A stretch of 61,453 bases of DNA from Coleofasciculus sp. LEGE 07092 (GTDB lineage: Bacteria; Cyanobacteriota; Cyanobacteriia; Cyanobacteriales; Coleofasciculaceae), in NCBI RefSeq assembly GCF_015207375.1, contig NZ_JADEWY010000021.1, forward strand, positions 1-61,453, given 5' to 3'. This document shows positions 1 through 61,453 of the stretch, one piece after another; position 1 is the stretch's first letter, and every line of letters starts with the position of its first letter. Made by a program: the position numbers and the translations under genes. Under the pieces are notes generated by a model. The model saw nothing but the letters and a program-made list of their open reading frames with translations. It was not told the origin of the DNA and ran no database searches.

Positions 1-1
1 G

Positions 2-25
2 AGCTGGGGAGCTGGGGAGCTGGGG
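2..25. repeat. Short tandem repeat, AGCTGGGG x3
   Basis: Three consecutive copies of the octamer AGCTGGGG lie at the window edge, so the array may extend further left. Two partial copies recur near 3188-3205. Short tandem G-rich or C-rich octamers of this kind are common between cyanobacterial genes; no function is evident here. Confidence 0.8.
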
Positions 26-120
26 AGATGAGTAACACTCAAAAATATCCTTTTCTCCCTACACCCCACACCTCACCCCCAATTGCTAACATCAATCTAA
101 AATGCTAGCTCTAGAATCTC

Positions 121-1671
121 ATGCGCCTGTTTACGACAACAGCGGGATTGCGCTGCTACCTAAATCATCACCGACCGGGAAAGGACGTTGGTCTTGTGCC
201 AACAATGGGAGCCTTGCACGTCGGTCACTTCAGTTTAATTGAGCGGGCAAGACGCGAAAATACTATTGTGATTGTCAGTATTTTCGTGAATCCGCTCCAG
301 TTTGGTCCCATGGAAGATTTTCAGCAGTACCCGCGTCCATTGGAACAGGATCGGCAACTGTGCGAACAGGTGGGGGTTGATGCCATTTTTGCTCCGACAG
401 CCGTTGAATTATATGGTCATCACCGGTTGACTTCTGATGTGGGTGCCGAGTTGACTCAAGTTGTGCCGCCGACAGCAATGACTTCTGTATTGTGCGGTCG
501 TTTCCGCCCCGGTCATTTTCAGGGGGTTGCCACTGTCGTTACTAAGCTCTTAAATCTGTTACAGCCAAACCGAGCTTATTTTGGTCAAAAAGATGCCCAA
601 CAACTGGCGATTATCCGCCATTTGGTGGCAGATTTGAATGTGCCTGTGACGATTGTGGGTTGTCCGATTTTGCGGGAAGAATCGGGACTGGCTTACAGTT
701 CTCGTAATCAGTATCTAACCGAGTCGCAAAAATCCCAAGCTCCTATTCTTTACAGTGCTTTGCAGCAAGCCCAGAAAGCCTTTCAAGCTGGAGAACGCGA
801 TCGCACTGTTTTGATTGAGACGGTCAAATCTGAGTTAACCCGCGCTAGCGATATTCTGGTAGATTATGTTGAACTGGTTGATCCCACAACCTTGATGCCA
901 TTGGATCAAGTTGAACACAGGGGACTGTTAGCCCTTGCCGCCCACTTCGGTTCAACGCGCTTAATTGACAATATACTGCTAGTAGATCGCCAACCTGTTG
1001 TGGCAATTGATGGTCCGGCGGGTGCTGGTAAATCTACAGTCACTCGCTTAGTGGCTAAGGCGCTGGGACTGATGCATTTAGATACGGGTGCCATGTATCG
1101 GGCTCTAACTTGGCGGGTTATGCAAGGGGAAATCGAGCTGGAGGATGAACCTGCGATCGCTGAACTCGTCAGCCAGTCTCACATTTATCTGACTAATGAA
1201 GGTGTTGAAGAGCCGGGGGTGAGGGTTTGTATTGATGGAGAGGACGTTACCCAAGTCATTCGCTCCCCTGAAGTCACCGCGAATGTTTCTGCGATCGCGG
1301 CTTTGCCAGAAGTGCGCCGTGAGTTAGTCAAACAACAACAGCGCTTGGGGTGTAAAGGTGGTATTGTTGCAGAAGGACGGGATATTGGCACCCATGTCTT
1401 TCCCGATGCCGAACTCAAAATTTTCTTAACGGCTTCTGTTCAAGAACGAGCCCATCGGCGGCAGGAAGACCTTAAAAACCAAGGACATGGGGATGTGAGT
1501 CTAGAACAACTTGAACACGAGATTCAGCAACGAGATATTAAGGACAGCACCCGCGCTATAGCCCCACTGTGCAAGGCACCGGATGCTATAGAAATGAATA
1601 CCGATGGTTTGACGATCGCGGAAGTGACCGCAGGAATTGTCAATCTTTACCAGGAGAGGGTATCATCGTAG
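121..1671 (+). CDS. panC-cmk: Bifunctional pantoate-beta-alanine ligase / cytidylate kinase
   Basis: This 516-residue protein joins two enzymes. Residues 1 to about 280 are PanC, which condenses pantoate and beta-alanine with ATP to give pantothenate; the nucleotidyl-transferase motif PTMGALHVGH is near residue 27, followed by GQKDAQQ and SSRNQYL. From about residue 290 the CMP/dCMP kinase begins with the P-loop DGPAGAGKST and includes DTGAMYRALTWR and the AEGRDIGTHVFPDAE segment. The fusion is the normal cyanobacterial arrangement, so it is not an assembly error. Start is the ATG at 121; there is no clear Shine-Dalgarno sequence in front of it. It acts in the cytosol, in CoA precursor and pyrimidine nucleotide metabolism. 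No obvious operon partner follows, since about 600 bases without a gene come next. Confidence 0.97.
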   Translation: MRLFTTTAGLRCYLNHHRPGKDVGLVPTMGALHVGHFSLIERARRENTIVIVSIFVNPLQFGPMEDFQQYPRPLEQDRQLCEQVGVDAIFAPTAVELYGHHRLTSDVGAELTQVVPPTAMTSVLCGRFRPGHFQGVATVVTKLLNLLQPNRAYFGQKDAQQLAIIRHLVADLNVPVTIVGCPILREESGLAYSSRNQYLTESQKSQAPILYSALQQAQKAFQAGERDRTVLIETVKSELTRASDILVDYVELVDPTTLMPLDQVEHRGLLALAAHFGSTRLIDNILLVDRQPVVAIDGPAGAGKSTVTRLVAKALGLMHLDTGAMYRALTWRVMQGEIELEDEPAIAELVSQSHIYLTNEGVEEPGVRVCIDGEDVTQVIRSPEVTANVSAIAALPEVRRELVKQQQRLGCKGGIVAEGRDIGTHVFPDAELKIFLTASVQERAHRRQEDLKNQGHGDVSLEQLEHEIQQRDIKDSTRAIAPLCKAPDAIEMNTDGLTIAEVTAGIVNLYQERVSS

Positions 1672-1738
1672 GCAAATTTCTGTAGCGATCGCGGCTCCTA
1701 TAGAGAACGTTTACAGAGTGGGTGCATAGACTCCCATT

Positions 1739-1756
1739 TCCCACAAAGAAGTGGGA
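1739..1756 (+). terminator. Possible weak terminator hairpin
   Basis: TCCCAC, a six-base loop and GTGGGA form a perfect 6-bp stem 68 bases after panC-cmk. A short T-rich stretch (ATCTTTTGCTGTTT) follows after six bases. It could end the panC-cmk transcript, but the stem is short. The rest of 1672-2277 holds only the palindromic element at 2050-2128. Confidence 0.35.
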
Positions 1757-2049
1757 TAGAATCTTTTGCTGTTTATCCGTTGTCTGGTAGAAAAAACCAA
1801 ATGCAAAGGACAAAACCTTAGTTGAAAAAATTGGCTGTTTATCCCGGATGTATCGTGGTTTGGGTAGTAATTAACAACAGCATTATTAATGTTAATGTTA
1901 AGGCGGATGTAAGTACTCGGTTCGCTATTGCCTTACCGGGTGCTGCAATTTAGGAATGACAACCTTGAGATATTGAGGGGCAGTATTAGAAATTAGGGTT
2001 TGAGAGCGGATCTACTTCTAATTGGCTTTTTGTAGCTAATTCGTTTAAG

Positions 2050-2128
2050 ACTTACGCAATCACTTCCTCGGTGTCTTCCTAGGATTAGGTAGACACCGAG
2101 AGGAAAAAGTAAGAATACTTGCGTAAGT
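2050..2128. mobile_element. Small palindromic MITE-like element
   Basis: This 79-bp stretch starts with ACTTACGCAA and ends with the exact inverse TTGCGTAAGT. Inside it, CTCGGTGTCT (2067-2076) pairs with AGACACCGAG (2091-2100), so nearly the whole unit can fold into one hairpin. It encodes nothing. A matching terminus, GGACTTACGCA, occurs at 26091-26101. No convincing target duplication flanks it. It lies 150 bases upstream of the deacetylase gene. MITE-like is an inference from architecture. Confidence 0.65.
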
Positions 2129-2277
2129 TTTGTTAGTTTTTATACCCAAATGCCGCTCGACTTGCTATTACAGCTCCCACAATGGGAATAATTTCCAATT
2201 ACTGCTCATCAAAAACTGAGGGATAAAAAGCCATAACCTTGCCGCTTTGGTGTTCAGAGGAGTGAAGGAGATTTAAT

Positions 2278-3180
2278 GTGGCAGAACCCCGTCTGTTTAC
2301 TGGGCAATACAAGCTCTCTATGATAGCAGTTGCCATTACGCTTGGTTTTATCGCTGGCATAAGCTTACCAATCAGTCGCTCGGTTAAGCCGGAAGTCGCT
2401 CCACCAGTTAATTGGTTAAACAGGCAACAAAATCCAGATTCAAATATATCAAAGGTTACAGGGTTAATTGGGCAGCAAAATCAGACCTATAAGAAAATGG
2501 TCGCTGAATTGGCGGCGGAAGAAGCCAGACGGTTGAATTTTTCTGTCCCCGTTCAATTTCAAGGAAAAACAATTGAACACGTTAAACTAAAAGACGACTC
2601 TAAAACCATTGCCCTAACCTTTGATGATGGACCTTGGTCGAGTGCGACCCCTCAAATACTTGATATTCTTAAAGAGAATAACATCAAAGCTACTTTTTTT
2701 TTAGTCGGAAAACACGTGCAGCGTTATCCTCAAATTACAAAACAAATAGTAACTGAAGGTCACGCCATTGGCAACCATAGCTGGAGTCATCAATACCATC
2801 AGTACAGCACAGCAGCAGCAGATCGTGAACTTAATAACACGGCAGCTTTAGTTCATAAGTTAACTGGAGTAAAAACCACATTATTCAGACCGCCTGCTGG
2901 TATCTTGAATAATGGCTTAGTGGCATACGCTCACCAGCAAAAATACGCGGCGATTATGTGGTCAGCAGACTCAAAAGACTGGAGTATTCGTAGTACAGAA
3001 AAAGGGTTGATTGACAATGTACTTACAGCCGTTAAACCAGGAGGGATTGTTTTACTCCACGATGGTGGGGGCAATCGATCCAAGACAGTGCAGGCTTTAC
3101 CGAAACTAATTTCCGAATTGAAAAAGCGCGGCTACCAGTTTGTAACCGTGCCGGAACTATTGGAAATGGAAGAAAAGTAG
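2278..3180 (+). CDS. Polysaccharide deacetylase (NodB domain), membrane anchored or secreted
   Basis: 300 residues. A hydrophobic stretch near residues 14-31 suggests a signal anchor, so the enzyme probably acts outside the cytoplasmic membrane. The NodB domain runs from about residue 100 to the end and has all five motifs: TFDDGP, NHSWSH, FRPPAG, WSADSKDW and LLHDGG. These carry the metal-binding Asp-His-His and the catalytic Asp and His of carbohydrate esterase family 4, which removes N-acetyl groups from peptidoglycan or other amino sugars. The exact substrate cannot be read from sequence. The start is GTG at 2278: the AGTGAAGGAG ribosome site sits 8-9 bases before it, and the overlapping ATG at 2276 is in the wrong frame. 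It stands alone between repeats. Confidence 0.92.
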   Translation: MAEPRLFTGQYKLSMIAVAITLGFIAGISLPISRSVKPEVAPPVNWLNRQQNPDSNISKVTGLIGQQNQTYKKMVAELAAEEARRLNFSVPVQFQGKTIEHVKLKDDSKTIALTFDDGPWSSATPQILDILKENNIKATFFLVGKHVQRYPQITKQIVTEGHAIGNHSWSHQYHQYSTAAADRELNNTAALVHKLTGVKTTLFRPPAGILNNGLVAYAHQQKYAAIMWSADSKDWSIRSTEKGLIDNVLTAVKPGGIVLLHDGGGNRSKTVQALPKLISELKKRGYQFVTVPELLEMEEK

Positions 3181-3238
3181 GGGTAATGGAGCTGGGAGCT
3201 GGGGAGGTAGGGACACAATATATCGCTATTCTGTCACT

Positions 3239-3335
3239 CTAGTACATTTCGTCAAAAGTTTTTGACCACCTCAAGAGAGACAAGGAGGACAAGGGGGATT
3301 TTAGCTGGTCACTTATTTCCGCCACGCTGCACTAG
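3239..3335. repeat. Dispersed repeat, possible MITE, copy 1
   Basis: About 97 bp bounded by CTAGTACA on the left and TGCACTAG on the right, an imperfect inverted pair. Its right end (ATTTCCGCCACGCTGCACTA) matches the right end of a 73-bp element at 54209-54281 at 16 of 20 bases. It sits in the 390-base space between the deacetylase and the SDR fusion, after two AGCTGGG units at 3188-3205. Bases 3336-3530 show nothing else I can name. Confidence 0.5.
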
Positions 3336-3533
3336 TCAGGGGATTTCTTTTAAAGAGTGGTGTCAAAACCAAGCCAGTTTATCAGTTGAGGCGGGACGAA
3401 CAGTACAGGTGCTGTTAGCAGCAGTGTCAAGTCTATAGTGAATCATCTTAACTGGAAGTTGATGTGTTGTGTGTGATCGATCGCCTATTGACGTAGCAAG
3501 ACTAGATTTGTGTATTGCCAGATACCAGGGGTT

Positions 3534-3568
3534 CAGATCCCCAACTTCTTAAAGAAGTAGGAGATCTG
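3534..3568. repeat. REP-like palindrome
   Basis: The 17-base arm at 3534-3550 (CAGATCCCCAACTTCTT) is complementary to 3552-3568 at 15 of 17 positions with almost no loop. It ends four bases after the stop side of the minus-strand gene at 3572, so it may help end or stabilise that transcript. Close variants of this palindrome are, to my knowledge, widespread in cyanobacterial genomes. The GGGGTTCAGATCCCC part imitates a tRNA T-arm but there is no tRNA. Confidence 0.65.
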
Positions 3569-3571
3569 CTT

Positions 3572-4843
3572 TTACGAGTTAGACTCCTTAGACACTAAAC
3601 TTGCACTAACACCCTCCAAATCAGCAACCTTACGACTAAAGAGCTTGAAATACAAACCCACAAAAAATTCCTTAATAGGAAGTGTCATAAACGTTAGTGG
3701 ATTAATCGTTACGATAATATTCCGCACATCCCTAACCGCCAAATTCACAATTTGCTTCGCCACCCAATCTGCTGACATCACTCCAATCGGATTCAGATTG
3801 CTTTTAAACGGTCCCAAAATCAATTTTCGCACCACACAAGGGGCATCCAAACGCCGCAACGTCACCAAATCTCCCAATGCCCGTTTTGTTAACTCATACA
3901 ACGGACTAAACGCCGGACTGACTTCCGCCTCTGACGTATTCACCCAAACTTCCTTACGGGCAATATCCTCATTCGTGCGTACTGTCTTAAAAAATAGTTC
4001 CAGCAACCGCCAGCTTGAAAACGTGTTGACTTCATAGGATAAAGTAATGGCATCCGCTGTCCTTTCCCCATGCACGTTAATCCCATGATTGAGAATCAGA
4101 ATATCAACCTTTTCTAACTCGGCTACCAGTTCTGATTCTTTCCCTACCTGCCAGGTGACAGTTTTTAGTGACAGACTTTCACCATTCACAACCAAGTCAA
4201 TCGTCTGCCTCTTCGAAGTCAGAGCAATTACCTTCGCTCCCCGATTGTGGAGGTTTTGCATCAGTGCTTGTCCCAACGTTCCCGATGCACCCGTTACCGC
4301 CACTGTCTTACCTTTGAGGGAAAGTGCCGTACCCATAAGTTTGTCTACCAACGTCAATGTGCTGCAATAGTAAGCCTTTTGATTATCAAAGTGATGCCGC
4401 CAATGGTAGGTGCGATTTACTGTCCAATGAGACGGCGGACTTAAAAACGGACCCGGTAAATGGGTTAAATCTGTGAGTTCATGCGCCCATTTCAACCCAC
4501 TCCCCCGCGCGATCGCACCCAGTAAAAAGCCTATGGTATAAATCGAACCAGCCAATGCTACCCAATGATACTGGGGTATTACCCTGTAGGCAGCAAGCCA
4601 CATCAATACGCTCAACAGCAGCATCACCAAGCATTCCGGCACATCATTGAACCAGTGAGCCTGTCGATAAATGCGATCGCTCGCAGGCGTCAAATCTGGG
4701 CGAAACACCCGATGGTGCCAAACGTGCAACCGATACAGAGGAGCCCAGTAATGGGACAAGGCGTGATAAAAGTCCCGTACCAGCTCTACCCATAACACAG
4801 AACCCAGTCCCCAAACTGCTATTGTTATCCAAGACATTGTCAT
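3572..4843 (-). CDS. Fatty acid hydroxylase/sterol desaturase-like protein fused to a short-chain dehydrogenase
   Basis: 423 residues from the ATG at 4843, chosen because GGAG lies seven bases upstream; a TTG two codons earlier is less likely. The first ~175 residues are a membrane domain with the di-iron histidine boxes of the fatty acid hydroxylase family: HALSH (HX3H), HVWHH and HWRHH (both HX2HH). From about residue 180 a Rossmann domain begins with TGASGTLG and continues with ILNHGINVHG and a YELTKRA active-site segment. Such fusions are annotated in cyanobacteria as sterol desaturase/short-chain dehydrogenase. The two activities plausibly act in sequence, an oxygenation followed by an alcohol or ketone redox step, but the lipid substrate is unknown. 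It ends beside a REP-like palindrome. Confidence 0.88.
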   Translation of the reverse strand: MTMSWITIAVWGLGSVLWVELVRDFYHALSHYWAPLYRLHVWHHRVFRPDLTPASDRIYRQAHWFNDVPECLVMLLLSVLMWLAAYRVIPQYHWVALAGSIYTIGFLLGAIARGSGLKWAHELTDLTHLPGPFLSPPSHWTVNRTYHWRHHFDNQKAYYCSTLTLVDKLMGTALSLKGKTVAVTGASGTLGQALMQNLHNRGAKVIALTSKRQTIDLVVNGESLSLKTVTWQVGKESELVAELEKVDILILNHGINVHGERTADAITLSYEVNTFSSWRLLELFFKTVRTNEDIARKEVWVNTSEAEVSPAFSPLYELTKRALGDLVTLRRLDAPCVVRKLILGPFKSNLNPIGVMSADWVAKQIVNLAVRDVRNIIVTINPLTFMTLPIKEFFVGLYFKLFSRKVADLEGVSASLVSKESNS

Positions 4844-5051
4844 ACACAAACTCCAAACACCCTTTATCGATAATGATTCAAGCAGTACATTTTTCTCCCC
4901 ACTCTCTACCTCTCACCTCAGCCCCTAACAATTGCTCCCCCACCAAAACTCATGAATGCAAACACTTCCCTATCAAAGTATAGAAAAATTAATAATTCAA
5001 GATACAATCAGATACAATTTAATCAGTAAGGGTGGTGAAATCAAGTAACTT

Positions 5052-6467
5052 ATGTCGCAGGATTCCTGGAACGAAAATGACGAACTTGACCCGATTGGCT
5101 CCCTGCTATCTGAATGGTCGAATGATGATTTTGAAAATGACTTCTTCTTCCAAGGACTAGAAGGACGCCGACGCAAGGCGGCTGTAGTGTTAACCATGAT
5201 TTGGGGTGGCACAATTGCATTGCATCTAGTCTCTTGGGGTTCCTGGTTAATTGTGGGATTGACTGCGCTACTAGGGATTCAAGCTGTACGAATCGTCCTA
5301 GCTCGACCGTTAAAGACACCGAAACTGCTTTCGGATACCGATCAAGAGAATTTCCCTTTTGTTTCCCTGCTCGTGGCAGCAAAAAACGAGGAAGCTGTGA
5401 TCAGCCACCTCGTCAAGATGCTGTGTAACTTAGATTACCCCAAAACGCGCTATGAAGTTTGGGTGATTAACGACCACAGTACAGATCAAACACCCATCCT
5501 GTTAGAGCAACTAGCGGCAGAGTACGACCAGTTGAAAGTACTGCACCGAGGCGCTGATGCAGGTGGCGGCAAATCGGGAGCACTCAATCAAGTACTTCCC
5601 CTTACCCAAGGAGAGATTGTGGGGGTATTTGATGCCGATGCTAAAGTCTCCAAAGATTTATTGCGGCGGGTGCTGCCCTTATTCAGACAGCCGAAAATGG
5701 GAGCTGTGCAAATGCGCAAAGCAATAGCTAATGCCTCAGAAAATTTCTGGACACGAGGGCAGATGGCAGAAATGGCATTCGACTCCTACATTCAACAGCA
5801 TCGGATTGCCATCGGCGGCATTGGGGAACTGCGAGGCAACGGACAATTTGTTCGTCGAGTAGCCTTAGAACGGTGCGGCGGTTGGAACGAGCAAACTATT
5901 ACCGACGACTTAGATTTAACCATTCGCTTGCACCTTGATAAATGGGATATCGGCTTTCTCAACTTCCCGCCTGTGGAAGAAGAAGGCGTCACCAGTGCCT
6001 TAGCGTTGTGGCATCAGCGCAACCGCTGGGGAGAAGGCGGATATCAGCGCTATCTGGATTACTGGCGTCTCATTGCCAGCAATCGCATGGGTACGTCGAA
6101 AACGCTGGATTTATTTTCATTCATGATTATCCAGTATCTTTTACCCGCTGCTGCCATACCCGATTGCTTAATGGCAATTGCTCGCAACCGTCCACCAATC
6201 CTCACCCCTCTGACTGGATTGACAGTTACCCTTCCCCTACTGGGAATGTTTATTGGGCTGCGCCGCATCCACAAAGACCAACCATTAACCGCTTCAACCT
6301 TTTTTGTTACCCTTTTGCAGACCCTACGCGGCACCTTTTATATGTTCCACTGGATGCTAGTTATTGCCGGGATGACAGCTCGCATTTCCGTGCGTCCTAA
6401 AAGGCTGAAATGGGTGAAAACCACGCATCAGGGTACTGGGGAAGGGGAAGAAAGTTTTGAGTTTTAA
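5052..6467 (+). CDS. Membrane glycosyltransferase family 2 (processive type)
   Basis: 471 residues. Two hydrophobic segments near residues 45-85 precede the cytosolic GT2 domain (about 98-330). That domain shows the nucleotide-sugar site AAKNEEAVI, the metal-binding FDADA, TDDLDLT in the position of the usual TED acceptor motif, and the HQRNRW (QxxRW) motif of processive synthases. Three to four hydrophobic segments follow (about 355-450). The layout matches cellulose/hyaluronan/N-acetylglucosaminyl synthase-like enzymes that polymerise and export a polysaccharide; the sugar is not predictable here. Start ATG 5052 has no strong ribosome site. It is transcribed alone, divergently from the SDR fusion. 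Confidence 0.9.
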   Translation: MSQDSWNENDELDPIGSLLSEWSNDDFENDFFFQGLEGRRRKAAVVLTMIWGGTIALHLVSWGSWLIVGLTALLGIQAVRIVLARPLKTPKLLSDTDQENFPFVSLLVAAKNEEAVISHLVKMLCNLDYPKTRYEVWVINDHSTDQTPILLEQLAAEYDQLKVLHRGADAGGGKSGALNQVLPLTQGEIVGVFDADAKVSKDLLRRVLPLFRQPKMGAVQMRKAIANASENFWTRGQMAEMAFDSYIQQHRIAIGGIGELRGNGQFVRRVALERCGGWNEQTITDDLDLTIRLHLDKWDIGFLNFPPVEEEGVTSALALWHQRNRWGEGGYQRYLDYWRLIASNRMGTSKTLDLFSFMIIQYLLPAAAIPDCLMAIARNRPPILTPLTGLTVTLPLLGMFIGLRRIHKDQPLTASTFFVTLLQTLRGTFYMFHWMLVIAGMTARISVRPKRLKWVKTTHQGTGEGEESFEF

Positions 6468-6534
6468 CCCAAGCTTCAATATTTACAGTCATTGCGAATG
6501 AAGCAATGACGTTTGTGTAATTAATTTTGCTTAA

Positions 6535-6654
6535 CTACTTAACTTGACTCGTTGCCGGTTCTTCTGAAGGAAAAAGCAAGGGAGCCATCCAACCGAATAG
6601 GATGCCTCCCAGCACTAAAATTTCAGCAATGCGGAGAAGCGTATTTCGTTTCAT
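6535..6654 (-). CDS. Putative 39-residue single-span membrane microprotein
   Basis: The ATG at 6654-6652 overlaps the TGA stop (6653-6651) of the cytochrome b561-like gene in an ATGA arrangement, which favours translational coupling. The frame stays open for 39 codons to TAG at 6535. The product starts MKRNTLLRIAEI, has a hydrophobic core of about 18 residues (ILVLGGILFGWMAPLLF) and ends with a short polar tail. The positive N-terminus suggests an inside-N orientation. I do not recognise a family. It would be the third gene of the operon behind the manganese riboswitch and could be an accessory subunit of the cytochrome; that role is inference. Its size is below usual gene-calling limits. Confidence 0.6.
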   Translation of the reverse strand: MKRNTLLRIAEILVLGGILFGWMAPLLFPSEEPATSQVK

Positions 6655-7256
6655 CGTTGCTTGTGCTGTACTAAAGAACGGATTTGTTTGATCCAACTGG
6701 CTGGCGAATCATTTGAACGGTACTTCAGGCTGAACATAGAAACCATAAACGACCAACCGCCTACCTTCGCACTCATTAACAAGTGAATTGCTAGACAAAA
6801 CACCAGCACCACCCATCCAATCAGGTGGAGAGAGTACCAAGTATGATTCAGCTCTCCCGCAGGTAGCCATTCTTCTTTAACCATACTGCCGGAAACTAAC
6901 GAAAAAGTTATAGCTAATAGCATCACGGTATTGATGATGCGGTGGAGGCTGTACCAGCCGATAGGTTTACCGAGTTGGCTTAGTTTCTGGAAAGAATCGG
7001 GTTGAATTAGGCGTTTTTGACCGATATGGAAACTATAGAGCGCAAAGGCAGGCATTACTGCTAAGAGCAAGGTTTTGCCGAAGGTGCCGTGAATGCCGAT
7101 TATGTCATTAATTTGAGGCAGTGGGAGTTGACCAAACCGTCCGTCATAGGTGTTGTACACCCAAAATGAGGTAATAATTGCTAACAGAGCAATGAAAGCG
7201 TTGATACCGTGCAGGAATCTCAACAGCGAAGGCTGATAAGGTCGGGAGTGGGACAT
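6651..7256 (-). CDS. Cytochrome b/b561-like integral membrane protein
   Basis: 201 residues with four hydrophobic segments (about 15-33, 58-78, 105-124, 142-162). Histidines suited to heme coordination sit at or near the helices: FLHGINAF, GIHGTFG, SFHIGQ, YSLHRI, YSLHLIGW and AIHLLM. The protein resembles the cytochrome b/b6-domain proteins annotated in cyanobacteria and should carry electrons across or within a membrane; donor and acceptor are unknown. The gene begins 29 bases after the manganese exporter stop on the same strand and its stop overlaps the next small gene, so the three form an operon. Start ATG 7256 has a weak GAAAG upstream. Confidence 0.82.
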   Translation of the reverse strand: MSHSRPYQPSLLRFLHGINAFIALLAIITSFWVYNTYDGRFGQLPLPQINDIIGIHGTFGKTLLLAVMPAFALYSFHIGQKRLIQPDSFQKLSQLGKPIGWYSLHRIINTVMLLAITFSLVSGSMVKEEWLPAGELNHTWYSLHLIGWVVLVFCLAIHLLMSAKVGGWSFMVSMFSLKYRSNDSPASWIKQIRSLVQHKQR

Positions 7257-7285
7257 TCTTTCAATAAATGATAAAGGATAAAGGA

Positions 7286-7921
7286 CTATCTAAAAATAGC
7301 AACAGCACCAAAAATCAAAAACAAAACACCACCCAAGGCAGTAATTAAGCGTTCGGAAATTCGACCCGCAATTAAGCGTCCGCCGATAACTGCGATCGCT
7401 GTACAAATGCCATGACCTAAAATCGCGCCTGCTGTAACACCAATAGGTGGATGGGTAGCAGCTAAGGCAATGGTACTGATTTGTGTGCGATCGCCCCACT
7501 CGGCAAGAAAGGTCATGGCAAAAGCTTGCAGTAAAATAGCGAGGTTGGGAGAACACCAGCCCTTTTGCTTGGATAACGTTACAGTTCCATCTCGATCTTG
7601 CTGGGCAACTTCTAGAGCAGCTTCCTTTGCTCCTGTATTTTCAGCTTGGGCAGGCATTTGACTAGCATCGTAAAGCAGCTTAAACCCAAAACCGAGAAAT
7701 AAGGCAATTTCTCCATAATGAATGTAATGTTGGGGTAGCAGCCCAACAACCTGTCCCAACAGCACCGATAATATCGTCATTGCTGCCAGTGCCGCCATGA
7801 CTCCCACGAAGATCAACCGACGCGAGTAGCGCATGGCTAAAATGACGCCGATAAAAAACGTCTTGTCACCTAACTCGGAAATCGTAATCAGCAATAAACC
7901 TGCTGTAAAAGCTGCTAACAT
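7286..7921 (-). CDS. mnx: GDT1/TMEM165 (UPF0016) family manganese exporter
   Basis: 211 residues, six or seven hydrophobic segments. Both halves carry the family signature ExGD(K/R)(T/S): ELGDKT near residue 17 and EWGDRT in the second half. In cyanobacteria and chloroplasts this family (Mnx, PAM71) moves Mn2+ (some members Ca2+) across thylakoid or plasma membranes; Mn supply matters for the water-oxidising cluster and excess is toxic. The start is set at ATG 7921. AAGGAG at 7937-7932 is 10 bases upstream, whereas a TTG at 7930 would leave only one or two bases. It is preceded by a long hairpin and a yybP-ykoY-type aptamer, and followed by a cytochrome gene. Confidence 0.9.
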   Translation of the reverse strand: MLAAFTAGLLLITISELGDKTFFIGVILAMRYSRRLIFVGVMAALAAMTILSVLLGQVVGLLPQHYIHYGEIALFLGFGFKLLYDASQMPAQAENTGAKEAALEVAQQDRDGTVTLSKQKGWCSPNLAILLQAFAMTFLAEWGDRTQISTIALAATHPPIGVTAGAILGHGICTAIAVIGGRLIAGRISERLITALGGVLFLIFGAVAIFR

Positions 7922-7953
7922 TCTTGTCAAGCTCCTTCAAGATTAGCAATTTT

Positions 7954-8003
7954 CTTGATGGAGCTTGGTGGGACTGGCAAGACCTCACCAAGCTCACATC
8001 AAG
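7954..8003 (-). promoter_or_regulatory. Leader hairpin that may control access to the mnx ribosome site
   Basis: On the minus strand, the 5' arm (8003-7986) pairs with the 3' arm (7970-7954) over 17 bp with one bulge and a 15-base loop. The 3' arm contains CAAGCTCC (7967-7960), which is exactly complementary to GGAGCTTG (7935-7928), the Shine-Dalgarno region of mnx. The 3' arm can therefore pair with the 5' arm, leaving the ribosome site free, or capture the ribosome site. Hairpin and complementarity are visible directly; the switching role is inference. Confidence 0.6.
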
Positions 8004-8014
8004 CTGTGAACTCA

Positions 8015-8170
8015 GTGAAAGTCTCGCTACCAAGGTTCTAAAATTTCAGATTCAGAAGTCAGGATTTAACTGAACTGAAACTCGAATACTTGTCACCTGA
8101 ACCAGGCTCATCGCCAGTATGTTGATTCAGATGTTCTGGTTTGTTTATGACCAGGAGCTACTCCCTTTCC
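8015..8170 (-). ncRNA. yybP-ykoY (Mn2+) riboswitch
   Basis: Read on the minus strand, the leader begins GGAAAGGGAGTAGCTCC and ends GTAGCGAGACTTTCAC. These match the two conserved internal-loop strands of the yybP-ykoY aptamer (GGGGAGUAGC and GCRAGACC), and GAAAG pairs with CTTTC as the closing P1 helix. Inside, CTGGT and ACCAG form a P2-like hairpin with an eight-base loop. About 156 nt is longer than the common ~100 nt, but loop lengths vary in this class. Yybp-ykoY aptamers sense Mn2+ and are known to precede UPF0016 genes, which is exactly the gene found here. Regulation is probably at translation through the hairpin at 7954-8003. Confidence 0.82.
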
Positions 8171-9887
<1,717 letters not shown>

Positions 9888-9940
9888 AAGGGGAGTGGGG
9901 AGCAAGGGTGCTGGGGAGCAGAGTAACATCTCGCAAATCT

Positions 9941-9980
9941 CCTTGTCCCCTTGTCCCCTTGTCTCCTTGTCCCCTTGTCC
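9941..9980. repeat. Short tandem repeat CCTTGTCC x5
   Basis: Five units of the octamer CCTTGTCC (one with a single change) lie just before gpmA. A G-rich stretch at 9891-9919 (GGGGAGTGGGGAGCAAGGG and on) is roughly complementary, so the gap1-gpmA spacer can fold in the transcript. There are no spacers, so this is not a CRISPR array. Confidence 0.85.
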
Positions 9981-9997
9981 CTGTCTTCAAATCAACC

Positions 9998-10696
9998 ATG
10001 GCAAAACTAATCCTCGTGCGTCACGGTCAAAGTGTCTGGAATGCCGCCAATCGATTTACTGGCTGGGTTGACGTTCCTCTCAGTCAGCTCGGTCGCCAAG
10101 AAGCAATGTTAGCGGCAAAAAAGATTACTGCCTATCAGATTGATGTTTGCTTTACCAGTCTGCTGGTGCGGGCGATTGAGACAACTGCCATTTGCCTGAC
10201 CGAATGTGAAGAAACCTGTGCAGGCAAAACCCCCGTCTTCAAGCACAAAGAAGACGACCCTGACTGGCACGGTTGGGACAAATATGAAGGCGACAAAAAC
10301 TTAGAAATACCCATCTTCCTGAGTCAGGCGTTGGACGAACGCTATTACGGTGACTTGCAAGGGTACAACAAAGCGCAAATGGCGGAGAAAGTTGGTAAAG
10401 AGCAAGTGCATCTATGGCGGCGGTCATTTTCCGTGCGTCCGCCTGGGGGAGAGAGCCTGGAAGATACTGCCAAACGCACACTTCCCTACTTCAACAGCCG
10501 GATTATGACCCACATAAAACACGGGGATAATGTCCTAGTCTCCGCACATGGTAACTCTCTGCGGTCAATCGTAATGGTTCTTGATGAACTCAGCCAAGAG
10601 GTGGTTCCCAACCTGAATCTGGCTACCGGTATCCCCCTAGTCTACGATATTGACGAGCAAGGTAATGTTGTTGGGAAAGAGACATTAGAGTCATGA
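9998..10696 (+). CDS. gpmA: 2,3-bisphosphoglycerate-dependent phosphoglycerate mutase
   Basis: 232 residues from ATG 9998; longer readings would translate the octamer repeat and are rejected. The N-terminus LVRHGQSVWN carries the histidine that is phosphorylated, ERYYGDLQG follows, and SAHGNSLR supplies the second active-site histidine, all typical of the dPGM branch of histidine phosphatases. It interconverts 3- and 2-phosphoglycerate in the cytosol. The family is usually 230-250 residues. There is no purine-rich ribosome site because the pyrimidine repeat abuts the start; translation may be leaderless-like or depend on folding. It lies 17 bases before pyk. Confidence 0.93.
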   Translation: MAKLILVRHGQSVWNAANRFTGWVDVPLSQLGRQEAMLAAKKITAYQIDVCFTSLLVRAIETTAICLTECEETCAGKTPVFKHKEDDPDWHGWDKYEGDKNLEIPIFLSQALDERYYGDLQGYNKAQMAEKVGKEQVHLWRRSFSVRPPGGESLEDTAKRTLPYFNSRIMTHIKHGDNVLVSAHGNSLRSIVMVLDELSQEVVPNLNLATGIPLVYDIDEQGNVVGKETLES

Positions 10697-10713
10697 ACGA
10701 ACCCTGAACTACC

Positions 10714-12135
10714 ATGCGTAAAACCAAAATTATCTGCACCATCGGTCCAGCTAGTTCTGACTTCGAGACAATGAAAGCAATGGTAGAGGCAGGTATGGAT
10801 GTAGCTCGCCTCAATTTTTCCCATGGAGACCACTCTACCCATCAGCAGTACATTAATACTCTCCGCCAAGTTTCTAAAGAACTCAAACACCCCATCGCCA
10901 TCTTGCAAGATTTACAAGGACCGAAAATTCGTGTGGGGGAGATGCAAGAGGGTGTGGTTTTGACATCGGGTGAAAAGACAATCATTACGATGGAGGATGT
11001 CGTTGGCACAACTACCCGCTTCAGTTCCACCTATAAAGGTTTAGCCCAGGACGTAAAGGTTAATGACCCCATTCTTATCAATGATGGCTTGCTCAAACTG
11101 CGAGTCAATGAGGTAAAGGATCATGAAATTCACTGTACGGTTGTCTATGGTGGTGCTTTAAAAAGCCATAAGGGAATTAACCTCAGCCAGTCCTCTATCT
11201 CTACACCTCCACTTACCGAGAAGGATCTGGAGGACTTGGAATTTGGCTTGAGCCAAGATGTAGACTATATCGCCTTGTCCTTTGTCCGAGAAGCTGCCGA
11301 TTTGGAGAAAGTGAGAGATATCGTGAAGCGTTCTGGTAAGCCAACCCACGTTGTTGCTAAGGTAGAGCGTCACGAAGCAGTCGAGGCAATGGATGACATT
11401 GTCCAAGCTGCCGATGTCATTATGGTGGCGCGGGGTGACTTGGGGGTTGAGATGCTTCTCGAACAAGTGCCTCAGATTCAGAAGTCTCTCATTGATACCT
11501 GCCGCAACCATCTCAAACCCGTCATCACTGCTACCCAAATGCTGGAGTCGATGATCCAAAATCCGCGTCCTACTCGGGCTGAAGTGTCTGATGTGGCGAA
11601 TGCGATTTTGGAAGGAACTGATGCAATTATGCTGTCAGGAGAAACCTCTGTCGGTCGCTATCCGGTGGAGACGGTAAGAACAATGGCTCGTATTGCCGAA
11701 ACTACTGAGGCACGTTTGACCTTCTCCCGCGATTATATTGATGGAACTCAGGAACACACCATTTCAACGGCTGTCGGTTATTCCGCTTGCCAACTGGCGC
11801 AGAACATCAAGGCAAAGGCAATTATCTGTTTTACTGAATACGGCTACTCGACGCGAGTCCTTTCAAAGTATCGCCAGTCTATTCCAGTGATTGCCGTTAC
11901 TCCCACGGAATTGGTGCAACGGCGGTTGGTGCTCTATTGGGGAGTGCAGTCTTTGCGACTAGAGGAAGTCTACAGTACTGACGCGATGATTGTTTTGGCA
12001 GAGCAAGCGGCTGTCGAACACGGTTTTGTGAATAAGGGAGATGTGGTAGTGATGATTGCGGGGTTGCCTCTGGCAATCACTGGCGTCACGAATTTGATCA
12101 AGGCACACCGCATTGGAGAGCAAGTGGCAGTTTAA
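10714..12135 (+). CDS. pyk: Pyruvate kinase (short form)
   Basis: 473 residues. KIICTIGPAS at the N-terminus, the SHG loop, LQDLQGPKIR, the active-site stretch VARGDLGVE and the TQMLESM and SGETSVGRYP motifs are all present. It transfers phosphate from phosphoenolpyruvate to ADP, ending glycolysis. The protein stops after the allosteric C-domain and lacks the extra phosphohistidine domain that makes some cyanobacterial pyruvate kinases near 590 residues, so this is the short isoform. Start ATG 10714 is 17 bases after gpmA with no clear ribosome site, which suggests the same message as gap1-gpmA. Confidence 0.95.
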   Translation: MRKTKIICTIGPASSDFETMKAMVEAGMDVARLNFSHGDHSTHQQYINTLRQVSKELKHPIAILQDLQGPKIRVGEMQEGVVLTSGEKTIITMEDVVGTTTRFSSTYKGLAQDVKVNDPILINDGLLKLRVNEVKDHEIHCTVVYGGALKSHKGINLSQSSISTPPLTEKDLEDLEFGLSQDVDYIALSFVREAADLEKVRDIVKRSGKPTHVVAKVERHEAVEAMDDIVQAADVIMVARGDLGVEMLLEQVPQIQKSLIDTCRNHLKPVITATQMLESMIQNPRPTRAEVSDVANAILEGTDAIMLSGETSVGRYPVETVRTMARIAETTEARLTFSRDYIDGTQEHTISTAVGYSACQLAQNIKAKAIICFTEYGYSTRVLSKYRQSIPVIAVTPTELVQRRLVLYWGVQSLRLEEVYSTDAMIVLAEQAAVEHGFVNKGDVVVMIAGLPLAITGVTNLIKAHRIGEQVAV

Positions 12136-12790
12136 GAATCTTTATCTTTCTCAAGAGTTTGTCTAAATTTTGACCTGTTGTTTAGGCGCGATCGCATTTA
12201 CCAGCTTCAAAACCGCTAGTCCAGAGAGGAGTTCATGTCTTAACACGGTAAACTTACCTCTGGCTAGACTCCCAGAGCAAAACAAGCATTGATGAGTTAT
12301 CTCAATAACCCTGATGAGTTATGCTAATAATTAAGTAGTGTTACTGAAACGCTACCTTCACCTGAACGAAGTTCAGTGAAATTGCTCATACTCAATGCTT
12401 ACAGTCTGAGGCAGGCTGTAAGTAAGGGGTGTAGCTTTCAAAATTTTGATAAATGGGACTGTTCTTTTATTTCCATAATTACGTTTTTTTTCCTGACCTA
12501 AAACTGCTGTTGAGTAAAGTGGATCGAATCAATCCGGTTTTAAGATGAGCTGCTCTTCGGAGGGTAGCGAATAAACCCCGTCTAAATCCTGAGGGGACCT
12601 AACCAACAGAACCGAGACACCTGTAATACACTGCCAGCTTCGCTCTTCTGAATCAGTAATGGGGAAGTGCTACTTAAACCTGGAAACTTTCCCTAAAAAA
12701 GTACCCGAATCAATCCGGGACGAACTACGAAGCCGTTGTAGGTAAATTACAGGCGCTCCAGTTCGCTTGTTTGTAATACAGGAAAGGATA
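12136..12790. other. Gene-free, repeat-containing leader before a small gene
   Basis: About 650 bases without a credible frame. Visible structure: CTGAAC-GAA-GTTCAG (12362-12376), CTTACAG...CTGTAAG (12398-12422), TGATGAGTTAT twice (12290-12300, 12312-12322), and a 13-base direct repeat CGAATCAATCCGG at 12525-12537 and 12706-12718. TGTAATACA occurs at 12622-12630 and again at 12772-12780, beside the ribosome site of the next gene. The region may hold a long structured 5' leader or a small RNA; neither is proven. Confidence 0.45.
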
Positions 12791-13159
12791 ATGACTGTAT
12801 CTGAGTATACAACGAAAAAACTGATTTTGACTAGCTGGGTTGGACTGAGTCAAGGCAAATTGTCCTCAAACCCAGCCACTCCGATCACACCTAAGAAATC
12901 CTTCCAGCCGCTGAAGCCTGTAAGACAGTGGCTTGATCGACTTGAAATCCACAACTCTAAACTAGCGCACCGCATCTGCCAACTGATCCCAGCGCAATGC
13001 CCCTTTGAGCGCGAGATCAAACTGTTCGGTCGCACTTTACTGTACATTCCGCCGATGTGCAAATTAAATCCTCTGTATGACGAAGTAGTAGCACTACGCT
13101 TTCGCGCTCTGTGTTATTTAGCTGATGAATGTGGTGAAGATATCTCCGCTTACTGCTAG
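12791..13159 (+). CDS. Mo-dependent nitrogenase C-terminal-domain protein
   Basis: 122 residues from ATG 12791, preceded by AGGAAAGG; an upstream TTG is not needed. The C-terminal ~85 residues (QWLDRLEIHNSKLAHRIC through PPMCKLNPLYDEVVALRFRA) resemble the domain annotated Mo-dependent nitrogenase C-terminus, frequent as small stand-alone proteins in cyanobacteria. Three cysteines in the domain (ARRIC-type, QCPF, MCKL) could be functional. The name comes from similarity to an extension of nitrogenase components; it does not mean this protein fixes nitrogen and no nif genes are nearby. Its role is unknown. It follows a long leader containing repeats. Confidence 0.78.
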   Translation: MTVSEYTTKKLILTSWVGLSQGKLSSNPATPITPKKSFQPLKPVRQWLDRLEIHNSKLAHRICQLIPAQCPFEREIKLFGRTLLYIPPMCKLNPLYDEVVALRFRALCYLADECGEDISAYC

Positions 13160-13201
13160 AATTCCTGAACTGGAATTTTAATAGTGGGCGTCGGGAACGC
13201 C
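13160..13201 (+). terminator. Two short hairpins between small genes
   Basis: AATTCC-TGAACT-GGAATT (13160-13177) directly follows the stop and runs into TTTAA; GGCGT-CGGGA-ACGCC (13187-13201) comes next, 15 bases before the following ATG. The first could be a weak terminator, the second could affect translation of the next gene. Confidence 0.3.
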
Positions 13202-13215
13202 ATTTGTAAGACATC

Positions 13216-13983
13216 ATGGCAATCATTGCTCTGAAAGCTTGGTATCTCCAGGAGTACGAACCGATTAAAGAACTGGAGAAACGTCCCCATGACCTGCGTT
13301 TGAGCAAAAATAGTTTGCTTAAATCGGGTTTGAGAGCTGATTTTTTAGACGATAGCCAGGATGTCAGACAATCAGACTGGTTTGGACGTTACCTGGAAGG
13401 GGAAACGGTGGAGTTTTACATCGAAGGGAGTGGCGGCTATGCCATTTCCAACATCGACCTGATCTCTCACGAGATTTACTTCACCAAGCAAGAGGTGATG
13501 GCACAGCTAGAGCCAATCGTCTTCTTGAGCTACCAAACTGAATACAGCGCCGCTAACGAAGCGCTGCACAGTACCCTGTCTGACGCGCTGGAAACATTCA
13601 ACGAGCGATCGCGCCTGCCCCTAACCCTAGAAGTATCCCGACGCCCTGCTGGTGAACCTATGCGTTTGAGCAACACTCAAATGCGTACAATCCGCAAAAG
13701 CCTATTATTTGTTGCTGATGGAACACCAATTGCTAGGAGTGGCGGAGAAAAGCCCCTGTTAATCCCCAGTCCTAATGTCTGTGTAGAAATTGGCTATGCC
13801 TTAACTGCCAAGCGCACCGAACAAATTTTACTGGTGCAGATGGAACGTCAAGACTTACCCGGTCAATTTCCCTTTGACCTGCCCAACTACCAGCAGCTAG
13901 TGTTTCAGAGGGCGAAGGATTTACAGCGAACCTTGCCATCTGTGCTGGAAACGCTGCTACAACGGTTTAATTTACGACCTTAA
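13216..13983 (+). CDS. Hypothetical protein with a TIR-like/nucleotide-binding fold
   Basis: 255 residues, no signal peptide or membrane segment. From about residue 95 the pattern resembles a TIR-like Rossmann-type domain: first strand PIVFLSYQ, a helix, strand LPLTLEV, a helix (TQMRTIRKS), strand LLFVADGTPI, then SPNVCVEIGYAL and strand EQILLVQME. In TIR-type NAD-cleaving enzymes and nucleoside deoxyribosyltransferase-like folds a glutamate sits in an N/S-x-x-x-E-x-G-x-A context; here it is the Glu of VCVEIGYA. The first ~90 residues have no recognisable motif. Function is not known; NAD or nucleotide binding is inference from the motif pattern. Two small genes and mltA follow closely. Confidence 0.6.
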   Translation: MAIIALKAWYLQEYEPIKELEKRPHDLRLSKNSLLKSGLRADFLDDSQDVRQSDWFGRYLEGETVEFYIEGSGGYAISNIDLISHEIYFTKQEVMAQLEPIVFLSYQTEYSAANEALHSTLSDALETFNERSRLPLTLEVSRRPAGEPMRLSNTQMRTIRKSLLFVADGTPIARSGGEKPLLIPSPNVCVEIGYALTAKRTEQILLVQMERQDLPGQFPFDLPNYQQLVFQRAKDLQRTLPSVLETLLQRFNLRP

Positions 13984-14087
13984 TTGGGATTTGCCGAGCA
14001 ATTTGCTAATCTTAAAGACCGATCAGGTGTGATTTTCTACCTCATCGTCGTCGATAATGATTGGGTTGGATTAAAGGATAATTTTTC

Positions 14088-14339
14088 ATGCCAAGAACCC
14101 CAGATGAGTACGCTGTCCACATTCTTTTGTCAGGCGGTCACCGGGAAGAAGTACGTTTTGCGACAATCCAAGAGTTTCAGAAGTGGTACAGCGGTGAACT
14201 AATGCCTAAAGCCACCTCTCCGGACTTCATTAGCGTACCAATTAAAAATATTCAGGGCGAGTACATGGTGTTACGTCCCTCTGGCGTTTTAGCTATTCGG
14301 GTGGAACCCATCTTTGCTGGCAGCGTCGAACGCTTTTAG
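14088..14339 (+). CDS. Small conserved-looking hypothetical protein
   Basis: 83 residues starting at ATG 14088, with AAAGGATAA upstream as ribosome site. It is soluble and of mixed alpha/beta composition, with segments VHILLSGGHREEVRF, FQKWYSGELMP and EYMVLRPSGVLAIRVEPIF. I recognise no domain. The good ribosome site, codon use like its neighbours and the 37-base spacing to mltA support a real gene, possibly co-transcribed with mltA. Confidence 0.68.
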   Translation: MPRTPDEYAVHILLSGGHREEVRFATIQEFQKWYSGELMPKATSPDFISVPIKNIQGEYMVLRPSGVLAIRVEPIFAGSVERF

Positions 14340-14376
14340 TCCTTTGACTAGTAGTGCATGACAATTTTTGCTAGGT

Positions 14377-15549
14377 ATGAAAAAACTAATCACTTGCCTA
14401 TCCCTGAGCTTGGGAATGGCTCTTTTAACTGCTGGCAGTTCAGTTCTCGCCAGCGTACCCCTGCAACCTGTTGACCCGGATACCGAGCAAGTTACTTTGG
14501 ACTCGTTGGGTTTGGATGAGCAGTTGTGGGGGCGTCCCGATCAACCAGGAGATCGGCAAGCCCTGTTGACTTCGATCGAAAACAGCTTGCGCTATCTGTC
14601 CACGCCCAGTGCTGCTAAAGCTTACCAGCAGTATCCCGTATCGGGAATCAGGCTGGATCGGGTTCGCCGTTCTCTGGTGCGCTTTCGCCAACTCTTGCTG
14701 AGTTCCACCTCGCCTGCGGAATTACAAGCAGCGGTTAAACGGGAGTTTCTTTTGTACAAATCTGTGGGCAGAGACGACCAAGGAACCGTCCTTTTCACGG
14801 GCTACTTTGAACCTGTTTATGCTGCCAGTCGAACGCCGAGCGCTGAATACCGCTATCCCCTTTACCGACTTCCATCCAACTTCCAGGGGTGGACGATGCC
14901 TCACCCCACCCGTGCCGATTTGGAAGGGGATGATGGTTTGGGGAACAACAGCCTGATGGGGGGGTTGGAACTGGTTTGGTTACGCGATCGCTTACAGGCA
15001 TTTCTCGTCCACATTCAAGGTTCTGCCCAACTCCAGTTCGCTGATGGCAGCTTGATGACGGTTGGCTATGCGGGTAAGACCAATTACCCCTATACCAGCA
15101 TCGGGCGAGAACTGGTTAAGGATCGCAAATTACCCCTTGACGGTCTGACTTTACCCGTCCTCATCGATTACTTCACGCAGTTTCCGACGGAACTGGATCA
15201 ATATTTGCCCCGCAATGAAAGCTTTGTGTTCTTCCGAGAAACTAACGGAGCACCGGCTACGGGTAGTATTGGAGTGCCAGTGACGGCGGAGCGATCAATT
15301 GCCACTGACAAGTCTCTCATGCCTCCTGGAGCCTTGGCACTGATTAACACATCTATTCCTTACCCCACCGCTAACGGTCAGCTAGAATCTCGACTAGTCA
15401 GTCGCTATGTCTTAGATCAGGATACTGGCAGTGCGATTAAAGGACCGGGTCGTGTTGATATCTTTATGGGAACGGGTTCTCTGGCTGGCGATCGGGCAGG
15501 GGTTATCGGCGGGACGGGCGAATTGTACTATTTGCTCCTGAAAGATTAA
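14377..15549 (+). CDS. mltA: Membrane-bound lytic murein transglycosylase A
   Basis: 390 residues from ATG 14377 (MKKLITCLSLSLGMALLTAG), a signal peptide with no lipobox cysteine at the cleavage zone, so the enzyme is likely soluble or membrane-associated in the periplasm. The MltA barrel domain spans roughly 95-290 (LFTGYFEPVYAASRTPSAEY, YAGKTNYPYTSIGREL) and the 3D domain closes the protein (GPGRVDIFMGTGSLAGDRAG), which holds the catalytic aspartate. It cleaves the MurNAc-GlcNAc bond of peptidoglycan with formation of 1,6-anhydro-MurNAc. A hairpin at 15554-15595 follows. Confidence 0.92.
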   Translation: MKKLITCLSLSLGMALLTAGSSVLASVPLQPVDPDTEQVTLDSLGLDEQLWGRPDQPGDRQALLTSIENSLRYLSTPSAAKAYQQYPVSGIRLDRVRRSLVRFRQLLLSSTSPAELQAAVKREFLLYKSVGRDDQGTVLFTGYFEPVYAASRTPSAEYRYPLYRLPSNFQGWTMPHPTRADLEGDDGLGNNSLMGGLELVWLRDRLQAFLVHIQGSAQLQFADGSLMTVGYAGKTNYPYTSIGRELVKDRKLPLDGLTLPVLIDYFTQFPTELDQYLPRNESFVFFRETNGAPATGSIGVPVTAERSIATDKSLMPPGALALINTSIPYPTANGQLESRLVSRYVLDQDTGSAIKGPGRVDIFMGTGSLAGDRAGVIGGTGELYYLLLKD

Positions 15550-15553
15550 TTAG

Positions 15554-15595
15554 AGGGAAAAGGGTTAAGGTAAAAATCAAACACTCCTTTTCCCT
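15554..15595. terminator. Bidirectional terminator-like hairpin
   Basis: AGGGAAAAGG (15554-15563) pairs perfectly with CCTTTTCCCT (15586-15595) around a 22-base loop. It sits between the convergent mltA and the minus-strand gene ending at 15632, so it can serve both. The following T-run is weak (TTTATG). Confidence 0.5.
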
Positions 15596-15631
15596 TTATG
15601 CAATATAGTTGTGTGATTTGTGCCTACTTAG

Positions 15632-16087
15632 TTACCCAAAGGTCGCAGCGGTTAAATCAACGTCACAGTCTTCGGGCAGCTTGAAGCGAGAAAGGAAACG
15701 TTTAAGATAGGCAAATCGATAACCCAGTAAAATCCCCACATGGAGAGGGTTACGGGGATCGCCTTTTCCCTGAATAGCTTGCAAAAGGTAAGCGGGTGGC
15801 TGGGAGCGTTGCAGAACTCGATTGTGAGACTTCCCTAAAGTACAACCCTCCCAAAATTGCTTGCGTTTCTCTGGATAAGGGGAAAACTCTCTGATATAGA
15901 GCTTGACACACTTTTCTAGAAGCTGTAATGTTTTTTCGACTTTTGCTTGGTTTTGTTGCCAGAGTTCACCGCCAATACCGTATTCTTGAATGACTTGACA
16001 GTTGAGTTTTAGGCTTTCTAATGTAGCGTTGAGTTTGTATTGCTGGCTGACCTCTAACCCTTCAGCTTCAGGTTCTTGTAACGGCAT
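15632..16087 (-). CDS. Hypothetical protein, soluble, mostly helical
   Basis: 151 residues, start ATG 16087. No signal peptide or membrane segment. The first half is rich in Gln, Glu, Leu and Lys and probably helical (ATLESLKLNCQVIQEYG, KVEKTLQLLEKCVKLYI); the second half contains GKSHNRVLQRSQPPAYLLQAI and HVGILLGYRFAYLKRFL. I do not recognise a family. It lies 35 bases after the pentapeptide-repeat gene on the same strand and could be co-transcribed with it. Confidence 0.62.
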   Translation of the reverse strand: MPLQEPEAEGLEVSQQYKLNATLESLKLNCQVIQEYGIGGELWQQNQAKVEKTLQLLEKCVKLYIREFSPYPEKRKQFWEGCTLGKSHNRVLQRSQPPAYLLQAIQGKGDPRNPLHVGILLGYRFAYLKRFLSRFKLPEDCDVDLTAATFG

Positions 16088-16122
16088 GATCGTTCTATCG
16101 ATTTATCTTGTTGAGTCCCTAT

Positions 16123-16752
16123 CTAATTATGCATTTTACCGTCAGGTAGGATAGCCCCTGTCAGAACTGCTGCCTTGAAGTTAGCTCCTACTACAGTTGC
16201 CCCTCTGAGGTCTGCCACCATTAGAATCGCTTTAGATACATCGGCGCGAATTAAGCAGGCTCGACTCAAGTCAGCGCCTCGCATATCCGCTCCCTGAAGG
16301 ATCGCCCCAATCAAATCTGCATCCTTTAAGTTTGCCCAATGCAGTACAGCCTGATACAGCGTCGCTCCGTGTAAGTCAGCTTGATAAAGGCAGGCTTGAG
16401 CAAGATTAGCAAACATCAAGCTGGCTTCTCTAAGATTGGCGTTTGTTAGATTCGCTCGTTGTAAACTGGTTTCAATTAAAGTGGCTCTAACGAGGTTTAT
16501 TGCAGTCAAGTTGGCATCACAGAGGTCAGAGCCTCCCAAATTGGCAACGCTCAAGTTAGCGTCAGTCAGATTGGCGTCGCTCAAGTTAGCTCCCTTCAAA
16601 CTTGCTCCACTCAGATTAGCCCCACTCAAATCTGTCCGCCTCAGGTTGGCTCCATTCAGAATTGCCTCAGTCAGATAAGCTTCCTGTAGCTGAAGTCCTT
16701 CAAAATCCCTCTCTCCGGCAGCATAACGCTTCAGCAGTTCAGTTGCATTCAT
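16123..16752 (-). CDS. Pentapeptide-repeat protein (cytosolic)
   Basis: 209 residues, of which about 22-195 are continuous A(D/N)LxX pentapeptides (ANLRRTDLSGANLSGASL and so on). These form a right-handed quadrilateral beta-helix. There is no signal peptide, unlike the second pentapeptide protein at 22907. Such proteins are abundant in cyanobacteria and most have no known role; DNA mimicry has been shown only for a few. The start is ATG 16752. A strong hairpin lies about 72 bases upstream (16824-16888). Confidence 0.88.
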   Translation of the reverse strand: MNATELLKRYAAGERDFEGLQLQEAYLTEAILNGANLRRTDLSGANLSGASLKGANLSDANLTDANLSVANLGGSDLCDANLTAINLVRATLIETSLQRANLTNANLREASLMFANLAQACLYQADLHGATLYQAVLHWANLKDADLIGAILQGADMRGADLSRACLIRADVSKAILMVADLRGATVVGANFKAAVLTGAILPDGKMHN

Positions 16753-16823
16753 AAAATTTCCCAGGTTGTGACTCCTCGCTTCAGTTCGTTGTGAAGATGA
16801 GCCTAACGATCAACAAAGTCTGG

Positions 16824-16888
16824 AGTGTGAAGGATGAAACCTATCGTCCCCTAAATTTATTTATGGGGTAAGTTTCATAGTTCACACT
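16824..16888. repeat. Long nested hairpin
   Basis: AGTGTGAA (16824-16831) pairs with TTCACACT (16881-16888), GATGAAAC with GTTTCAT further in, and CCCC with GGGG around an AT-rich loop, giving a 65-nt nested stem. It lies in the 328-base gap between the recombinase stop and the pentapeptide gene start, both on the minus strand, so it may end the recombinase message or structure the pentapeptide leader. The rest of 16753-17080 shows nothing else. Confidence 0.6.
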
Positions 16889-17080
16889 TCAGCCTTCAGT
16901 GATACAAGTTAGATACCGATCACAATATCGGAGGCAGTTACACCTGGTTTTGGAGAATTATCCTTGATTTACCTGCGTTTGATCGATAGGATAATCCGGA
17001 TAAGAGGTTCGTGGGAGTCGATCTACCCAGACTAGATAATATAGCCCAAAGTGGCGCTGCTCGCACAACTATATTTTTTG

Positions 17081-18379
17081 CTAAAAGATAAAAATGAGTC
17101 GCAACTGCCACGCTTTATCCTGGCGCACGATCTCGATTTGCCGAATAAATTCTCGAAAGTAAAACCGACGTTCAGATTCTGATAAGTCCGTCCAAAATTG
17201 GGGAATCGATACAGTTTGAGCGATCGCTTTTAAATTGACGGGCGGCAGGGCAGCAAGTTGTGATTGCAGTTGGGACAGTTCAGTTCGGAGTTTATAGGTG
17301 CGTAAATTGGCGGTTTCGGTATCTAGAACACCCGTTGCGATTAAGGCTTTGATCTGGTCTAAAATAGCTTGCTGCTTGGCTATTTGGTTAGTGAGCGATC
17401 GCTTTACCCCATTCAGGTTGGGAACGTTCATGTCAGCGACAGCACGGGGCAATTCCCGGCAGATGCTTTGAATCGTTCGATCCAGTACTTGTTCGTAGGG
17501 AAAAGCACGGCACTTCGGACGCTGTGGGCAGTTGATGGGGCGTAGGTAGAGATAGTCTCGCCCTTGGCGCGGTCGGGTAACGCTGGTAATACTCATGCGA
17601 GAGTGACACTCACCACAGACAACTAAGCCCGCTAACGAACGGGGGGCGCTAGCGGTACGGGATGGCATTCGGCGGTTGCGACGCAGCAGCCGATCGATTT
17701 GGGCGGCTTCTTCCCGGTTGAGAATAGGGCTGTGGGTATCTGAAATAACCTCGCCGTTTTGATAAGCCAAATTGCCCCGATAGACGGGATTAGTCAGCCA
17801 ACGCTGTCCGGTAGCAACAGAGATTTTCTTGTTGTACTTTTTCTCTAAGTACCGCACTGCGCCCCGCAAGGAACCGTACAGCAGGAACTGTTCAAAAAAA
17901 TCCTTGACTACAGGTGCCGTACTCCGATCAAGAATATAGCGGTCTTTGCCTCGTCGATAGCCGTAGGGAGCTTTTCCGGGCGGGGGAAGGGCTTTGATCC
18001 GATTGCGGGCATGACCTTGACGCAGGCGGCGGCGGCTGGTTTCTCGCTCAACATCACCGAGGAGTTTTAGTAAATTTGCCTGATGTTTAGTATCTTTAGA
18101 TACAGACGTATAGGCTTGTTCTGTGGTGATTAATATGATTCCCAGCGCTTCGATTTGACGGAGGCGATCGCTCACTTCTTCTAGAGAGTCCCCCAGTTCC
18201 TCCAAGCGGCGGATTAATAAGTAATTCTCTGATTCGGCTTGGCAATCTAGGATTAGCTGGTGCAACTGCTGGCGTCCTCCCAAGTCTTGATAAATCTGAT
18301 CCACCTCCCAACCCCAAATCGTCGGATCGGGGGGAGACTCCAGTAGAGGATCGCTGTAGAGATAGGCGATAATTCTCAA
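17081..18379 (-). CDS. Large serine recombinase, XisF-like
   Basis: 432 residues beginning IIAYLYSDP from a TTG start; there is no good ribosome site. The N-terminal ~125 residues are a resolvase-like catalytic domain with a serine in YLYSDP and LLIRRLEELGDSLEEV resembling the conserved RLxRLxR region. A recombinase domain (APYGYRRGKDRYILD, VYRGNLAY) follows, then a zinc ribbon (CGECHSRMS...NCPQRPKC) and a coiled coil. The closest described relatives are cyanobacterial XisF proteins, which excise elements interrupting nif genes in heterocysts. No element borders or interrupted gene are seen here, so the target is unknown; a resident chromosomal homologue is likely. It starts 15 bases after the VOC gene. 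Confidence 0.85.
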   Translation of the reverse strand: MRIIAYLYSDPLLESPPDPTIWGWEVDQIYQDLGGRQQLHQLILDCQAESENYLLIRRLEELGDSLEEVSDRLRQIEALGIILITTEQAYTSVSKDTKHQANLLKLLGDVERETSRRRLRQGHARNRIKALPPPGKAPYGYRRGKDRYILDRSTAPVVKDFFEQFLLYGSLRGAVRYLEKKYNKKISVATGQRWLTNPVYRGNLAYQNGEVISDTHSPILNREEAAQIDRLLRRNRRMPSRTASAPRSLAGLVVCGECHSRMSITSVTRPRQGRDYLYLRPINCPQRPKCRAFPYEQVLDRTIQSICRELPRAVADMNVPNLNGVKRSLTNQIAKQQAILDQIKALIATGVLDTETANLRTYKLRTELSQLQSQLAALPPVNLKAIAQTVSIPQFWTDLSESERRFYFREFIRQIEIVRQDKAWQLRLIFIF

Positions 18380-18394
18380 GGAATTATGAATTGC

Positions 18395-18757
18395 TTAAGC
18401 TTGACTCAGTTCAATGATGTTACCATCGGGGTCTTGAGTAAACAACGCAGCGCGACCGGATGCACTCATTTGGATGGCACAGTGATGAGCCAGAAGTTGG
18501 GTTTTAGCATCATCTAAATTAGCAACTGAGAAGGCGACATGAGGATTACGACCCCATTTTTGCAAGTTTTGGAGTTCGCTTTTGGTATTGGGGTCAAGAA
18601 TCAGGTGAATTTGGAAATTACCCACTTGATACCAGGCACCAGGATACTTGAGAACTCGCTCGACTTTGGATAATCCTAGCACGTTGCCATAGAACTGCTC
18701 TGCCACCTCTAAGTCAGACACAAGAACGGCAGCATGAAGGCTTTGAATAATTTCCAT
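18395..18757 (-). CDS. VOC-superfamily (glyoxalase/bleomycin resistance-like) protein
   Basis: 120 residues from ATG 18757. The single beta-alpha-beta-beta-beta pair is recognisable: LHAAVLVSDLEVAEQFYGNVLGL at the N-terminus, FQIHLIL in the middle and FTQDPDGNIIELSQ at the end. His, His and Glu residues in these strands fit the metal site of the superfamily. Substrate is not predictable. The gene ends 15 bases before the recombinase gene, so both may share a transcript. Confidence 0.85.
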   Translation of the reverse strand: MEIIQSLHAAVLVSDLEVAEQFYGNVLGLSKVERVLKYPGAWYQVGNFQIHLILDPNTKSELQNLQKWGRNPHVAFSVANLDDAKTQLLAHHCAIQMSASGRAALFTQDPDGNIIELSQA

Positions 18758-18899
18758 AGTCAGACTGGTGAACAAGAAGAAGGCAGGAGTCCAGGAGTTT
18801 ATGACTGGGCAACGCTCCTGAACTCGGCAAAAAAGATGCTTTTTCCAGCATCAGCACTTAATGACTCTTTTCTCTCAGATTCTGACGTGCTAACCTACT

Positions 18900-18924
18900 A
18901 GGGATTGCTCATATAGCAATCCCT
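18900..18924. repeat. Perfect small hairpin
   Basis: AGGGATTGCT, loop CATAT, AGCAATCCCT: a 10-bp perfect stem. It lies in the 339-base gene-free stretch between the VOC start (18757) and the tspO end (19097). No T-run follows on either strand, so a REP-like role is as likely as termination. Nothing else is evident in this gap. Confidence 0.5.
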
Positions 18925-19096
18925 CATGCTCTCTCCAGCGATCTCTCACGCTGGTTTTCTTGGAATTTACCTAACTCCTCCCGGAATCAGTTCGTTTTAG
19001 AACGTGTTGGAATCAGGTGTATTCTTTACTACTAACTCAAATCTAGGCACTGTGATCGCTCTTGACACATTTTTTTACTGAGTTGGGAGTGAGTGA

Positions 19097-19567
19097 TTAC
19101 GCTTCCCGATTCAGCCGGATCATGTCCCAAGTGGTGTAAGTGCCAATGGGACTCCAGATTAGGTAAGGAAGAAGTAACACCAATGCCCAAATGGAGATGG
19201 GGAAGACTAGCACTGCTAGAATCACACTCACGACAAAACCCGTACCGCCGATGCTCGTACCAACCTTGAGGCTACGGAGTCTGAACATCACGGGTGTGTA
19301 AGCGACAGTCGCCACTTCTAGCAGCAAATACAAGCCCATCAACAGCCAAGTTTTGGTACTTCCGGGGTCATTTTCCCAGACAATGTAAGCAGACCACGCA
19401 CCGCAAATAAAAATAACTGTCCAGATGAAAGGAATTGCTGACTCAAACGTCAGCCATCGAGGACGGCGGAGGCGGTTGAACCATCGGACACCATCCGGTG
19501 TTGTCCAGCTACCAGGCAATGCCACTAGCAGGGTTATAGCCCCAATCACCATCCAGGATTTGATCAT
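19097..19567 (-). CDS. tspO: TspO/MBR family tryptophan-rich sensory protein
   Basis: 156 residues with five hydrophobic segments and many tryptophans, the hallmark of TspO. RWFNRLRRPRWLTFES before helix 2, PFIWTVIFICGAWSAYIVW and the final LLLPYLIWSPIGTYTTWDMIRLN match the family pattern. TspO binds tetrapyrroles and, in cyanobacteria, has been linked to stress and pigment regulation. It is divergent from a cobalamin-riboswitch operon, about 200 bases away; a link through tetrapyrrole metabolism is possible but speculative. Confidence 0.88.
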   Translation of the reverse strand: MIKSWMVIGAITLLVALPGSWTTPDGVRWFNRLRRPRWLTFESAIPFIWTVIFICGAWSAYIVWENDPGSTKTWLLMGLYLLLEVATVAYTPVMFRLRSLKVGTSIGGTGFVVSVILAVLVFPISIWALVLLLPYLIWSPIGTYTTWDMIRLNREA

Positions 19568-19764
19568 TGTCTTACTAAATACCTGTCCTGAAAACGCACC
19601 AGACAGTTATTGTCCCCAATTTTCGGTACTCATCAAATCCATCCTAGGTCTGAATCCCGCTTTGCGCTCCGAGATTGTTTCTCAAGTTAAAGTTACCGGA
19701 ATTTTGTTAGCCATACCCGCCCCCAAGTTTTGTACAGCAAATCAGAAAGCATGATAGAGTAATT

Positions 19765-19895
19765 TGAAGGTTCGGTTCTGATGGGGAACAGCCATCAGAG
19801 GTAACGGGGAAAGTTCGGTGTAAATCCGGCGCTGTCCCGCAACTGTGATGAAACTAGATAGGGTTTCAGAGTCAGGATGCCCGCCGATGTGGAAG
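19765..19895 (+). ncRNA. Cobalamin (B12) riboswitch
   Basis: The conserved core is clear: GGGGAAAGTTCGGTGTAAAT, then CCGGCGCTG, CCCGCAACTGTGA and, 33 bases on, GTCAGGATGCCCGCC. These match the consensus cobalamin aptamer including the B12-box region. It is oriented toward the DUF1636-cobW pair, about 390 bases before the first ATG. Adenosyl- or related cobalamins normally repress the downstream genes. The long stretch 19896-20287 presumably holds the expression platform; I did not find a clear terminator with a T-run there. Confidence 0.93.
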
Positions 19896-20287
19896 AAGAG
19901 TTAACATTCATCTGCGAGGTACGGATGGTCTATAGTCTAGGATTGCAACCATTGATACGTCTGAGGCGATCGCTACAGAAGGTTATGATGCCTGATCAAG
20001 GGTCGGGCTAATTGGTATTTCTCAAATTAGACTAGATTAGCGCGTCAGCCTAAGGTTGATTCCAGGGCTAGAGCGTTATTTGAGCGAAAACGGAACTATT
20101 GGTTAACAATACGTCGCTTGCCCTTCTACCATCCCAGTTCCGGGTTCTAGTGGTTTTGATTTGTTTAGACATGAAATAGCTTAGAGGAATTAAAACTTGG
20201 TGTACCCATTGTATGGGAGGTTTTGGAGACACTAATTCCAGGTCTATCGTTTCAACGAGATATGCTATTTCACAAAACTATTCGTGA

Positions 20288-20710
20288 ATGAAAAGAACGA
20301 TTACTAAGCTAAGTAGCTTTATGAATCAACACACCTTATTTGTTTGTACAACCTGTGCTAGTACTTGGAAAGACAGCAAGCGGGTAGGCATAAGCGGTGG
20401 AGAAAAACTACTAGAAAAACTGTCGCATTTGCAGAAAGAATGGGACTTGCGAGATGAATTTCCAGTCCAGCCTGTAGAGTGTATGAGTGCTTGCAGTCGC
20501 CCCTGTGCCGTCTCATTTGCTGCTTTGGGTAAATACACTTACCTGTTTGGCGATTTACCTATCGATGTCGAGGTATTGCCTGTAACTGCTGCTGCTGTTC
20601 TTGAATGTGCCAGTTTATATCATGCCAAACCTGATGGGTTACTGCCTTGGTCAGAACGACCTAAACCCTTAAAAAAAGGCATTCTAGCGCGAATTCCACC
20701 CCTATCTTGA
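20288..20710 (+). CDS. DUF1636 family metal-binding protein
   Basis: 140 residues from ATG 20288, or 129 from ATG 20321; the second fits the usual start HTLFVCTTC better but neither has a ribosome site. Four cysteines, CTTC near the start and CMSACSRPC in the middle, resemble the cluster-binding pattern of thioredoxin-like [2Fe-2S] ferredoxins, to which this family is related. DUF1636 genes often accompany cobW or cobalamin genes. Here it is the first gene after a B12 riboswitch and is 9 bases before cobW. A role in cobalt or cobalamin homeostasis is inferred from that context. Confidence 0.85.
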   Translation: MKRTITKLSSFMNQHTLFVCTTCASTWKDSKRVGISGGEKLLEKLSHLQKEWDLRDEFPVQPVECMSACSRPCAVSFAALGKYTYLFGDLPIDVEVLPVTAAAVLECASLYHAKPDGLLPWSERPKPLKKGILARIPPLS

Positions 20711-20719
20711 GGTTAGTTA

Positions 20720-21757
20720 ATGCATAAAATCCCTGTAACTGTGATTACCGGTTTTCTCGGTGCTGGTAAAACGTCCTTGGTACGCCACTTACTAAAAAAT
20801 AACCAGGGACGGCGAATTGCTGTTTTAGTCAACGAGTTTGGCGAGATGGGAATTGATGGTGAGTTATTGCGTTCCTGCCAAGTTTGTGATGATGAGGAAG
20901 ATGAGCCTATCAATAATATTGTTGAATTAACGAATGGCTGCTTGTGCTGCACTGTTCAGGAAGAATTTTTTCCCACCATGCAACAACTCCTGAAGCGGCG
21001 GGAGCAGATTGATTGCATCCTGATTGAAACGTCAGGATTGGCATTACCGAAACCTCTGGTGCAAGCCTTCCGGTGGCCCGAAATTCGCAATGGGGCAACC
21101 GTAGATGGGGTTGTAACGGTTGTGGATTGTCAAGCGATCGCGTCTGGTACTCTGGTAGGAGATTTCAATGCCTTGGAAGCCCAGCGCAAGGCTGACCCTA
21201 ATTTAGAACATGAGACACCAATTGAGGAACTCTTTGAAGACCAATTAGCTTGTGCTGATTTAGTATTGCTGACTAAAGTGGATTTAGTGGAGGAAAAGAA
21301 ACGTATTCAAGTCCAAGAATGGTTGCAACAGCAGTTACCTAAAGGTGTGAAGGTTGCTTCTTGCCCTCACGGACAGGTGAGTCCTGATCTTTTATTAGGC
21401 TTTAATGCAGCAGTTGAAGATTGTTTGGACAGTCGTCCCAGTCATCACGATACCGAAGAAGAACACGAACACGATGATGAGATTAACTCTGTGCAATTCG
21501 TCTCAAATCAGGCATTTGAACCGAAAGTCCTGATTGATAAACTGCAACAACTCGTGCAACAGCAGGAGATTTACCGTATTAAAGGTTTTGTGGATGTTCC
21601 CAACAAACCGATGCGAATGGTGTTGCAAGGGGTTGGTAATCGTTTTGATTCATTCTACGATCGCCTTTGGCAAACTACAGAACCCCGCCAGACGCGCCTC
21701 GTACTGATTGGTCGGCAGCTTGATTCAGCTCAAATTGAGTCAGTGATTCAGAATTAG
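20720..21757 (+). CDS. cobW: CobW-family GTPase (metal chaperone)
   Basis: 345 residues. P-loop GFLGAGKTSL at the N-terminus, the metal-binding motif GCLCCT near residue 73, the switch segment ETSGLALPKPL, and TKVD for guanine recognition define the G3E/COG0523 GTPases. A His/Asp/Glu-rich stretch (SHHDTEEEHEHDDE) precedes the C-terminal CobW domain and probably binds metal. Control by a cobalamin riboswitch suggests that this member serves cobalt delivery to cobalamin synthesis rather than zinc handling. It forms an operon with DUF1636. Confidence 0.92.
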   Translation: MHKIPVTVITGFLGAGKTSLVRHLLKNNQGRRIAVLVNEFGEMGIDGELLRSCQVCDDEEDEPINNIVELTNGCLCCTVQEEFFPTMQQLLKRREQIDCILIETSGLALPKPLVQAFRWPEIRNGATVDGVVTVVDCQAIASGTLVGDFNALEAQRKADPNLEHETPIEELFEDQLACADLVLLTKVDLVEEKKRIQVQEWLQQQLPKGVKVASCPHGQVSPDLLLGFNAAVEDCLDSRPSHHDTEEEHEHDDEINSVQFVSNQAFEPKVLIDKLQQLVQQQEIYRIKGFVDVPNKPMRMVLQGVGNRFDSFYDRLWQTTEPRQTRLVLIGRQLDSAQIESVIQN

Positions 21758-21782
21758 GAGTTAAAAGTTAGGATTGAAGCGA

Positions 21783-22910
21783 TCAACCCGACCAAAGGGA
21801 CTCAATTTTTTGAGCGATCGCTTGTGATCCTGAGGTAGATTGCGAGTCTGATAACACCGTAACATGACCCAGTTTGCGTCCGGGGCGGGATTCGGTTTTG
21901 CCGTACCAATGGACAAAAGTCCTGGGTAAGCTTGCCAATTGCTGCCGTTTCTCAAGATAATCATCCTGAGAATATTCATAACCTAATAGATTAACCATCA
22001 CCGCACTGCCACTCTTAAGGGCTGGATTGCCCAACGGTAAACCCGCCACAGCCCTTAGGTGCATCTCAAACTGGGAAGTTTCACAGGCATCTAAGCTGAA
22101 ATGCCCAGAGTTGTGAGTGCGGGGTGATACTTCATTCACCAATACTTTACCCGTGGGGGTTAGAAATAACTCAATTCCAAAAACACCGACGGCTTGTAGA
22201 CTGTTTAGGAGAGTCCGAGCGATCGCTTCACATTTTGCAACAACCCCTGATTCAATCTCAGCCGGGACGAAAACACGGCGGCAAACTTGCTCTTCCTGTT
22301 GCGTTTCCACCACGGGGTAAACCACCACCTCTCCTGTCAGAGAGCGAGCCGCAATCACTGCCAACTCCCGCTCAAAGGGAATAAATTCCTCTAGCAGTAT
22401 CGATTTTTGCTTAAACTTTTGCCAGGTTTTCTCTAAGCTACTGTTATCTTTAACAATAAAAGTTCCTTGACCGTCATAGCCATGGCGTCGCGCTTTGAGG
22501 ACAAGGGGTAACTCAAACTTACCCTTCTCAATTTCCCCTTCCAGGGTTCTAAACTCAGGCTGGGGCAAACCAATATCCTTGAGATAGCAGCGCTGGCGAT
22601 ACTTATCCAACAGAGGCGCTAGGGCTTCTAGCCGAGGACGAAAGCAGATGCCTTGCTCTGCCAGTGGCATCAAAGCGCCCAGATTGATAAATTCGTTTTC
22701 AAACGTAATAATATCGCAGGATTCTGCCAGTTTTGCTGTAGCTGCTGCATCATCAATGGGTGCCAAGAGAGTATCCGCAGCCACAGCAACGGCTGGGTCT
22801 GTAGAATAAGGAGTTTGAATCACTAACTCCAGCCCCAATGCTTCAGCCGCGCCCGCCATCATCCAGGCTAACTGCCCGCCACCAATAACGCCAATCCGCT
22901 TTGCCTTCAT
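21783..22910 (-). CDS. purK: N5-carboxyaminoimidazole ribonucleotide synthase
   Basis: 375 residues, an ATP-grasp enzyme of purine biosynthesis that uses ATP and bicarbonate to make N5-CAIR. It shows GVIGGGQLAWMM at the N-terminus, VLKARRHGYDGQGTF for nucleotide binding, EEFIPFERELAVI, and NEVSPRTHNSGHF, which carries the conserved metal-binding and substrate residues. Its ATG (22910-22908) overlaps the TGA of the upstream pentapeptide-repeat gene in an ATGA junction, so translation is probably coupled. Confidence 0.95.
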   Translation of the reverse strand: MKAKRIGVIGGGQLAWMMAGAAEALGLELVIQTPYSTDPAVAVAADTLLAPIDDAAATAKLAESCDIITFENEFINLGALMPLAEQGICFRPRLEALAPLLDKYRQRCYLKDIGLPQPEFRTLEGEIEKGKFELPLVLKARRHGYDGQGTFIVKDNSSLEKTWQKFKQKSILLEEFIPFERELAVIAARSLTGEVVVYPVVETQQEEQVCRRVFVPAEIESGVVAKCEAIARTLLNSLQAVGVFGIELFLTPTGKVLVNEVSPRTHNSGHFSLDACETSQFEMHLRAVAGLPLGNPALKSGSAVMVNLLGYEYSQDDYLEKRQQLASLPRTFVHWYGKTESRPGRKLGHVTVLSDSQSTSGSQAIAQKIESLWSG

Positions 22911-23398
22911 TTACACCCCAAGGAATCACGAGTTGCTACGCCGGTTTTCGAGTTGACACCTGTTGCCATAGCACAAAGTTCTTGAACTTGGGCACCATCT
23001 AGAATCGCGTCACTGAAGTCGGCACCCCGGATATCGGTGTTGTCAAAGATCGAACGCAACAGGATTGTTTCTGCCAAAACAGCATCACTCAAATCAGCGT
23101 TGGTAAGGTTTACCTGGTCTAACATCCCATAGCTCAAATCGGCACCGTGTAAATCGGTATCCGTCATCACTGAGGCACTAAAGATTGTTCCTCGCAAGTC
23201 AGCACCACTAAAGTTAGTCAGCTCCAAATTAGCATTAGAGAACTCTGCTCCCCGTAAGGTTTGACCTGAAAAGTCCTGACCTTTGAGTTCGGCATTGCTG
23301 TAGGAGAGGGGAGGGGGATAGTCGCTTGCTTGAGCGCTAAAGGGGCAACTCAGAAGCACGAGTGTCAGTAATAATACTGCCAGTTGCCGAAAAACCAT
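22907..23398 (-). CDS. Secreted pentapeptide-repeat protein
   Basis: 163 residues. A signal peptide (LAVLLLTLVLLSCPFSAQAS, cut near AQA-S) places it in the periplasm or thylakoid lumen. About 20 pentapeptides follow (GAEFSNANLELTNFSGADL and so on), then a cysteine-containing tail (ELCAMATG...LGCK) that could form a disulfide, as in lumenal pentapeptide proteins. Its stop overlaps the purK start. Coupling a purine enzyme to an exported protein has no obvious biochemical logic and may only reflect compaction. Confidence 0.85.
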   Translation of the reverse strand: MVFRQLAVLLLTLVLLSCPFSAQASDYPPPLSYSNAELKGQDFSGQTLRGAEFSNANLELTNFSGADLRGTIFSASVMTDTDLHGADLSYGMLDQVNLTNADLSDAVLAETILLRSIFDNTDIRGADFSDAILDGAQVQELCAMATGVNSKTGVATRDSLGCK

Positions 23399-23517
23399 AA
23401 AAACCGGATCGATTGGTCTTAATTATTGTCCCATCTGGGGCGGGATTCTGCCAAATTTAGGGTATGTCATCAATTATTATCTGATTGAATCGATGATACG
23501 CCCTAGCATTTTCTGGG

Positions 23518-25299
23518 TTAGGTCGAAGGCAGTTCACCAAAAAAGACACTATAGCCAGGAATTTCTAGATTATTGCCCTGTCGGTGGTAAGGAAAACCTA
23601 AACCGTGGGTTTCCTCACATTCAGGATGAGCAGACAAGTCATAGCGAACAGGCTCATCACTAATATTGAAAATACAAAGTAAACGCTGTTCAGCATACTG
23701 CCGAATAAAGGCGAAAATTGGTTCCTCGGTATCTAAAATCTCAAAGTTTCCGGCTTCCATGGCAGGTTGCTTTTTACGCCAGTGAAGCAGACGACGCCAA
23801 GTATTTAAAAGGGATTTGGGGTCTTGATTCTGGAGATTCACAGCTCGCTCGTAATGAGCCTTGGGAATCGGTAGCCAGGATTTTTCAGCAGTAGTAAACC
23901 CAGCGTTCGGTTCGTTAGCGTTCCAGGGCATAGGAGTGCGCGAACTGTCCCGTCCTTTGATTGCCGGGTAAAGCGCTTGCCCAAACGGGTCTTTTATTTC
24001 TTCTGGGGGAATATCTTCTGGAATTCTTGCCTCGGTTAAGCCCAATTCGTCTCCCTGATAGAGACAAATTGCACCGGGTAGAGATAGTAATAGGGCGGCA
24101 ATCATGTGATAAAATTCTTCAGGATAAGGATTACCCTTGGCATCTTTACCAGTCCAGCGCGATCGCAAGCGACCGTAATCATGGTTGCCCACGATCCAAC
24201 AATCACCGCCTTGGGTAAAATGGGTTAAAACTTTTTCCATCATCCGGCGCATTAAATTGGCGCTAATGGGTTCGTCAATTAACAGCCCACTGTGGTAAGC
24301 CATATGCAATCGCTTATCACCAGCCACGTAATCGCTAGCGAGAGCAATTGAGTCATCACACAACGTCACTTCCCCTAAAGTGACAACGCCAGGATACTGA
24401 TCAATGAGTTCCCGGATAGGTTTGAGTGCCTCTAAAGTTTCGGGACGGCAGAAGTTGTACTTAAACATTTGCCTTACCATGGGATTATCTGGAGCAACGC
24501 CTTCGGGTTGGGGGGCGTCTGCTGGACGGGCTGGGTTGTCCCGCAATTGAGGATCATGCATGAAAAAATTTGGCGCATCAATGCGAATACCATCAATTCC
24601 CAAATCCAACCAGAATTTTGCCCGCTCGAGAACTGCGTTAACTACCTCTGGATTATGCCAGTTCAGGTCGGGCTGGCTCGATAGGAAATTGAACATATAG
24701 AACTGTTCCCGTTCGGGTGCCCATTGCCATGCACTCTTACCCATAAATGCAGATAGCCAATTGTTCGGTGGCGAACCATCCGGTTTAGGGTCAGCCCAGA
24801 TATACCAGTCTGCCTTAGAATTATCTCGATTTTTACGACTTTCTAGGAACCAGGGATGCTGGTTTGACGTATGACTCCAAACTTGGTCAATAATTATTTT
24901 TAATCCCAGAGAGTGGGCAATATTGAGTAACCGCTTAAAATCGTTCAAACTGCCAAACAGCGGATCGATATCGCGCATATCGGTAATGTCATAACCGAAA
25001 TCCTCCATGGGGGATTCATAAATCGGACACAGCCAAAGGGCATCTACACCCAGAGAGGTGATGTAGTCCAGCTTGTCAATAATGCCGTCTAGATCGCCCG
25101 TACCGTTTCCATCACTATCTTGGAAACTCTGAGGAGAAATCTGATAGATCGTGGCGTTCTGCCACCACTCACCGTTACGCTGCATATTATGGGCATCTTC
25201 CCAAGTCCAAGCCCGACGATTGAGGACAGGCGTCTGCCACCAGTATTCTATTTTCTGGGGTCTGGTTTTTTGGGTTTGTGGAGTTTCTATCAGTTGCAT
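23518..25299 (-). CDS. GH13 alpha-glucosidase / oligo-1,6-glucosidase-like
   Basis: 593 residues from ATG 25299, chosen because AAGGAATG lies just upstream; the frame is open further but with no ribosome site. The (beta/alpha)8 barrel has the family regions: DQVWSHTS, GIDGIRIDAPNF with the catalytic nucleophile Asp, TLGEVTL with the acid/base Glu, and VGNHDYGR with the third carboxylate. It acts on alpha-glucosidic bonds of malto- or isomalto-oligosaccharides, or on trehalose or sucrose-type substrates; sequence alone does not settle this. No signal peptide, so cytosolic. It stands alone. Confidence 0.9.
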   Translation of the reverse strand: MQLIETPQTQKTRPQKIEYWWQTPVLNRRAWTWEDAHNMQRNGEWWQNATIYQISPQSFQDSDGNGTGDLDGIIDKLDYITSLGVDALWLCPIYESPMEDFGYDITDMRDIDPLFGSLNDFKRLLNIAHSLGLKIIIDQVWSHTSNQHPWFLESRKNRDNSKADWYIWADPKPDGSPPNNWLSAFMGKSAWQWAPEREQFYMFNFLSSQPDLNWHNPEVVNAVLERAKFWLDLGIDGIRIDAPNFFMHDPQLRDNPARPADAPQPEGVAPDNPMVRQMFKYNFCRPETLEALKPIRELIDQYPGVVTLGEVTLCDDSIALASDYVAGDKRLHMAYHSGLLIDEPISANLMRRMMEKVLTHFTQGGDCWIVGNHDYGRLRSRWTGKDAKGNPYPEEFYHMIAALLLSLPGAICLYQGDELGLTEARIPEDIPPEEIKDPFGQALYPAIKGRDSSRTPMPWNANEPNAGFTTAEKSWLPIPKAHYERAVNLQNQDPKSLLNTWRRLLHWRKKQPAMEAGNFEILDTEEPIFAFIRQYAEQRLLCIFNISDEPVRYDLSAHPECEETHGLGFPYHRQGNNLEIPGYSVFFGELPST

Positions 25300-26281
25300 T
25301 TTGACATTCCTTTTTATTTTTGAAGATGAACACCTGATGTAAATGATGAAGTGTTCTTCATTAAAAACATCGAAGCTAAGATATGCATGAAAATAAGCAG
25401 ACAAGTATGATGGAGAGCAGATTATTAATTCGTGAAACTATTCTATGGCTCAATCTTTTAACTATACCTCTCTCAAAAGAGCGAAGCAATGGCATTCCTT
25501 TTTATTCCCCTAGATAGGTATGAAGAGTCCTTTTGAGATGCTACGGTTCAATCTCTATGACCTCTTGTGCTAAGGGGAAATCAACATCCATCATCGTGTA
25601 TCGAGAATTGAATAGGTCAGCTAATTCTCAACAATGGCTGTCTTTTCACTATTTATTTTACCTTCGTTTTCGCAAAAATATCTAATTCGTCAAATAATAA
25701 AGACTGAATTGCTGTTTTTGAGTTCGACAATTAATGTATTTTAATATATATCTTAAAGATAAGCTACTAAAAAGACTTTTTAATACGTCACCTTTGCCGA
25801 TTTTATTTGAAACCATACGCAAAAAAGTCCAACAGTTTTTATCACTCCTGATACTACAGACTACGTTTGGAGTCGGGAAATTTGTGATCGCATCGCGGTT
25901 ATGCCCATTACCGAACGATAGTGCCGAAAAATTTATGCGGTTCATAGACTAGGCTCAAATCACAGCTAGTCGATACCAAGTTGCTCAGATTCACCGGGGG
26001 GGTAGCATTGTCGCAACAACCCAGAGCGGCTGAAGCATTCAAGTAGGGAAAGACGCTGAGATTAACCCCCGTATCTGCTAGACTAAACCAGGACTTACGC
26101 ACTCAGGCAAATCAGTAACGGTATAATCAGGCTTCCAGCGTCTCCACCAAGGAGACTTTCATCATTTTTTTACAGCTTTACATCTAGATTTTCTGGATTT
26201 TCTGAATTAAAGCTACACCTTACCACTAGTGTTTTTGATAAAGTCTTCTATATAGAATTTTCGATTTGTGGTAGCAATTCG
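25300..26281. other. AT-rich gene-free region with element remnants
   Basis: Nearly 1 kb between divergent genes. Two opposed frames around 25682-25952 overlap each other and have no ribosome sites, so I do not call them. GGACTTACGCA at 26091-26101 equals the end of the palindromic element at 2050-2128 but no partner end is visible here. GTCTCC-ACCAA-GGAGAC (26140-26156) followed by TTTCATCATTTTTTT has the shape of a terminator reading rightward, which may be the relic of something lost. Confidence 0.4.
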
Positions 26282-27703
26282 ATGGCTAATAGTTTTGGCG
26301 TTCGCAATCCCCGTACCGGACAAGTCGATTATTGGTTAACTCCACCGACACCGGAGCAACTGACAGGGCAGTGCAGTCGCTTGCGTAAAGCTCAAGTTGA
26401 TTGGCAGCAAGGTGGTTTGGAGAGACGGATTGATGTGTTGCAGGCATGGAAGCAAAACTTACTCTATCATAAAGATGACCTGCTTCAAGCCTTAGTAGCG
26501 GATACAGGTCGATGGTCGGTGTCAGTACTGGAAATAGATTCCCTGATTTTTAGCATTGATCGCTGGTGTCGGCTGGCTCCGGAGTTATTATCCTCACAGG
26601 AGGAAAAAACCACAGCCATTCCCTTCATCCGCATCCAAAATGAATGCGTTCCTTATGGGTTAGTCGGAGTCATCAGTCCCTGGAATTTTCCCCTGTTATT
26701 GTCTGCAATTGATACGATACCCGCATTACTGGCAGGTTGTGCTGTTGTCGTTAAACCCAGTGAAATTGCGCCTCGCTTTATTCAACCCCTCTTGGAAACC
26801 ATTGCTGCCGTTCCCCAATTGCGAGATGTTTTGGCTTACATTGAGGGTGCAGGCGATACGGGGGCGGCATTAATCGAGTGCGTGGATTTGGTCTGCTTTA
26901 CTGGCAGTGTGGTGACGGGTCGAAAAGTGGCAGAGGCGGCGGCTGGGCGCTTTATTCCGGCATTTTTGGAATTGGGAGGTAAAGATCCGGCAATTGTTTT
27001 AGATTCAGCGGATCTAGAATTAGCCACCTCAGCTATCTTGTGGGGTGCAGTCGTAAATACTGGACAATCTTGCCTCTCAATCGAGCGTATTTACGTGGCA
27101 GAATCGATAGTCGAGCCGTTTGTCGAGAAATTAGTTGAAAAAGCAAAATGCCTCAACCTGGCTTATCCATCGGTTCAAGATGGAGAAATAGGTCCAATTA
27201 TTGCCGAAAATCAAGCGGCGATTATTGCTGAACACTTGCAAGATGCTGTGGAAAAAGGGGCAGTTGTGTGTTGCGGAGGCGGGATTGAAAATTTAGATGG
27301 AGGGTTGTGGTGTCCTCCGACGGTGCTGACTCATGTCAATCATTCTATGAAAGTGATGACAGAAGAAACCTTTGGTCCGATTATGCCAGTGATGCCATTT
27401 TCCACGGTTGAGGAAGCAGTGCAACTAGCAAATGATACGATGTACGGACTCAGTGGCGCTGTTTTTGCAGGTTCACAAGCTGAAGCCCTCAATGTGGCAC
27501 ACTATCTTGATGCGGGTGGTATCAGTATTAATGATGCGGCATTAACTGCTGTTATGCACGAAGCTGAAAAAAATTCGTTCAAATTTTCCGGCATGGGTGG
27601 GTCACGCATGGGTCCGGCAGCATTCAAGCGGTTTATGCGGAAAAAAGCGTTTTTGATTAAAACTGAGTCTAAAGCTGATCCCTGGTGGTTTGAGAGACAT
27701 TAA
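26282..27703 (+). CDS. NAD(P)-dependent aldehyde dehydrogenase
   Basis: 473 residues. The family motifs are in order: SPWNFPLLL and VVKPSEIAP for cofactor binding, TGSVVTGRKVA, the catalytic Glu in LELGGKDPAIV, the catalytic Cys in NTGQSCLSIERI, and EETFGPIMPVMPF. It oxidises an aldehyde to the acid; the substrate is not predictable. The end of the protein lacks the usual long tail. Start ATG 26282. A DUF3598 gene and an alpha/beta hydrolase follow on the same strand with 100-base gaps, possibly a loose cluster. Confidence 0.92.
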   Translation: MANSFGVRNPRTGQVDYWLTPPTPEQLTGQCSRLRKAQVDWQQGGLERRIDVLQAWKQNLLYHKDDLLQALVADTGRWSVSVLEIDSLIFSIDRWCRLAPELLSSQEEKTTAIPFIRIQNECVPYGLVGVISPWNFPLLLSAIDTIPALLAGCAVVVKPSEIAPRFIQPLLETIAAVPQLRDVLAYIEGAGDTGAALIECVDLVCFTGSVVTGRKVAEAAAGRFIPAFLELGGKDPAIVLDSADLELATSAILWGAVVNTGQSCLSIERIYVAESIVEPFVEKLVEKAKCLNLAYPSVQDGEIGPIIAENQAAIIAEHLQDAVEKGAVVCCGGGIENLDGGLWCPPTVLTHVNHSMKVMTEETFGPIMPVMPFSTVEEAVQLANDTMYGLSGAVFAGSQAEALNVAHYLDAGGISINDAALTAVMHEAEKNSFKFSGMGGSRMGPAAFKRFMRKKAFLIKTESKADPWWFERH

Positions 27704-27807
27704 AGCCGCAGTGAATTATGGTAAATTTTTATATATTGACTTGAAAAGCCTGGTATTTGGTTAATTTTTTTAGTCACCTTCTATCCAATTAAAAAAGGAG
27801 TAGTTTC

Positions 27808-28254
27808 ATGTCCAGAATTCGAGAAGAAATGCCCGTCCTGGTACGACATGAGGGAGATTGGGTGGGAACATATACCCTCATTAATATTCAGGGTAATATT
27901 CTTGATAAACACGAATCCCATTTAACCTGTCAGTTTCCCGAAGACGATTCCTATTCCTACTGTCAGATTAATCGGTACAAGTGGTCTAACGGCAAGTGTG
28001 AAGAGCATAAATTTCCGGGAACCTATCGAGATAAAGCACTCTGGTTTGATACAGAACGTCTTAATGGGAAGGCTTGGGAAGTGGATGAGGCAACAATTAT
28101 CCTGCACTTTACTTACAAGACTATACCGGATATGTACTTATACGAAATGATTCAAGTTAGTTCTTGTAATAACTATCGTTCTCGTACTTGGCATTGGTTT
28201 AAAACTAATCAAATTTATCAACGTACTCTAATTCAAGAAGAACGGATGCGATAA
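27808..28254 (+). CDS. DUF3598-like protein
   Basis: 148 residues, start ATG 27808 after AAAAAAGGAG, a strong ribosome site. It begins IREEMPVLVRHEGDWVGTYT and continues with SHLTCQFPED, FPGTYRDKALWFDTERL and RTWHWFKTNQIYQRTLI. This matches my recollection of the cyanobacterial/plastid DUF3598 family, thought to be small beta-barrel (calycin-like) proteins. Function is unknown. Soluble, no signal. Confidence 0.75.
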   Translation: MSRIREEMPVLVRHEGDWVGTYTLINIQGNILDKHESHLTCQFPEDDSYSYCQINRYKWSNGKCEEHKFPGTYRDKALWFDTERLNGKAWEVDEATIILHFTYKTIPDMYLYEMIQVSSCNNYRSRTWHWFKTNQIYQRTLIQEERMR

Positions 28255-28360
28255 AAATTGTCAGGTAGATAGGAGATAGTTTTAAGCATTAGGGAATGCG
28301 TGAATTATAGTTCGCAACTGATTGAGACTGGCTATAGAACTATTGACTTATGATAGTGAA

Positions 28361-29185
28361 ATGAATCAACCGATAAAGCGAGCATTTTTAGACACAGAAG
28401 ACGGTCAAATTCTTTATCGTATCGGTGGTGAGGGTGAACCGCTGCTATTACTGCACATGAATCCCCGCAGTAGTGATGAGTTTCGGGAGTTGATGCCAAT
28501 TTTAGCCCCAAAAAGACGGGTAATAGCCATGGATTTGATGGGGTTTGGGGACTCAGACAAACCCCCTAGATTGTATTCTGTTGCTGACTATGCCAAAACG
28601 GTTATTGCCCTCTTGGATGAATTGGGGATAGAAAAAACGAACCTTCTGGGAAATCATACAGGGGCGTTTGTAGCGGGAGAAGTCGCTGCGGCATATCCCG
28701 ATCGCGTGAAAAAAATGATTCTCGGTAATGTCGCAGGTTTCGGAGAAGAGGGACAAGCTGATTTATTTCAGAGATTTGAGGAAGGGTTCAAAATTAAAGA
28801 AGATGGCTCCCATCTGATGGAACGCTGGTTAGCCCGTTCTAGATATGTCGGTTCTGCTGAGTTAAACCACCGTTGGGTTTTAGATGATTTGAAATGTTTT
28901 GGCTATCCTTTATATGCGGTTTGGGCTGTAGGTAACTACTGTTTGGATGCAGCCGAACGCTTTAAATCGCTCCAGTGTCCAACTCTCATTCTATGGGGAA
29001 TTGATGATGTAGAGGAATTTGAGCGATTGGGTTTAGCCAAAGCTAGAGATCGATATTTTGTTTCTCAAGCTATTCCTCATGGCAAAGTGGTTGAACTTGA
29101 AGGGGGAACTATTTGCATGATGAACCAAATGCCTGAGAAAATAGCGAAGGTAGTGGTTGATTTTCTGGATGAAGCAGGGGCTTAG
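28361..29185 (+). CDS. Alpha/beta-hydrolase fold protein with altered nucleophile elbow
   Basis: 274 residues from ATG 28361; a TTG 13 codons earlier is less likely. The fold is clear: LLLLHMNPRSSDEFRELMP (oxyanion region), VIAMDLMGFGDSDKP, and ILWGIDDVEEFERLG with the acidic residue. The elbow, normally GxSxG, reads LGNHTGAF, so the nucleophile position holds His instead of Ser. The expected late catalytic His is also not obvious near the end. It may catalyse a reaction without a covalent Ser intermediate, or act as a binding protein. GHHTG-type elbows occur in some relatives, so this is not a sequencing error by itself. A miniature element is inserted exactly around its stop codon. Confidence 0.85.
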   Translation: MNQPIKRAFLDTEDGQILYRIGGEGEPLLLLHMNPRSSDEFRELMPILAPKRRVIAMDLMGFGDSDKPPRLYSVADYAKTVIALLDELGIEKTNLLGNHTGAFVAGEVAAAYPDRVKKMILGNVAGFGEEGQADLFQRFEEGFKIKEDGSHLMERWLARSRYVGSAELNHRWVLDDLKCFGYPLYAVWAVGNYCLDAAERFKSLQCPTLILWGIDDVEEFERLGLAKARDRYFVSQAIPHGKVVELEGGTICMMNQMPEKIAKVVVDFLDEAGA

Positions 29186-29299
29186 GGTTGATTGACTGAC
29201 AATCACTTCATGCGCCCTCACCCCAACCCCTATCCCCAAGGGAGAGGGCTTTCTAGGCATCTGCTCACAAGTTTTGTCAGTCAACCAGGGCTTAGGGTT
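29178..29299. mobile_element. Miniature inverted-repeat insertion with 12-bp target duplication
   Basis: GGGCTTAGGGTT occurs at 29178-29189 and again at 29288-29299. Between the copies lies about 98 bp with inverted ends TTGACTGACAA (29192-29202) and TTGTCAGTCAA (29274-29284), and an inner CCCTCACCCC...GGGAGAGGGC stem. The first copy contains the TAG stop of the hydrolase gene, so insertion was at the very end of the gene and left its product unchanged. The structure is visible directly; calling it a transposed MITE is inference. Confidence 0.75.
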
Positions 29300-29391
29300 T
29301 ATACCCAGAGAAAGGGAGTGGGGGATGAGCTGATGGTGGGAATTCTCCTTGTCTCCTATCTCCTAATCTCCAATAACTCAACCCAAAAATT

Positions 29392-30399
29392 ATGCAGCCA
29401 AGATTCTATAAAAAGCTGATTGCCAAACAACTCGGTCAAGATTTTAAGTCAGCCGTTGAGATTGTAGAACTTCGCATTCCTGAACCGGCTGCCCATGAAA
29501 TTGTCATTCGCAATCAATTTGCGGGTGTTAATGCCGGATTTGATACCTTGTTGTGTCGAGGTGAAGTTCCTTATGCCAACCTTACACCCCCCTTCGATCT
29601 GGGAGTGGAAGCGGTGGGAGAAGTTATCGCTGTTGGGTCTGATGTGACCGATATTAAAATTGGTGATGCAGTAGCTACTACGGTAAGGGGTGGCGGATAT
29701 CGGGAGTACCAAGCGATCGCTGCTAACCTTGCCATTAAAGTTCGCCAAGCTACTCCAGACATTTTAACGCTCATGCCAACTGGCGTGTCAGCAATGGTGG
29801 CTTTAGAACAAGTTGGAGAGATGGGAAGCGGGGAAGTTGTGCTAGTCACAGCCGCCGCCGGAGGAACGGGACATATCGCCGTGCAGTTGGCAAAGTTAGC
29901 AGGCAATCACGTCATTGGCACCTGTGGTTCTGATGCCAAATCTGAGTTCCTGAAAAAATTGGGATGCGATCGCGTTATTAACTATAAGCAAGAAAACGTT
30001 GATGAAGTCCTCAAGGGAGAGTATCCCGATGGCATTAACTTAGTCTTTGAATGTGTGGGTAAAGAGATATTCGATATCTGTGTTAATAACTTAGCCGTTC
30101 GGGGGCGTTTAGTTGTGGTGGGTTTTATCTCTGAATATGCCTATCAACTAGAAGCCGTTTACCAACCCCGCATTTACAGCAAGCTATTTTGGAAAGCCGC
30201 CTCAGTACGGGGGTTTCTCATGCCACGATATGGGGACTATATCCCTGAAGCACGCGATCGCATTTTAGACTTGTTCTATACGGGTAAACTCCAAGTCGCC
30301 GTTGATTCAACTGAATTTAAAGGGATTGAATCCGTTACTGCTGCGGTTGAATACCTGCTTAGTGGTCAGAATTGTGGCAAAGTGGTCGTTAGGTTTTGA
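29392..30399 (+). CDS. Zinc-binding dehydrogenase superfamily quinone/enone oxidoreductase
   Basis: 335 residues of the medium-chain dehydrogenase/reductase fold. The GroES-like domain contains NAGFDTLLCRGEVP and GVEAVGEVIAVG; the Rossmann domain has VLVTAAAGGTGHIAVQLAK with the AAxGGxG NADPH-binding loop and CGSDAKSEFLKKLGCD. Structural and catalytic zinc ligands are absent, as in quinone oxidoreductases and prostaglandin reductase 3-like enzymes. It should reduce quinones or alpha,beta-unsaturated ketones with NADPH. It converges on the rid gene. Confidence 0.9.
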   Translation: MQPRFYKKLIAKQLGQDFKSAVEIVELRIPEPAAHEIVIRNQFAGVNAGFDTLLCRGEVPYANLTPPFDLGVEAVGEVIAVGSDVTDIKIGDAVATTVRGGGYREYQAIAANLAIKVRQATPDILTLMPTGVSAMVALEQVGEMGSGEVVLVTAAAGGTGHIAVQLAKLAGNHVIGTCGSDAKSEFLKKLGCDRVINYKQENVDEVLKGEYPDGINLVFECVGKEIFDICVNNLAVRGRLVVVGFISEYAYQLEAVYQPRIYSKLFWKAASVRGFLMPRYGDYIPEARDRILDLFYTGKLQVAVDSTEFKGIESVTAAVEYLLSGQNCGKVVVRF

Positions 30400-30454
30400 G
30401 GGGTTGCCTCAGTTCTTAAAAAAAATTGATTAATACTCCCAATCCCGCTCACCA

Positions 30455-30907
30455 TCACAGAATTGCCGTACACTTAATTTCTACAATCAGCCCTGGTGTA
30501 GATAAAGCCGTGACACCTACCCCCGTCCAAGTGGGGTATTTATTGGTGAAATAACGGTCTTTTACCTGCATGAAGAGAGGCAAGTGGGGAATAATCAGCG
30601 ATTGTGATGCTGAACCATTCGCAGATTCTGTTTGCCTCTTGTGAGGTGATGGCTCCGTAACATGGTAAGTAATCATTTCTACCACATCATCAAAGGTTGC
30701 TTCTGCTGTTAAAAGTACCTTCTTCACATTTTCAAAAGCCTGGACAAACTGGGCTTCTACTCCCTCAACGATTTGTAAATTTTCGTCACGACCTACTTGA
30801 CCCGATACATATAAAGTGTTTCCTATTCTAATGCCAGGGCAATAGTGATATTTTTCGTATAAAACTTCCATTCCTGTAGGAATAATAACTTCGCGAGCCG
30901 CGACCAT
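30455..30907 (-). CDS. Rid (YjgF/YER057c) family protein with an extra internal segment
   Basis: 150 residues with AAGGAG eight bases before ATG 30907. Core Rid motifs are present: YVSGQVGRDENLQIVEG, FENVKKVLLTAEATFDDVVEM, YFTNKYPTWTGVGVTAL and PGLIVEIKCTAIL. Rid proteins deaminate reactive enamines/imines or act in related chemistry; the conserved Arg of RidA proper is not placed here, so this is another Rid subfamily. About 24 residues (roughly 84-107, TEPSPHKRQTESANGSASQS and on) appear to be added relative to the usual ~125-residue core, between strand TYHV and LPLFMQVKDRYF. A 20-bp palindrome lies upstream. Confidence 0.85.
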   Translation of the reverse strand: MVAAREVIIPTGMEVLYEKYHYCPGIRIGNTLYVSGQVGRDENLQIVEGVEAQFVQAFENVKKVLLTAEATFDDVVEMITYHVTEPSPHKRQTESANGSASQSLIIPHLPLFMQVKDRYFTNKYPTWTGVGVTALSTPGLIVEIKCTAIL

Positions 30908-30996
30908 TCAAAAACTCCTTCCAAAAAGTCTGAGATAAGACAAGCACAAATTAATACTTCTCAAACCAATTTACTTCAACGGGAAAAATCCCTAAT

Positions 30997-31016
30997 GTAT
31001 TACAGATCTGTAATAC
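30997..31016. promoter_or_regulatory. 20-bp perfect palindrome, possible operator
   Basis: GTATTACAGATCTGTAATAC is a perfect dyad, 90 bases upstream of the rid gene start and about 100 bases downstream of the histidine kinase stop. Its half-site contains GTATTACA, which with TGTAATACA recurs at four other intergenic places in this window. A dimeric regulator site is plausible; no regulator can be named. Confidence 0.5.
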
Positions 31017-31116
31017 CCCAAAATCCGGCCTTAGAGCAGTAGTCTTGGGGATGAAGTAATCTTTTTGGCAGAGAGACAAGGTGATTGTCTAGACTCTAGA
31101 ATCACCACTATAGTCT

Positions 31117-33510
31117 TTAATCTTGGCTTTGCCGAATGGGAATCTCGATCCAAAACTCGGTACCTTTCCCGGGTGCGGACTTACAGTTGAGAGCACCATG
31201 ATGATAATCAACCACAATCTGATAGCAAATCGCCAATCCCAAGCCCGTCCCTTTGCCGACAGGTTTAGTCGAGAAAAAGGGGTCAAATAACCGTGCTTTT
31301 ATAAATTCGGTCATTCCCAGTCCGTTATCGGTAATTTGAATAACAACGCGCTGCTCGTTGAGTTGGGTTGCAGCCAGACTGGTAGGATCGTCGGGAGCAG
31401 GGTTAACAATGCTAGTGCGGATCGTGATCGCAGGTGAGGTGGGTTCCTGCCGTTCGGCAAAGAACTTCTCTAAAGCATCAATCGCATTGTTGAGAATGTT
31501 CAGAAACACTTGATTGAGCTGTCCTGGATAGCACTCGACTTTGGGCAGATTATCGTACTCTTTAATAACTGAAATCTCCGGTCTGGCATCTTTAGACTTT
31601 AGCCGATATTGCAACATCAACAAGGTGCTTTCAAGTCCCTCATTTAAGTCAACGGGTTTCATTTCGGCTTCGTCCAGCCGCGAGAAGTTGCGCAAGCTGA
31701 TCACAATTGAGCTGATGCGGTCTGTTCCTCGCTGCATGGAATGAAGCAGTTTAGGCAGGTCGTCGGCAATAAAGTTAATATCAATAAGTTCAGCTTGCGC
31801 CATGAGTAGAGTAGGCGGATTTGGAAAATACTCCTGATAGAGGCGCACCAAGGTGAGTAAGTCGTAAATGTAGGCGCTGGCGTAAGTTAGGTTGTTATGA
31901 ATGAAATTGACGGGGTTGTTCAGTTCGTGAGTAACACCTGCAACCAACTGTCCCAAGCTCGACATTTTTTCGCTCTGTACCAGTTGGGCTTGGGTCGCTT
32001 TAAGCTGGTTAAGAGTCTGTTCAAGTTCTTGGGCTTGCGCTCGGGCAACCTCAGCCGTTTGACGGGCTTCGGCATAAAGTGCTGCCTGATCCAAAGCGAT
32101 AGTCAGTTGGGCAACCACCGCTTGCAGGAGTTCTACTTCGCTATTGTCCCAAGGGCGTACTTCTGTACCGTGACTACAACTAATCGCCCCCATCTCTCCA
32201 GCCCGAGTCTGAATGGGTATTGCCAAAATCGAGGTGTATCCCAGTGCAGTTAAGAACTGCTGTAGGACAGGATCGCCGAAGGTTCCAACCTCATCGATAC
32301 GAACAATCTGCCGATTTAAAAACCGCTCGGCAAAGGGTGCCATCTCAACGGTTGTATACTGACTGATTTGGCTGGGCAAGTTGGGATTTTTGGCTTCTTT
32401 AACCACTTCCCAGTAGGGTGCTCCCTCTTGAGAACGATACCAGAGAAATTGGCAGCGGTCGATTTTCAGGAGGCTGCGGATGGACTCAACTGCCGTTTCC
32501 AGAATGGTATCGAGTTCGAGGGAATTGCGGATTTGATTGGCTAACCCGAATAGGAGGGATTCTCGACGGCTAAGGAGTTCTGCTCGCGCCCAATACTGGT
32601 CAATCGCGACAGCAATCGCATTGGCTACCCAGCCGACAGTGCGGCGAGATGCCAGAGGCAGGGACTGATTGCCTAACAGGGTCATGACACTCTTCAGCCG
32701 ATTTTCCACAACGGCTGCCAGCCTAGAGATACGGTTACGCTCTGGTGAATCAGGGGTGGACTCCATAGCGGGGGCTTGAGCCAGATAGGAAATATCTGAC
32801 TTCCAACCCAACTGTGCCGAATGTTGCGTCCCTAGTTTGTTCTCTTCTGTAATTTCATCAATCTTGAGTGGGGGGCTGTTGATGTCTGGCAACTGAGCGT
32901 TCGCCTGCTGCTGATTGTTCGCTTCTAGCGCCAGAGCCACTATATTTGCGATCGTGGTGCCAAAGTTTTGATCCTGGGGAGTCCACTGTCTGATGATACT
33001 TGTCGTTTGTTCGCAGCGAAGGACACCGACGATCTGTTCCCTGAGGCAAATAGGTACATCTAATCCTAAGGGAGAGATGGATAGTTGATTGTCTACCGAC
33101 CAGTGAAGAGACTTTTCTCCCTCTCCTGTGTTACCAGGGTGTCTCCCTTGTTCATAGCGATCAATACATTTAAGGTGCGATCGCCCTGCATTGTATAACC
33201 AAACGCTCACTCTCCCCACCTCCAGAGCCTCGGCAGTCGCTTCCGTAATCTCTTGAATGGCTGCCTTTAAATCTCCACAGTAGAGAGTCTGAGGTCGAGC
33301 TAACCTCATCAATGCCAAACTCTGCTTTTGCAGGCGTCTGATATTTTCGCTTTGAGTCTCGCTTGCCAATTCTACCGAACTCGTACTTTGCCTTCCTTTC
33401 GGGAGCACTTCTGCTACCAGTACTATCATGACTTTTGTGAATAAGCCAGCAAATGGGACAACAAAGGCTTCTCCAGCCAACCCTTGCAGTGACCGAATAA
33501 TACTCACCAA
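31117..33510 (-). CDS. Hybrid-free sensor histidine kinase with two GAF domains
   Basis: 797 residues. A hydrophobic stretch near residues 14-35 may anchor it. GAF-like domains follow at about 80-215 and 325-470 (FLWYRSQEGAPYWEVV, LAIPIQTRAGEMGAISCSHG); neither shows an obvious bilin-binding cysteine motif in the first, while the second has ISCSHG, which could be examined. A coiled coil leads to the phospho-acceptor box GVTHELNNPVNFIHNN, then the ATPase domain with NILNNAIDAL, DNGLGM and GKGTGLGLAI. The start is TTG 33510 or GTG 33507, both after AGGAGGT. No response regulator gene is adjacent, so it is an orphan kinase. Upstream there are 949 bases without genes. Confidence 0.9.
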   Translation of the reverse strand: MVSIIRSLQGLAGEAFVVPFAGLFTKVMIVLVAEVLPKGRQSTSSVELASETQSENIRRLQKQSLALMRLARPQTLYCGDLKAAIQEITEATAEALEVGRVSVWLYNAGRSHLKCIDRYEQGRHPGNTGEGEKSLHWSVDNQLSISPLGLDVPICLREQIVGVLRCEQTTSIIRQWTPQDQNFGTTIANIVALALEANNQQQANAQLPDINSPPLKIDEITEENKLGTQHSAQLGWKSDISYLAQAPAMESTPDSPERNRISRLAAVVENRLKSVMTLLGNQSLPLASRRTVGWVANAIAVAIDQYWARAELLSRRESLLFGLANQIRNSLELDTILETAVESIRSLLKIDRCQFLWYRSQEGAPYWEVVKEAKNPNLPSQISQYTTVEMAPFAERFLNRQIVRIDEVGTFGDPVLQQFLTALGYTSILAIPIQTRAGEMGAISCSHGTEVRPWDNSEVELLQAVVAQLTIALDQAALYAEARQTAEVARAQAQELEQTLNQLKATQAQLVQSEKMSSLGQLVAGVTHELNNPVNFIHNNLTYASAYIYDLLTLVRLYQEYFPNPPTLLMAQAELIDINFIADDLPKLLHSMQRGTDRISSIVISLRNFSRLDEAEMKPVDLNEGLESTLLMLQYRLKSKDARPEISVIKEYDNLPKVECYPGQLNQVFLNILNNAIDALEKFFAERQEPTSPAITIRTSIVNPAPDDPTSLAATQLNEQRVVIQITDNGLGMTEFIKARLFDPFFSTKPVGKGTGLGLAICYQIVVDYHHGALNCKSAPGKGTEFWIEIPIRQSQD

Positions 33511-34459
33511 AACCAGACCTCCTGCCAGCAGCCCAAAGTATTAGGACATTCCTTATAGATGCTGCTGCTGGCTGGATGCTAGCACCTCAATGCGAATGCC
33601 AAGATAGAATCTCAGATCATCCACTCTGGCTGCAAATCCTTTTCCCCATTAGGGTGTTAAGATAGGAAATAGAAACTTTCCTGACTGAATCCTATAGGAT
33701 TCAACTAAAAGATCAAGAAAGAAAGGAAGTTCCTTGGCTCTCCCTTTCTTCATTAAAGTTTGGTTTTTTATATTTTACTTGTGCCTTCCTTAGGAGGATG
33801 GACTTCATCCCCCACCTGCTAGGTGAGAAAACTAGGTTTCTGCCAGCAGTGTATTACATCTTAGCTGTCGAACAACTGCGATTGATAAGACATCAAGCAC
33901 CTGAGTAGCCTGGATAGTAGTAGATGCACCCTAGATTTACCCGCCCTCTATTCACTATCTCTCAACCAGGGTCGGAACCTGTAGCCAACAGAGGAAACTG
34001 ACACAACGGCGATTTTTTTAAAAAACCCTGAAGCCGCTGTAATACAGTTGGGTCATACAATTAATATACACGGTTGTAGGCTATCTCGACATCCCTAACT
34101 TTACGGTTCTTTATATTACGCTGTCTTACAGATAGGGACGAGCAGTAAATATGGGGGGAGTCGGGTAGTTTTTTCAGGATTGCTCAGAAGTGGGTGATCC
34201 CGCCTTGTATTAACGGGTAGCTTGTAGCGGTTCTCACTATTGACTTGATTGAGAGTATCAGGTGTTTGGCTAAAATTCCATTGTTTATTGGGTGATGCGA
34301 GTGCTTTGAGAAATTGTCGTTCTTTATATAAGAATACAGTCGATTAGCAAGTGCCGTCTTTTCCTAGGAAACCTACGGACGCGAAGACAAACCTGTAGAA
34401 TTTGTTAGTTAATAGGGTTAGGTATCATTCACCCAATCCCTATTGTGTAAGAGGTCAAG
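33511..34459. other. Long intergenic region with palindromes
   Basis: No credible gene. An 18-bp perfect palindrome, TGAATCCTATAGGATTCA, lies at 33686-33703, about 180 bases upstream of the kinase start. TGTATTACA occurs at 33850-33858 and TGTAATACA, within CTGTAATACAG, at 34037-34045. These fit binding sites of dimeric regulators for the kinase gene or the rightward Uma2 gene. A small RNA cannot be excluded. Confidence 0.45.
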
Positions 34460-35074
34460 ATGGTACAGACACCTACCAGTCCCGAAAACCAAACCCTATT
34501 GATTGAGTTGCCTAAGGCAATCGGGTTGTACGTCACCCAGGAACAGTTTGCAGCCCTAGCAGCAGCTAACCGCGACTTGAGACTGGAAAGAACCGCACAA
34601 GGAGAGTTAGTAGTGAACCCACCAACAGGCTGGGAAACTGGGAGACGCAACTGGAGTATTTCTGGAGAATTGTATTTGTGGTGGCGTAATGCGGGCGAAC
34701 CTGGTGAAGCCTTTGACTCTTCTACAGGCTTCATCTTACCCAATGGTGCAACTCGCGCCCCTGATGCCTCTTGGGTGAGTCGAGAACGATGGCAGGCACT
34801 TACTCCCGAACAAAAAGGAACATTTGCTAATATCTGCCCCGATTTTGTGGTTGAATTACGCTCTAGTTCAGATACCCTCAAGTCTGTGCAAGATAAAATG
34901 AGGGAGTATATTGACAATGGCACTCTGCTGGGCTGGTTAATCGATCCACAGCATCGACGGGTAGAAATTTATCAACTGGGTAAGGATGTGGAAGTGTTAG
35001 AGAATCCGGCTGAGTTGTCTGGTGACAAGGTGTTACCAAGTTTTTTGTTGAATTTAGGTCGGGTGTGGGGTTGA
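34460..35074 (+). CDS. Uma2 family (DUF820) PD-(D/E)XK nuclease-like protein
   Basis: 204 residues, start ATG 34460 with AAGAGG upstream. The second half has the family signature: TRAPDASWVS, then CPDFVVELRSSSD, giving the D...ExK-like arrangement in which the usual Lys is replaced by Arg (VELRS), followed by MREYIDNGTLLGWLIDP. Uma2 proteins are extremely numerous in cyanobacteria and are predicted restriction-like nucleases of unknown role. A second member is at 37609. Confidence 0.88.
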   Translation: MVQTPTSPENQTLLIELPKAIGLYVTQEQFAALAAANRDLRLERTAQGELVVNPPTGWETGRRNWSISGELYLWWRNAGEPGEAFDSSTGFILPNGATRAPDASWVSRERWQALTPEQKGTFANICPDFVVELRSSSDTLKSVQDKMREYIDNGTLLGWLIDPQHRRVEIYQLGKDVEVLENPAELSGDKVLPSFLLNLGRVWG

Positions 35075-35129
35075 AAATGGTTTTTTGCCGTGATGAGAAC
35101 CTTACTCCTGAGTTCAGCCAAATGGAGAA

Positions 35130-35155
35130 GGTGCGTTACACTTCGTTAACGCACC
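35130..35155. repeat. Palindromic repeat GGTGCGTTA...TAACGCACC
   Basis: A perfect 9-bp stem with an eight-base loop (CACTTCGT). This palindrome is, to my knowledge, a common dispersed intergenic repeat in cyanobacteria. It separates the Uma2 gene from ygfZ and might end transcription, though no T-run follows. Confidence 0.7.
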
Positions 35156-35189
35156 ATACTGGCTTACAGTAAACAGCACTAATTAACCG

Positions 35190-36251
35190 ATGAGTGAAGA
35201 ATTGCGAGAGGTTCAGCTTAACACTGGGGCAACATTTGAGCCAGTTGCTGAAGTCAAGGTGCCAGTCAGTTTCGGAAATGATGCCGAAGCCATTGCCGCA
35301 GCGCGTCAAGGAGTTGCCCTTGCTGATTTGTCCCATTGGGGATTGCTGAAAGTCTCTGACGAGGATCGACTAAGCTTTTTGCACAATCAAAGCACCAATG
35401 ATTTTCAGCGACTTCAACCCGGACAGGGTTGTGATACGGTTTTTGTAACATCTACCGCTCGTACCATCGACTTAGCAACAGCTTATGTCACCGAAGACGC
35501 CGTGTTACTCCTCGTTTCCCCGAATCGGCGTCAAACACTATTGGAATGGTTGGATCGCTATCTTTTTCCCATGGATCGGGTGGAATTGACAGATGTATCG
35601 AGTGAGTTTACCACCTTCAGCTTAATGGGTTCAGAAAGTGATGCTCTTTTGACTAAATTGGGCATTCAAATGCCTATCGATGAGGTTTATGGCAGTCATC
35701 AACAGCTAAAGCTGGAAGATATAGAGGTACGAGTTGCCGTAGGCAGTGGTTTGGTACTACCCGGATATACCCTAATCGCTGCTGCTAGTGATGCGGCAAA
35801 GCTGTGGCAAACTTTAACGGCAGCAGGCGCTATTCCGATGGGCGATCGCATTTGGGAGCAGTTGCGAATTGAGCAAGGGCGTCCCGTTCCTGATCGCGAA
35901 CTAACCGAAGATTATAATCCTCTAGAGGCGGGTTTATGGCAGACTATTTCTTTTAATAAAGGATGTTACATCGGTCAAGAAACTATTGCCCGTTTGAATA
36001 CCTATAAAGGTGTCAAGCAACAACTCTGGGGCGTTCGCCTCCAAGCACCCGCTGAACCCGGAACGATTATTACCGCAGAGGGTGAGAAAGTCGGCAAACT
36101 GACTAGTCTTACTGAAACTGACCGAGGTTTGTTTGGTTTAGCTTATATTCGCACAAAAGCGGGTGGTCTGGGTTTGAAGGTACAAATAGGAGACGTTGAA
36201 GGTGAAATTGTGGATGTCCCCTTTTTAACTCATGAGTATAACCAGTCTTAA
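35190..36251 (+). CDS. ygfZ: YgfZ/GcvT-fold folate-binding protein
   Basis: 353 residues. The GcvT-like barrel shows LLKVSDEDRLSFLHNQSTNDF near the N-terminus and the diagnostic KGCYIGQETIARL near residue 255, including the cysteine of the K-G-C-Y-x-G-Q-E motif. YgfZ/IBA57 proteins use tetrahydrofolate in assembling or repairing iron-sulfur clusters of certain enzymes, for example radical-SAM enzymes. The last four bases of the gene overlap the minus-strand GT2-TPR gene: the palindrome TTAA supplies both stops. Confidence 0.9.
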   Translation: MSEELREVQLNTGATFEPVAEVKVPVSFGNDAEAIAAARQGVALADLSHWGLLKVSDEDRLSFLHNQSTNDFQRLQPGQGCDTVFVTSTARTIDLATAYVTEDAVLLLVSPNRRQTLLEWLDRYLFPMDRVELTDVSSEFTTFSLMGSESDALLTKLGIQMPIDEVYGSHQQLKLEDIEVRVAVGSGLVLPGYTLIAAASDAAKLWQTLTAAGAIPMGDRIWEQLRIEQGRPVPDRELTEDYNPLEAGLWQTISFNKGCYIGQETIARLNTYKGVKQQLWGVRLQAPAEPGTIITAEGEKVGKLTSLTETDRGLFGLAYIRTKAGGLGLKVQIGDVEGEIVDVPFLTHEYNQS

Positions 36252-37444
36252 ATCTGAAAACCTATCTCTTGCAGTCCCAGCCGCAGCCGCTGGGCTTCAC
36301 TAGGACTATGTTTCTCGTGGAGAGCGATCGCTTTACCAAACGCTGATAAACTTTCTGGTACTTTACCAATTTTAAGCAATGCTACGCCTAAATTTTGGTA
36401 GGCATCGGCATAATCGCGATTCAGTTGGATGGCGTTCTGATAAGCAGCGATTGCTTCCCCCAATTGCCCTAGGGCTTTTAATGTCATACCCAGATTATTG
36501 TATCCAGCAGCAAAATTGGGTGCAATCTTCAAGGTTGTTTCAAACGCAGTTCTGGCAGTGGTTAAATCACCCACTCTCAATAGCAAATTGCCGAGGTTAT
36601 TGTAAGCGCCGACTTTGAGCTGGGGAAATATCGGTTGCCCGATAGCGTCTTGATAATGCTGTGCGGCTAACTGAATATCGTTTTGTCGGGTGTAAGCATT
36701 CCCCAAATGATAGTGCAGTTCAAATAATACGGGAGCATCTATCTGAGAATCAGTTAAGCCGCGTTTTAGGAGGGCAATCCCTTCATTCACTTTATCGATT
36801 TGAATGTAAAGCGCCCCCAATTTACTACAGGTATAAGCATCATTAGGATGGTTTACCAGAAACCCTTCCATGGCAGCTTTAGCTCTCGTGTACTTATCCT
36901 GTGCCGCGATCGCTTCGGGTTGGTAACCGTAGTGTAAAATAGCCACCGTTGGCAGAGAAATCACCTGCCAGTGAGGTTCTTGCTGCAATAGCTGGCTAAC
37001 GCTATCATCCACCATGGCATGATAGGGACGCGAAAAGCGAATATCTGGATGATTGCGGAACAAACGGGAAACCAAGGAGTAGGGAGATTGAGATGCTCCC
37101 ACTTCTTGCCGCAGCAGGTTAACGACAAGATAGCGATCGCTTTTAATGGCTTGCTGGATTTCAGGTAGAATTTCTGGCGTCAGCACTTCATCGGCATCTA
37201 GCACCAGCACCCACTTGCCCTGCACGTATTGCAGCGCATAATTGCGAGCGGCGGCGAAATCATTACACCACTCAAACTGATAAATTTTGGCTCCATAGGC
37301 TTTGGCAACTTCAACCGTGCGATCAATGGAACCTGTATCAAGAATAACTATTTCATCCACCAGAGACTTGACACTTTCTAAAAGTTGTGGTGTGTTATTT
37401 TCTTCATTTTTAACGATTGTACACAGGCTTAGATCCATCGTCAT
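36248..37444 (-). CDS. Family 2 glycosyltransferase fused to TPR repeats
   Basis: 398 residues; start ATG 37444 (a second ATG two codons on is possible). The first ~225 residues are a compact GT2 domain: LCTIVKNEENN, VILDTGSIDRTVEVAKAYGA and LVLDADEVLTPE with the DxD motif. From about 225 to 395 there are TPR units, with GAYNNLGNLLLRVGDLTTA, AAGYNNLGMTLKALGQLGEA and DAYQNLGVALLKIGKVPES clear. Such fusions occur in cyanobacteria and are thought to glycosylate or organise surface polymers; the acceptor is unknown. Soluble. It is convergent with ygfZ. Confidence 0.9.
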   Translation of the reverse strand: MTMDLSLCTIVKNEENNTPQLLESVKSLVDEIVILDTGSIDRTVEVAKAYGAKIYQFEWCNDFAAARNYALQYVQGKWVLVLDADEVLTPEILPEIQQAIKSDRYLVVNLLRQEVGASQSPYSLVSRLFRNHPDIRFSRPYHAMVDDSVSQLLQQEPHWQVISLPTVAILHYGYQPEAIAAQDKYTRAKAAMEGFLVNHPNDAYTCSKLGALYIQIDKVNEGIALLKRGLTDSQIDAPVLFELHYHLGNAYTRQNDIQLAAQHYQDAIGQPIFPQLKVGAYNNLGNLLLRVGDLTTARTAFETTLKIAPNFAAGYNNLGMTLKALGQLGEAIAAYQNAIQLNRDYADAYQNLGVALLKIGKVPESLSAFGKAIALHEKHSPSEAQRLRLGLQEIGFQI

Positions 37445-37608
37445 TTTATAGAGTCAGCCTAAAAGAATTGTGAAATTTTCTACTCCCCACTCCCCACTCC
37501 CTCTACTAGAAGCGATTCCTAAATTAAATAGTTTGTCGTAGATGATAAGCTGCGATCGCTGTAGGTGAAAATAGTAATTTATACAGTATAAATATCCTGG
37601 GTAGCATC

Positions 37609-38373
37609 ATGCATCCAACCGACCCGCCTTGCTCCCCCAAGGACGTTTTACCGAGAACGGACGATTCGACTGGGAAAGACAACCTGAAATCAGGAGTCCT
37701 CGATCAATTTCATCGCCTGCAACCTCAGGTTTTAGAAGATACGTTCCGCCCTCCCAACTATCTACTGGAGCAAATCCAAGTTAGCAGTGCTGAAAAACTG
37801 TATTACGACCCCCATCATACCAACAGGTACAAACGTCCTGACTGGTTTGCCGTGGTGAGAGTCGAGCCATTGGATGAACCTCGAAATTTGACAGCAAATG
37901 GCGTGACGTGGCAAAAAATGTTCAATCCCTTTGTGGTTGTCGAACTCCTCTCACCTGAAACTGAACGAGAAGACTTGGGAGAACATCTGGAAGAATTGCA
38001 TCCTGATCCAACCAAGTGGGAAGTCTACGAGCAAATTTTGCACATTCCCTATTATGTGGTCTTTGATGGTAAGAGCGATCGCCTGAGAGTATTTCAGTTT
38101 GCTGGCAATTGCTATACCGAGTTAGAACTGCGGGAGCCGCGTGTGTGGATGAATGACATTCAACTCGGTTTGGGGTTGTGGCAAGGGGTTTATCAGGGAC
38201 TTGAGCGCCTCTGGTTGCGCTGGTACAAGGCGGATGGTAGGTGGATTCTCACGCCTGAAGAACGAGAACAAGAGCATGCTCGGCGATTAGCTCAACAACT
38301 GCGGGATTTGGGGATTGAACCGGATGGAAATCTCAGGGTTCATAGTCCAAGGCGAAAACACAATGAACTATGA
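37609..38373 (+). CDS. Uma2 family (DUF820) protein, long form
   Basis: 254 residues, ATG 37609. Core motifs are RPDWFAVV, FVVVELLSPETEREDLG and WEVYEQILHIPYYVVFDG. In this group the ExK lysine is replaced (VELLS), as is common among cyanobacterial paralogues, so catalysis is uncertain. The C-terminus is charged and helical (LTPEEREQEHARRLAQQLRD). It is only distantly similar to the copy at 34460, so the two are not a recent duplication. Confidence 0.87.
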   Translation: MHPTDPPCSPKDVLPRTDDSTGKDNLKSGVLDQFHRLQPQVLEDTFRPPNYLLEQIQVSSAEKLYYDPHHTNRYKRPDWFAVVRVEPLDEPRNLTANGVTWQKMFNPFVVVELLSPETEREDLGEHLEELHPDPTKWEVYEQILHIPYYVVFDGKSDRLRVFQFAGNCYTELELREPRVWMNDIQLGLGLWQGVYQGLERLWLRWYKADGRWILTPEEREQEHARRLAQQLRDLGIEPDGNLRVHSPRRKHNEL

Positions 38374-38432
38374 ACTGAGATGGCTGCATTACATCTGCAT
38401 GAAAAGAGCCATCTTTTTAATTTTTCCCGGAT

Positions 38433-39182
38433 TTAATCGCCAAAATCGGGATGATTCTGCAAGTATTTCTCAAGGTCATCGGAACCACCAACCCGCTCAC
38501 CATCAATAAAGACTTGTGGCGTTGTTGTTACTCCGGCAACCGCATGTAAAGAGCGAGAGGTCGCATCTTTACCCAATACGATTTCCTCAAAATCAACATT
38601 CCGCTCTCTCAGCATATTTTTAGCACGAGCGCAATAGGGACAACCCTCTTTGGTAAACATTGAAACAAATTTTGGTTTAACCGCCTTGGGGTTGATGTAG
38701 TTGAGCATGGTGTCAGCGTCAGACACTTCGTAGGGGTCGCCCTCAACTTCGGGTTCGATAAACATCTTTTCAATGACGCCATCTTTAACCAACATGGAAT
38801 AACGCCACGAGCGCTTGCCAAAACCCAATTCTTCTTTATTAACGAGCATTCCCATTTTTTCGCTAAATTCGGCGTTACCGTCGGGAATGAGGGTAATGTT
38901 ACTGGCTTTCTGCTCTTTCGCCCATTCGTTCATTACGAACGTATCGTTGACAGAGATGCAGATAATGTCATCCACACCATTCTTTTTAAAGGCACCAGCC
39001 AACTCGTTGTAACGGGGTAAGTGGGCGGAAGAACAGGTGGGTGTAAATGCACCCGGTAAAGCGAAGACAATGACCGTCTTGCCTTTGAATAGGCCATCGG
39101 TTGTGACATTCTCCCATTTACCGTCGCAGCGGAGGTGGAACGTAACATCGGGAATTATTTCCCCTTCACGGTTTTTCAACAT
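38433..39182 (-). CDS. Hybrid peroxiredoxin-glutaredoxin
   Basis: 249 residues. The first ~160 are a Prx5-type peroxiredoxin with the peroxidatic cysteine in [14 protein letters not shown]. The last ~75 are a glutaredoxin with active site CPYC, the [18 protein letters not shown] glutathione-binding segment included. The fusion reduces hydrogen peroxide and alkyl peroxides using glutathione, passing electrons through its own glutaredoxin domain, as described for the Haemophilus and Chromatium enzymes. Start ATG 39182, TAC-free leader with AGGAGAAA about five bases upstream. It defends the cytosol against peroxide. Confidence 0.93.
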
Positions 39183-39503
39183 CTATTTTTCTCCTGTATG
39201 GGTCGGACTCATTATGATGGCGCTCGATCTAAATCATACTCATAACGACTTCATTTTGACAAGCATTAAATTGAGTTGGAGCGGTTTCACTGCTCCAAAA
39301 AACTTGCCTAAACATGGGGGGGTGAGCGGAGCCGAACCCCGTTTTCTTCCCGTCTCAACCTGGAAGGAAACTACTCTGCCTATCCTGCCCTACTATAGCC
39401 ATGGAAGTTTACCCTTTGGCATCTACCCTTAGGTGTACGAATTGAGAGAGTCTGGTGCAGAGATGTGAACTAGCCCCGAGCTTCAGCCCGTAGGCGCTCT
39501 CCA
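39183..39503. other. Gene-free spacer with one hairpin
   Basis: TTGGAGC (39276-39282) pairs with GCTCCAA (39292-39298) around a nine-base loop, about 95 bases upstream of the peroxiredoxin start. A G-rich run (39316-39322) follows. No reading frame is convincing; the frame on the plus strand spanning 39037-39432 is antisense to the peroxiredoxin and rejected. Confidence 0.4.
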
Positions 39504-41309
39504 TCAGTTTTGCTTCTTCTTCTCCTGCTGTGCTTCCGGTGACTTCACATTAAAGTAAGCCTCCAAAACCTGCTTCACCATCGGTGCTGCCACTGAACTG
39601 CCACCGCCGCCGGAATGCTCGGCAAATGCCACCACGACGATTTCTGGCTTATCAAAGGGTGCAAACGCACCAAACCAAGCGTGAGGCTTCCCAGGAGGAG
39701 CTTCTGCCGTACCACTCTTACCAGCCACCTGCGGCAGGTAAGGCACATTCAAAACCTGCCCCGTACCCCCATCTACCACCGCTCGCAGTCCTTTGCGCAG
39801 TGTCTCTATCGTTGATGGCTTCATACCCATCGACACCCGCGCATTATTCGCCGCCTCGTCATCCTTGAGCAGGTGCGGTTTGACCCGATAGCCGCCATTG
39901 GCAGGTGCAGAAAACATCACGGCTACTTGTAAGGGCGTTGCCTGAGTAAACCCTTGACCAATGGACATATTTACGGTGTCCCCAACTGTCCATTCCCAGT
40001 TAAATCGCTCCCGCTTCCAGGCATCATCGGCAATCAAACCTGGGGCTTCTTCTGATAGCTCAATGCCCGTTTTTTGACCAAAGCCATATTTCCGTGCCCA
40101 TTCAATTAGTGTTGGTCCACCAACCCCCTTACCAATCTGACCGTGGAACGTATTGCTACTCCAAGCCAGAGCTTGATTGTATCCTAGAGGTCCAAATCCG
40201 GCATGGTTCCACTCACCAAAGGAAGTACCACCTACATTCAGGGCTGCAAATGTCGGCAATATCGTATTAGGCGGAAATTTCCCCGATTCCATACCCGCCG
40301 TCTGCGTCACAACCTTAAAAGTACTCGCAGGTGGAAAACCGCGCATTGCTCGGTTGACAAAGGGGTTGCCTTTTCCTTGCAGTTGCTGCCACATGGCTGG
40401 GGTAATGCGTCCGGAGAAGATGTTGGGATCGAACGTGGGGCGGCTCACCATTGCCAGGACAGCACCCGTATTAGGATTGAGAGCTACAATCGCTCCTTTT
40501 CTATCTCCTAATGCTGCCTCCGCTGCTTTCTGCGTCGGCAGATCGAGAGTAACCTGGAGATCGGTACCCGATTTCGCCTCTTTTTCTCCCAAAATCCGCA
40601 GAACTCGACCCGCACCATTAACTTCTACCTGCTGACCGCCCCATTCTCCCCGGAGCGTGGACTCATATGCCTCCTCAACACCCATTTTGCCTGCGATGTC
40701 GCCAAGACGGTAGCCTTCAGCTCGACGCTTTTGGAGTTCCTCGTCGTTGAGTTCCCCCGTATAACCCAAAACGTGAGCGGCTAAATCCCCACTCGGATAG
40801 CCCCGCACCGCTTCAATATCTACCTCTACCCCTTCGAGTTGGCTAGAGTATTCTTCCAAGGCTGTAATTTGGGCAGGACTGAGACCGCGTTCAATCCGGA
40901 TTAGGGAATTCGAGTTAGCACCTGCTCGTTCTACCCGCTGTTGAATTTCATCTTCGGGAATATTCAATAGCGTGGACAGGCTCTTGCGAGTTTGAGTCCA
41001 TTCTAACTTCTGGAGCGTAGCGGGCCAGAGAAACACTGAATGAGATAACCGAGAACTTGCCAACACTTTCCCCTTACGGTCAAAAATATTACCCCGTACA
41101 GGTTGCTTCGGCACCAGCCGAATTCGGTTATTTTCGGCTAGCTCTCGATTGCGGTCTCCCTGCATTAACTGTAAATACGCTAAACGATAGCCAATCCCTC
41201 CCAGAAGGAAAGTGCTGACCAGTAGCATGACAATTATCGATTGGTAACTGCGTCCAACGGTACGTGGTGTTGTTTGACGCCCTATAGAGGAAGGCTGAAT
41301 CACGGTCAT
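39504..41309 (-). CDS. mrdA: Penicillin-binding protein 2 (peptidoglycan D,D-transpeptidase)
   Basis: 601 residues from ATG 41309 (MTVIQPSSIGRQTTP); the frame is open 27 codons further but cyanobacterial relatives begin here. A single membrane anchor (IIVMLLVSTFLLGGIGYRLA) is followed by the PBP dimerisation domain and the transpeptidase domain with SxxK in PPASTFK, SxN in WSSNTF and KSGT in AGKSGTAEAP. It cross-links peptidoglycan during elongation on the outer face of the membrane. No rodA is adjacent. The C-terminus is polar and lysine-rich. Confidence 0.93.
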   Translation of the reverse strand: MTVIQPSSIGRQTTPRTVGRSYQSIIVMLLVSTFLLGGIGYRLAYLQLMQGDRNRELAENNRIRLVPKQPVRGNIFDRKGKVLASSRLSHSVFLWPATLQKLEWTQTRKSLSTLLNIPEDEIQQRVERAGANSNSLIRIERGLSPAQITALEEYSSQLEGVEVDIEAVRGYPSGDLAAHVLGYTGELNDEELQKRRAEGYRLGDIAGKMGVEEAYESTLRGEWGGQQVEVNGAGRVLRILGEKEAKSGTDLQVTLDLPTQKAAEAALGDRKGAIVALNPNTGAVLAMVSRPTFDPNIFSGRITPAMWQQLQGKGNPFVNRAMRGFPPASTFKVVTQTAGMESGKFPPNTILPTFAALNVGGTSFGEWNHAGFGPLGYNQALAWSSNTFHGQIGKGVGGPTLIEWARKYGFGQKTGIELSEEAPGLIADDAWKRERFNWEWTVGDTVNMSIGQGFTQATPLQVAVMFSAPANGGYRVKPHLLKDDEAANNARVSMGMKPSTIETLRKGLRAVVDGGTGQVLNVPYLPQVAGKSGTAEAPPGKPHAWFGAFAPFDKPEIVVVAFAEHSGGGGSSVAAPMVKQVLEAYFNVKSPEAQQEKKKQN

Positions 41310-41481
41310 GGCAAACAGCAGATAGAGTCTCCAACGAATTTTACTTAGTCTAGTGTCAATTGCAAGTTTATTTTTGAATTTTCTCCCCATCGAAGGAGAA
41401 GGGGGCGTTCATTGTCTAGCGGGTGGGGTCTATTGGCACTCATCAATTTACTCCGAACGGCAGCAGACAGCTATTTTCTCA

Positions 41482-41526
41482 TTCCTTGACCCAGAACGGG
41501 TCTTCCTGCCGATCCTTGTCAAGGAA
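41482..41526. repeat. Inverted repeat enclosing a second hairpin
   Basis: TTCCTTGAC (41482-41490) and GTCAAGGAA (41518-41526) are exact inverses; inside, GACCC-AGAAC-GGGTC (41488-41502) forms its own stem that competes with the outer one. It lies between the divergent mrdA and potA genes, so it may be regulatory for either. No other feature is seen in 41310-41668. Confidence 0.5.
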
Positions 41527-41668
41527 ACTTGAGGTGAAATAATAACTCATCAAGACGCTAGAGTAGACAGATAAAATAGACCCATACAAGAAAATGAGGG
41601 TGAAGGAATTTACACCAAACAGACTTTGCTTTCCAAGTAGGGCTTCTTGAGCTGTTAAATTAACTACT

Positions 41669-42811
41669 ATGTCTCAAACTTCCGTTACAGAACATCGCGC
41701 TCCGGATACTACTGCCGAGCTTGACGTTGAACTCCGTAAGGTTTTCAAGGTTTTCAATGGAGAGACAGCCGTTCGGGGTATTGATCTGAGTATCCGGCGG
41801 GGGGAATTTTTTAGCATTCTTGGTCCATCGGGTTGCGGAAAGACAACCACCCTCCGCTTAGTCGCAGGATTTGATTTGCCCTCCGCTGGTGAGGTGCTAA
41901 TTCAGGGTCAATCCATGAATCAAATCCCTCCCCACCGCCGACCGGTAAACACCGTCTTTCAAAGCTACGCCTTATTCAATCACCTGACTGTCTGGGAAAA
42001 TATTGCTTTTGGTCTGCGACTCAAAAAGCTCAAGGCGGCGGACGTCGAAGAGCGGGTCAAACAATCTCTCAAACAAGTGAAAATGGAAACCTATGCCAAT
42101 CGGTTTCCAAGTAATCTTTCGGGGGGACAACAGCAACGGGTGGCGCTAGCACGGGCGCTGGTGAACCGTCCGGCAGTCCTGTTACTTGACGAACCCTTGG
42201 GAGCATTGGATTTCAAACTGCGCAAAGAAATGCAGGTCGAATTGTCAAACCTACATCAAGACTTGGGGTTGACTTTTGTAATGGTCACTCACGACCAAGA
42301 AGAAGCGCTGAGTTTGTCTGACCGAATCGCGGTCATGCGGGGCGGAAAAATTGAGCAAATCGGCAGCCCAACAGAAATTTACGACAGTCCCCGCACACCG
42401 TTTGTTGCAGATTTTATTGGCGATACCAATCTGTTTAAAGCACGCTTGGAAGCCGTTGATACCGGAAGTATCCAGGTTGCCACCCCAACCGGTTTGAAAA
42501 TTGTGGTGCAGTCCAAGTCGGTACAAGAAGTCCCTGGCAATTCCAAGGACGTTATTGTCATTATACGCCCCGAGAAAATTCGCTTGAGTCTTTCGCCTCC
42601 AACCTCAGCCATTAATTGCTTTGAAGGTCGTCTTAAGCACGTGATGTACTTGGGGACTCATATTCATTATGTCGTGGAGTTATTGAGTGGCGATCGCTTA
42701 ACGGTCATGCTACCCAACACCACTAACAAATTACCAGAACCCCACACCCCAGTCTATGCTCGCTGGGCTGCCACCGATTGTTTAGCCTTAGAGGAGCGAT
42801 CATATGTATAA
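41669..42811 (+). CDS. potA: Spermidine/putrescine-type ABC transporter ATPase
   Basis: 380 residues. Walker A GPSGCGKTT, Q-loop, signature LSGGQQQR, Walker B LLLDEPLGALD and the switch His in VTHDQEEAL are intact. The C-terminal ~120 residues are a TOBE regulatory domain, as in PotA and related importers. It powers uptake through PotB/PotC using the binding protein encoded next. potD follows after 30 bases and potB after another 34, one operon. Confidence 0.93.
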   Translation: MSQTSVTEHRAPDTTAELDVELRKVFKVFNGETAVRGIDLSIRRGEFFSILGPSGCGKTTTLRLVAGFDLPSAGEVLIQGQSMNQIPPHRRPVNTVFQSYALFNHLTVWENIAFGLRLKKLKAADVEERVKQSLKQVKMETYANRFPSNLSGGQQQRVALARALVNRPAVLLLDEPLGALDFKLRKEMQVELSNLHQDLGLTFVMVTHDQEEALSLSDRIAVMRGGKIEQIGSPTEIYDSPRTPFVADFIGDTNLFKARLEAVDTGSIQVATPTGLKIVVQSKSVQEVPGNSKDVIVIIRPEKIRLSLSPPTSAINCFEGRLKHVMYLGTHIHYVVELLSGDRLTVMLPNTTNKLPEPHTPVYARWAATDCLALEERSYV

Positions 42812-42841
42812 ACAGCACTAATGACTAATAACTAACGACCG

Positions 42842-43963
42842 ATGACTAACGACTCTCGCCAGCCATTTCCAAGACGCCCTACACGCCGTCAGTTCTTGCA
42901 GGTAGCGGCGACTGCATTACCTGCCCTGACCCTATCAAGTTGTGGCTGGACGCTCGCTAATGTGCAATCGACAACCACCGCTCAAAGTTCAACGGATGTA
43001 CTCTACATCTATACTTGGGCAGGCTATACTGACCAAGATTTGCTAGACCGCTTTCAAAAAGAAACAGGCATCGCGGCAATAGCCGATGTTTTTGATTCTA
43101 ATGAGGCAATGCTGGCACGACTGCAAGCCGGCGGTGGTGGCGCATACAGCATCATCTATCCCTCTGACTACATGGTACAGAAAATGATGGGTTTGAAGAT
43201 GCTCACCGAACTCGATCGCTCTCGTCTTGTCAGTTTAGATCGGTTATTTCCTCGTTTTCAAAATCCCGAATATGACCCCGACAACACGCACTCAGTTCCA
43301 GTCAGTTGGGGAACAACAGGCTTAATTTATAACACCAAAAAATTACAACCTCCACCCGAAGATTGGGGTTATCTTTGGGAGTACCAGCAACAATTATCAA
43401 AACGCATGACTTTACTCAATGATGTCCGAGAAGTCATGGGTGCGGCTTTGAAAGTATTGGGTTATTCCTACAACTCCACTAATCCTAAACACATTCAAGC
43501 TGCGTATCAAAAGTTAGCTGATTTAAAGCCTGCACTCGCTGCCTTTACTTCTGATGCGTGGCGACCGCAAATTTTGAGTGGGGATTTGATGATTGCAATG
43601 TGTTATTCCTCTGATGCTAATGAAGTCATCCCAGAAAACAGAGATTTGCAATATGTACTACCTGCCAGTGGTTCATCCCTGTGGATGGATACCTTAGCTA
43701 TTCCTAAAACTGCACCCAATGTAGAGGGAGCTTATGCCTGGATTAACTTCATGCTGCAACCTGATGTTGCCGCTCAAGTTTGCGAACGATTGAGCTTTGC
43801 AACCCCTAACCAAGACGCTTTCAAACTCCTGCCTTCTGAACTTAAAGAAAACCGCAGTATGTTCCCACCCAAATCAGCACTAGAACACTGTCAAAGCCTC
43901 GACCCTCTCGAAGACTATGAAGAAGTTTACGATCGCTATTGGACAAAACTAACCAGCGGCTAA
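42842..43963 (+). CDS. potD: Polyamine ABC transporter substrate-binding protein (Tat lipoprotein)
   Basis: 373 residues, ATG 42842. The N-terminus combines a twin-arginine motif (TRRQFLQVA) with a lipobox (LTLSSC), so the folded protein is probably exported by Tat and anchored by lipid at that cysteine. The body is a PotD/PotF-type periplasmic protein: LYIYTWAGYTDQDLLDRF, IIYPSDYMVQKM, VPVSWGTTGLIYNTKKL and WMDTLAIPKTA. Aspartate and tryptophan residues in these strands fit polyamine binding. Exact preference for spermidine or putrescine is not decidable here. Confidence 0.92.
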   Translation: MTNDSRQPFPRRPTRRQFLQVAATALPALTLSSCGWTLANVQSTTTAQSSTDVLYIYTWAGYTDQDLLDRFQKETGIAAIADVFDSNEAMLARLQAGGGGAYSIIYPSDYMVQKMMGLKMLTELDRSRLVSLDRLFPRFQNPEYDPDNTHSVPVSWGTTGLIYNTKKLQPPPEDWGYLWEYQQQLSKRMTLLNDVREVMGAALKVLGYSYNSTNPKHIQAAYQKLADLKPALAAFTSDAWRPQILSGDLMIAMCYSSDANEVIPENRDLQYVLPASGSSLWMDTLAIPKTAPNVEGAYAWINFMLQPDVAAQVCERLSFATPNQDAFKLLPSELKENRSMFPPKSALEHCQSLDPLEDYEEVYDRYWTKLTSG

Positions 43964-43997
43964 ATCAAAGTTTAAATTTCTAATTCATAATTCCTAC

Positions 43998-44945
43998 TTG
44001 AAACCCGTGTCTACCCATAAAAAAACTACCCCGACCTCTCTACCTCCTTATTCAAAAGATAACCTAACAGAACCACCATTTCTAGAAGAAAAAAAACGTC
44101 CTCGATGGCAGTGGTTAGAACCCTTAGTAATGTTAGTACCGGCAGGAATTTGGCTGGTGCTGCTGCTGGTTTTGCCAACTTTGGTGATTTTTGAACTCAG
44201 TTTAGTACCCAATATCCGACCGGGGGATGTGGTAAATCCATCGGGTTTGGATAATTACCTGCGGGTATTTGAACCCATTAACCTTCAGGTAATGAGCCGA
44301 TCGCTCTTTTTTGCAGTTGGCACTACGGCAATCTGTCTAATTTTAGGGTTTCCGGTGGCGTACTGGATTGCTCAAATGGCACCAAAGCGCTGGCAGAATT
44401 TTTTGCTACTGGGGTTTATCCTGCCCAATTTTACATCCTCACTTTTGCGTTCCTATGCCTGGATTACAATTTTGAGACCGACAGGGGTAATTAATACCGT
44501 TCTAACCACGATTGGATTACCAGCTTTGGAGTTATTAAATCGTCCTCCTGCTGTTTTGATAGGCATGGCTTACAGTTACCTGCCTTACATGGTGTTAATT
44601 CTGTATGCTTCGTTGGAGAAATTAGACCGACAATTGTTAGAAGCATCAGCAGACTTGGGTGCCAATCCCATTCAAACCTTCTGGAAAGTAACCGTACCCC
44701 AAAGCTTTGCGGGAATTGCGGCGGGTTCTATTTTAGTATTTATTACGGCGTTGGGAGATTTTGTCGATCCAGAATTATTGGGTGGTGCTTCCAGTATGAC
44801 CGTATCGCGCTTGATTTATAACCAGTTTCTGGGGGCAACTCAAAACTGGGGATTTGGTTCGGCGTTGAGTATGGTGTTAATTTTTGCGGTAAGTATTGCG
44901 ATCGCGCTTTTGATTAAGTACGGGGATATGGAACCGCAACGGTAG
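43998..44945 (+). CDS. potB: Polyamine ABC transporter permease, PotB type
   Basis: 315 residues, start TTG 43998 or GTG 44007; neither has a ribosome site. After a polar ~40-residue N-terminus come six hydrophobic segments. The EAA loop that contacts the ATPase is LEASADLGANPIQTFWKVTVPQS. The protein resembles PotB. A functional importer needs a second permease, PotC, which should follow but does not: a hairpin, a CPBP gene and an IS remnant occupy that position. PotC may be elsewhere in the genome or lost. Confidence 0.9.
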   Translation: MKPVSTHKKTTPTSLPPYSKDNLTEPPFLEEKKRPRWQWLEPLVMLVPAGIWLVLLLVLPTLVIFELSLVPNIRPGDVVNPSGLDNYLRVFEPINLQVMSRSLFFAVGTTAICLILGFPVAYWIAQMAPKRWQNFLLLGFILPNFTSSLLRSYAWITILRPTGVINTVLTTIGLPALELLNRPPAVLIGMAYSYLPYMVLILYASLEKLDRQLLEASADLGANPIQTFWKVTVPQSFAGIAAGSILVFITALGDFVDPELLGGASSMTVSRLIYNQFLGATQNWGFGSALSMVLIFAVSIAIALLIKYGDMEPQR

Positions 44946-44989
44946 CTGGACAAAGGATAGAGGGGTTTGCCAGAGGTAATAAGGCTACG

Positions 44990-45035
44990 GTAGGCAGTCT
45001 CCCTCAACCAAATTTGCTGAGGGAGGAACGCCTAC
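44990..45035 (+). terminator. Strong hairpin after potB
   Basis: GTAGGC pairs with GCCTAC and CTCCCTCA with TGAGGGAG around an 11-base loop, with small interior bulges. CTACTTTTTT follows 11 bases later. It may end the pot operon; it could also be a mobile palindrome or the footprint of a deletion that removed potC. Confidence 0.5.
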
Positions 45036-45090
45036 GACAATAGTCTACTTTTTTAATCGCTTATAAATTCAAAGCCATCGAGAGATACTG

Positions 45091-45627
45091 ATGAAATTCC
45101 TGGAAAGAATTTACCATAAGGTCGTCTCGGCTCTACTAACTGTACCTACCCTAGAGAGTTGGTTCGTTACAGCTTTTCTGTTATTGACTGTTGCCTTAAT
45201 TTGTTTGCCAATAGGATTTCAATCTGGGCTTTTAGAAGTTAGAATGCTGCCTTTATCTTTTATAGGTATTGTCAAGATTTTAGTGAGTCGCTTCTTTTTT
45301 CCTGCTTTTGCAGAAGAGCTGCTATTTCGTGTCTTACTACTTCCCAGAAAAACCAGTAATACTCCAATAATAATCCAATTGATTATGGTTTTTATAAGCC
45401 TAGTTTTGTATGTAGTAGGTCATCCCATTAATGCATTTTTATTTTACAAAAAAGCTTTCGACATTCTCACGAATTCAGTTTTTCTATTGTCAACGCTAGT
45501 TCTAGGAATTGCCTTAACAATTTCCTACTTGCAATCTGACTCAATCTGGACTTCTATTGCTATTCATTGGATTGTTGTTGTGACTTGGTTACTTATATTA
45601 GATGGGTATTCCAAATTGAATTTATAG
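45091..45627 (+). CDS. CPBP-family intramembrane protease-like protein
   Basis: 178 residues, four to five hydrophobic segments. FPAFAEELLFRVLL carries the paired glutamates and Arg (EExxxR) of CPBP/Rce1-type proteases; VGHPINAFLF and SIWTSIAIHWIVVVTW supply the later His residues. Family members cut prenylated or membrane proteins, or protect against bacteriocins; which applies is unknown. GAGATACTG precedes ATG 45091. Base composition is more AT-rich than the pot genes, hinting at separate arrival. Confidence 0.8.
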   Translation: MKFLERIYHKVVSALLTVPTLESWFVTAFLLLTVALICLPIGFQSGLLEVRMLPLSFIGIVKILVSRFFFPAFAEELLFRVLLLPRKTSNTPIIIQLIMVFISLVLYVVGHPINAFLFYKKAFDILTNSVFLLSTLVLGIALTISYLQSDSIWTSIAIHWIVVVTWLLILDGYSKLNL

Positions 45628-45631
45628 TATC

Positions 45632-46221
45632 TAGGAGCAGCCCTTTCAAGGTGTCAGCTTTTTTGCTTTAGTTTGGGCTAGAATCTTAGCAGTAGAAACA
45701 TGAGGGCGGTTGGCAGGACGCTGGCGTTTGAGTCGGAAGTTTGTCTTCTTTTCGAGACGTGGGTGACGTAGAAAGGCTCTCAAATTAACCAGACTTTTGA
45801 GCGACAATCCCACTCAAGAAGTTCATTGTGCAAAAATTCCGGTCAGCTATCCAGACATCTCCTTCTTCGACTGTGGCTAAGATATTAGGTAGTAAGGAAC
45901 GCTCTTGGGCATGACCTGTTTTGAATTGTATTGACGGTCTAATTGCACAAGTGACTGAACTCATCATTTCCACCACCGTTGAAAAGAGTAGCTCTCTGGT
46001 GTATTGAGTTTGGCTGCTTTTCTCAAATAACTTGTCAAGTTTTTGAGGAGATAAAACAATTTCTAGAAGACCACGAACCATGACCGAGACAGGACTTTCT
46101 CCTACGAAGCGCTCAAAGAGTTGACTTAGAAGCATTCTGGTTGTTTTCCCTCAGCATTTTGGATTTCTTTAGCCAACTACAAATTGGGGAAAATAACAAG
46201 ACCTTGAAAGGGCTGCTCCTA
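45632..46221. mobile_element. Internally deleted IS4-type element
   Basis: A 590-bp unit bounded by perfect 21-bp inverted repeats, 45632-45652 (starting TAGGAGCAGCCC) and 46201-46221. It encloses a transposase relic on the minus strand. Full-length relatives are about 1.3-1.5 kb, so over half is missing while both ends are intact; such a unit could still be moved by a transposase acting in trans. No clear target duplication was found. Confidence 0.85.
45646..46135 (-). pseudogene. IS4 family transposase relic
   Basis: The start (ATG 46135) encodes the typical N-terminus LLSQLFERFVGESPVSVM and TRELLFSTVVEMMSS. After RPSI the frame jumps straight to GHAQERSLLPNIL and the DDE-region motif WIADRNFCT, so the segment with the first catalytic Asp is deleted. 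After AQKSG it stops. The remaining C-terminus (FLRHPRLEKKTNFRLKRQ, HVSTAKILAQTK) is in another frame and ends inside the left terminal repeat. It cannot make an active enzyme. Confidence 0.85.
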
Positions 46222-46274
46222 TATACTTGCATTGCCCTAGCGCATCATTGCTAATGTGCGAGGGAAATGATAGT

Positions 46275-48020
46275 TCAACGCAAAAATTCTTCAATCTGGT
46301 GCTGGCTCCAAAGTGATTGATAAAGACCGGGTTGTTGCAGGAGTTGAGAATGAGTACCGCTTTGGACAATGCTACCGACATCCATCACAAAGATGCGGTT
46401 AGCAGTAGCCGCCGCAGAAAGTTGGTGGGAAATAAAAATAACAGTTTTGCGATCGACACCTGTTGAAAGATTTTCTAAAATTTGGGTAGCTGTTTGATTG
46501 TCAACGCTAGAAAGGGCGTCATCCAAAATCAGGACAGGAGCATCAACTAAGAGCGCTCTTGCCAAAGCTGTCCGCTGCCGCTGACCACCTGAAAGAGTAA
46601 TTCCCCGCTCTCCTACCACGGTTTCATACTGTTGGGGAAAGTTGAGAATTTCCGTTTGAATTTGCGCTTGCTTGGCAGCGTTTTCTACCTCTGGCTGTTC
46701 ACTTAACGGCGAACCATAGCGAATGTTATTCTTGATGCTGGTACTGAAAAGAAAGCTATCTTGGGGAACATACGCAATCGCTGCTCGTAAATCTTGTAAC
46801 CGCAGCGTTGTCACATCCTGTCCATCCAGAAATAACTGATTGGCACCAATCGCTAATAGGCGAGGTAAGACGTTAGCCAGCGTGGATTTGCCTGAACCAA
46901 TCGCGCCCACAATGGCTACGGTTTCCCCCGGATTAATCATAAAACTTACATTGTTGAGTGCCGGAGTTGTCGCACCCGGATAGGTATAGCTGAGATTTTT
47001 GGCTACAATCTGACCGTTAACGGGTTTGGGAAGTTCAATCGCATCAGGAGAATTTTGAATTTTAGGCTCAATTGTCACAATCGACTCAACACGATCAACA
47101 CTGACTTCACCCCGCTGATAGGCAGTAATCGTGAAACCGAGCAGTGCTGTGGGAAAAACTAACCGTTCTGCGTAGAGAATCAACGCTACAAAATCACCGA
47201 TTGAGATAGCACCCGTGGCAATCGAGCCAGAACCGAACCACAGTAATATTAGCAAGCTGACATAGGAAAGTGCTTCAATCACTGGAAATAGAACGTTTCG
47301 GGTTCTTGCCAAATTGAGATTAGCTCTCAGTAGTTTTTGGTTGAGCCCTCGGAAGGCGCGACGCTCATTTTCTTCTTGCGCATAAATTTTAATCAGGGAT
47401 ATGCCACTCATATCTTCCTGAATGAGTTCGCTCAGGTTGGAGAGTTCCTCCTGCACAGATTGCTGCTGGTTACGCAGTTTCTCGCTAAAAAGCTGAACGG
47501 TAATCAACATCAATGGATAAACAGCAAGCGCCATGAGCGTTAGCCGCACACTCTTCAACATCATGAACGGCAGTGTTATGCCGTAGGCAAAGAGAGTATT
47601 TGCCAAACTCAAAACTGCAAACCCGACCAAACGCCGGATGTTATCCACATCACTGGTGGCGCGATTGATTAAGTCTCCGGAGGTGTTTGTAGAAAAATAA
47701 GAGGGTTCTAGCTTCAGCAGGTGCTCAAAAATGATTTGCTTTAGGTCAAATTCTACCTTGCGCCCCACCCCAAATATGAGGATGCGCGACACCAAACGAA
47801 TCACCCCCATTAAAGAGGCAAGAATCAGAATGAGCAAAGCTACACGCCAGACTTGATCGAAGCTAAAGGCTGGACGCATTTCGTCAATATTATCCCCAAT
47901 TAACCAAGGAATGTAGGCACCGAGTCCATTAACAATCAGTAAAGCGAGGATGCCTAGGGATACCTGGGGGGTGTGAGGGCGCAGGTAGGATAGGAGTTTT
48001 TGGAGACGGGAGTTAGCCAT
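46275..48020 (-). CDS. ABC exporter, fused permease-ATPase (half-transporter)
   Basis: 581 residues, MsbA/multidrug type. Six membrane segments fall in the first ~310 residues, with the coupling sequence DLINRATSDVDNIRRLV. The ATPase domain has Walker A GAIGSGKST, signature LSGGQRQR, Walker B VLILDDALSSVD and switch ISHQLSAA. It works as a dimer to export a lipid or drug-like molecule; the cargo is unknown. Start ATG 48020. It stands next to the IS remnant, which lies just past its C-terminus. Confidence 0.92.
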   Translation of the reverse strand: MANSRLQKLLSYLRPHTPQVSLGILALLIVNGLGAYIPWLIGDNIDEMRPAFSFDQVWRVALLILILASLMGVIRLVSRILIFGVGRKVEFDLKQIIFEHLLKLEPSYFSTNTSGDLINRATSDVDNIRRLVGFAVLSLANTLFAYGITLPFMMLKSVRLTLMALAVYPLMLITVQLFSEKLRNQQQSVQEELSNLSELIQEDMSGISLIKIYAQEENERRAFRGLNQKLLRANLNLARTRNVLFPVIEALSYVSLLILLWFGSGSIATGAISIGDFVALILYAERLVFPTALLGFTITAYQRGEVSVDRVESIVTIEPKIQNSPDAIELPKPVNGQIVAKNLSYTYPGATTPALNNVSFMINPGETVAIVGAIGSGKSTLANVLPRLLAIGANQLFLDGQDVTTLRLQDLRAAIAYVPQDSFLFSTSIKNNIRYGSPLSEQPEVENAAKQAQIQTEILNFPQQYETVVGERGITLSGGQRQRTALARALLVDAPVLILDDALSSVDNQTATQILENLSTGVDRKTVIFISHQLSAAATANRIFVMDVGSIVQSGTHSQLLQQPGLYQSLWSQHQIEEFLR

Positions 48021-48113
48021 GTTACAAATGTAACAATTTTTGAGTTAAAGCGACGGCTGATAGTAGCTTCTTTGTCCCAAAAAGAAAGTCCCGATTTCCA
48101 CTGTCTCTAGAAG

Positions 48114-49088
48114 TCAAATGAGTTCTCCTCCTAGCCAACCTCGCAATAAGTAATAAAGCCGACTCAAGAATTCTTCTACAATCCGTGTAGTAACGGTAAG
48201 CGCTTCTACAGAGGGGACAAAGGATTCAATCTGAATGCGGAGTCTGGGGGTGGCTCCGGGTTGGAACCTGAAGAAATTCGTGGGTTTGGCAACAATATTG
48301 GTCAGACCGACCTCAGCAAAGGTTCGTTGGGCGCGGCGGCTATTAAAGGCAGAGGTGACTAAAAAAACGCGATTATCGGCTAATCCTCGGTTTCTTAAGA
48401 TATCCTCTACCGCTTCAGCACTAGTGCGCAAATCTGTCCCTTTTGGTTCAACCACAATCTGATTTTGAGGAACGCCTAACTGTACGAGCAAAGTCCTGAT
48501 ATCATTAGCCTCAGCAACCTGTGCGCCGCTCCCTTCCAGGTTAGGTCTTGGACCAGCACTAGCGATCACGAGGGGTTGGTTGCCTGACTCTCGATATAGC
48601 TGGGCAGCATAAAGAATGCGATCGCCTGTGTCGGTTAATTGAATTTGCGTCCGAGGTGGCAGGTTCGGTTGGGTGGTTCCCTGTCCGAGTACTACAATCG
48701 CTGACGCTGTTTGAGTTGCGGCTTCCTGAGGAGTGAACGCTTGTTGTTCAGCGCCTTGAGCCAGCAGGTTAGCGAAAAAGGGCGTACTCGAAATTAGCAA
48801 AATTAGTAATGCTGCCACAACCTGATTCTTCGCTTTCAGCCCATTGCGTAGGGCAAGGCTCAAGAGTACGATAGAGGCTCCTACAGGCTTGAGTGGAAAT
48901 GACATAACGTTCCATAGAGTAGAGACTACGTTATTGTCAGGAAAGAAAAATGCTATAACGATTAAGCCAAACAGAAGTAAAGCCCCAAGTAAGGTAAAGT
49001 ATTCTTTGGGAATTACCTTCTTAAAGAGATTGTAAAGAATAACTGCGATTATCAGCCACAGGAGTATTTGGGTCAGGAGTTCAAACAT
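48114..49088 (-). CDS. YdcF/SanA-like (DUF218) membrane protein
   Basis: 324 residues. Three or four hydrophobic segments fill the first ~110 residues, then a periplasmic-facing DUF218 domain: AIVVLGQG, LVIASAGPRPNLEGSGAQVA, EPKGTDLRTSAEAVEDI and FLVTSAFNSRRAQRTF. DUF218 proteins such as ElyC, SanA and YdcF affect the cell envelope; their biochemical reaction is not settled. Start ATG 49088. Confidence 0.88.
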   Translation of the reverse strand: MFELLTQILLWLIIAVILYNLFKKVIPKEYFTLLGALLLFGLIVIAFFFPDNNVVSTLWNVMSFPLKPVGASIVLLSLALRNGLKAKNQVVAALLILLISSTPFFANLLAQGAEQQAFTPQEAATQTASAIVVLGQGTTQPNLPPRTQIQLTDTGDRILYAAQLYRESGNQPLVIASAGPRPNLEGSGAQVAEANDIRTLLVQLGVPQNQIVVEPKGTDLRTSAEAVEDILRNRGLADNRVFLVTSAFNSRRAQRTFAEVGLTNIVAKPTNFFRFQPGATPRLRIQIESFVPSVEALTVTTRIVEEFLSRLYYLLRGWLGGELI

Positions 49089-49425
49089 TGTTAAGAAATT
49101 GATAAGTGGTTGGTCGTGAGCGGTTAGTTGTTAAGTGTTAGTCTGACTACTCCACAGAAAAATTGGCAATGGCATAAGTGATAGAGTTATCAATCAATTC
49201 GGAACCGTCAAAAAGTGGGAACTGCATTATGTTTTCCCCATGCCCCTTGCCCTCCGTGTCCTGTCTCAAGTTAGTAATTGTGGTACTCATCACCATTGGC
49301 GCGACACCTCAACTGCCAGCTCCTAGATTTGGATTACCCTAACACGGGAATTATACTGCCATTGATAGTAATCATTATCCTCGTCAAGTTGTCCAGGTAA
49401 AACGAGAAGTTTGGAGAGTGCTAGT

Positions 49426-49560
49426 GTGGTACAAGTCAAGCCAGTCATTTTAACCAGTGGAGCCGGATATATTGGCTCTAAGAGGGTGTTAGCAAGGCAA
49501 AAGTCAGGCTATGGTGTAATAGTGCTGGATAATCGGTCAGCGGACATTGAGAGTTTGTAG
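49426..49560 (+). pseudogene. galE N-terminal fragment
   Basis: A 44-codon frame from GTG encodes PVILTSGAGYIGSKRVLA and GYGVIVLDNRS, which is the NAD-binding start of UDP-glucose 4-epimerase (normally TGGAGYIGSH) with changes in conserved positions. It stops at TAG 49558 where the enzyme should run another ~290 residues. It is a decayed fragment. The start coordinate is good to about one base. Confidence 0.7.
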
Positions 49561-49577
49561 AAGATATCCTAGGCGTC

Positions 49578-49697
49578 ATGGATAATAGCATGCAGGCAAC
49601 AACCCTGTCGTTTGACTTCTGGCGACACCGCCTGAGTTTTACCCATCTGCACAATACATTGCCACCCCTTGATGAAATTACTTCGCTTTTAGAATAG
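49578..49697 (+). CDS. Possible 39-residue small protein
   Basis: An open frame from ATG 49578 to TAG 49695-49697, seven bases before the next gene. It contains FDFWRHRLSFTHLHNTLPP, more structured than random sequence, but has no clear ribosome site and lies just after a decayed galE piece, so it may be a remnant of a larger gene. No family recognised. Confidence 0.3.
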   Translation: MDNSMQATTLSFDFWRHRLSFTHLHNTLPPLDEITSLLE

Positions 49698-49703
49698 AAA
49701 AAA

Positions 49704-50081
49704 GTGCCGGTGAACAGACAAGCTCAGACTGGAAAGGCTCAAAGCAACCCAACTCCAACCGCCAAAAAGGATGCTATTGCTGTAGAAGCCCGACTTTGTC
49801 GGTTAGAGTCAATTGTCGGACAAATCGGAGAAGCCGTTCTCGCAACCACGGAAACCATTGAACGTCTTGCTGATCGGGTAGATGCTCTTGCCGTTCAAGT
49901 ACAGCACCAAGGACACCAAGTTCAGCAACAGGGTTATCAGCTCTTTGCCTTAAGCGATGCCGTGCAAACTCTAGCAGAAAATCAAAATGAGTCTCTAGAG
50001 CAGCTAGGACAGCTTACAGTAACACTGCAACGCCTTGCTGCTGCTATCGAAGCAACGGATAAGTCAGTAAGCTGGGAATAG
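49704..50081 (+). CDS. Small coiled-coil hypothetical protein
   Basis: 125 residues from GTG 49704. From residue 25 on, heptad-like hydrophobic spacing with many Gln, Glu and Ala (RLCRLESIVGQIGEAVLATT, LADRVDALAVQVQHQGHQV) predicts a long coiled coil. The N-terminus is basic and disordered. No domain is recognised; such proteins are common in cyanobacteria next to restriction- or toxin-like genes, but none is seen here. Confidence 0.55.
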   Translation: MPVNRQAQTGKAQSNPTPTAKKDAIAVEARLCRLESIVGQIGEAVLATTETIERLADRVDALAVQVQHQGHQVQQQGYQLFALSDAVQTLAENQNESLEQLGQLTVTLQRLAAAIEATDKSVSWE

Positions 50082-50184
50082 GCTTAATGTATTTTGTCCC
50101 CTGATCGACAACGAATCACCCATGACGCACAAAAAAAATGTGCTATGACAACGAGAGTGCCCAAAACTCATGAGGAGAGCATTA

Positions 50185-50625
50185 ATGCATTTTCTAAGGC
50201 GGTACCTTATCCTAGTGACTGTAACGGCTGCCGTCAGCTTGTTAACCGTTAGCTGTAGAGAAAGTAAGGTTTCACAGTGCAATAAAATTATCCAAGTTGC
50301 CAACAAAGCAGTTAGTGAAGCCAAAACCGTCACTAACGGTGGTCAAACCAGCAATCCTCAGGCAATGCTCCAAGCAGCAGATGCTATGGAAAAGGCGTCG
50401 GCGGAAATGCAAGCCATTGATGTGAAAGACGCAAAACTCCAAGACTACCAAATCGGTTTTGTAAATATGTATCGTGATACCAGCGATGCCACCCGTAATT
50501 TCGTAACCGCGTTTGAGAAAAAAGACCGTTCGGGGGCAGAAGCGGCTTTGACAGATTTGCAGCAAGCTACGACTCCCGAAAAGCAACTGGTTGATGAGTT
50601 GAATACCTACTGCTCTGGTAACTAG
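50185..50625 (+). CDS. Putative lipoprotein
   Basis: 146 residues from ATG 50185, preferred over ATG 50170 because AGGAG (50172-50176) is correctly placed eight bases upstream. The signal peptide ends in a lipobox, LLTVSC, so the cysteine is probably lipidated. The mature part is helical with Gln/Ala-rich segments (ANKAVSEAKTV, MEKASAEMQAIDVKDAKLQD) and two further cysteines, one near the start and one near the end, that could pair. Function unknown. Confidence 0.72.
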   Translation: MHFLRRYLILVTVTAAVSLLTVSCRESKVSQCNKIIQVANKAVSEAKTVTNGGQTSNPQAMLQAADAMEKASAEMQAIDVKDAKLQDYQIGFVNMYRDTSDATRNFVTAFEKKDRSGAEAALTDLQQATTPEKQLVDELNTYCSGN

Positions 50626-50796
50626 GGAGAACTGGGAGAAGCCCCCTCGTCAGATAGACACTGAAGCGATCGCACTAATTTTGTTTTGGCGCTAGGATAA
50701 ATCTCAAGCTGGCTTGGTTGTGACACTTTAATTTAAAGAACGTGTCTCAGCTTAAGGTAAGCTCTTACAAAGCAGAAGCATTATAGGTAGATATCC

Positions 50797-51972
50797 TTGA
50801 AATATGCCTTAGTTCATGAGTGGTTGACTCCCAAAGCAACGGGCGGCTCAGAACTAGTAGTTCGAGAAATCTTAAAGCACATCGACGCCGATCTTTATGC
50901 CCTGATTGATTTTGAATCGACTAATCCCCACAGTTACCTGTTTGAGCGCTTTATTGGCACAACCTTCCTACAACAGTTGCCCTTTGCCCGCAATGGCGTC
51001 CAAAAGTACCTGCCATTGCTACCCCTAGCCATAGAGCAGCTAGACTTACGCGACTATAATATAATTCTTTCTTCGTCCCATGCTGTTGCCAAGGGCGTAC
51101 TCACCAGTCCCCAACAGCTCCATATCTCCTATTGCCATACACCCATGCGCTACATCTGGGACTTGACATTTGACTACTTAGGTAGTAGCAGAATGGGGCG
51201 TGGTCTGCAAGGCGCAATGACTCGGTATTTGCTTCATCAGTTGCGCCAGTGGGATGTGCTTTCGGCAAATCGGGTGGACTACTTTATTGCTAACTCTCTA
51301 CATACGGCACGACGAATCTGGCGTTGTTACAGGCGTCAGGCTCACGTAATTTATCCACCCGTTAATGTTGACCGCTTTCCCTTCCAAGCTAAAAAATCAG
51401 ACTACTATCTCACTGTTTCCCGCATCGTTAGTTACAAACAAATTGCGTTGATTGTTCAAGCGTTCAATCAATTGGGATATCCACTGATTGTCATTGGTGA
51501 GGGAGCTCAGTTACAGGAAATCCGCCAACTAGCAAAGCCTAATGTCCAAGTACTGGGATTTGTAACCGATGCTGAAGTCGAGCGGTATATGGCAGAAGCA
51601 AAAGCCTTTGTCTATGCTGCCTGTGAAGATTTTGGCATTGCCCTCGTGGAAGCCCAAGCCTGTGGTACGCCAGTGATTGCTTACGGTGCGGGTGGGGCAT
51701 TGGAAACTGTGCACGATATTCGGAAACATCCCGATAGGGGGACAGGTCTGTTGTTTCAAGAGCAAACTCCTGTCGCCCTAATCGAAGCCGTGAAAACTTT
51801 CGAGGCATCCTCAGCAGCATTTAGTCCCGAACAGATTCGATTGAACGCTGCTAAATTTGCTCCTGAGATTTTTAGCGATCGCTATCTGACGTTTGTAGAA
51901 CGGTGCTATCAAGACCATAAGTCAGGATTTTCTGCTGACAACTTCAAGTTTCCCGAGTCCTATTCGCCGTAG
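50797..51972 (+). CDS. Glycosyltransferase family 4 (GT-B fold)
   Basis: 391 residues from TTG 50797 (YALVHEWLTPKATGGSELVV). The C-terminal domain shows VSRIVSYKQIALIVQAF, the EX7E motif in YAACEDFGIALVEAQACGTPVIAYG, and donor-sugar residues typical of GT4. It transfers a sugar from a nucleotide donor during polysaccharide assembly. It opens the exopolysaccharide block with the sugar transferase, gmd and fcl, and may use the GDP-linked sugar they make. Confidence 0.9.
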   Translation: MKYALVHEWLTPKATGGSELVVREILKHIDADLYALIDFESTNPHSYLFERFIGTTFLQQLPFARNGVQKYLPLLPLAIEQLDLRDYNIILSSSHAVAKGVLTSPQQLHISYCHTPMRYIWDLTFDYLGSSRMGRGLQGAMTRYLLHQLRQWDVLSANRVDYFIANSLHTARRIWRCYRRQAHVIYPPVNVDRFPFQAKKSDYYLTVSRIVSYKQIALIVQAFNQLGYPLIVIGEGAQLQEIRQLAKPNVQVLGFVTDAEVERYMAEAKAFVYAACEDFGIALVEAQACGTPVIAYGAGGALETVHDIRKHPDRGTGLLFQEQTPVALIEAVKTFEASSAAFSPEQIRLNAAKFAPEIFSDRYLTFVERCYQDHKSGFSADNFKFPESYSP

Positions 51973-52026
51973 CCAGCCTCTTCTGGCTTTATGATCGTGA
52001 CGTGTGGTGTGAAGTGAAGGAGTAAG

Positions 52027-52758
52027 ATGACTGCTCAAAGCCAACTTATCTCCGTCAAGATATTGCGAGCGTTCGTGAAGCGAGGGTTCCAGGCACCCGC
52101 CTCGCGCATCAGACCCAGAGGTCTGTCTCGATATCGCCTAGACGGAAATTTTGCCAAACGGCTGTTTGATGTTGTATTTTCGTTGTCGGTTCTCATGTTG
52201 TTTTTGCCGCTTTACCTGCTTTTAGCCCTCCTGATTGCCATCAGTTCGCCCGGACCTATTTTTTATGTTCAGGAACGGGTAGGTAAAGATTACAAACCTT
52301 TTGGTTGCCTTAAATTCAGAACCATGGTAGAAAATGCTGATGAGCTGTTGATAGAACTGATTACACAATACCCAGATATGCGTCAGGAGTTCGAGGATAA
52401 TTTCAAGATCAAAGAAGATCCTCGGGTGACGGGAATTGGTAAGTTTTTGCGCTATACCAGCCTGGATGAGTTTCCGCAGTTCTGGAATGTGTTGAAAGGA
52501 GATATGAGTGTAGTTGGACCAAGACCTTTAGTGCCTGAAGAAGTCCATAAATATGGGTTTCATATGGACAAAGTTCTAACGATCAAACCGGGAATTACAG
52601 GCTTATGGCAAGTATCAGGACGTAATGATATTCCCTATCAACGTCGTGTTCAGATGGATATTTACTACGTTAATTTCCGAAATGTCTGGCTGGATTTTTG
52701 GTTGATTGTGAAAACAATTGGCGTGATGATATCACCCAAAAATAACGGTGCTTATTAA
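52027..52758 (+). CDS. Undecaprenyl-phosphate sugar phosphotransferase (polyprenol-P initiating enzyme)
   Basis: 243 residues of the short PglC/WcaJ C-terminal type. A re-entrant hydrophobic segment ([19 protein letters not shown]) precedes the catalytic core: [45 protein letters not shown] and [10 protein letters not shown], ending with [15 protein letters not shown]. It attaches the first sugar phosphate to undecaprenyl phosphate and so starts exopolysaccharide repeat synthesis. ATG 52027 follows AAGGAGTAAG. Confidence 0.93.
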
Positions 52759-52892
52759 CCTAAAAGCCTTGGAAAACGATGGATGATGATAGATAAAGAA
52801 ACTAACTTTGTTACAGATAAGAAATTGAGTTTTCAGGAAAACTCAATACAACTCTTAACAATGTTGTTTCTTTGTTCATCATTCATCATTAA

Positions 52893-52934
52893 CTTGGTTC
52901 TGGATGCTATTTAGCATCATTTACCACAACCAAG
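52893..52934. repeat. Nested hairpin between EPS genes
   Basis: CTTGGTT (52893-52899) pairs with AACCAAG (52928-52934); between them GATGCTATTTAGCATC (52903-52918) is an almost loop-less palindrome. It sits in the 306-base gap before gmd, with no T-run after it. It may regulate or separate transcription of gmd-fcl. Nothing else is evident in the gap. Confidence 0.5.
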
Positions 52935-53064
52935 CTACAAAGTTTAGGTTAACTTTAGGGAATAATCTCCCCTCATCCTCACCAGGGTTGCTGGGATATT
53001 CGCTTTCTCCAGGCAAGCAGTAGCTGCCGCGAGTGTCTATAGTCGTCACAGGAAGATTACAATA

Positions 53065-54159
53065 ATGACCCAACGCAAGCGAGCGCTAATTACGGGTGTT
53101 ACAGGTCAAGACGGTTCCTACTTGAGTGAATTACTCCTGGACAAAGGCTATGAAGTTCACGGGATTATCCGGCGGACTTCAACCTTTAATACCGATCGCA
53201 TTGACCACATTTATGAAGACCCTCACAAACAAGGAGTTCAGTTATTTCTGCACTACGGTGACTTGACTGATGGCGTAACATTGCGCCGCATTCTAGAGGA
53301 AGTCAAGCCCGTAGAAATTTACAACTTGGGAGCTCAATCCCACGTTCGTGTTAGTTTCGACTCGCCGGAGTATACCGTTGACTCGGTGGGTATGGGTACA
53401 CTACGGCTGCTCGAAGCCATTCGAGACTACCGACATCGAACTGGTATTGATGTGCGTTTCTATCAAGCGGGTTCTTCAGAGATGTTTGGCAAGGTTCAAG
53501 ACGTTCCTCAAAAGGAAACGACACCCTTTTATCCCCGCAGTCCCTACGCTTGTGCTAAGGTTTATGCCCATTGGCAAACCCTAAATTATCGCGAGTCCTA
53601 TGGGATATTTGCCTGTAATGGCATCCTGTTCAACCACGAATCGCCACGTCGGGGTGAAACATTTGTCACACGCAAGATTACAAGGGCGCTAGCTCGGATT
53701 GTTGCAGGTCAGCAGAAAAAGCTTTACCTTGGTAACTTGGATTCCAAGCGAGACTGGGGCTATGCCAAAGACTACGTTAAGGCAATGTGGCTGATGCTTC
53801 AGCAAGATAAAGCCGACGATTACGTCGTTGCTACGGGAGAAACTCACTCCATTCGGGAATTTTTGGATCTGGCATTTAAGTGCGTCAATCTAGACTGGCA
53901 CGACTATGTGGAGTTTGATCCCCGCTACCTGCGTCCGGCTGAAGTAGATTTACTGATCGGCGACCCGACAAAAGCCAATCAAAAATTAGGGTGGCAGCCT
54001 TCTGTGACGTTTGAGCAGTTAGTCGCTTTGATGGTGGAAGCAGATTTGCACATTTTAGGTCATTCATCGCCTAGCGGCGAGGGGCCAGCACTATTTGAGA
54101 AGGAGAAGGATAACGCCTACAACCGCCAGCAGCACATGGCTAGTAGCCTTGTTGATTGA
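53065..54159 (+). CDS. gmd: GDP-mannose 4,6-dehydratase
   Basis: 364 residues of the extended SDR type. [17 protein letters not shown] binds NADP, GDLTDG and [13 protein letters not shown] follow, SSEMFG carries the catalytic Thr/Ser-Glu region and [13 protein letters not shown] the catalytic Tyr-x3-Lys. [14 protein letters not shown] is diagnostic for GMD. It converts GDP-mannose to GDP-4-keto-6-deoxymannose, the substrate of the GDP-fucose synthase encoded next. Start ATG 53065. Confidence 0.96.
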
Positions 54160-54208
54160 GTTCGAGCGTATTCATCGTAACCAATCAGTCTAGGCGGTTG
54201 TTAATCGT

Positions 54209-54281
54209 TAGTGCAGCGTGGTGCGTATTGTCCATCAGTTGGAAAAACTTTCTCTGGGGTTATTTCTGCCATATTGCACTA
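54209..54281. repeat. Dispersed repeat, possible MITE, copy 2
   Basis: 73 bp with imperfect terminal inverted repeats TAGTGCAGCGTGG and CCATATTGCACTA. Its right end is similar to the right end of the element at 3239-3335, and its left end is the exact inverse of that one's right end over TAGTGCAGCGTGG. It lies between gmd and fcl. Confidence 0.5.
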
Positions 54282-54394
54282 GCGATCCATTGCTATCCGT
54301 TTTCAGACCCTAGACAATAAGTAAGAAAGTGTCCGAGTCCATCCCAGGCAATCGGGCAACTTAACATTAAGTAACAATTAACTTAAAACGTTTT

Positions 54395-55339
54395 ATGGAA
54401 AAAGACGCAAAAATCTATGTAGCAGGTCATCGCGGCTTGGTTGGTAGTGCTATTGTCAAAACCTTACGCAAAAACGGTTATAACAATCTTATCCTGAAAA
54501 CCAGCCAAGAACTTGACCTGAGAAGACAAACAGAGGTAGAAAACTTTTTTGCTGCCGAACGCCCCGAATACATTTTTTTAGCGGCAGCAAAAGTGGGCGG
54601 TATTAATGCTAACAATACTTACCGCGCCGAGTTTATCTATGAAAACTTAATGATTGAGTCGAATATTATTCATAGCGCTTATTTGTACAATGCCAAAAAG
54701 CTGATTTTTCTGGGTTCTTCTTGTATCTACCCCAAATTTTGTCCGCAGCCGATGAAAGAAGACTATCTGCTCACGGACTTTTTGGAACCCACCAACGAAC
54801 CCTATGCGATCGCTAAAATCACAGGCATAAAACTCTGCGAAAATTACTGCCGTCAGTATGGTGTGAATTTTATCTCGGCGATGCCAACCAATCTGTACGG
54901 ACCCCAGGATAATTTCGATTTAGCGAACTCTCATGTTCTCCCTGCCCTCATCCGCAAAACTCATGAAGCTAAAATTAACAAGGCGGACTCCGTTGAAATT
55001 TGGGGAACGGGTGCGGCGCTCAGGGAGTTTTTATATGTAGAGGATTTAGCGAACGCCTTAATTTTCTTGATGGAAAATTACAACAACATAGAATTCGTGA
55101 ACGTCGGCACGGGTGAAGAGGTTTCTATCAAAGAACTAGCCTTTTTAATCAAAGCTGTTGTCGGGTATGAAGGGGATTTAAGTTTCGATACCTCTAAACC
55201 GGATGGAACACCGCGCAAACTGTTAGATACCTCTAAACTGAATGCAGTGGGGTGGAAAGCGGAAACCTCTTTAAAAGAAGGACTTGAACTCACTTATCAG
55301 TGGTTTTTAGAGAATTATAGTGGCATCAGAGGTAAATAA
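54395..55339 (+). CDS. fcl: GDP-L-fucose synthase (epimerase/reductase)
   Basis: 314 residues. [15 protein letters not shown] binds [17 protein letters not shown] is typical, [16 protein letters not shown] holds the catalytic Ser and Cys, and [16 protein letters not shown] holds the Tyr-x3-Lys. It epimerises and reduces the 4-keto intermediate made by GMD to GDP-L-fucose. The pair therefore supplies fucose for the capsule or exopolysaccharide. Start ATG 54395. Confidence 0.96.
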
Positions 55340-55379
55340 TTGCCCATCAAAAAATAACAACTTAGGGGTGTCTGTCTCC

Positions 55380-56090
55380 ATGAAACCTGCTATCCGAGTT
55401 TTATTATCACTGGTTCCCCTACTTCTGCTTTGCTTTGCCGATCGCGCCTCAGCCAATTCCGAGCAATGTCGCCAAATCCGTGAGGTGCGTCGCCTAGCGA
55501 TGGGGGAGCGCTTAGAGGATGAGAATCTTGCTACCTTGGAAAATCGTTACTGTGCCACTGCCCAACCGTCCACGGCGGTGGCAGCGCCGCTATCGACAGC
55601 CCCGCCCGATTGTGTTGACTTAACGGTTATGACGCGGCTTGCCCAAATTGCCGAAGCTCGTAGCGATCTTGTTCGTTTAGTGGAGAGTCAGCAGCAGTTA
55701 GCTTGTGGTGTTGCCGAACAATGGGGCAGGTCTGTATTAAACTACCCGAATGGGCAAACGGCGAAATTTCGGTCGAATTGGAATTACCCGAACGGACAGG
55801 CTGCTAGGTTTGGATCGGTTTGGACTTATCCGAACGGACAAACTGCCAAAGTTGCTTTAAGGTGGAATTATCCAAACGGGCAAACAGCTAAATCTGGCTC
55901 AACTTGGTACTATCCGAATGGAAAGCCTGCTGGTTTTGAAAATTTGGTTTCTTGGGCTTGCAGCATATTGGGACGGGATGAATGTGCTACAAGGCTGTTG
56001 GCATTGCGGAATACTGATGATGTGTGGAGCGAACTGGCAACTCTTGAACTGGCTTGGCAAGCTTATACAATAAACAGTTCGAGAGAGTAA
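55380..56090 (+). CDS. Secreted protein with five YPNG repeats
   Basis: 236 residues from ATG 55380. A signal peptide (IRVLLSLVPLLLLCFADRASA) exports it. The middle holds a Cys-containing helical region (LARIAEARSDL-like segment VMTRLAQIAEARSDLVRLVE). Residues about 120-189 are five tandem 14-residue repeats of the form WxYPNGQTAKxxSx, then a short tail with two Cys (WACSILGRDECATRL). YPNG recalls MORN or YD-type repeats but is shorter. I do not recognise a family; an envelope or surface role is likely. It lies between fcl and the cyclo-ligase gene, 8 bases before it. Confidence 0.75.
   Translation: MKPAIRVLLSLVPLLLLCFADRASANSEQCRQIREVRRLAMGERLEDENLATLENRYCATAQPSTAVAAPLSTAPPDCVDLTVMTRLAQIAEARSDLVRLVESQQQLACGVAEQWGRSVLNYPNGQTAKFRSNWNYPNGQAARFGSVWTYPNGQTAKVALRWNYPNGQTAKSGSTWYYPNGKPAGFENLVSWACSILGRDECATRLLALRNTDDVWSELATLELAWQAYTINSSRE
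55737..55946 (+). repeat. Coding tandem repeat, 5 x 42 bases
   Basis: Five 42-base units inside the secreted protein gene, each coding x-x-YPNG-x-x-A-x-x-x-x-x. Bases around YPNG (TACCCGAATGG-like) are conserved while others drift, and the first residue of units 2-5 is Trp. Selection on the protein motif rather than recent DNA slippage is indicated by the synonymous differences. Confidence 0.85.
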
Positions 56091-56097
56091 TAGTAGC

Positions 56098-56679
56098 GTG
56101 GGACAACAGCTAACCAAAGCCGAATTACGTCGGGTGCTGTTAAAGCGACGGCAATCAATGCCTGTGGAAGACTGGCGGGAAAAGAGCGATCGCATTTGTT
56201 CTCATCTGCAATCTTCACCGTTGTTTGTCCGGGCAAAAACAATTTTGGCGTATTTCAGCTTTCGCCAAGAACCCGATTTGAGTCCCCTGTTTAGGGGTTC
56301 TCAACACCGTTGGGGTTTGCCTCGATGTGTGGACAAATCCCTCTCCTGGCATAGCTGGAAGCTCGGAGAACCACTGCAACCGGGAGCCTATGGCATTTTT
56401 GAACCTCACCCGGATTCTCTGACGTTAAAGCCCGATGAGGTAGATTTAATTCTGGTTCCGGCTGTGGCTTGTGATGTCTGGGGATATCGTTTGGGGTATG
56501 GGGGGGGATTTTACGATCGCCTGTTGAGTTCGGTGGAGTGGGCGTCTAAGCCTACGATTGGCATTGTGTTTGATTTTGCTTGCTTGTCTCAGTTACCTGT
56601 CGATTCTTGGGACAAATCGCTACACGCTGTTTGTACAGAGGGGGGGCTGAGAATGGTAGCCAGTCTTCCTGAATTCTAG
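56098..56679 (+). CDS. fau: 5-formyltetrahydrofolate cyclo-ligase
   Basis: 193 residues from GTG 56098. It shows KAELRRVLLKRRQSMP at the N-terminus, ILAYFSFRQEPDLSPL in the middle, VDLILVPAVACDVWGYRLGYGGGFYDRLL near the end, where the ATP and folate sites lie. The enzyme converts 5-formyl-THF to 5,10-methenyl-THF with ATP. The start GTG has TAATAGTAGC upstream, no strong ribosome site. Confidence 0.9.
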   Translation: MGQQLTKAELRRVLLKRRQSMPVEDWREKSDRICSHLQSSPLFVRAKTILAYFSFRQEPDLSPLFRGSQHRWGLPRCVDKSLSWHSWKLGEPLQPGAYGIFEPHPDSLTLKPDEVDLILVPAVACDVWGYRLGYGGGFYDRLLSSVEWASKPTIGIVFDFACLSQLPVDSWDKSLHAVCTEGGLRMVASLPEF

Positions 56680-56739
56680 TCAGGGTGGATTTTGTACAGA
56701 ATTTATCTGGTAGAGTAAAGACTATTTAAAAATGACAGG

Positions 56740-57579
56740 ATGAGTCGCTCTATCGGTAAGCAACTGTGGAAAAATTTCTGGATGTATGGGCTGTTGGCAG
56801 CGATCGCTTTTGTGATGCTTTTCCCATTATTCTGGCTGATCAGCACGTCCTTAAAGTCCGCAACAGAAAATATCTTTCGGTTTCCCCCCCAGTTATTACC
56901 CAGTCAGCCAACATTTGATAATTTTGTTCAGGTTTGGCAAAGCCATCCCTTTGGCACGTATCTGTTTAACAGTACTGTCGTTGCGGTTCTTACGGTTGGT
57001 TTGAATCTGCTGCTGTGTTCCCTAGCGGCTTACCCCCTAGCGCGGCTGGAGTTCTGGGGGCGAGAGGCGATTTTTGCAGTGATTGTCTCAACAATCATGA
57101 TTCCTTTCCAGATTGTCATGATTCCCCTCTACATTCTGGCAGTGCAGTTGGGTTTGAGAAATACTTATTTGGGGATAATTTTTCCCAGCCTTGCTTCTGC
57201 GTTTGGTATTTTCTTATTGCGGCAAGCGTTTCAAGGGGTTCCCAAAGAACTTGAAGAAGCAGCCCGGATTGATGGTTGTACGGAGTTGGGGTTGTGGTGG
57301 CATATTATGCTGCCAGCCGTGCGTCCAGCACTAGTGACGTTGGCAATCTTTGTCTTTATTGGTTCTTGGAGTGATTTTCTCTGGCCCCTCATTGTTCTGG
57401 ATCGACCGGAATATTACACCCTACCTTTGGGTGTCGCTACTCTTGCTGGAACGTTTTCTTTAGATTGGCGTTTGATTGCGGCTGGATCGGTGATATCAAT
57501 TACGCCCGTGCTGCTGTTTTTTAGTTTCATGCAGCGTTATATTGTGCCGACGGATACTGGGAGTGGGGTGAAGGGTTAA
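56740..57579 (+). CDS. Carbohydrate ABC transporter permease (MalG/UgpE type)
   Basis: 279 residues with six hydrophobic segments. The EAA loop is ELEEAARIDGCTELGLWWHIMLP, characteristic of the MalG/UgpE half of sugar importers (the GgtD-type in cyanobacteria). The partner permease, ATPase and binding protein are not in this neighbourhood. It is not the missing PotC: the EAA loop and overall sequence are of the sugar family. Start ATG 56740. Confidence 0.9.
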   Translation: MSRSIGKQLWKNFWMYGLLAAIAFVMLFPLFWLISTSLKSATENIFRFPPQLLPSQPTFDNFVQVWQSHPFGTYLFNSTVVAVLTVGLNLLLCSLAAYPLARLEFWGREAIFAVIVSTIMIPFQIVMIPLYILAVQLGLRNTYLGIIFPSLASAFGIFLLRQAFQGVPKELEEAARIDGCTELGLWWHIMLPAVRPALVTLAIFVFIGSWSDFLWPLIVLDRPEYYTLPLGVATLAGTFSLDWRLIAAGSVISITPVLLFFSFMQRYIVPTDTGSGVKG

Positions 57580-57628
57580 GGGAGAATGGCATTGTACTTC
57601 TTCTCATTTAGTCTCTATTACGCCAACG

Positions 57629-58897
57629 ATGAGTTACTACATTTCACCTCGCTTTCTCGATAAAGTATCTATTCACATCACAAAAAACTTTCTTGACTTG
57701 TCGAAAGTCCGGGTTCCCTTAATTCTTGGAATTCATGGACGTAAAGGAGAGGGAAAATCTTTTCAATGCGAACTCGTGTTTGAACGCATGGGTATTGAGG
57801 TAGTTCATATGTCGGCAGGTGAGATGGAAAGTCCCGATGCCGGAGACCCAGCTCGCTTGATTCGCCTGCGCTATCGAGAAGCAGCCGAGTTGATTAAGGT
57901 ACACGGCAAGATGTGTGTGCTGATGATTAATGACTTGGATGCCGGAGTAGGACGGATTGATGCAGCCACTCAGTATACCGTGAATAGTCAGTTGGTGAAT
58001 GGCACCTTAATGAATATTGCCGATAAGCCAACCGATGTACAACTCCCTGGTAGTTATGACTCAACACCCCTGCATCGCGTCCCCATTATTGTCACCGGGA
58101 ATGATTTTTCCACGTTATATGCACCGTTGATTCGGGATGGACGGATGGAGAAGTTCTACTGGGAACCCGATAGAAACGACCGAATTGGAATTGTTGGCGG
58201 TATTTTTGAAGGGGATGGGCTCTCGAAGAGTGATATGGAAGAGTTGGTTGATACTTTTCCCAATCAGTCGATTGACTTTTTTGGCGCACTGCGATCGCGT
58301 CTTTACGACGAGCAAGTTCGCCAGTTCATCCAAGAGGTAGGAATTGAGCGAGTTAGTGCTCGTGTTGTTAATAGTGCCGAAAAACCCCCAGAATTTCACC
58401 CACCCGATTTCAGTCTGCCTCATTTGATCGAGTCTGGACAACAAATGGTTGGAGAGCAAAATCGAGTCCAGTCTACACGGTTGGCACAAGAGTATAACCA
58501 AGCTGCATCCTCACCTGCTCAAGGTTTTGGGGATGCCACCCCTCGTCAAGAGTTTAAGCGTGAACTAAAACAAGTTGAAAAGTCCACAGCGTCTAACGGG
58601 TTCAAGGAGTCTAGTTCGCAATTAAGCTCAGACGTACTCAATCAGTTGCGCCAGTTGATTGAAGGGGGATATCGCATTGGCATGGAACACGCGGATGAAC
58701 GCCGGATGCGGATTAATTCCTGGAAGAGTTGTCCTGCCATTGATAGTAACAAGGAGAAAGAAGCGATCGCCGCGTTGGAGGACTGCCTTGCTGAGTATAG
58801 CGATGAATACGTGCGCTTAATTGGGATTGACCCCAAAGCTAAACGGCGTGTTGTGGAAACCGTTATCCAACAACCTAACGGTAAAAGTTCTCGTTGA
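57629..58897 (+). CDS. rca: Rubisco activase with RbcS-like C-terminal domain
   Basis: 422 residues. The AAA+ domain (about 1-290) has Walker A GIHGRKGEGKSF, Walker B CVLMINDLDAG and GNDFSTLYAPLIRDGRMEKF, closely similar to plant activase. After a Pro/Gln-rich linker (about 290-330), residues 335-410 (LNQLRQLIEGGYRIGMEHAD, RINSWKSCPAID) resemble a Rubisco small subunit, as in CcmM. Such SSUL tails are known in cyanobacterial activases and target the enzyme to Rubisco in the carboxysome. It frees Rubisco of inhibitory sugar phosphates using ATP. A strong terminator follows immediately. Confidence 0.95.
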   Translation: MSYYISPRFLDKVSIHITKNFLDLSKVRVPLILGIHGRKGEGKSFQCELVFERMGIEVVHMSAGEMESPDAGDPARLIRLRYREAAELIKVHGKMCVLMINDLDAGVGRIDAATQYTVNSQLVNGTLMNIADKPTDVQLPGSYDSTPLHRVPIIVTGNDFSTLYAPLIRDGRMEKFYWEPDRNDRIGIVGGIFEGDGLSKSDMEELVDTFPNQSIDFFGALRSRLYDEQVRQFIQEVGIERVSARVVNSAEKPPEFHPPDFSLPHLIESGQQMVGEQNRVQSTRLAQEYNQAASSPAQGFGDATPRQEFKRELKQVEKSTASNGFKESSSQLSSDVLNQLRQLIEGGYRIGMEHADERRMRINSWKSCPAIDSNKEKEAIAALEDCLAEYSDEYVRLIGIDPKAKRRVVETVIQQPNGKSSR

Positions 58898-58899
58898 TA

Positions 58900-58950
58900 G
58901 CCCTCACCCCCAGCCCCTTTCCCAACTCTGGGGGTGAGGGCTATTTTTTT
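58900..58950 (+). terminator. Rho-independent terminator of rca
   Basis: GCCCTCACCCCCA (58900-58912) pairs exactly with TGGGGGTGAGGGC (58929-58941) and TATTTTTTT follows. A perfect 13-bp GC-rich stem with a T-run is the clearest terminator in the window. Confidence 0.92.
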
Positions 58951-59056
58951 ATTGAATCAATCCCGACAAAAAAAGTCGGGTATGTTTGACGGGGTTTTGG
59001 GCTTGTGTTACTATCAGGCGACTAGTTAATTAGAGAGAGATGGAGAGGCTGCATCC

Positions 59057-60361
59057 ATGATCCAGGCGACAACCCCCCACACATCAAGTACATCTGCCAC
59101 CTTTAAAAACCTCAAGTGCAAAGAGTGTGGTGCTGAATACGAACTGCAAGCACTTCACGTTTGCGAGTTCTGCTTCGGTCCGTTAGAAGTTTCCTACGAC
59201 TACGACGCCCTGCGCCGTCATGTCACCCGCGAAACCATTCAGGCAGGACCAAATTCTATTTGGCGTTACCGTCCCTTCTTACCCGTTGCTACCGACAATC
59301 CCATCGACGTGGGTACGGGCATGACTCCCTTGGTGAAATCCCATCGGTTAGCACGACGCCTGGGTCTGAAAAACTTATATATAAAGAATGATGCAGTCAA
59401 TATGCCCACCCTCAGCTTCAAAGATAGGGTGGTGTCAGTAGCATTGACTAGAGCTAGAGAATTGGGATTCTCTACCGTCTCCTGTGCCAGTACGGGTAAC
59501 TTGGCAAATTCTACGGCGGCGATTGCTGCCCATGCAGGGTTAGACTGTTGTGTCTTTATCCCGGCTGACTTAGAAGCGGGTAAAGTCTTAGGCACCCTGA
59601 TCTACAACCCCACCGTCATGGCTGTAGAAGGGAACTACGATCAAGTTAACCGTCTCTGCTGCGAAGTTGCCAATACTCACGGCTGGGGCTTCGTCAATAT
59701 TAATTTGCGTCCCTACTATTCGGAAGGCTCAAAAACCCTAGGCTTTGAAGTTGCTGAACAACTCGGCTGGCAGTTACCGGATCACATCGTTGCGCCTCTG
59801 GCGTCGGGTTCCCTGTATACCAAAATCTATAAAGGTTTCCAGGAATTCATTAAAGTGGGGCTAGTGGATGATAAAGCAGTGCGCTTCAGTGGCGCACAGG
59901 CAGAAGGTTGCTCCCCCATTGCCCAAGCATTCCGGGAAGGACGGGACTTTGTAACACCTGTCAAACCCAGCACGATTGCTAAATCTATCGCTATTGGCAA
60001 CCCTGCTGATGGTATCTATGCCCTTGAAATTGCCCAGAAAACTGGCGGCGCGATCGCATCCGTCACCGATGCCGAAATTGTAGAAGGGATGAAGCTGCTG
60101 GCAGAAACCGAAGGCATCTTTACAGAAACCGCTGGTGGCACTACGATTGCCGTACTGAAGAAATTGGTAGAAGCTGGGAAAATTGACCCCGATGAAACCA
60201 CGGTTGCATTCATTACTGGTAATGGACTTAAAACCCAGGAAGCTGTTCAAGGCTACATCGGTGAACCCTTAACCATTGAGCCGAAGCTAGATAGTTTCGA
60301 GCGGGCATTAGAGCGATCGCGTACTCTTGATCGCCTTGAGTGGCAGCAAGTTTTGGTTTAA
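59057..60361 (+). CDS. thrC: Threonine synthase
   Basis: 434 residues. The N-terminus carries a zinc-ribbon-like segment with four cysteines (LKCKECGAEYELQALHVCEFC). The PLP domain has TLSFKDRVVSVALT with the lysine that forms the Schiff base, STGNLANSTAA binding the PLP phosphate, and TAGGTTIAVLKKL further on. It converts O-phosphohomoserine to threonine. Relatives of this type have the extra zinc-ribbon N-terminus. Start ATG 59057 follows GGAGAGGCTGC. The next gene encodes a ThiS/MoaD-like protein, a combination seen in other bacteria. Confidence 0.94.
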   Translation: MIQATTPHTSSTSATFKNLKCKECGAEYELQALHVCEFCFGPLEVSYDYDALRRHVTRETIQAGPNSIWRYRPFLPVATDNPIDVGTGMTPLVKSHRLARRLGLKNLYIKNDAVNMPTLSFKDRVVSVALTRARELGFSTVSCASTGNLANSTAAIAAHAGLDCCVFIPADLEAGKVLGTLIYNPTVMAVEGNYDQVNRLCCEVANTHGWGFVNINLRPYYSEGSKTLGFEVAEQLGWQLPDHIVAPLASGSLYTKIYKGFQEFIKVGLVDDKAVRFSGAQAEGCSPIAQAFREGRDFVTPVKPSTIAKSIAIGNPADGIYALEIAQKTGGAIASVTDAEIVEGMKLLAETEGIFTETAGGTTIAVLKKLVEAGKIDPDETTVAFITGNGLKTQEAVQGYIGEPLTIEPKLDSFERALERSRTLDRLEWQQVLV

Positions 60362-60389
60362 AAACTGGCTTTCCTTTCTACCCTCCTAG

Positions 60390-60408
60390 CCCCCCTTCAT
60401 AAGGGGGG
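60390..60408. repeat. GC-rich hairpin between thrC and the MoaD-like gene
   Basis: CCCCCCTT, loop CAT, AAGGGGGG: a perfect 8-bp stem. It lies 29 bases after thrC and 41 before the next start. It can weaken read-through or be a REP-type repeat; no T-run follows. Confidence 0.65.
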
Positions 60409-60449
60409 AACATGGAACTATAAAATTCTCTAGAATCTAAAATCCAACT

Positions 60450-60725
60450 ATGGCTGTTAAAGTTCTGATTCCTACCACCCTGCAAAAATTCACCAACGAT
60501 CAAGCAACACTCGAATGTACAGCTAACAGTGTGACTGAATTGCTTGACTCCCTAGAAAAAAGTTGTCCTGGTATTAAAGGACGCCTGTGCGATGACGAAG
60601 GTAAACCTCGTCGCTTTTTGAATTTCTACGTCAACAGTGAAGACATTCGTTTTCTAGAGGGTACGAACACATCTCTTAAAGATGGAGATGAAGTGAGCAT
60701 CGTGCCAGCCGTTGCTGGAGGTTGA
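60450..60725 (+). CDS. MoaD/ThiS-like ubiquitin-fold protein
   Basis: 91 residues, ATG 60450. The beta-grasp fold ends in [14 protein letters not shown]; the C-terminal Gly-Gly is the site at which sulfur carriers such as MoaD, ThiS and CysO are adenylated and thiocarboxylated. The strands VKVLIPTTL and [12 protein letters not shown] fit. Adjacency to thrC on the same strand resembles CysO-type arrangements in which a sulfur carrier works with a PLP enzyme, so a link to sulfur amino-acid synthesis is possible. Which activating enzyme serves it is not visible. Confidence 0.88.
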
Positions 60726-60850
60726 AATGATCAATGGGGTGTTTTTTTAGGGTGTAGGGGTGAGAAGAAGAATGGGAATTATTACCCCACCTTTCTCTCC
60801 TGCCTTCTGCCTGATTGGTGAGCACTTCGACAAGACTTCGGCGTGAGCGC

Positions 60851-61348
60851 TCAGTGTTCCACCTGTCGAACCACTGCCTTATCCATATCTTTGATAAATT
60901 GGTTGAACCTCTCCCGATCCGGCATCGAAGGCTGTGCTCCTGCTTGGGTAACAGAAATCGCACCGGCTGCGGCTCCCCACACAACAGCCTGCCTCATAGA
61001 AAATCCCTCTGCCAAAGCTGCGGCTAGAGCACCATTAAATGCATCTCCAGCCGCTACCGTATCCACCGCTTGGACGGAGAAAGCTGGAACAAAAAAACTA
61101 TCGGAGGCAGTGGTACAGCAGACACCCAGAGCGCCCAGTTTAACAATAACTGTACCGACACCCCACTGTTGCAATATGGCTGAAGCTTGTTGGGCAGTTT
61201 CTCTGTCGTTGACGGGAAAGCCTACTAGTTGACTGGCTTCTAATTGATTAGGGGTGATAATATCCACCAGTGGGTAAAGTTCGGTGGGAAGTTCCTGAGC
61301 AGGTGCCGGATCAAGAATGACAGGTACCGTTACAAAAGACCTACTCAA
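60851..61348 (-). pseudogene. PfkB-family sugar kinase, C-terminal half only
   Basis: 165 residues corresponding to the second half of a ribokinase-like enzyme (normally ~300): VILDPAPAQELP, IITPNQLEASQLVG, TVIVKLGALG and the catalytic VDTVAAGDAFNGALAAAL with its aspartate. The N-terminal half is absent: only seven unrelated residues precede VPVILDP, and an in-frame TGA lies three codons before the first possible start. The DNA beyond 61349 (ending at the window edge) is unrelated to pfkB. The break looks like a truncation or insertion whose far side is outside the window. The region 60726-60850 shows nothing. Confidence 0.75.
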
Positions 61349-61453
61349 AGCTACTCAACACTATAAATAGTTGTACACTTTGATGCTTTCTTCCTGCTTC
61401 ATCCAGAACTGTCGGCAGCACTCTGTTCACAGGCTAACACTGCCTAACTGACA

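What the first reader, a model, noticed from the sequence alone, without database searches (positions are those of the whole stretch)
6535..8170. Manganese-riboswitch operon with a cytochrome and a hidden microprotein
On the minus strand, a yybP-ykoY-type aptamer precedes mnx (GDT1 family), then a cytochrome b561-like gene 29 bases on, then a 39-codon gene overlapping the cytochrome stop as ATGA. Manganese export and a membrane electron carrier plus microprotein under one Mn2+ signal is an unusual grouping. It suggests a link between Mn level and membrane redox. Seen directly: order, spacing, overlap and aptamer motifs. Inference: a shared transcript and the function.
Basis: partly seen in the sequence, partly recalled or inferred. 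Interest (0 to 1): 0.8.

Follow-up and report, generated by a model that had tools for sequence, protein, structure and literature searches.

The report
Manganese switch with split cytochrome
In this cyanobacterium an RNA switch of the manganese-sensing kind appears to control a manganese exporter gene that shares an operon with a membrane cytochrome, and the "hidden microprotein" looks like the cytochrome's own fifth membrane helix, cut off into a separate tiny gene.

Summary
The anatomy is as described: aptamer, mnx (GDT1), 29-nt gap, b561-type cytochrome, 39-codon ORF overlapping as ATGA. Rfam's Mn-riboswitch model scores only 20.1 bits (cut-off 45). A model built here, with P1-P4 supported by covariation, hits 54 class-level genomes of a 339-genome phylum sample; all 55 hits lie 83-150 nt upstream of mnx, and 0 of 39 such loci scanned pass Rfam's cut-off. 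Between aptamer and start codon four segments form three mutually exclusive helices, the last masking the mnx ribosome-binding site: a translational ON switch is inferred. The microprotein is homologous to the C-terminal membrane helix of longer, fused cytochromes in other cyanobacteria, so the cytochrome gene here is split. The cytochrome lies within 1 kb of a Mn exporter gene in 13 of 94 genomes that have it, with two unrelated exporter families (mnx 6, mntP 7) and in several arrangements, so the Mn-redox link looks real, though most genomes lack the adjacency. Control of the cytochrome by the riboswitch is plausible but indirect, since the switch appears to act at the mnx start, and a chance-level terminator-like site lies at the end of mnx. 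Superoxide-oxidase-like catalysis is inferred only. New variant of known kinds.

The parts
8175..8190 (-). putative extended -10 promoter element (TATGCTATATATAAAG), just upstream of the aptamer
   Evidence: Read by eye; similar TATGNTATAA-type stretches stand before the aptamer in close relatives L002-L004. The consensus scan did not list it. Inference.
8016..8170 (-). yybP-ykoY-type Mn2+ riboswitch aptamer, cyanobacterial branch (P1.1, L1, P1.2, P2, P3 with L3, P4)
   Evidence: RF00080 20.1 bits; own model R1; 98.5% of 461 pair cells standard, 18 of 31 pairs with changes on both sides, 15 sequences
8000..8025 (-). segment A: holds the 3' strand of aptamer P1 and the 5' arm of hairpin A:B
   Evidence: A:B 90.4% paired, 8 of 19 pairs with changes on both sides, 46 sequences; coordinates
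7978..7999 (-). segment B: pairs with A or with C
   Evidence: B:C 86.6% paired, 6 of 13 pairs with changes on both sides; coordinates
7953..7972 (-). segment C: pairs with B or with D (anti-ribosome-binding-site)
7922..7942 (-). segment D with ribosome-binding site AAGGAG of mnx
   Evidence: C:D 76.3% paired, 10 of 12 pairs with changes on both sides; coordinates
7286..7921 (-). mnx, GDT1/UPF0016-family Mn exporter, 211 aa, start ATG at 7921
   Evidence: Pfam GDT1 160.5 bits; ELGDKT and EWGDRT motifs read in the sequence
6651..7256 (-). split b561-type cytochrome, large part, four long helices, 201 aa
   Evidence: Pfam Ni_hydr_CYTB; invariant H16, H56, H144, H158 in 23 aligned sequences; model of pLDDT 67.8
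6535..6654 (-). detached fifth transmembrane helix of the cytochrome, 39 aa, ATGA overlap
   Evidence: Profile of split microproteins matches C-termini of fused cytochromes; 12 of 12 matches among 57 relatives lie beside or inside the cytochrome

Best explanation
A cyanobacterial branch of the yybP-ykoY Mn2+ riboswitch controls translation of the Mn exporter Mnx. At low Mn, segment A is free, pairs with B, and C is left to pair with D and hide the mnx ribosome-binding site. At high Mn, the ion locks the aptamer, P1 takes the start of A, B pairs with C, D is freed and mnx is translated. The same transcript carries a b-type membrane cytochrome (four helices, four invariant histidines, probably two hemes) whose fifth helix is encoded as a separate 39-aa ORF coupled by an ATGA overlap; the two chains together make the five-helix cytochrome that other cyanobacteria encode as one protein. 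The cytochrome is most likely a quinone-linked redox companion of Mn export, for example a superoxide-oxidase-like enzyme that relieves the oxidative stress of Mn excess. Shown computationally: aptamer structure, mutually exclusive conserved helices, homology of microprotein and C-terminal helix, recurrent linkage to Mn exporters. Inferred: Mn binding, direction of the switch, one transcript, complex formation, heme content, enzyme activity.
For: Aptamer: covariation; R1 hits 57 of 339 phylum genomes, 54 of them in the class, and 55 of 55 hits in those 54 genomes have mnx 83-150 nt downstream on the same strand. The window genome has one hit, here. Two of the four weak hits outside the class precede a TerC and a Na/Ca-exchanger gene. 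Platform: three helices that exclude each other, each kept in 46 sequences; barring the first 10 nt of A from pairing raised ribosome-binding-site accessibility by more than 0.05 in 26 of 59 leaders, lowered it by more than 0.05 in 0 and left 33 flat. Split cytochrome: a profile from 25 split rows (24 places, the window's twice) matches the C-terminus of 11 of 33 fused rows (31 distinct) at domain E <= 1e-3, best 1.9e-9; the genome search finds the helix in 33 of 339 genomes, 32 beside or inside the cytochrome and one beside a cytochrome remnant. Linkage: of 60 genomes with mnx and cytochrome, 6 have them within 1 kb; of 33 with mntP and cytochrome (31 with listed positions), 7 do. The same-strand mnx-cytochrome pair lies in two separate parts of both trees. 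Fold of the window model: superoxide oxidase 5oc0 and formate dehydrogenase-N gamma both Z 8.3.
Against: Rfam gathering score not reached. In silico, blocking A changed little in 33 of 59 leaders, L129, L130 and L143 among them (in seven leaders, including these three, the end was not at a start codon). For B:C two of five measures were no better than shuffles. The weaker fused group (L058-L064, L112, L122, L129 and others) matches the microprotein profile only at E 0.012-3.3, though at the same place. 54 of 60 genomes with mnx and cytochrome, and at least 24 of 33 with mntP and cytochrome, do not have them adjacent. A chance-level terminator-like site stands at 7343-7327 in the end of mnx. 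In relative L002 the mnx-cytochrome gap is 166 nt and holds a hairpin, and no microprotein was found; 11 of 84 cytochromes are short without a helix gene found. Synechocystis mnx transcript did not change in Mn excess (PMC11649195, passages), which a translational switch or the lack of the aptamer there could both explain; PMC7380456 (passages) says an Anabaena UPF0016 gene is under ManSR. hhalign did not connect the cytochrome with CybB; unrelated helical bundles (a serotonin receptor, TRPA1) score as high, 8.3 and 8.2. Models have pLDDT 68.6 and 67.8.
Confidence: 0.65

Rival explanations
1. The cytochrome works on manganese itself: it passes electrons across the membrane to keep exported Mn as Mn(II), or takes part in Mn(III)/Mn(II) cycling in the lumen or periplasm.
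For: Linkage to exporters of two unrelated families; b561-type family with four invariant histidines.
Against: No Mn-binding feature was identified or looked for systematically; nothing tested distinguishes it from a superoxide or quinone role.
Confidence: 0.2
2. The microprotein is an independent regulator of Mnx (an MntS-like small protein, name recalled) that happens to follow the cytochrome gene.
For: Small single-helix ORF in the same gene run as an exporter.
Against: It follows the cytochrome, not the exporter, and its relative is fused to the cytochrome in other lineages; in Microcoleus loci it occurs without mnx in the stretch held.
Confidence: 0.05
3. The riboswitch controls only mnx; cytochrome and helix are made from their own signals and share the gene run through history or horizontal transfer.
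For: Platform acts at the mnx start; terminator-like site in the end of mnx (chance level); good own ribosome-binding site before the cytochrome in L003 and L004 (by eye); pair adjacent in only 6 of 60 genomes with both; one clade with the pair mixes families f8, f29 and f42.
Against: 29-nt gap without promoter- or terminator-like site in the window; cytochrome also recurs beside mntP.
Confidence: 0.35
4. A:B acts as a transcription terminator in some lineages, so the switch is transcriptional there.
For: A:B is a long stable hairpin followed by short T runs in some leaders, such as L013 and L070.
Against: Hardly any T run after A:B in the window (GGTCTTGCC); C:D hides the ribosome-binding site and is conserved.
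Confidence: 0.2

Closest known systems
yybP-ykoY Mn2+ riboswitch (Rfam RF00080; E. coli mntP/alx and Xanthomonas types recalled)
   Same: L1 GGGAGUAG and L3 UCAACAUACU loops, P1-P4 layout, upstream of a Mn exporter
   Different: 20.1 bits in the window and 23.1-32.5 bits in the 10 loci listed by the permissive scan, under Rfam's 45; long variable P4; conserved four-segment platform over the ribosome-binding site
Mnx / SynPAM71 (GDT1, UPF0016) of Synechocystis
   Same: Same Pfam family, two ExGD motifs
   Different: The cyanobacterial paper seen names only ManSR as known Mn regulator (PMC11649195, passages); here a riboswitch leader is present
Superoxide oxidase CybB (E. coli b561)
   Same: Pfam Ni_hydr_CYTB for both; invariant histidines 16/56/144/158 here, 13/45/137/151 among the eight of CybB; Z 8.3
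   Different: hhalign finds no link; extra fifth helix, fused or split, outside the Pfam domain
MntP (PF02659) Mn efflux pump
   Same: Exporter of another family that stands beside the same cytochrome in other cyanobacteria, divergent
   Different: No match in the window genome at E 1e-10
LcoA-BcnA cytochrome b561/lipocalin pair (PMC9113575; only the start of the abstract in the listing was seen)
   Same: A b561 cytochrome gene linked to a partner gene in stress defence
   Different: Partner is a secreted lipocalin, not a metal exporter

Membership tests
yybP-ykoY Mn2+ riboswitch (RF00080) | conserved L1 GGGAGUAG and L3 CAACAUAC loops | tested here: met
yybP-ykoY Mn2+ riboswitch (RF00080) | P1-P4 secondary structure kept by compensatory change | tested here: met
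   18 of 31 pairs with changes on both sides, 0 of 500 shuffles as high; slid versions pair in 19.5-50% of cells against 98.5%
yybP-ykoY Mn2+ riboswitch (RF00080) | upstream of Mn or cation exporter genes | tested here: met
   55 of 55 hits in the class upstream of mnx; TerC and Na/Ca exchanger for two of four hits outside it
yybP-ykoY Mn2+ riboswitch (RF00080) | Rfam gathering score (a library threshold, not a definition of the class) | tested here: not met
   20.1 of 45 bits in the window; 0 of 40 further loci pass with Rfam's fast filters, 39 with mnx and one with TerC
yybP-ykoY Mn2+ riboswitch (RF00080) | binds Mn2+ and changes expression | not testable with these tools
   needs in-line probing and reporters
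GDT1/Mnx | GDT1 domain with two ExGD[KR][TS] motifs | tested here: met
GDT1/Mnx | exports Mn2+ | not testable with these tools
   needs transport assay
prokaryotic cytochrome b561 (PF01292) | profile score over the curated cut-off | tested here: met
   50.5 vs 30.1 bits
prokaryotic cytochrome b561 (PF01292) | four helix histidines for two hemes | tested here: met
   H16, H56, H144, H158 invariant in 23 sequences; their ligand role is recalled, heme itself not testable
superoxide oxidase CybB | sequence or fold relation closer than to other b-type cytochromes | tested here: inconclusive
   hhalign no link; Z 8.3 tied with formate dehydrogenase-N gamma and with unrelated bundles
superoxide oxidase CybB | superoxide:quinone activity | not testable with these tools
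   needs enzyme assay

The most novel reading that the evidence does not exclude
The five-helix cytochrome, fused or split, is a dedicated redox partner of Mn export in cyanobacteria: two unrelated exporters (Mnx and MntP) have each been paired with it more than once, and in the window lineage an Mn2+ riboswitch drives exporter and cytochrome together, so that electron flow across the membrane is tied to the Mn load.
Probability: 0.3. Interest if true: 0.85.

Novelty: new variant of a known kind. Interest (0 to 1): 0.62.

Why it matters
[quoted passage not shown] A Mn-type riboswitch before mnx in 54 of the 78 mnx-bearing genomes of a 339-genome phylum sample, under Rfam's cut-off wherever scanned, gives a directly testable regulator. 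The recurrent pairing of one cytochrome with two unrelated Mn exporters points to a redox side of Mn export for which my searches found no report, and the detached helix is a clear case of a conserved microprotein that is a piece of its neighbour.

Tried and rejected
Free microprotein family: rejected, because the genome search finds the helix beside or inside the cytochrome in 32 of 33 phylum genomes and 12 of 12 relatives, and beside a cytochrome remnant in the last (in one search at most 17 candidates per genome were scored). MIR3444 and other miRNA or snoRNA hits of the permissive Rfam scan: under their cut-offs, hairpin look-alikes, one of them on the platform. PDB sequence search with the cytochrome profile: no hit. 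hhalign to CybB: no link. Aptamer in the mntP-cytochrome gap of L035: not seen by eye; no model was run there. Paper search for FdnI histidines: nothing useful. Direction of the split (fission or fusion) is not settled: the tree has no sure root, is a quick one with long branches; fused needs 3 changes, split 8.

Rows dropped before counts: 14 of 84 cytochromes left out of the tree as near-copies or truncated; 13 of 59 leaders left out of the platform alignment, 10 near-copies and 3 with an unsure start (L137, L145, L147), while 5 whose end is not at a start codon were kept (L129, L130, L132, L143, L144); 1 of 16 leaders (L006) not matched by the pattern used for the aptamer alignment. Two of 33 genomes with mntP and cytochrome (G047, G126) had no listed mntP position.
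Full report
Observation. The neighbours are a glyceraldehyde-3-phosphate dehydrogenase gene (divergent, 8865-9887) and a family-2 glycosyltransferase gene (convergent, 5052-6467).

Aptamer. At Rfam's gathering score the window shows no Mn riboswitch, and the whole-genome search with RF00080 gives no match at E 0.001. A permissive scan gives RF00080 at 7998-8165 with 20.1 bits against a cut-off of 45. Of 16 loci scanned permissively, 10 were listed with RF00080 at 23.1-32.5 bits, one of them (L020) over the L3 part only; 0 of 40 further loci passed the cut-off (39 with mnx, one with TerC). I therefore aligned 15 leaders and tested a named structure: P1.1, P1.2, P2, P3 and P4 together form standard pairs in 98.5% of 461 cells, with changes on both sides at 18 of 31 pairs; no shuffle of 500 was as high on four of five measures (10 of 500 on pair types), and slid versions fell to 19.5-50%. 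P1 itself covaries at one pair: G-C in 10 and A-U in 5 of 15 sequences. The shuffles do not correct for relatedness.

Distribution. A covariance model of that alignment hits 57 of 339 genomes of the phylum; 54 of these are in the class. The 55 hits in those 54 genomes all have mnx 83-150 nt downstream on the same strand (recount from listed coordinates). 6 of the 54 genomes were in the training set. 78 of the 339 genomes have mnx at E 1e-20, and the 54 are among them. The four weak hits (36.9-45.2 bits) in three genomes outside the class precede a TerC gene (L150), a Na/Ca exchanger gene (L152) and two places not assigned (L151, L153); TerC and such exchangers are usual company of yybP-ykoY (recalled).

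Expression platform. Between P1 and the mnx start, 95-117 nt in 58 of 59 leaders, lie four segments A-D. In 46 aligned leaders A:B is paired in 90.4% of cells (8 of 19 pairs changed on both sides), B:C in 86.6% (6 of 13) and C:D in 76.3% (10 of 12); slid versions reach at most 44%, 54% and 50%. Against shuffles, A:B exceeds them on all measures but pair types (11 of 500). For B:C, pairs with double change and pair types were no better than shuffles (261 and 231 of 500), while paired cells, cells with double change and the covariation score were (0 of 500). For C:D the numbers were 0 to 17 of 500. The three helices exclude one another in a chain. D holds the ribosome-binding site. Since A begins inside P1, a locked aptamer should favour B:C and free D: an ON switch, fitting an exporter. 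A folding test with the first 10 nt of A barred from pairing raised accessibility of the site by more than 0.05 in 26 of 59 leaders, lowered it by that much in none and left 33 flat, so the energetic support is partial; in the window the rise was from 0.26 to 0.39.

Cytochrome and microprotein. The 201-aa protein is a PF01292 b561-type cytochrome with invariant H16, H56, H144 and H158. Microproteins follow such cytochromes in many Coleofasciculus, Microcoleus and Tychonema records, mostly with no mnx in the stretch held. Cytochromes of other cyanobacteria are 221-242 aa and end in an extra hydrophobic helix. A profile from 25 split rows (24 places; the window's is in twice) matches that C-terminal helix in 11 of 33 fused rows (31 distinct proteins) at domain E <= 1e-3, best 1.9e-9. 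For five others only a first, different stretch was printed, but the genome search recovered them. The remaining 17 rows, mainly the group that ends in AWIIPLFK-like letters, match at the same place only at E 0.002-3.3. The genome search finds the helix in 33 of 339 genomes: 32 lie beside or inside the cytochrome, and the last (G244) beside a degraded cytochrome stretch. Among 57 relatives 12 have it, all 12 beside or inside the cytochrome. A glutamate and a proline of the helix are invariant in 20 split forms, and the glutamate is seen by eye in the fused ones. The split occurs in families f1, f2, f6 and f22 of the sample. Pooled pN/pS is 0.35 over 171 pairs of 19 sequences, none at or above 1. 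In one relative (L039) the helix gene lies about 2 kb from the cytochrome, and 11 of 84 cytochromes are short with no helix gene found. So the gene here is a split cytochrome gene; whether fission or fusion came first is open.

Link to manganese export. 60 of 339 genomes have both mnx and cytochrome and 6 have them within 1 kb: G000, G136, G209, G248 and G251 on one strand, G027 divergent. In family f1 of the relatives' sample, 7 genomes have a close mnx (G000, G004, G006, G008, G009, G010, G014) and 5 of them the same-strand order (not G008 and G009); G024 (f6) has the divergent order. Unexpectedly, in Microcoleus the cytochrome is the divergent neighbour of mntP, a Mn efflux pump of another Pfam family. 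Of 33 genomes with mntP and cytochrome, 31 have listed positions and 7 have the two within 1 kb, all on opposite strands: G023, G051, G084, G095, G233, G240, G371 (L202-L204). Thus 13 of 94 cytochrome-bearing genomes have it within 1 kb of a Mn exporter gene, in families f1, f2, f5, f8, f9, f29, f36 and f42. The same-strand mnx-cytochrome pair falls in two separate parts of the mnx tree and of the cytochrome tree (quick trees with long-branch warnings), so it arose or moved more than once; the group with f8, f29 and f42 suggests transfer of the whole module (inference). Most genomes with both genes do not have them adjacent, which is the main evidence against an obligatory link.

One transcript? 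No promoter- or terminator-like site lies in the 29-nt gap, but a terminator-like site (7343-7327) lies in the last codons of mnx; the count of such sites is near chance. In L002 the gap is 166 nt with a hairpin. Transcript data would decide.

Function. AlphaFold models are of modest confidence: fused L060 68.6 and window cytochrome 67.8 mean pLDDT. The window model matches E. coli formate dehydrogenase-N gamma and superoxide oxidase (5oc0) with Z 8.3 each and hydrogenase-1 cytochrome b with 8.0, but a serotonin receptor and TRPA1 score the same, so this is not decisive. For the L060 model Foldseek's first two were formate dehydrogenase-N and hydrogenase-1 cytochrome b, at E 0.1 and 0.32. Sequence profiles did not connect it to CybB. 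CybB is a four-helix, two-heme enzyme that passes electrons from superoxide to quinone (PMC11869295, passages), and Mn excess brings oxidative stress in a Synechocystis mnx mutant (PMC11649195, passages). A superoxide-oxidase-like role is therefore the most likely single guess, but it is an inference; Mn redox chemistry is the main rival.

What is in print. PMC7380456 (passages) states that 328 of 333 screened bacterial UPF0016 genes stand under yybP-ykoY and that an Anabaena member is under ManSR; the paper it cites for the first (PMC4376352) is not held, so cyanobacteria may be among the 328. PMC11649195 (passages) says that in cyanobacteria only ManSR is known. Searches for a cyanobacterial Mn riboswitch, a split b561 gene, or a b561-mntP pair listed no such report (titles, counts and abstract starts seen; open-licence papers only).

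Noticed in passing
window 19756-19902 (+): Cobalamin riboswitch, 54.1 bits, over Rfam's cut-off; downstream gene not examined.
   Followed up: no
window 8865-12135 (+): GAPDH gene, then frames that look like phosphoglycerate mutase and pyruvate kinase (the two names are recalled from the sequence): a glycolysis gene run divergent from the mnx operon.
   Followed up: no
window 3572-4849 (-): One ORF joins a fatty-acid-hydroxylase-like part (residues 19-174, under the curated cut-off) and a short-chain dehydrogenase part.
   Followed up: no
window 6488-6510: Hairpin between the convergent operon and glycosyltransferase gene, terminator-like on the + strand.
   Followed up: no
L035 3804-4000: mntP-cytochrome gap in Microcoleus vaginatus holds an inverted repeat GTGTAAACT ... 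AGTTTACAC, a possible regulator site for both genes.
   Followed up: no
L026 1847-2002 (-): The same Mn aptamer precedes another, distant GDT1-type gene in another family of the order.
   Followed up: partly
L137 and L144 (G209): One genome has two mnx genes, each with its own aptamer; only one is followed by the cytochrome.
   Followed up: partly
L205 (G244 C35): Helix sequence beside the remnant of a degraded cytochrome gene.
   Followed up: partly
L137 1459-1600 (+): Cobalamin riboswitch just downstream of a Mn-aptamer mnx gene.
   Followed up: no
G136 (L129): This genome has two cytochrome genes, one behind mnx and one elsewhere; the search row for the former notes one TAG inside, while the frame read from L129 was open.
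   Followed up: no
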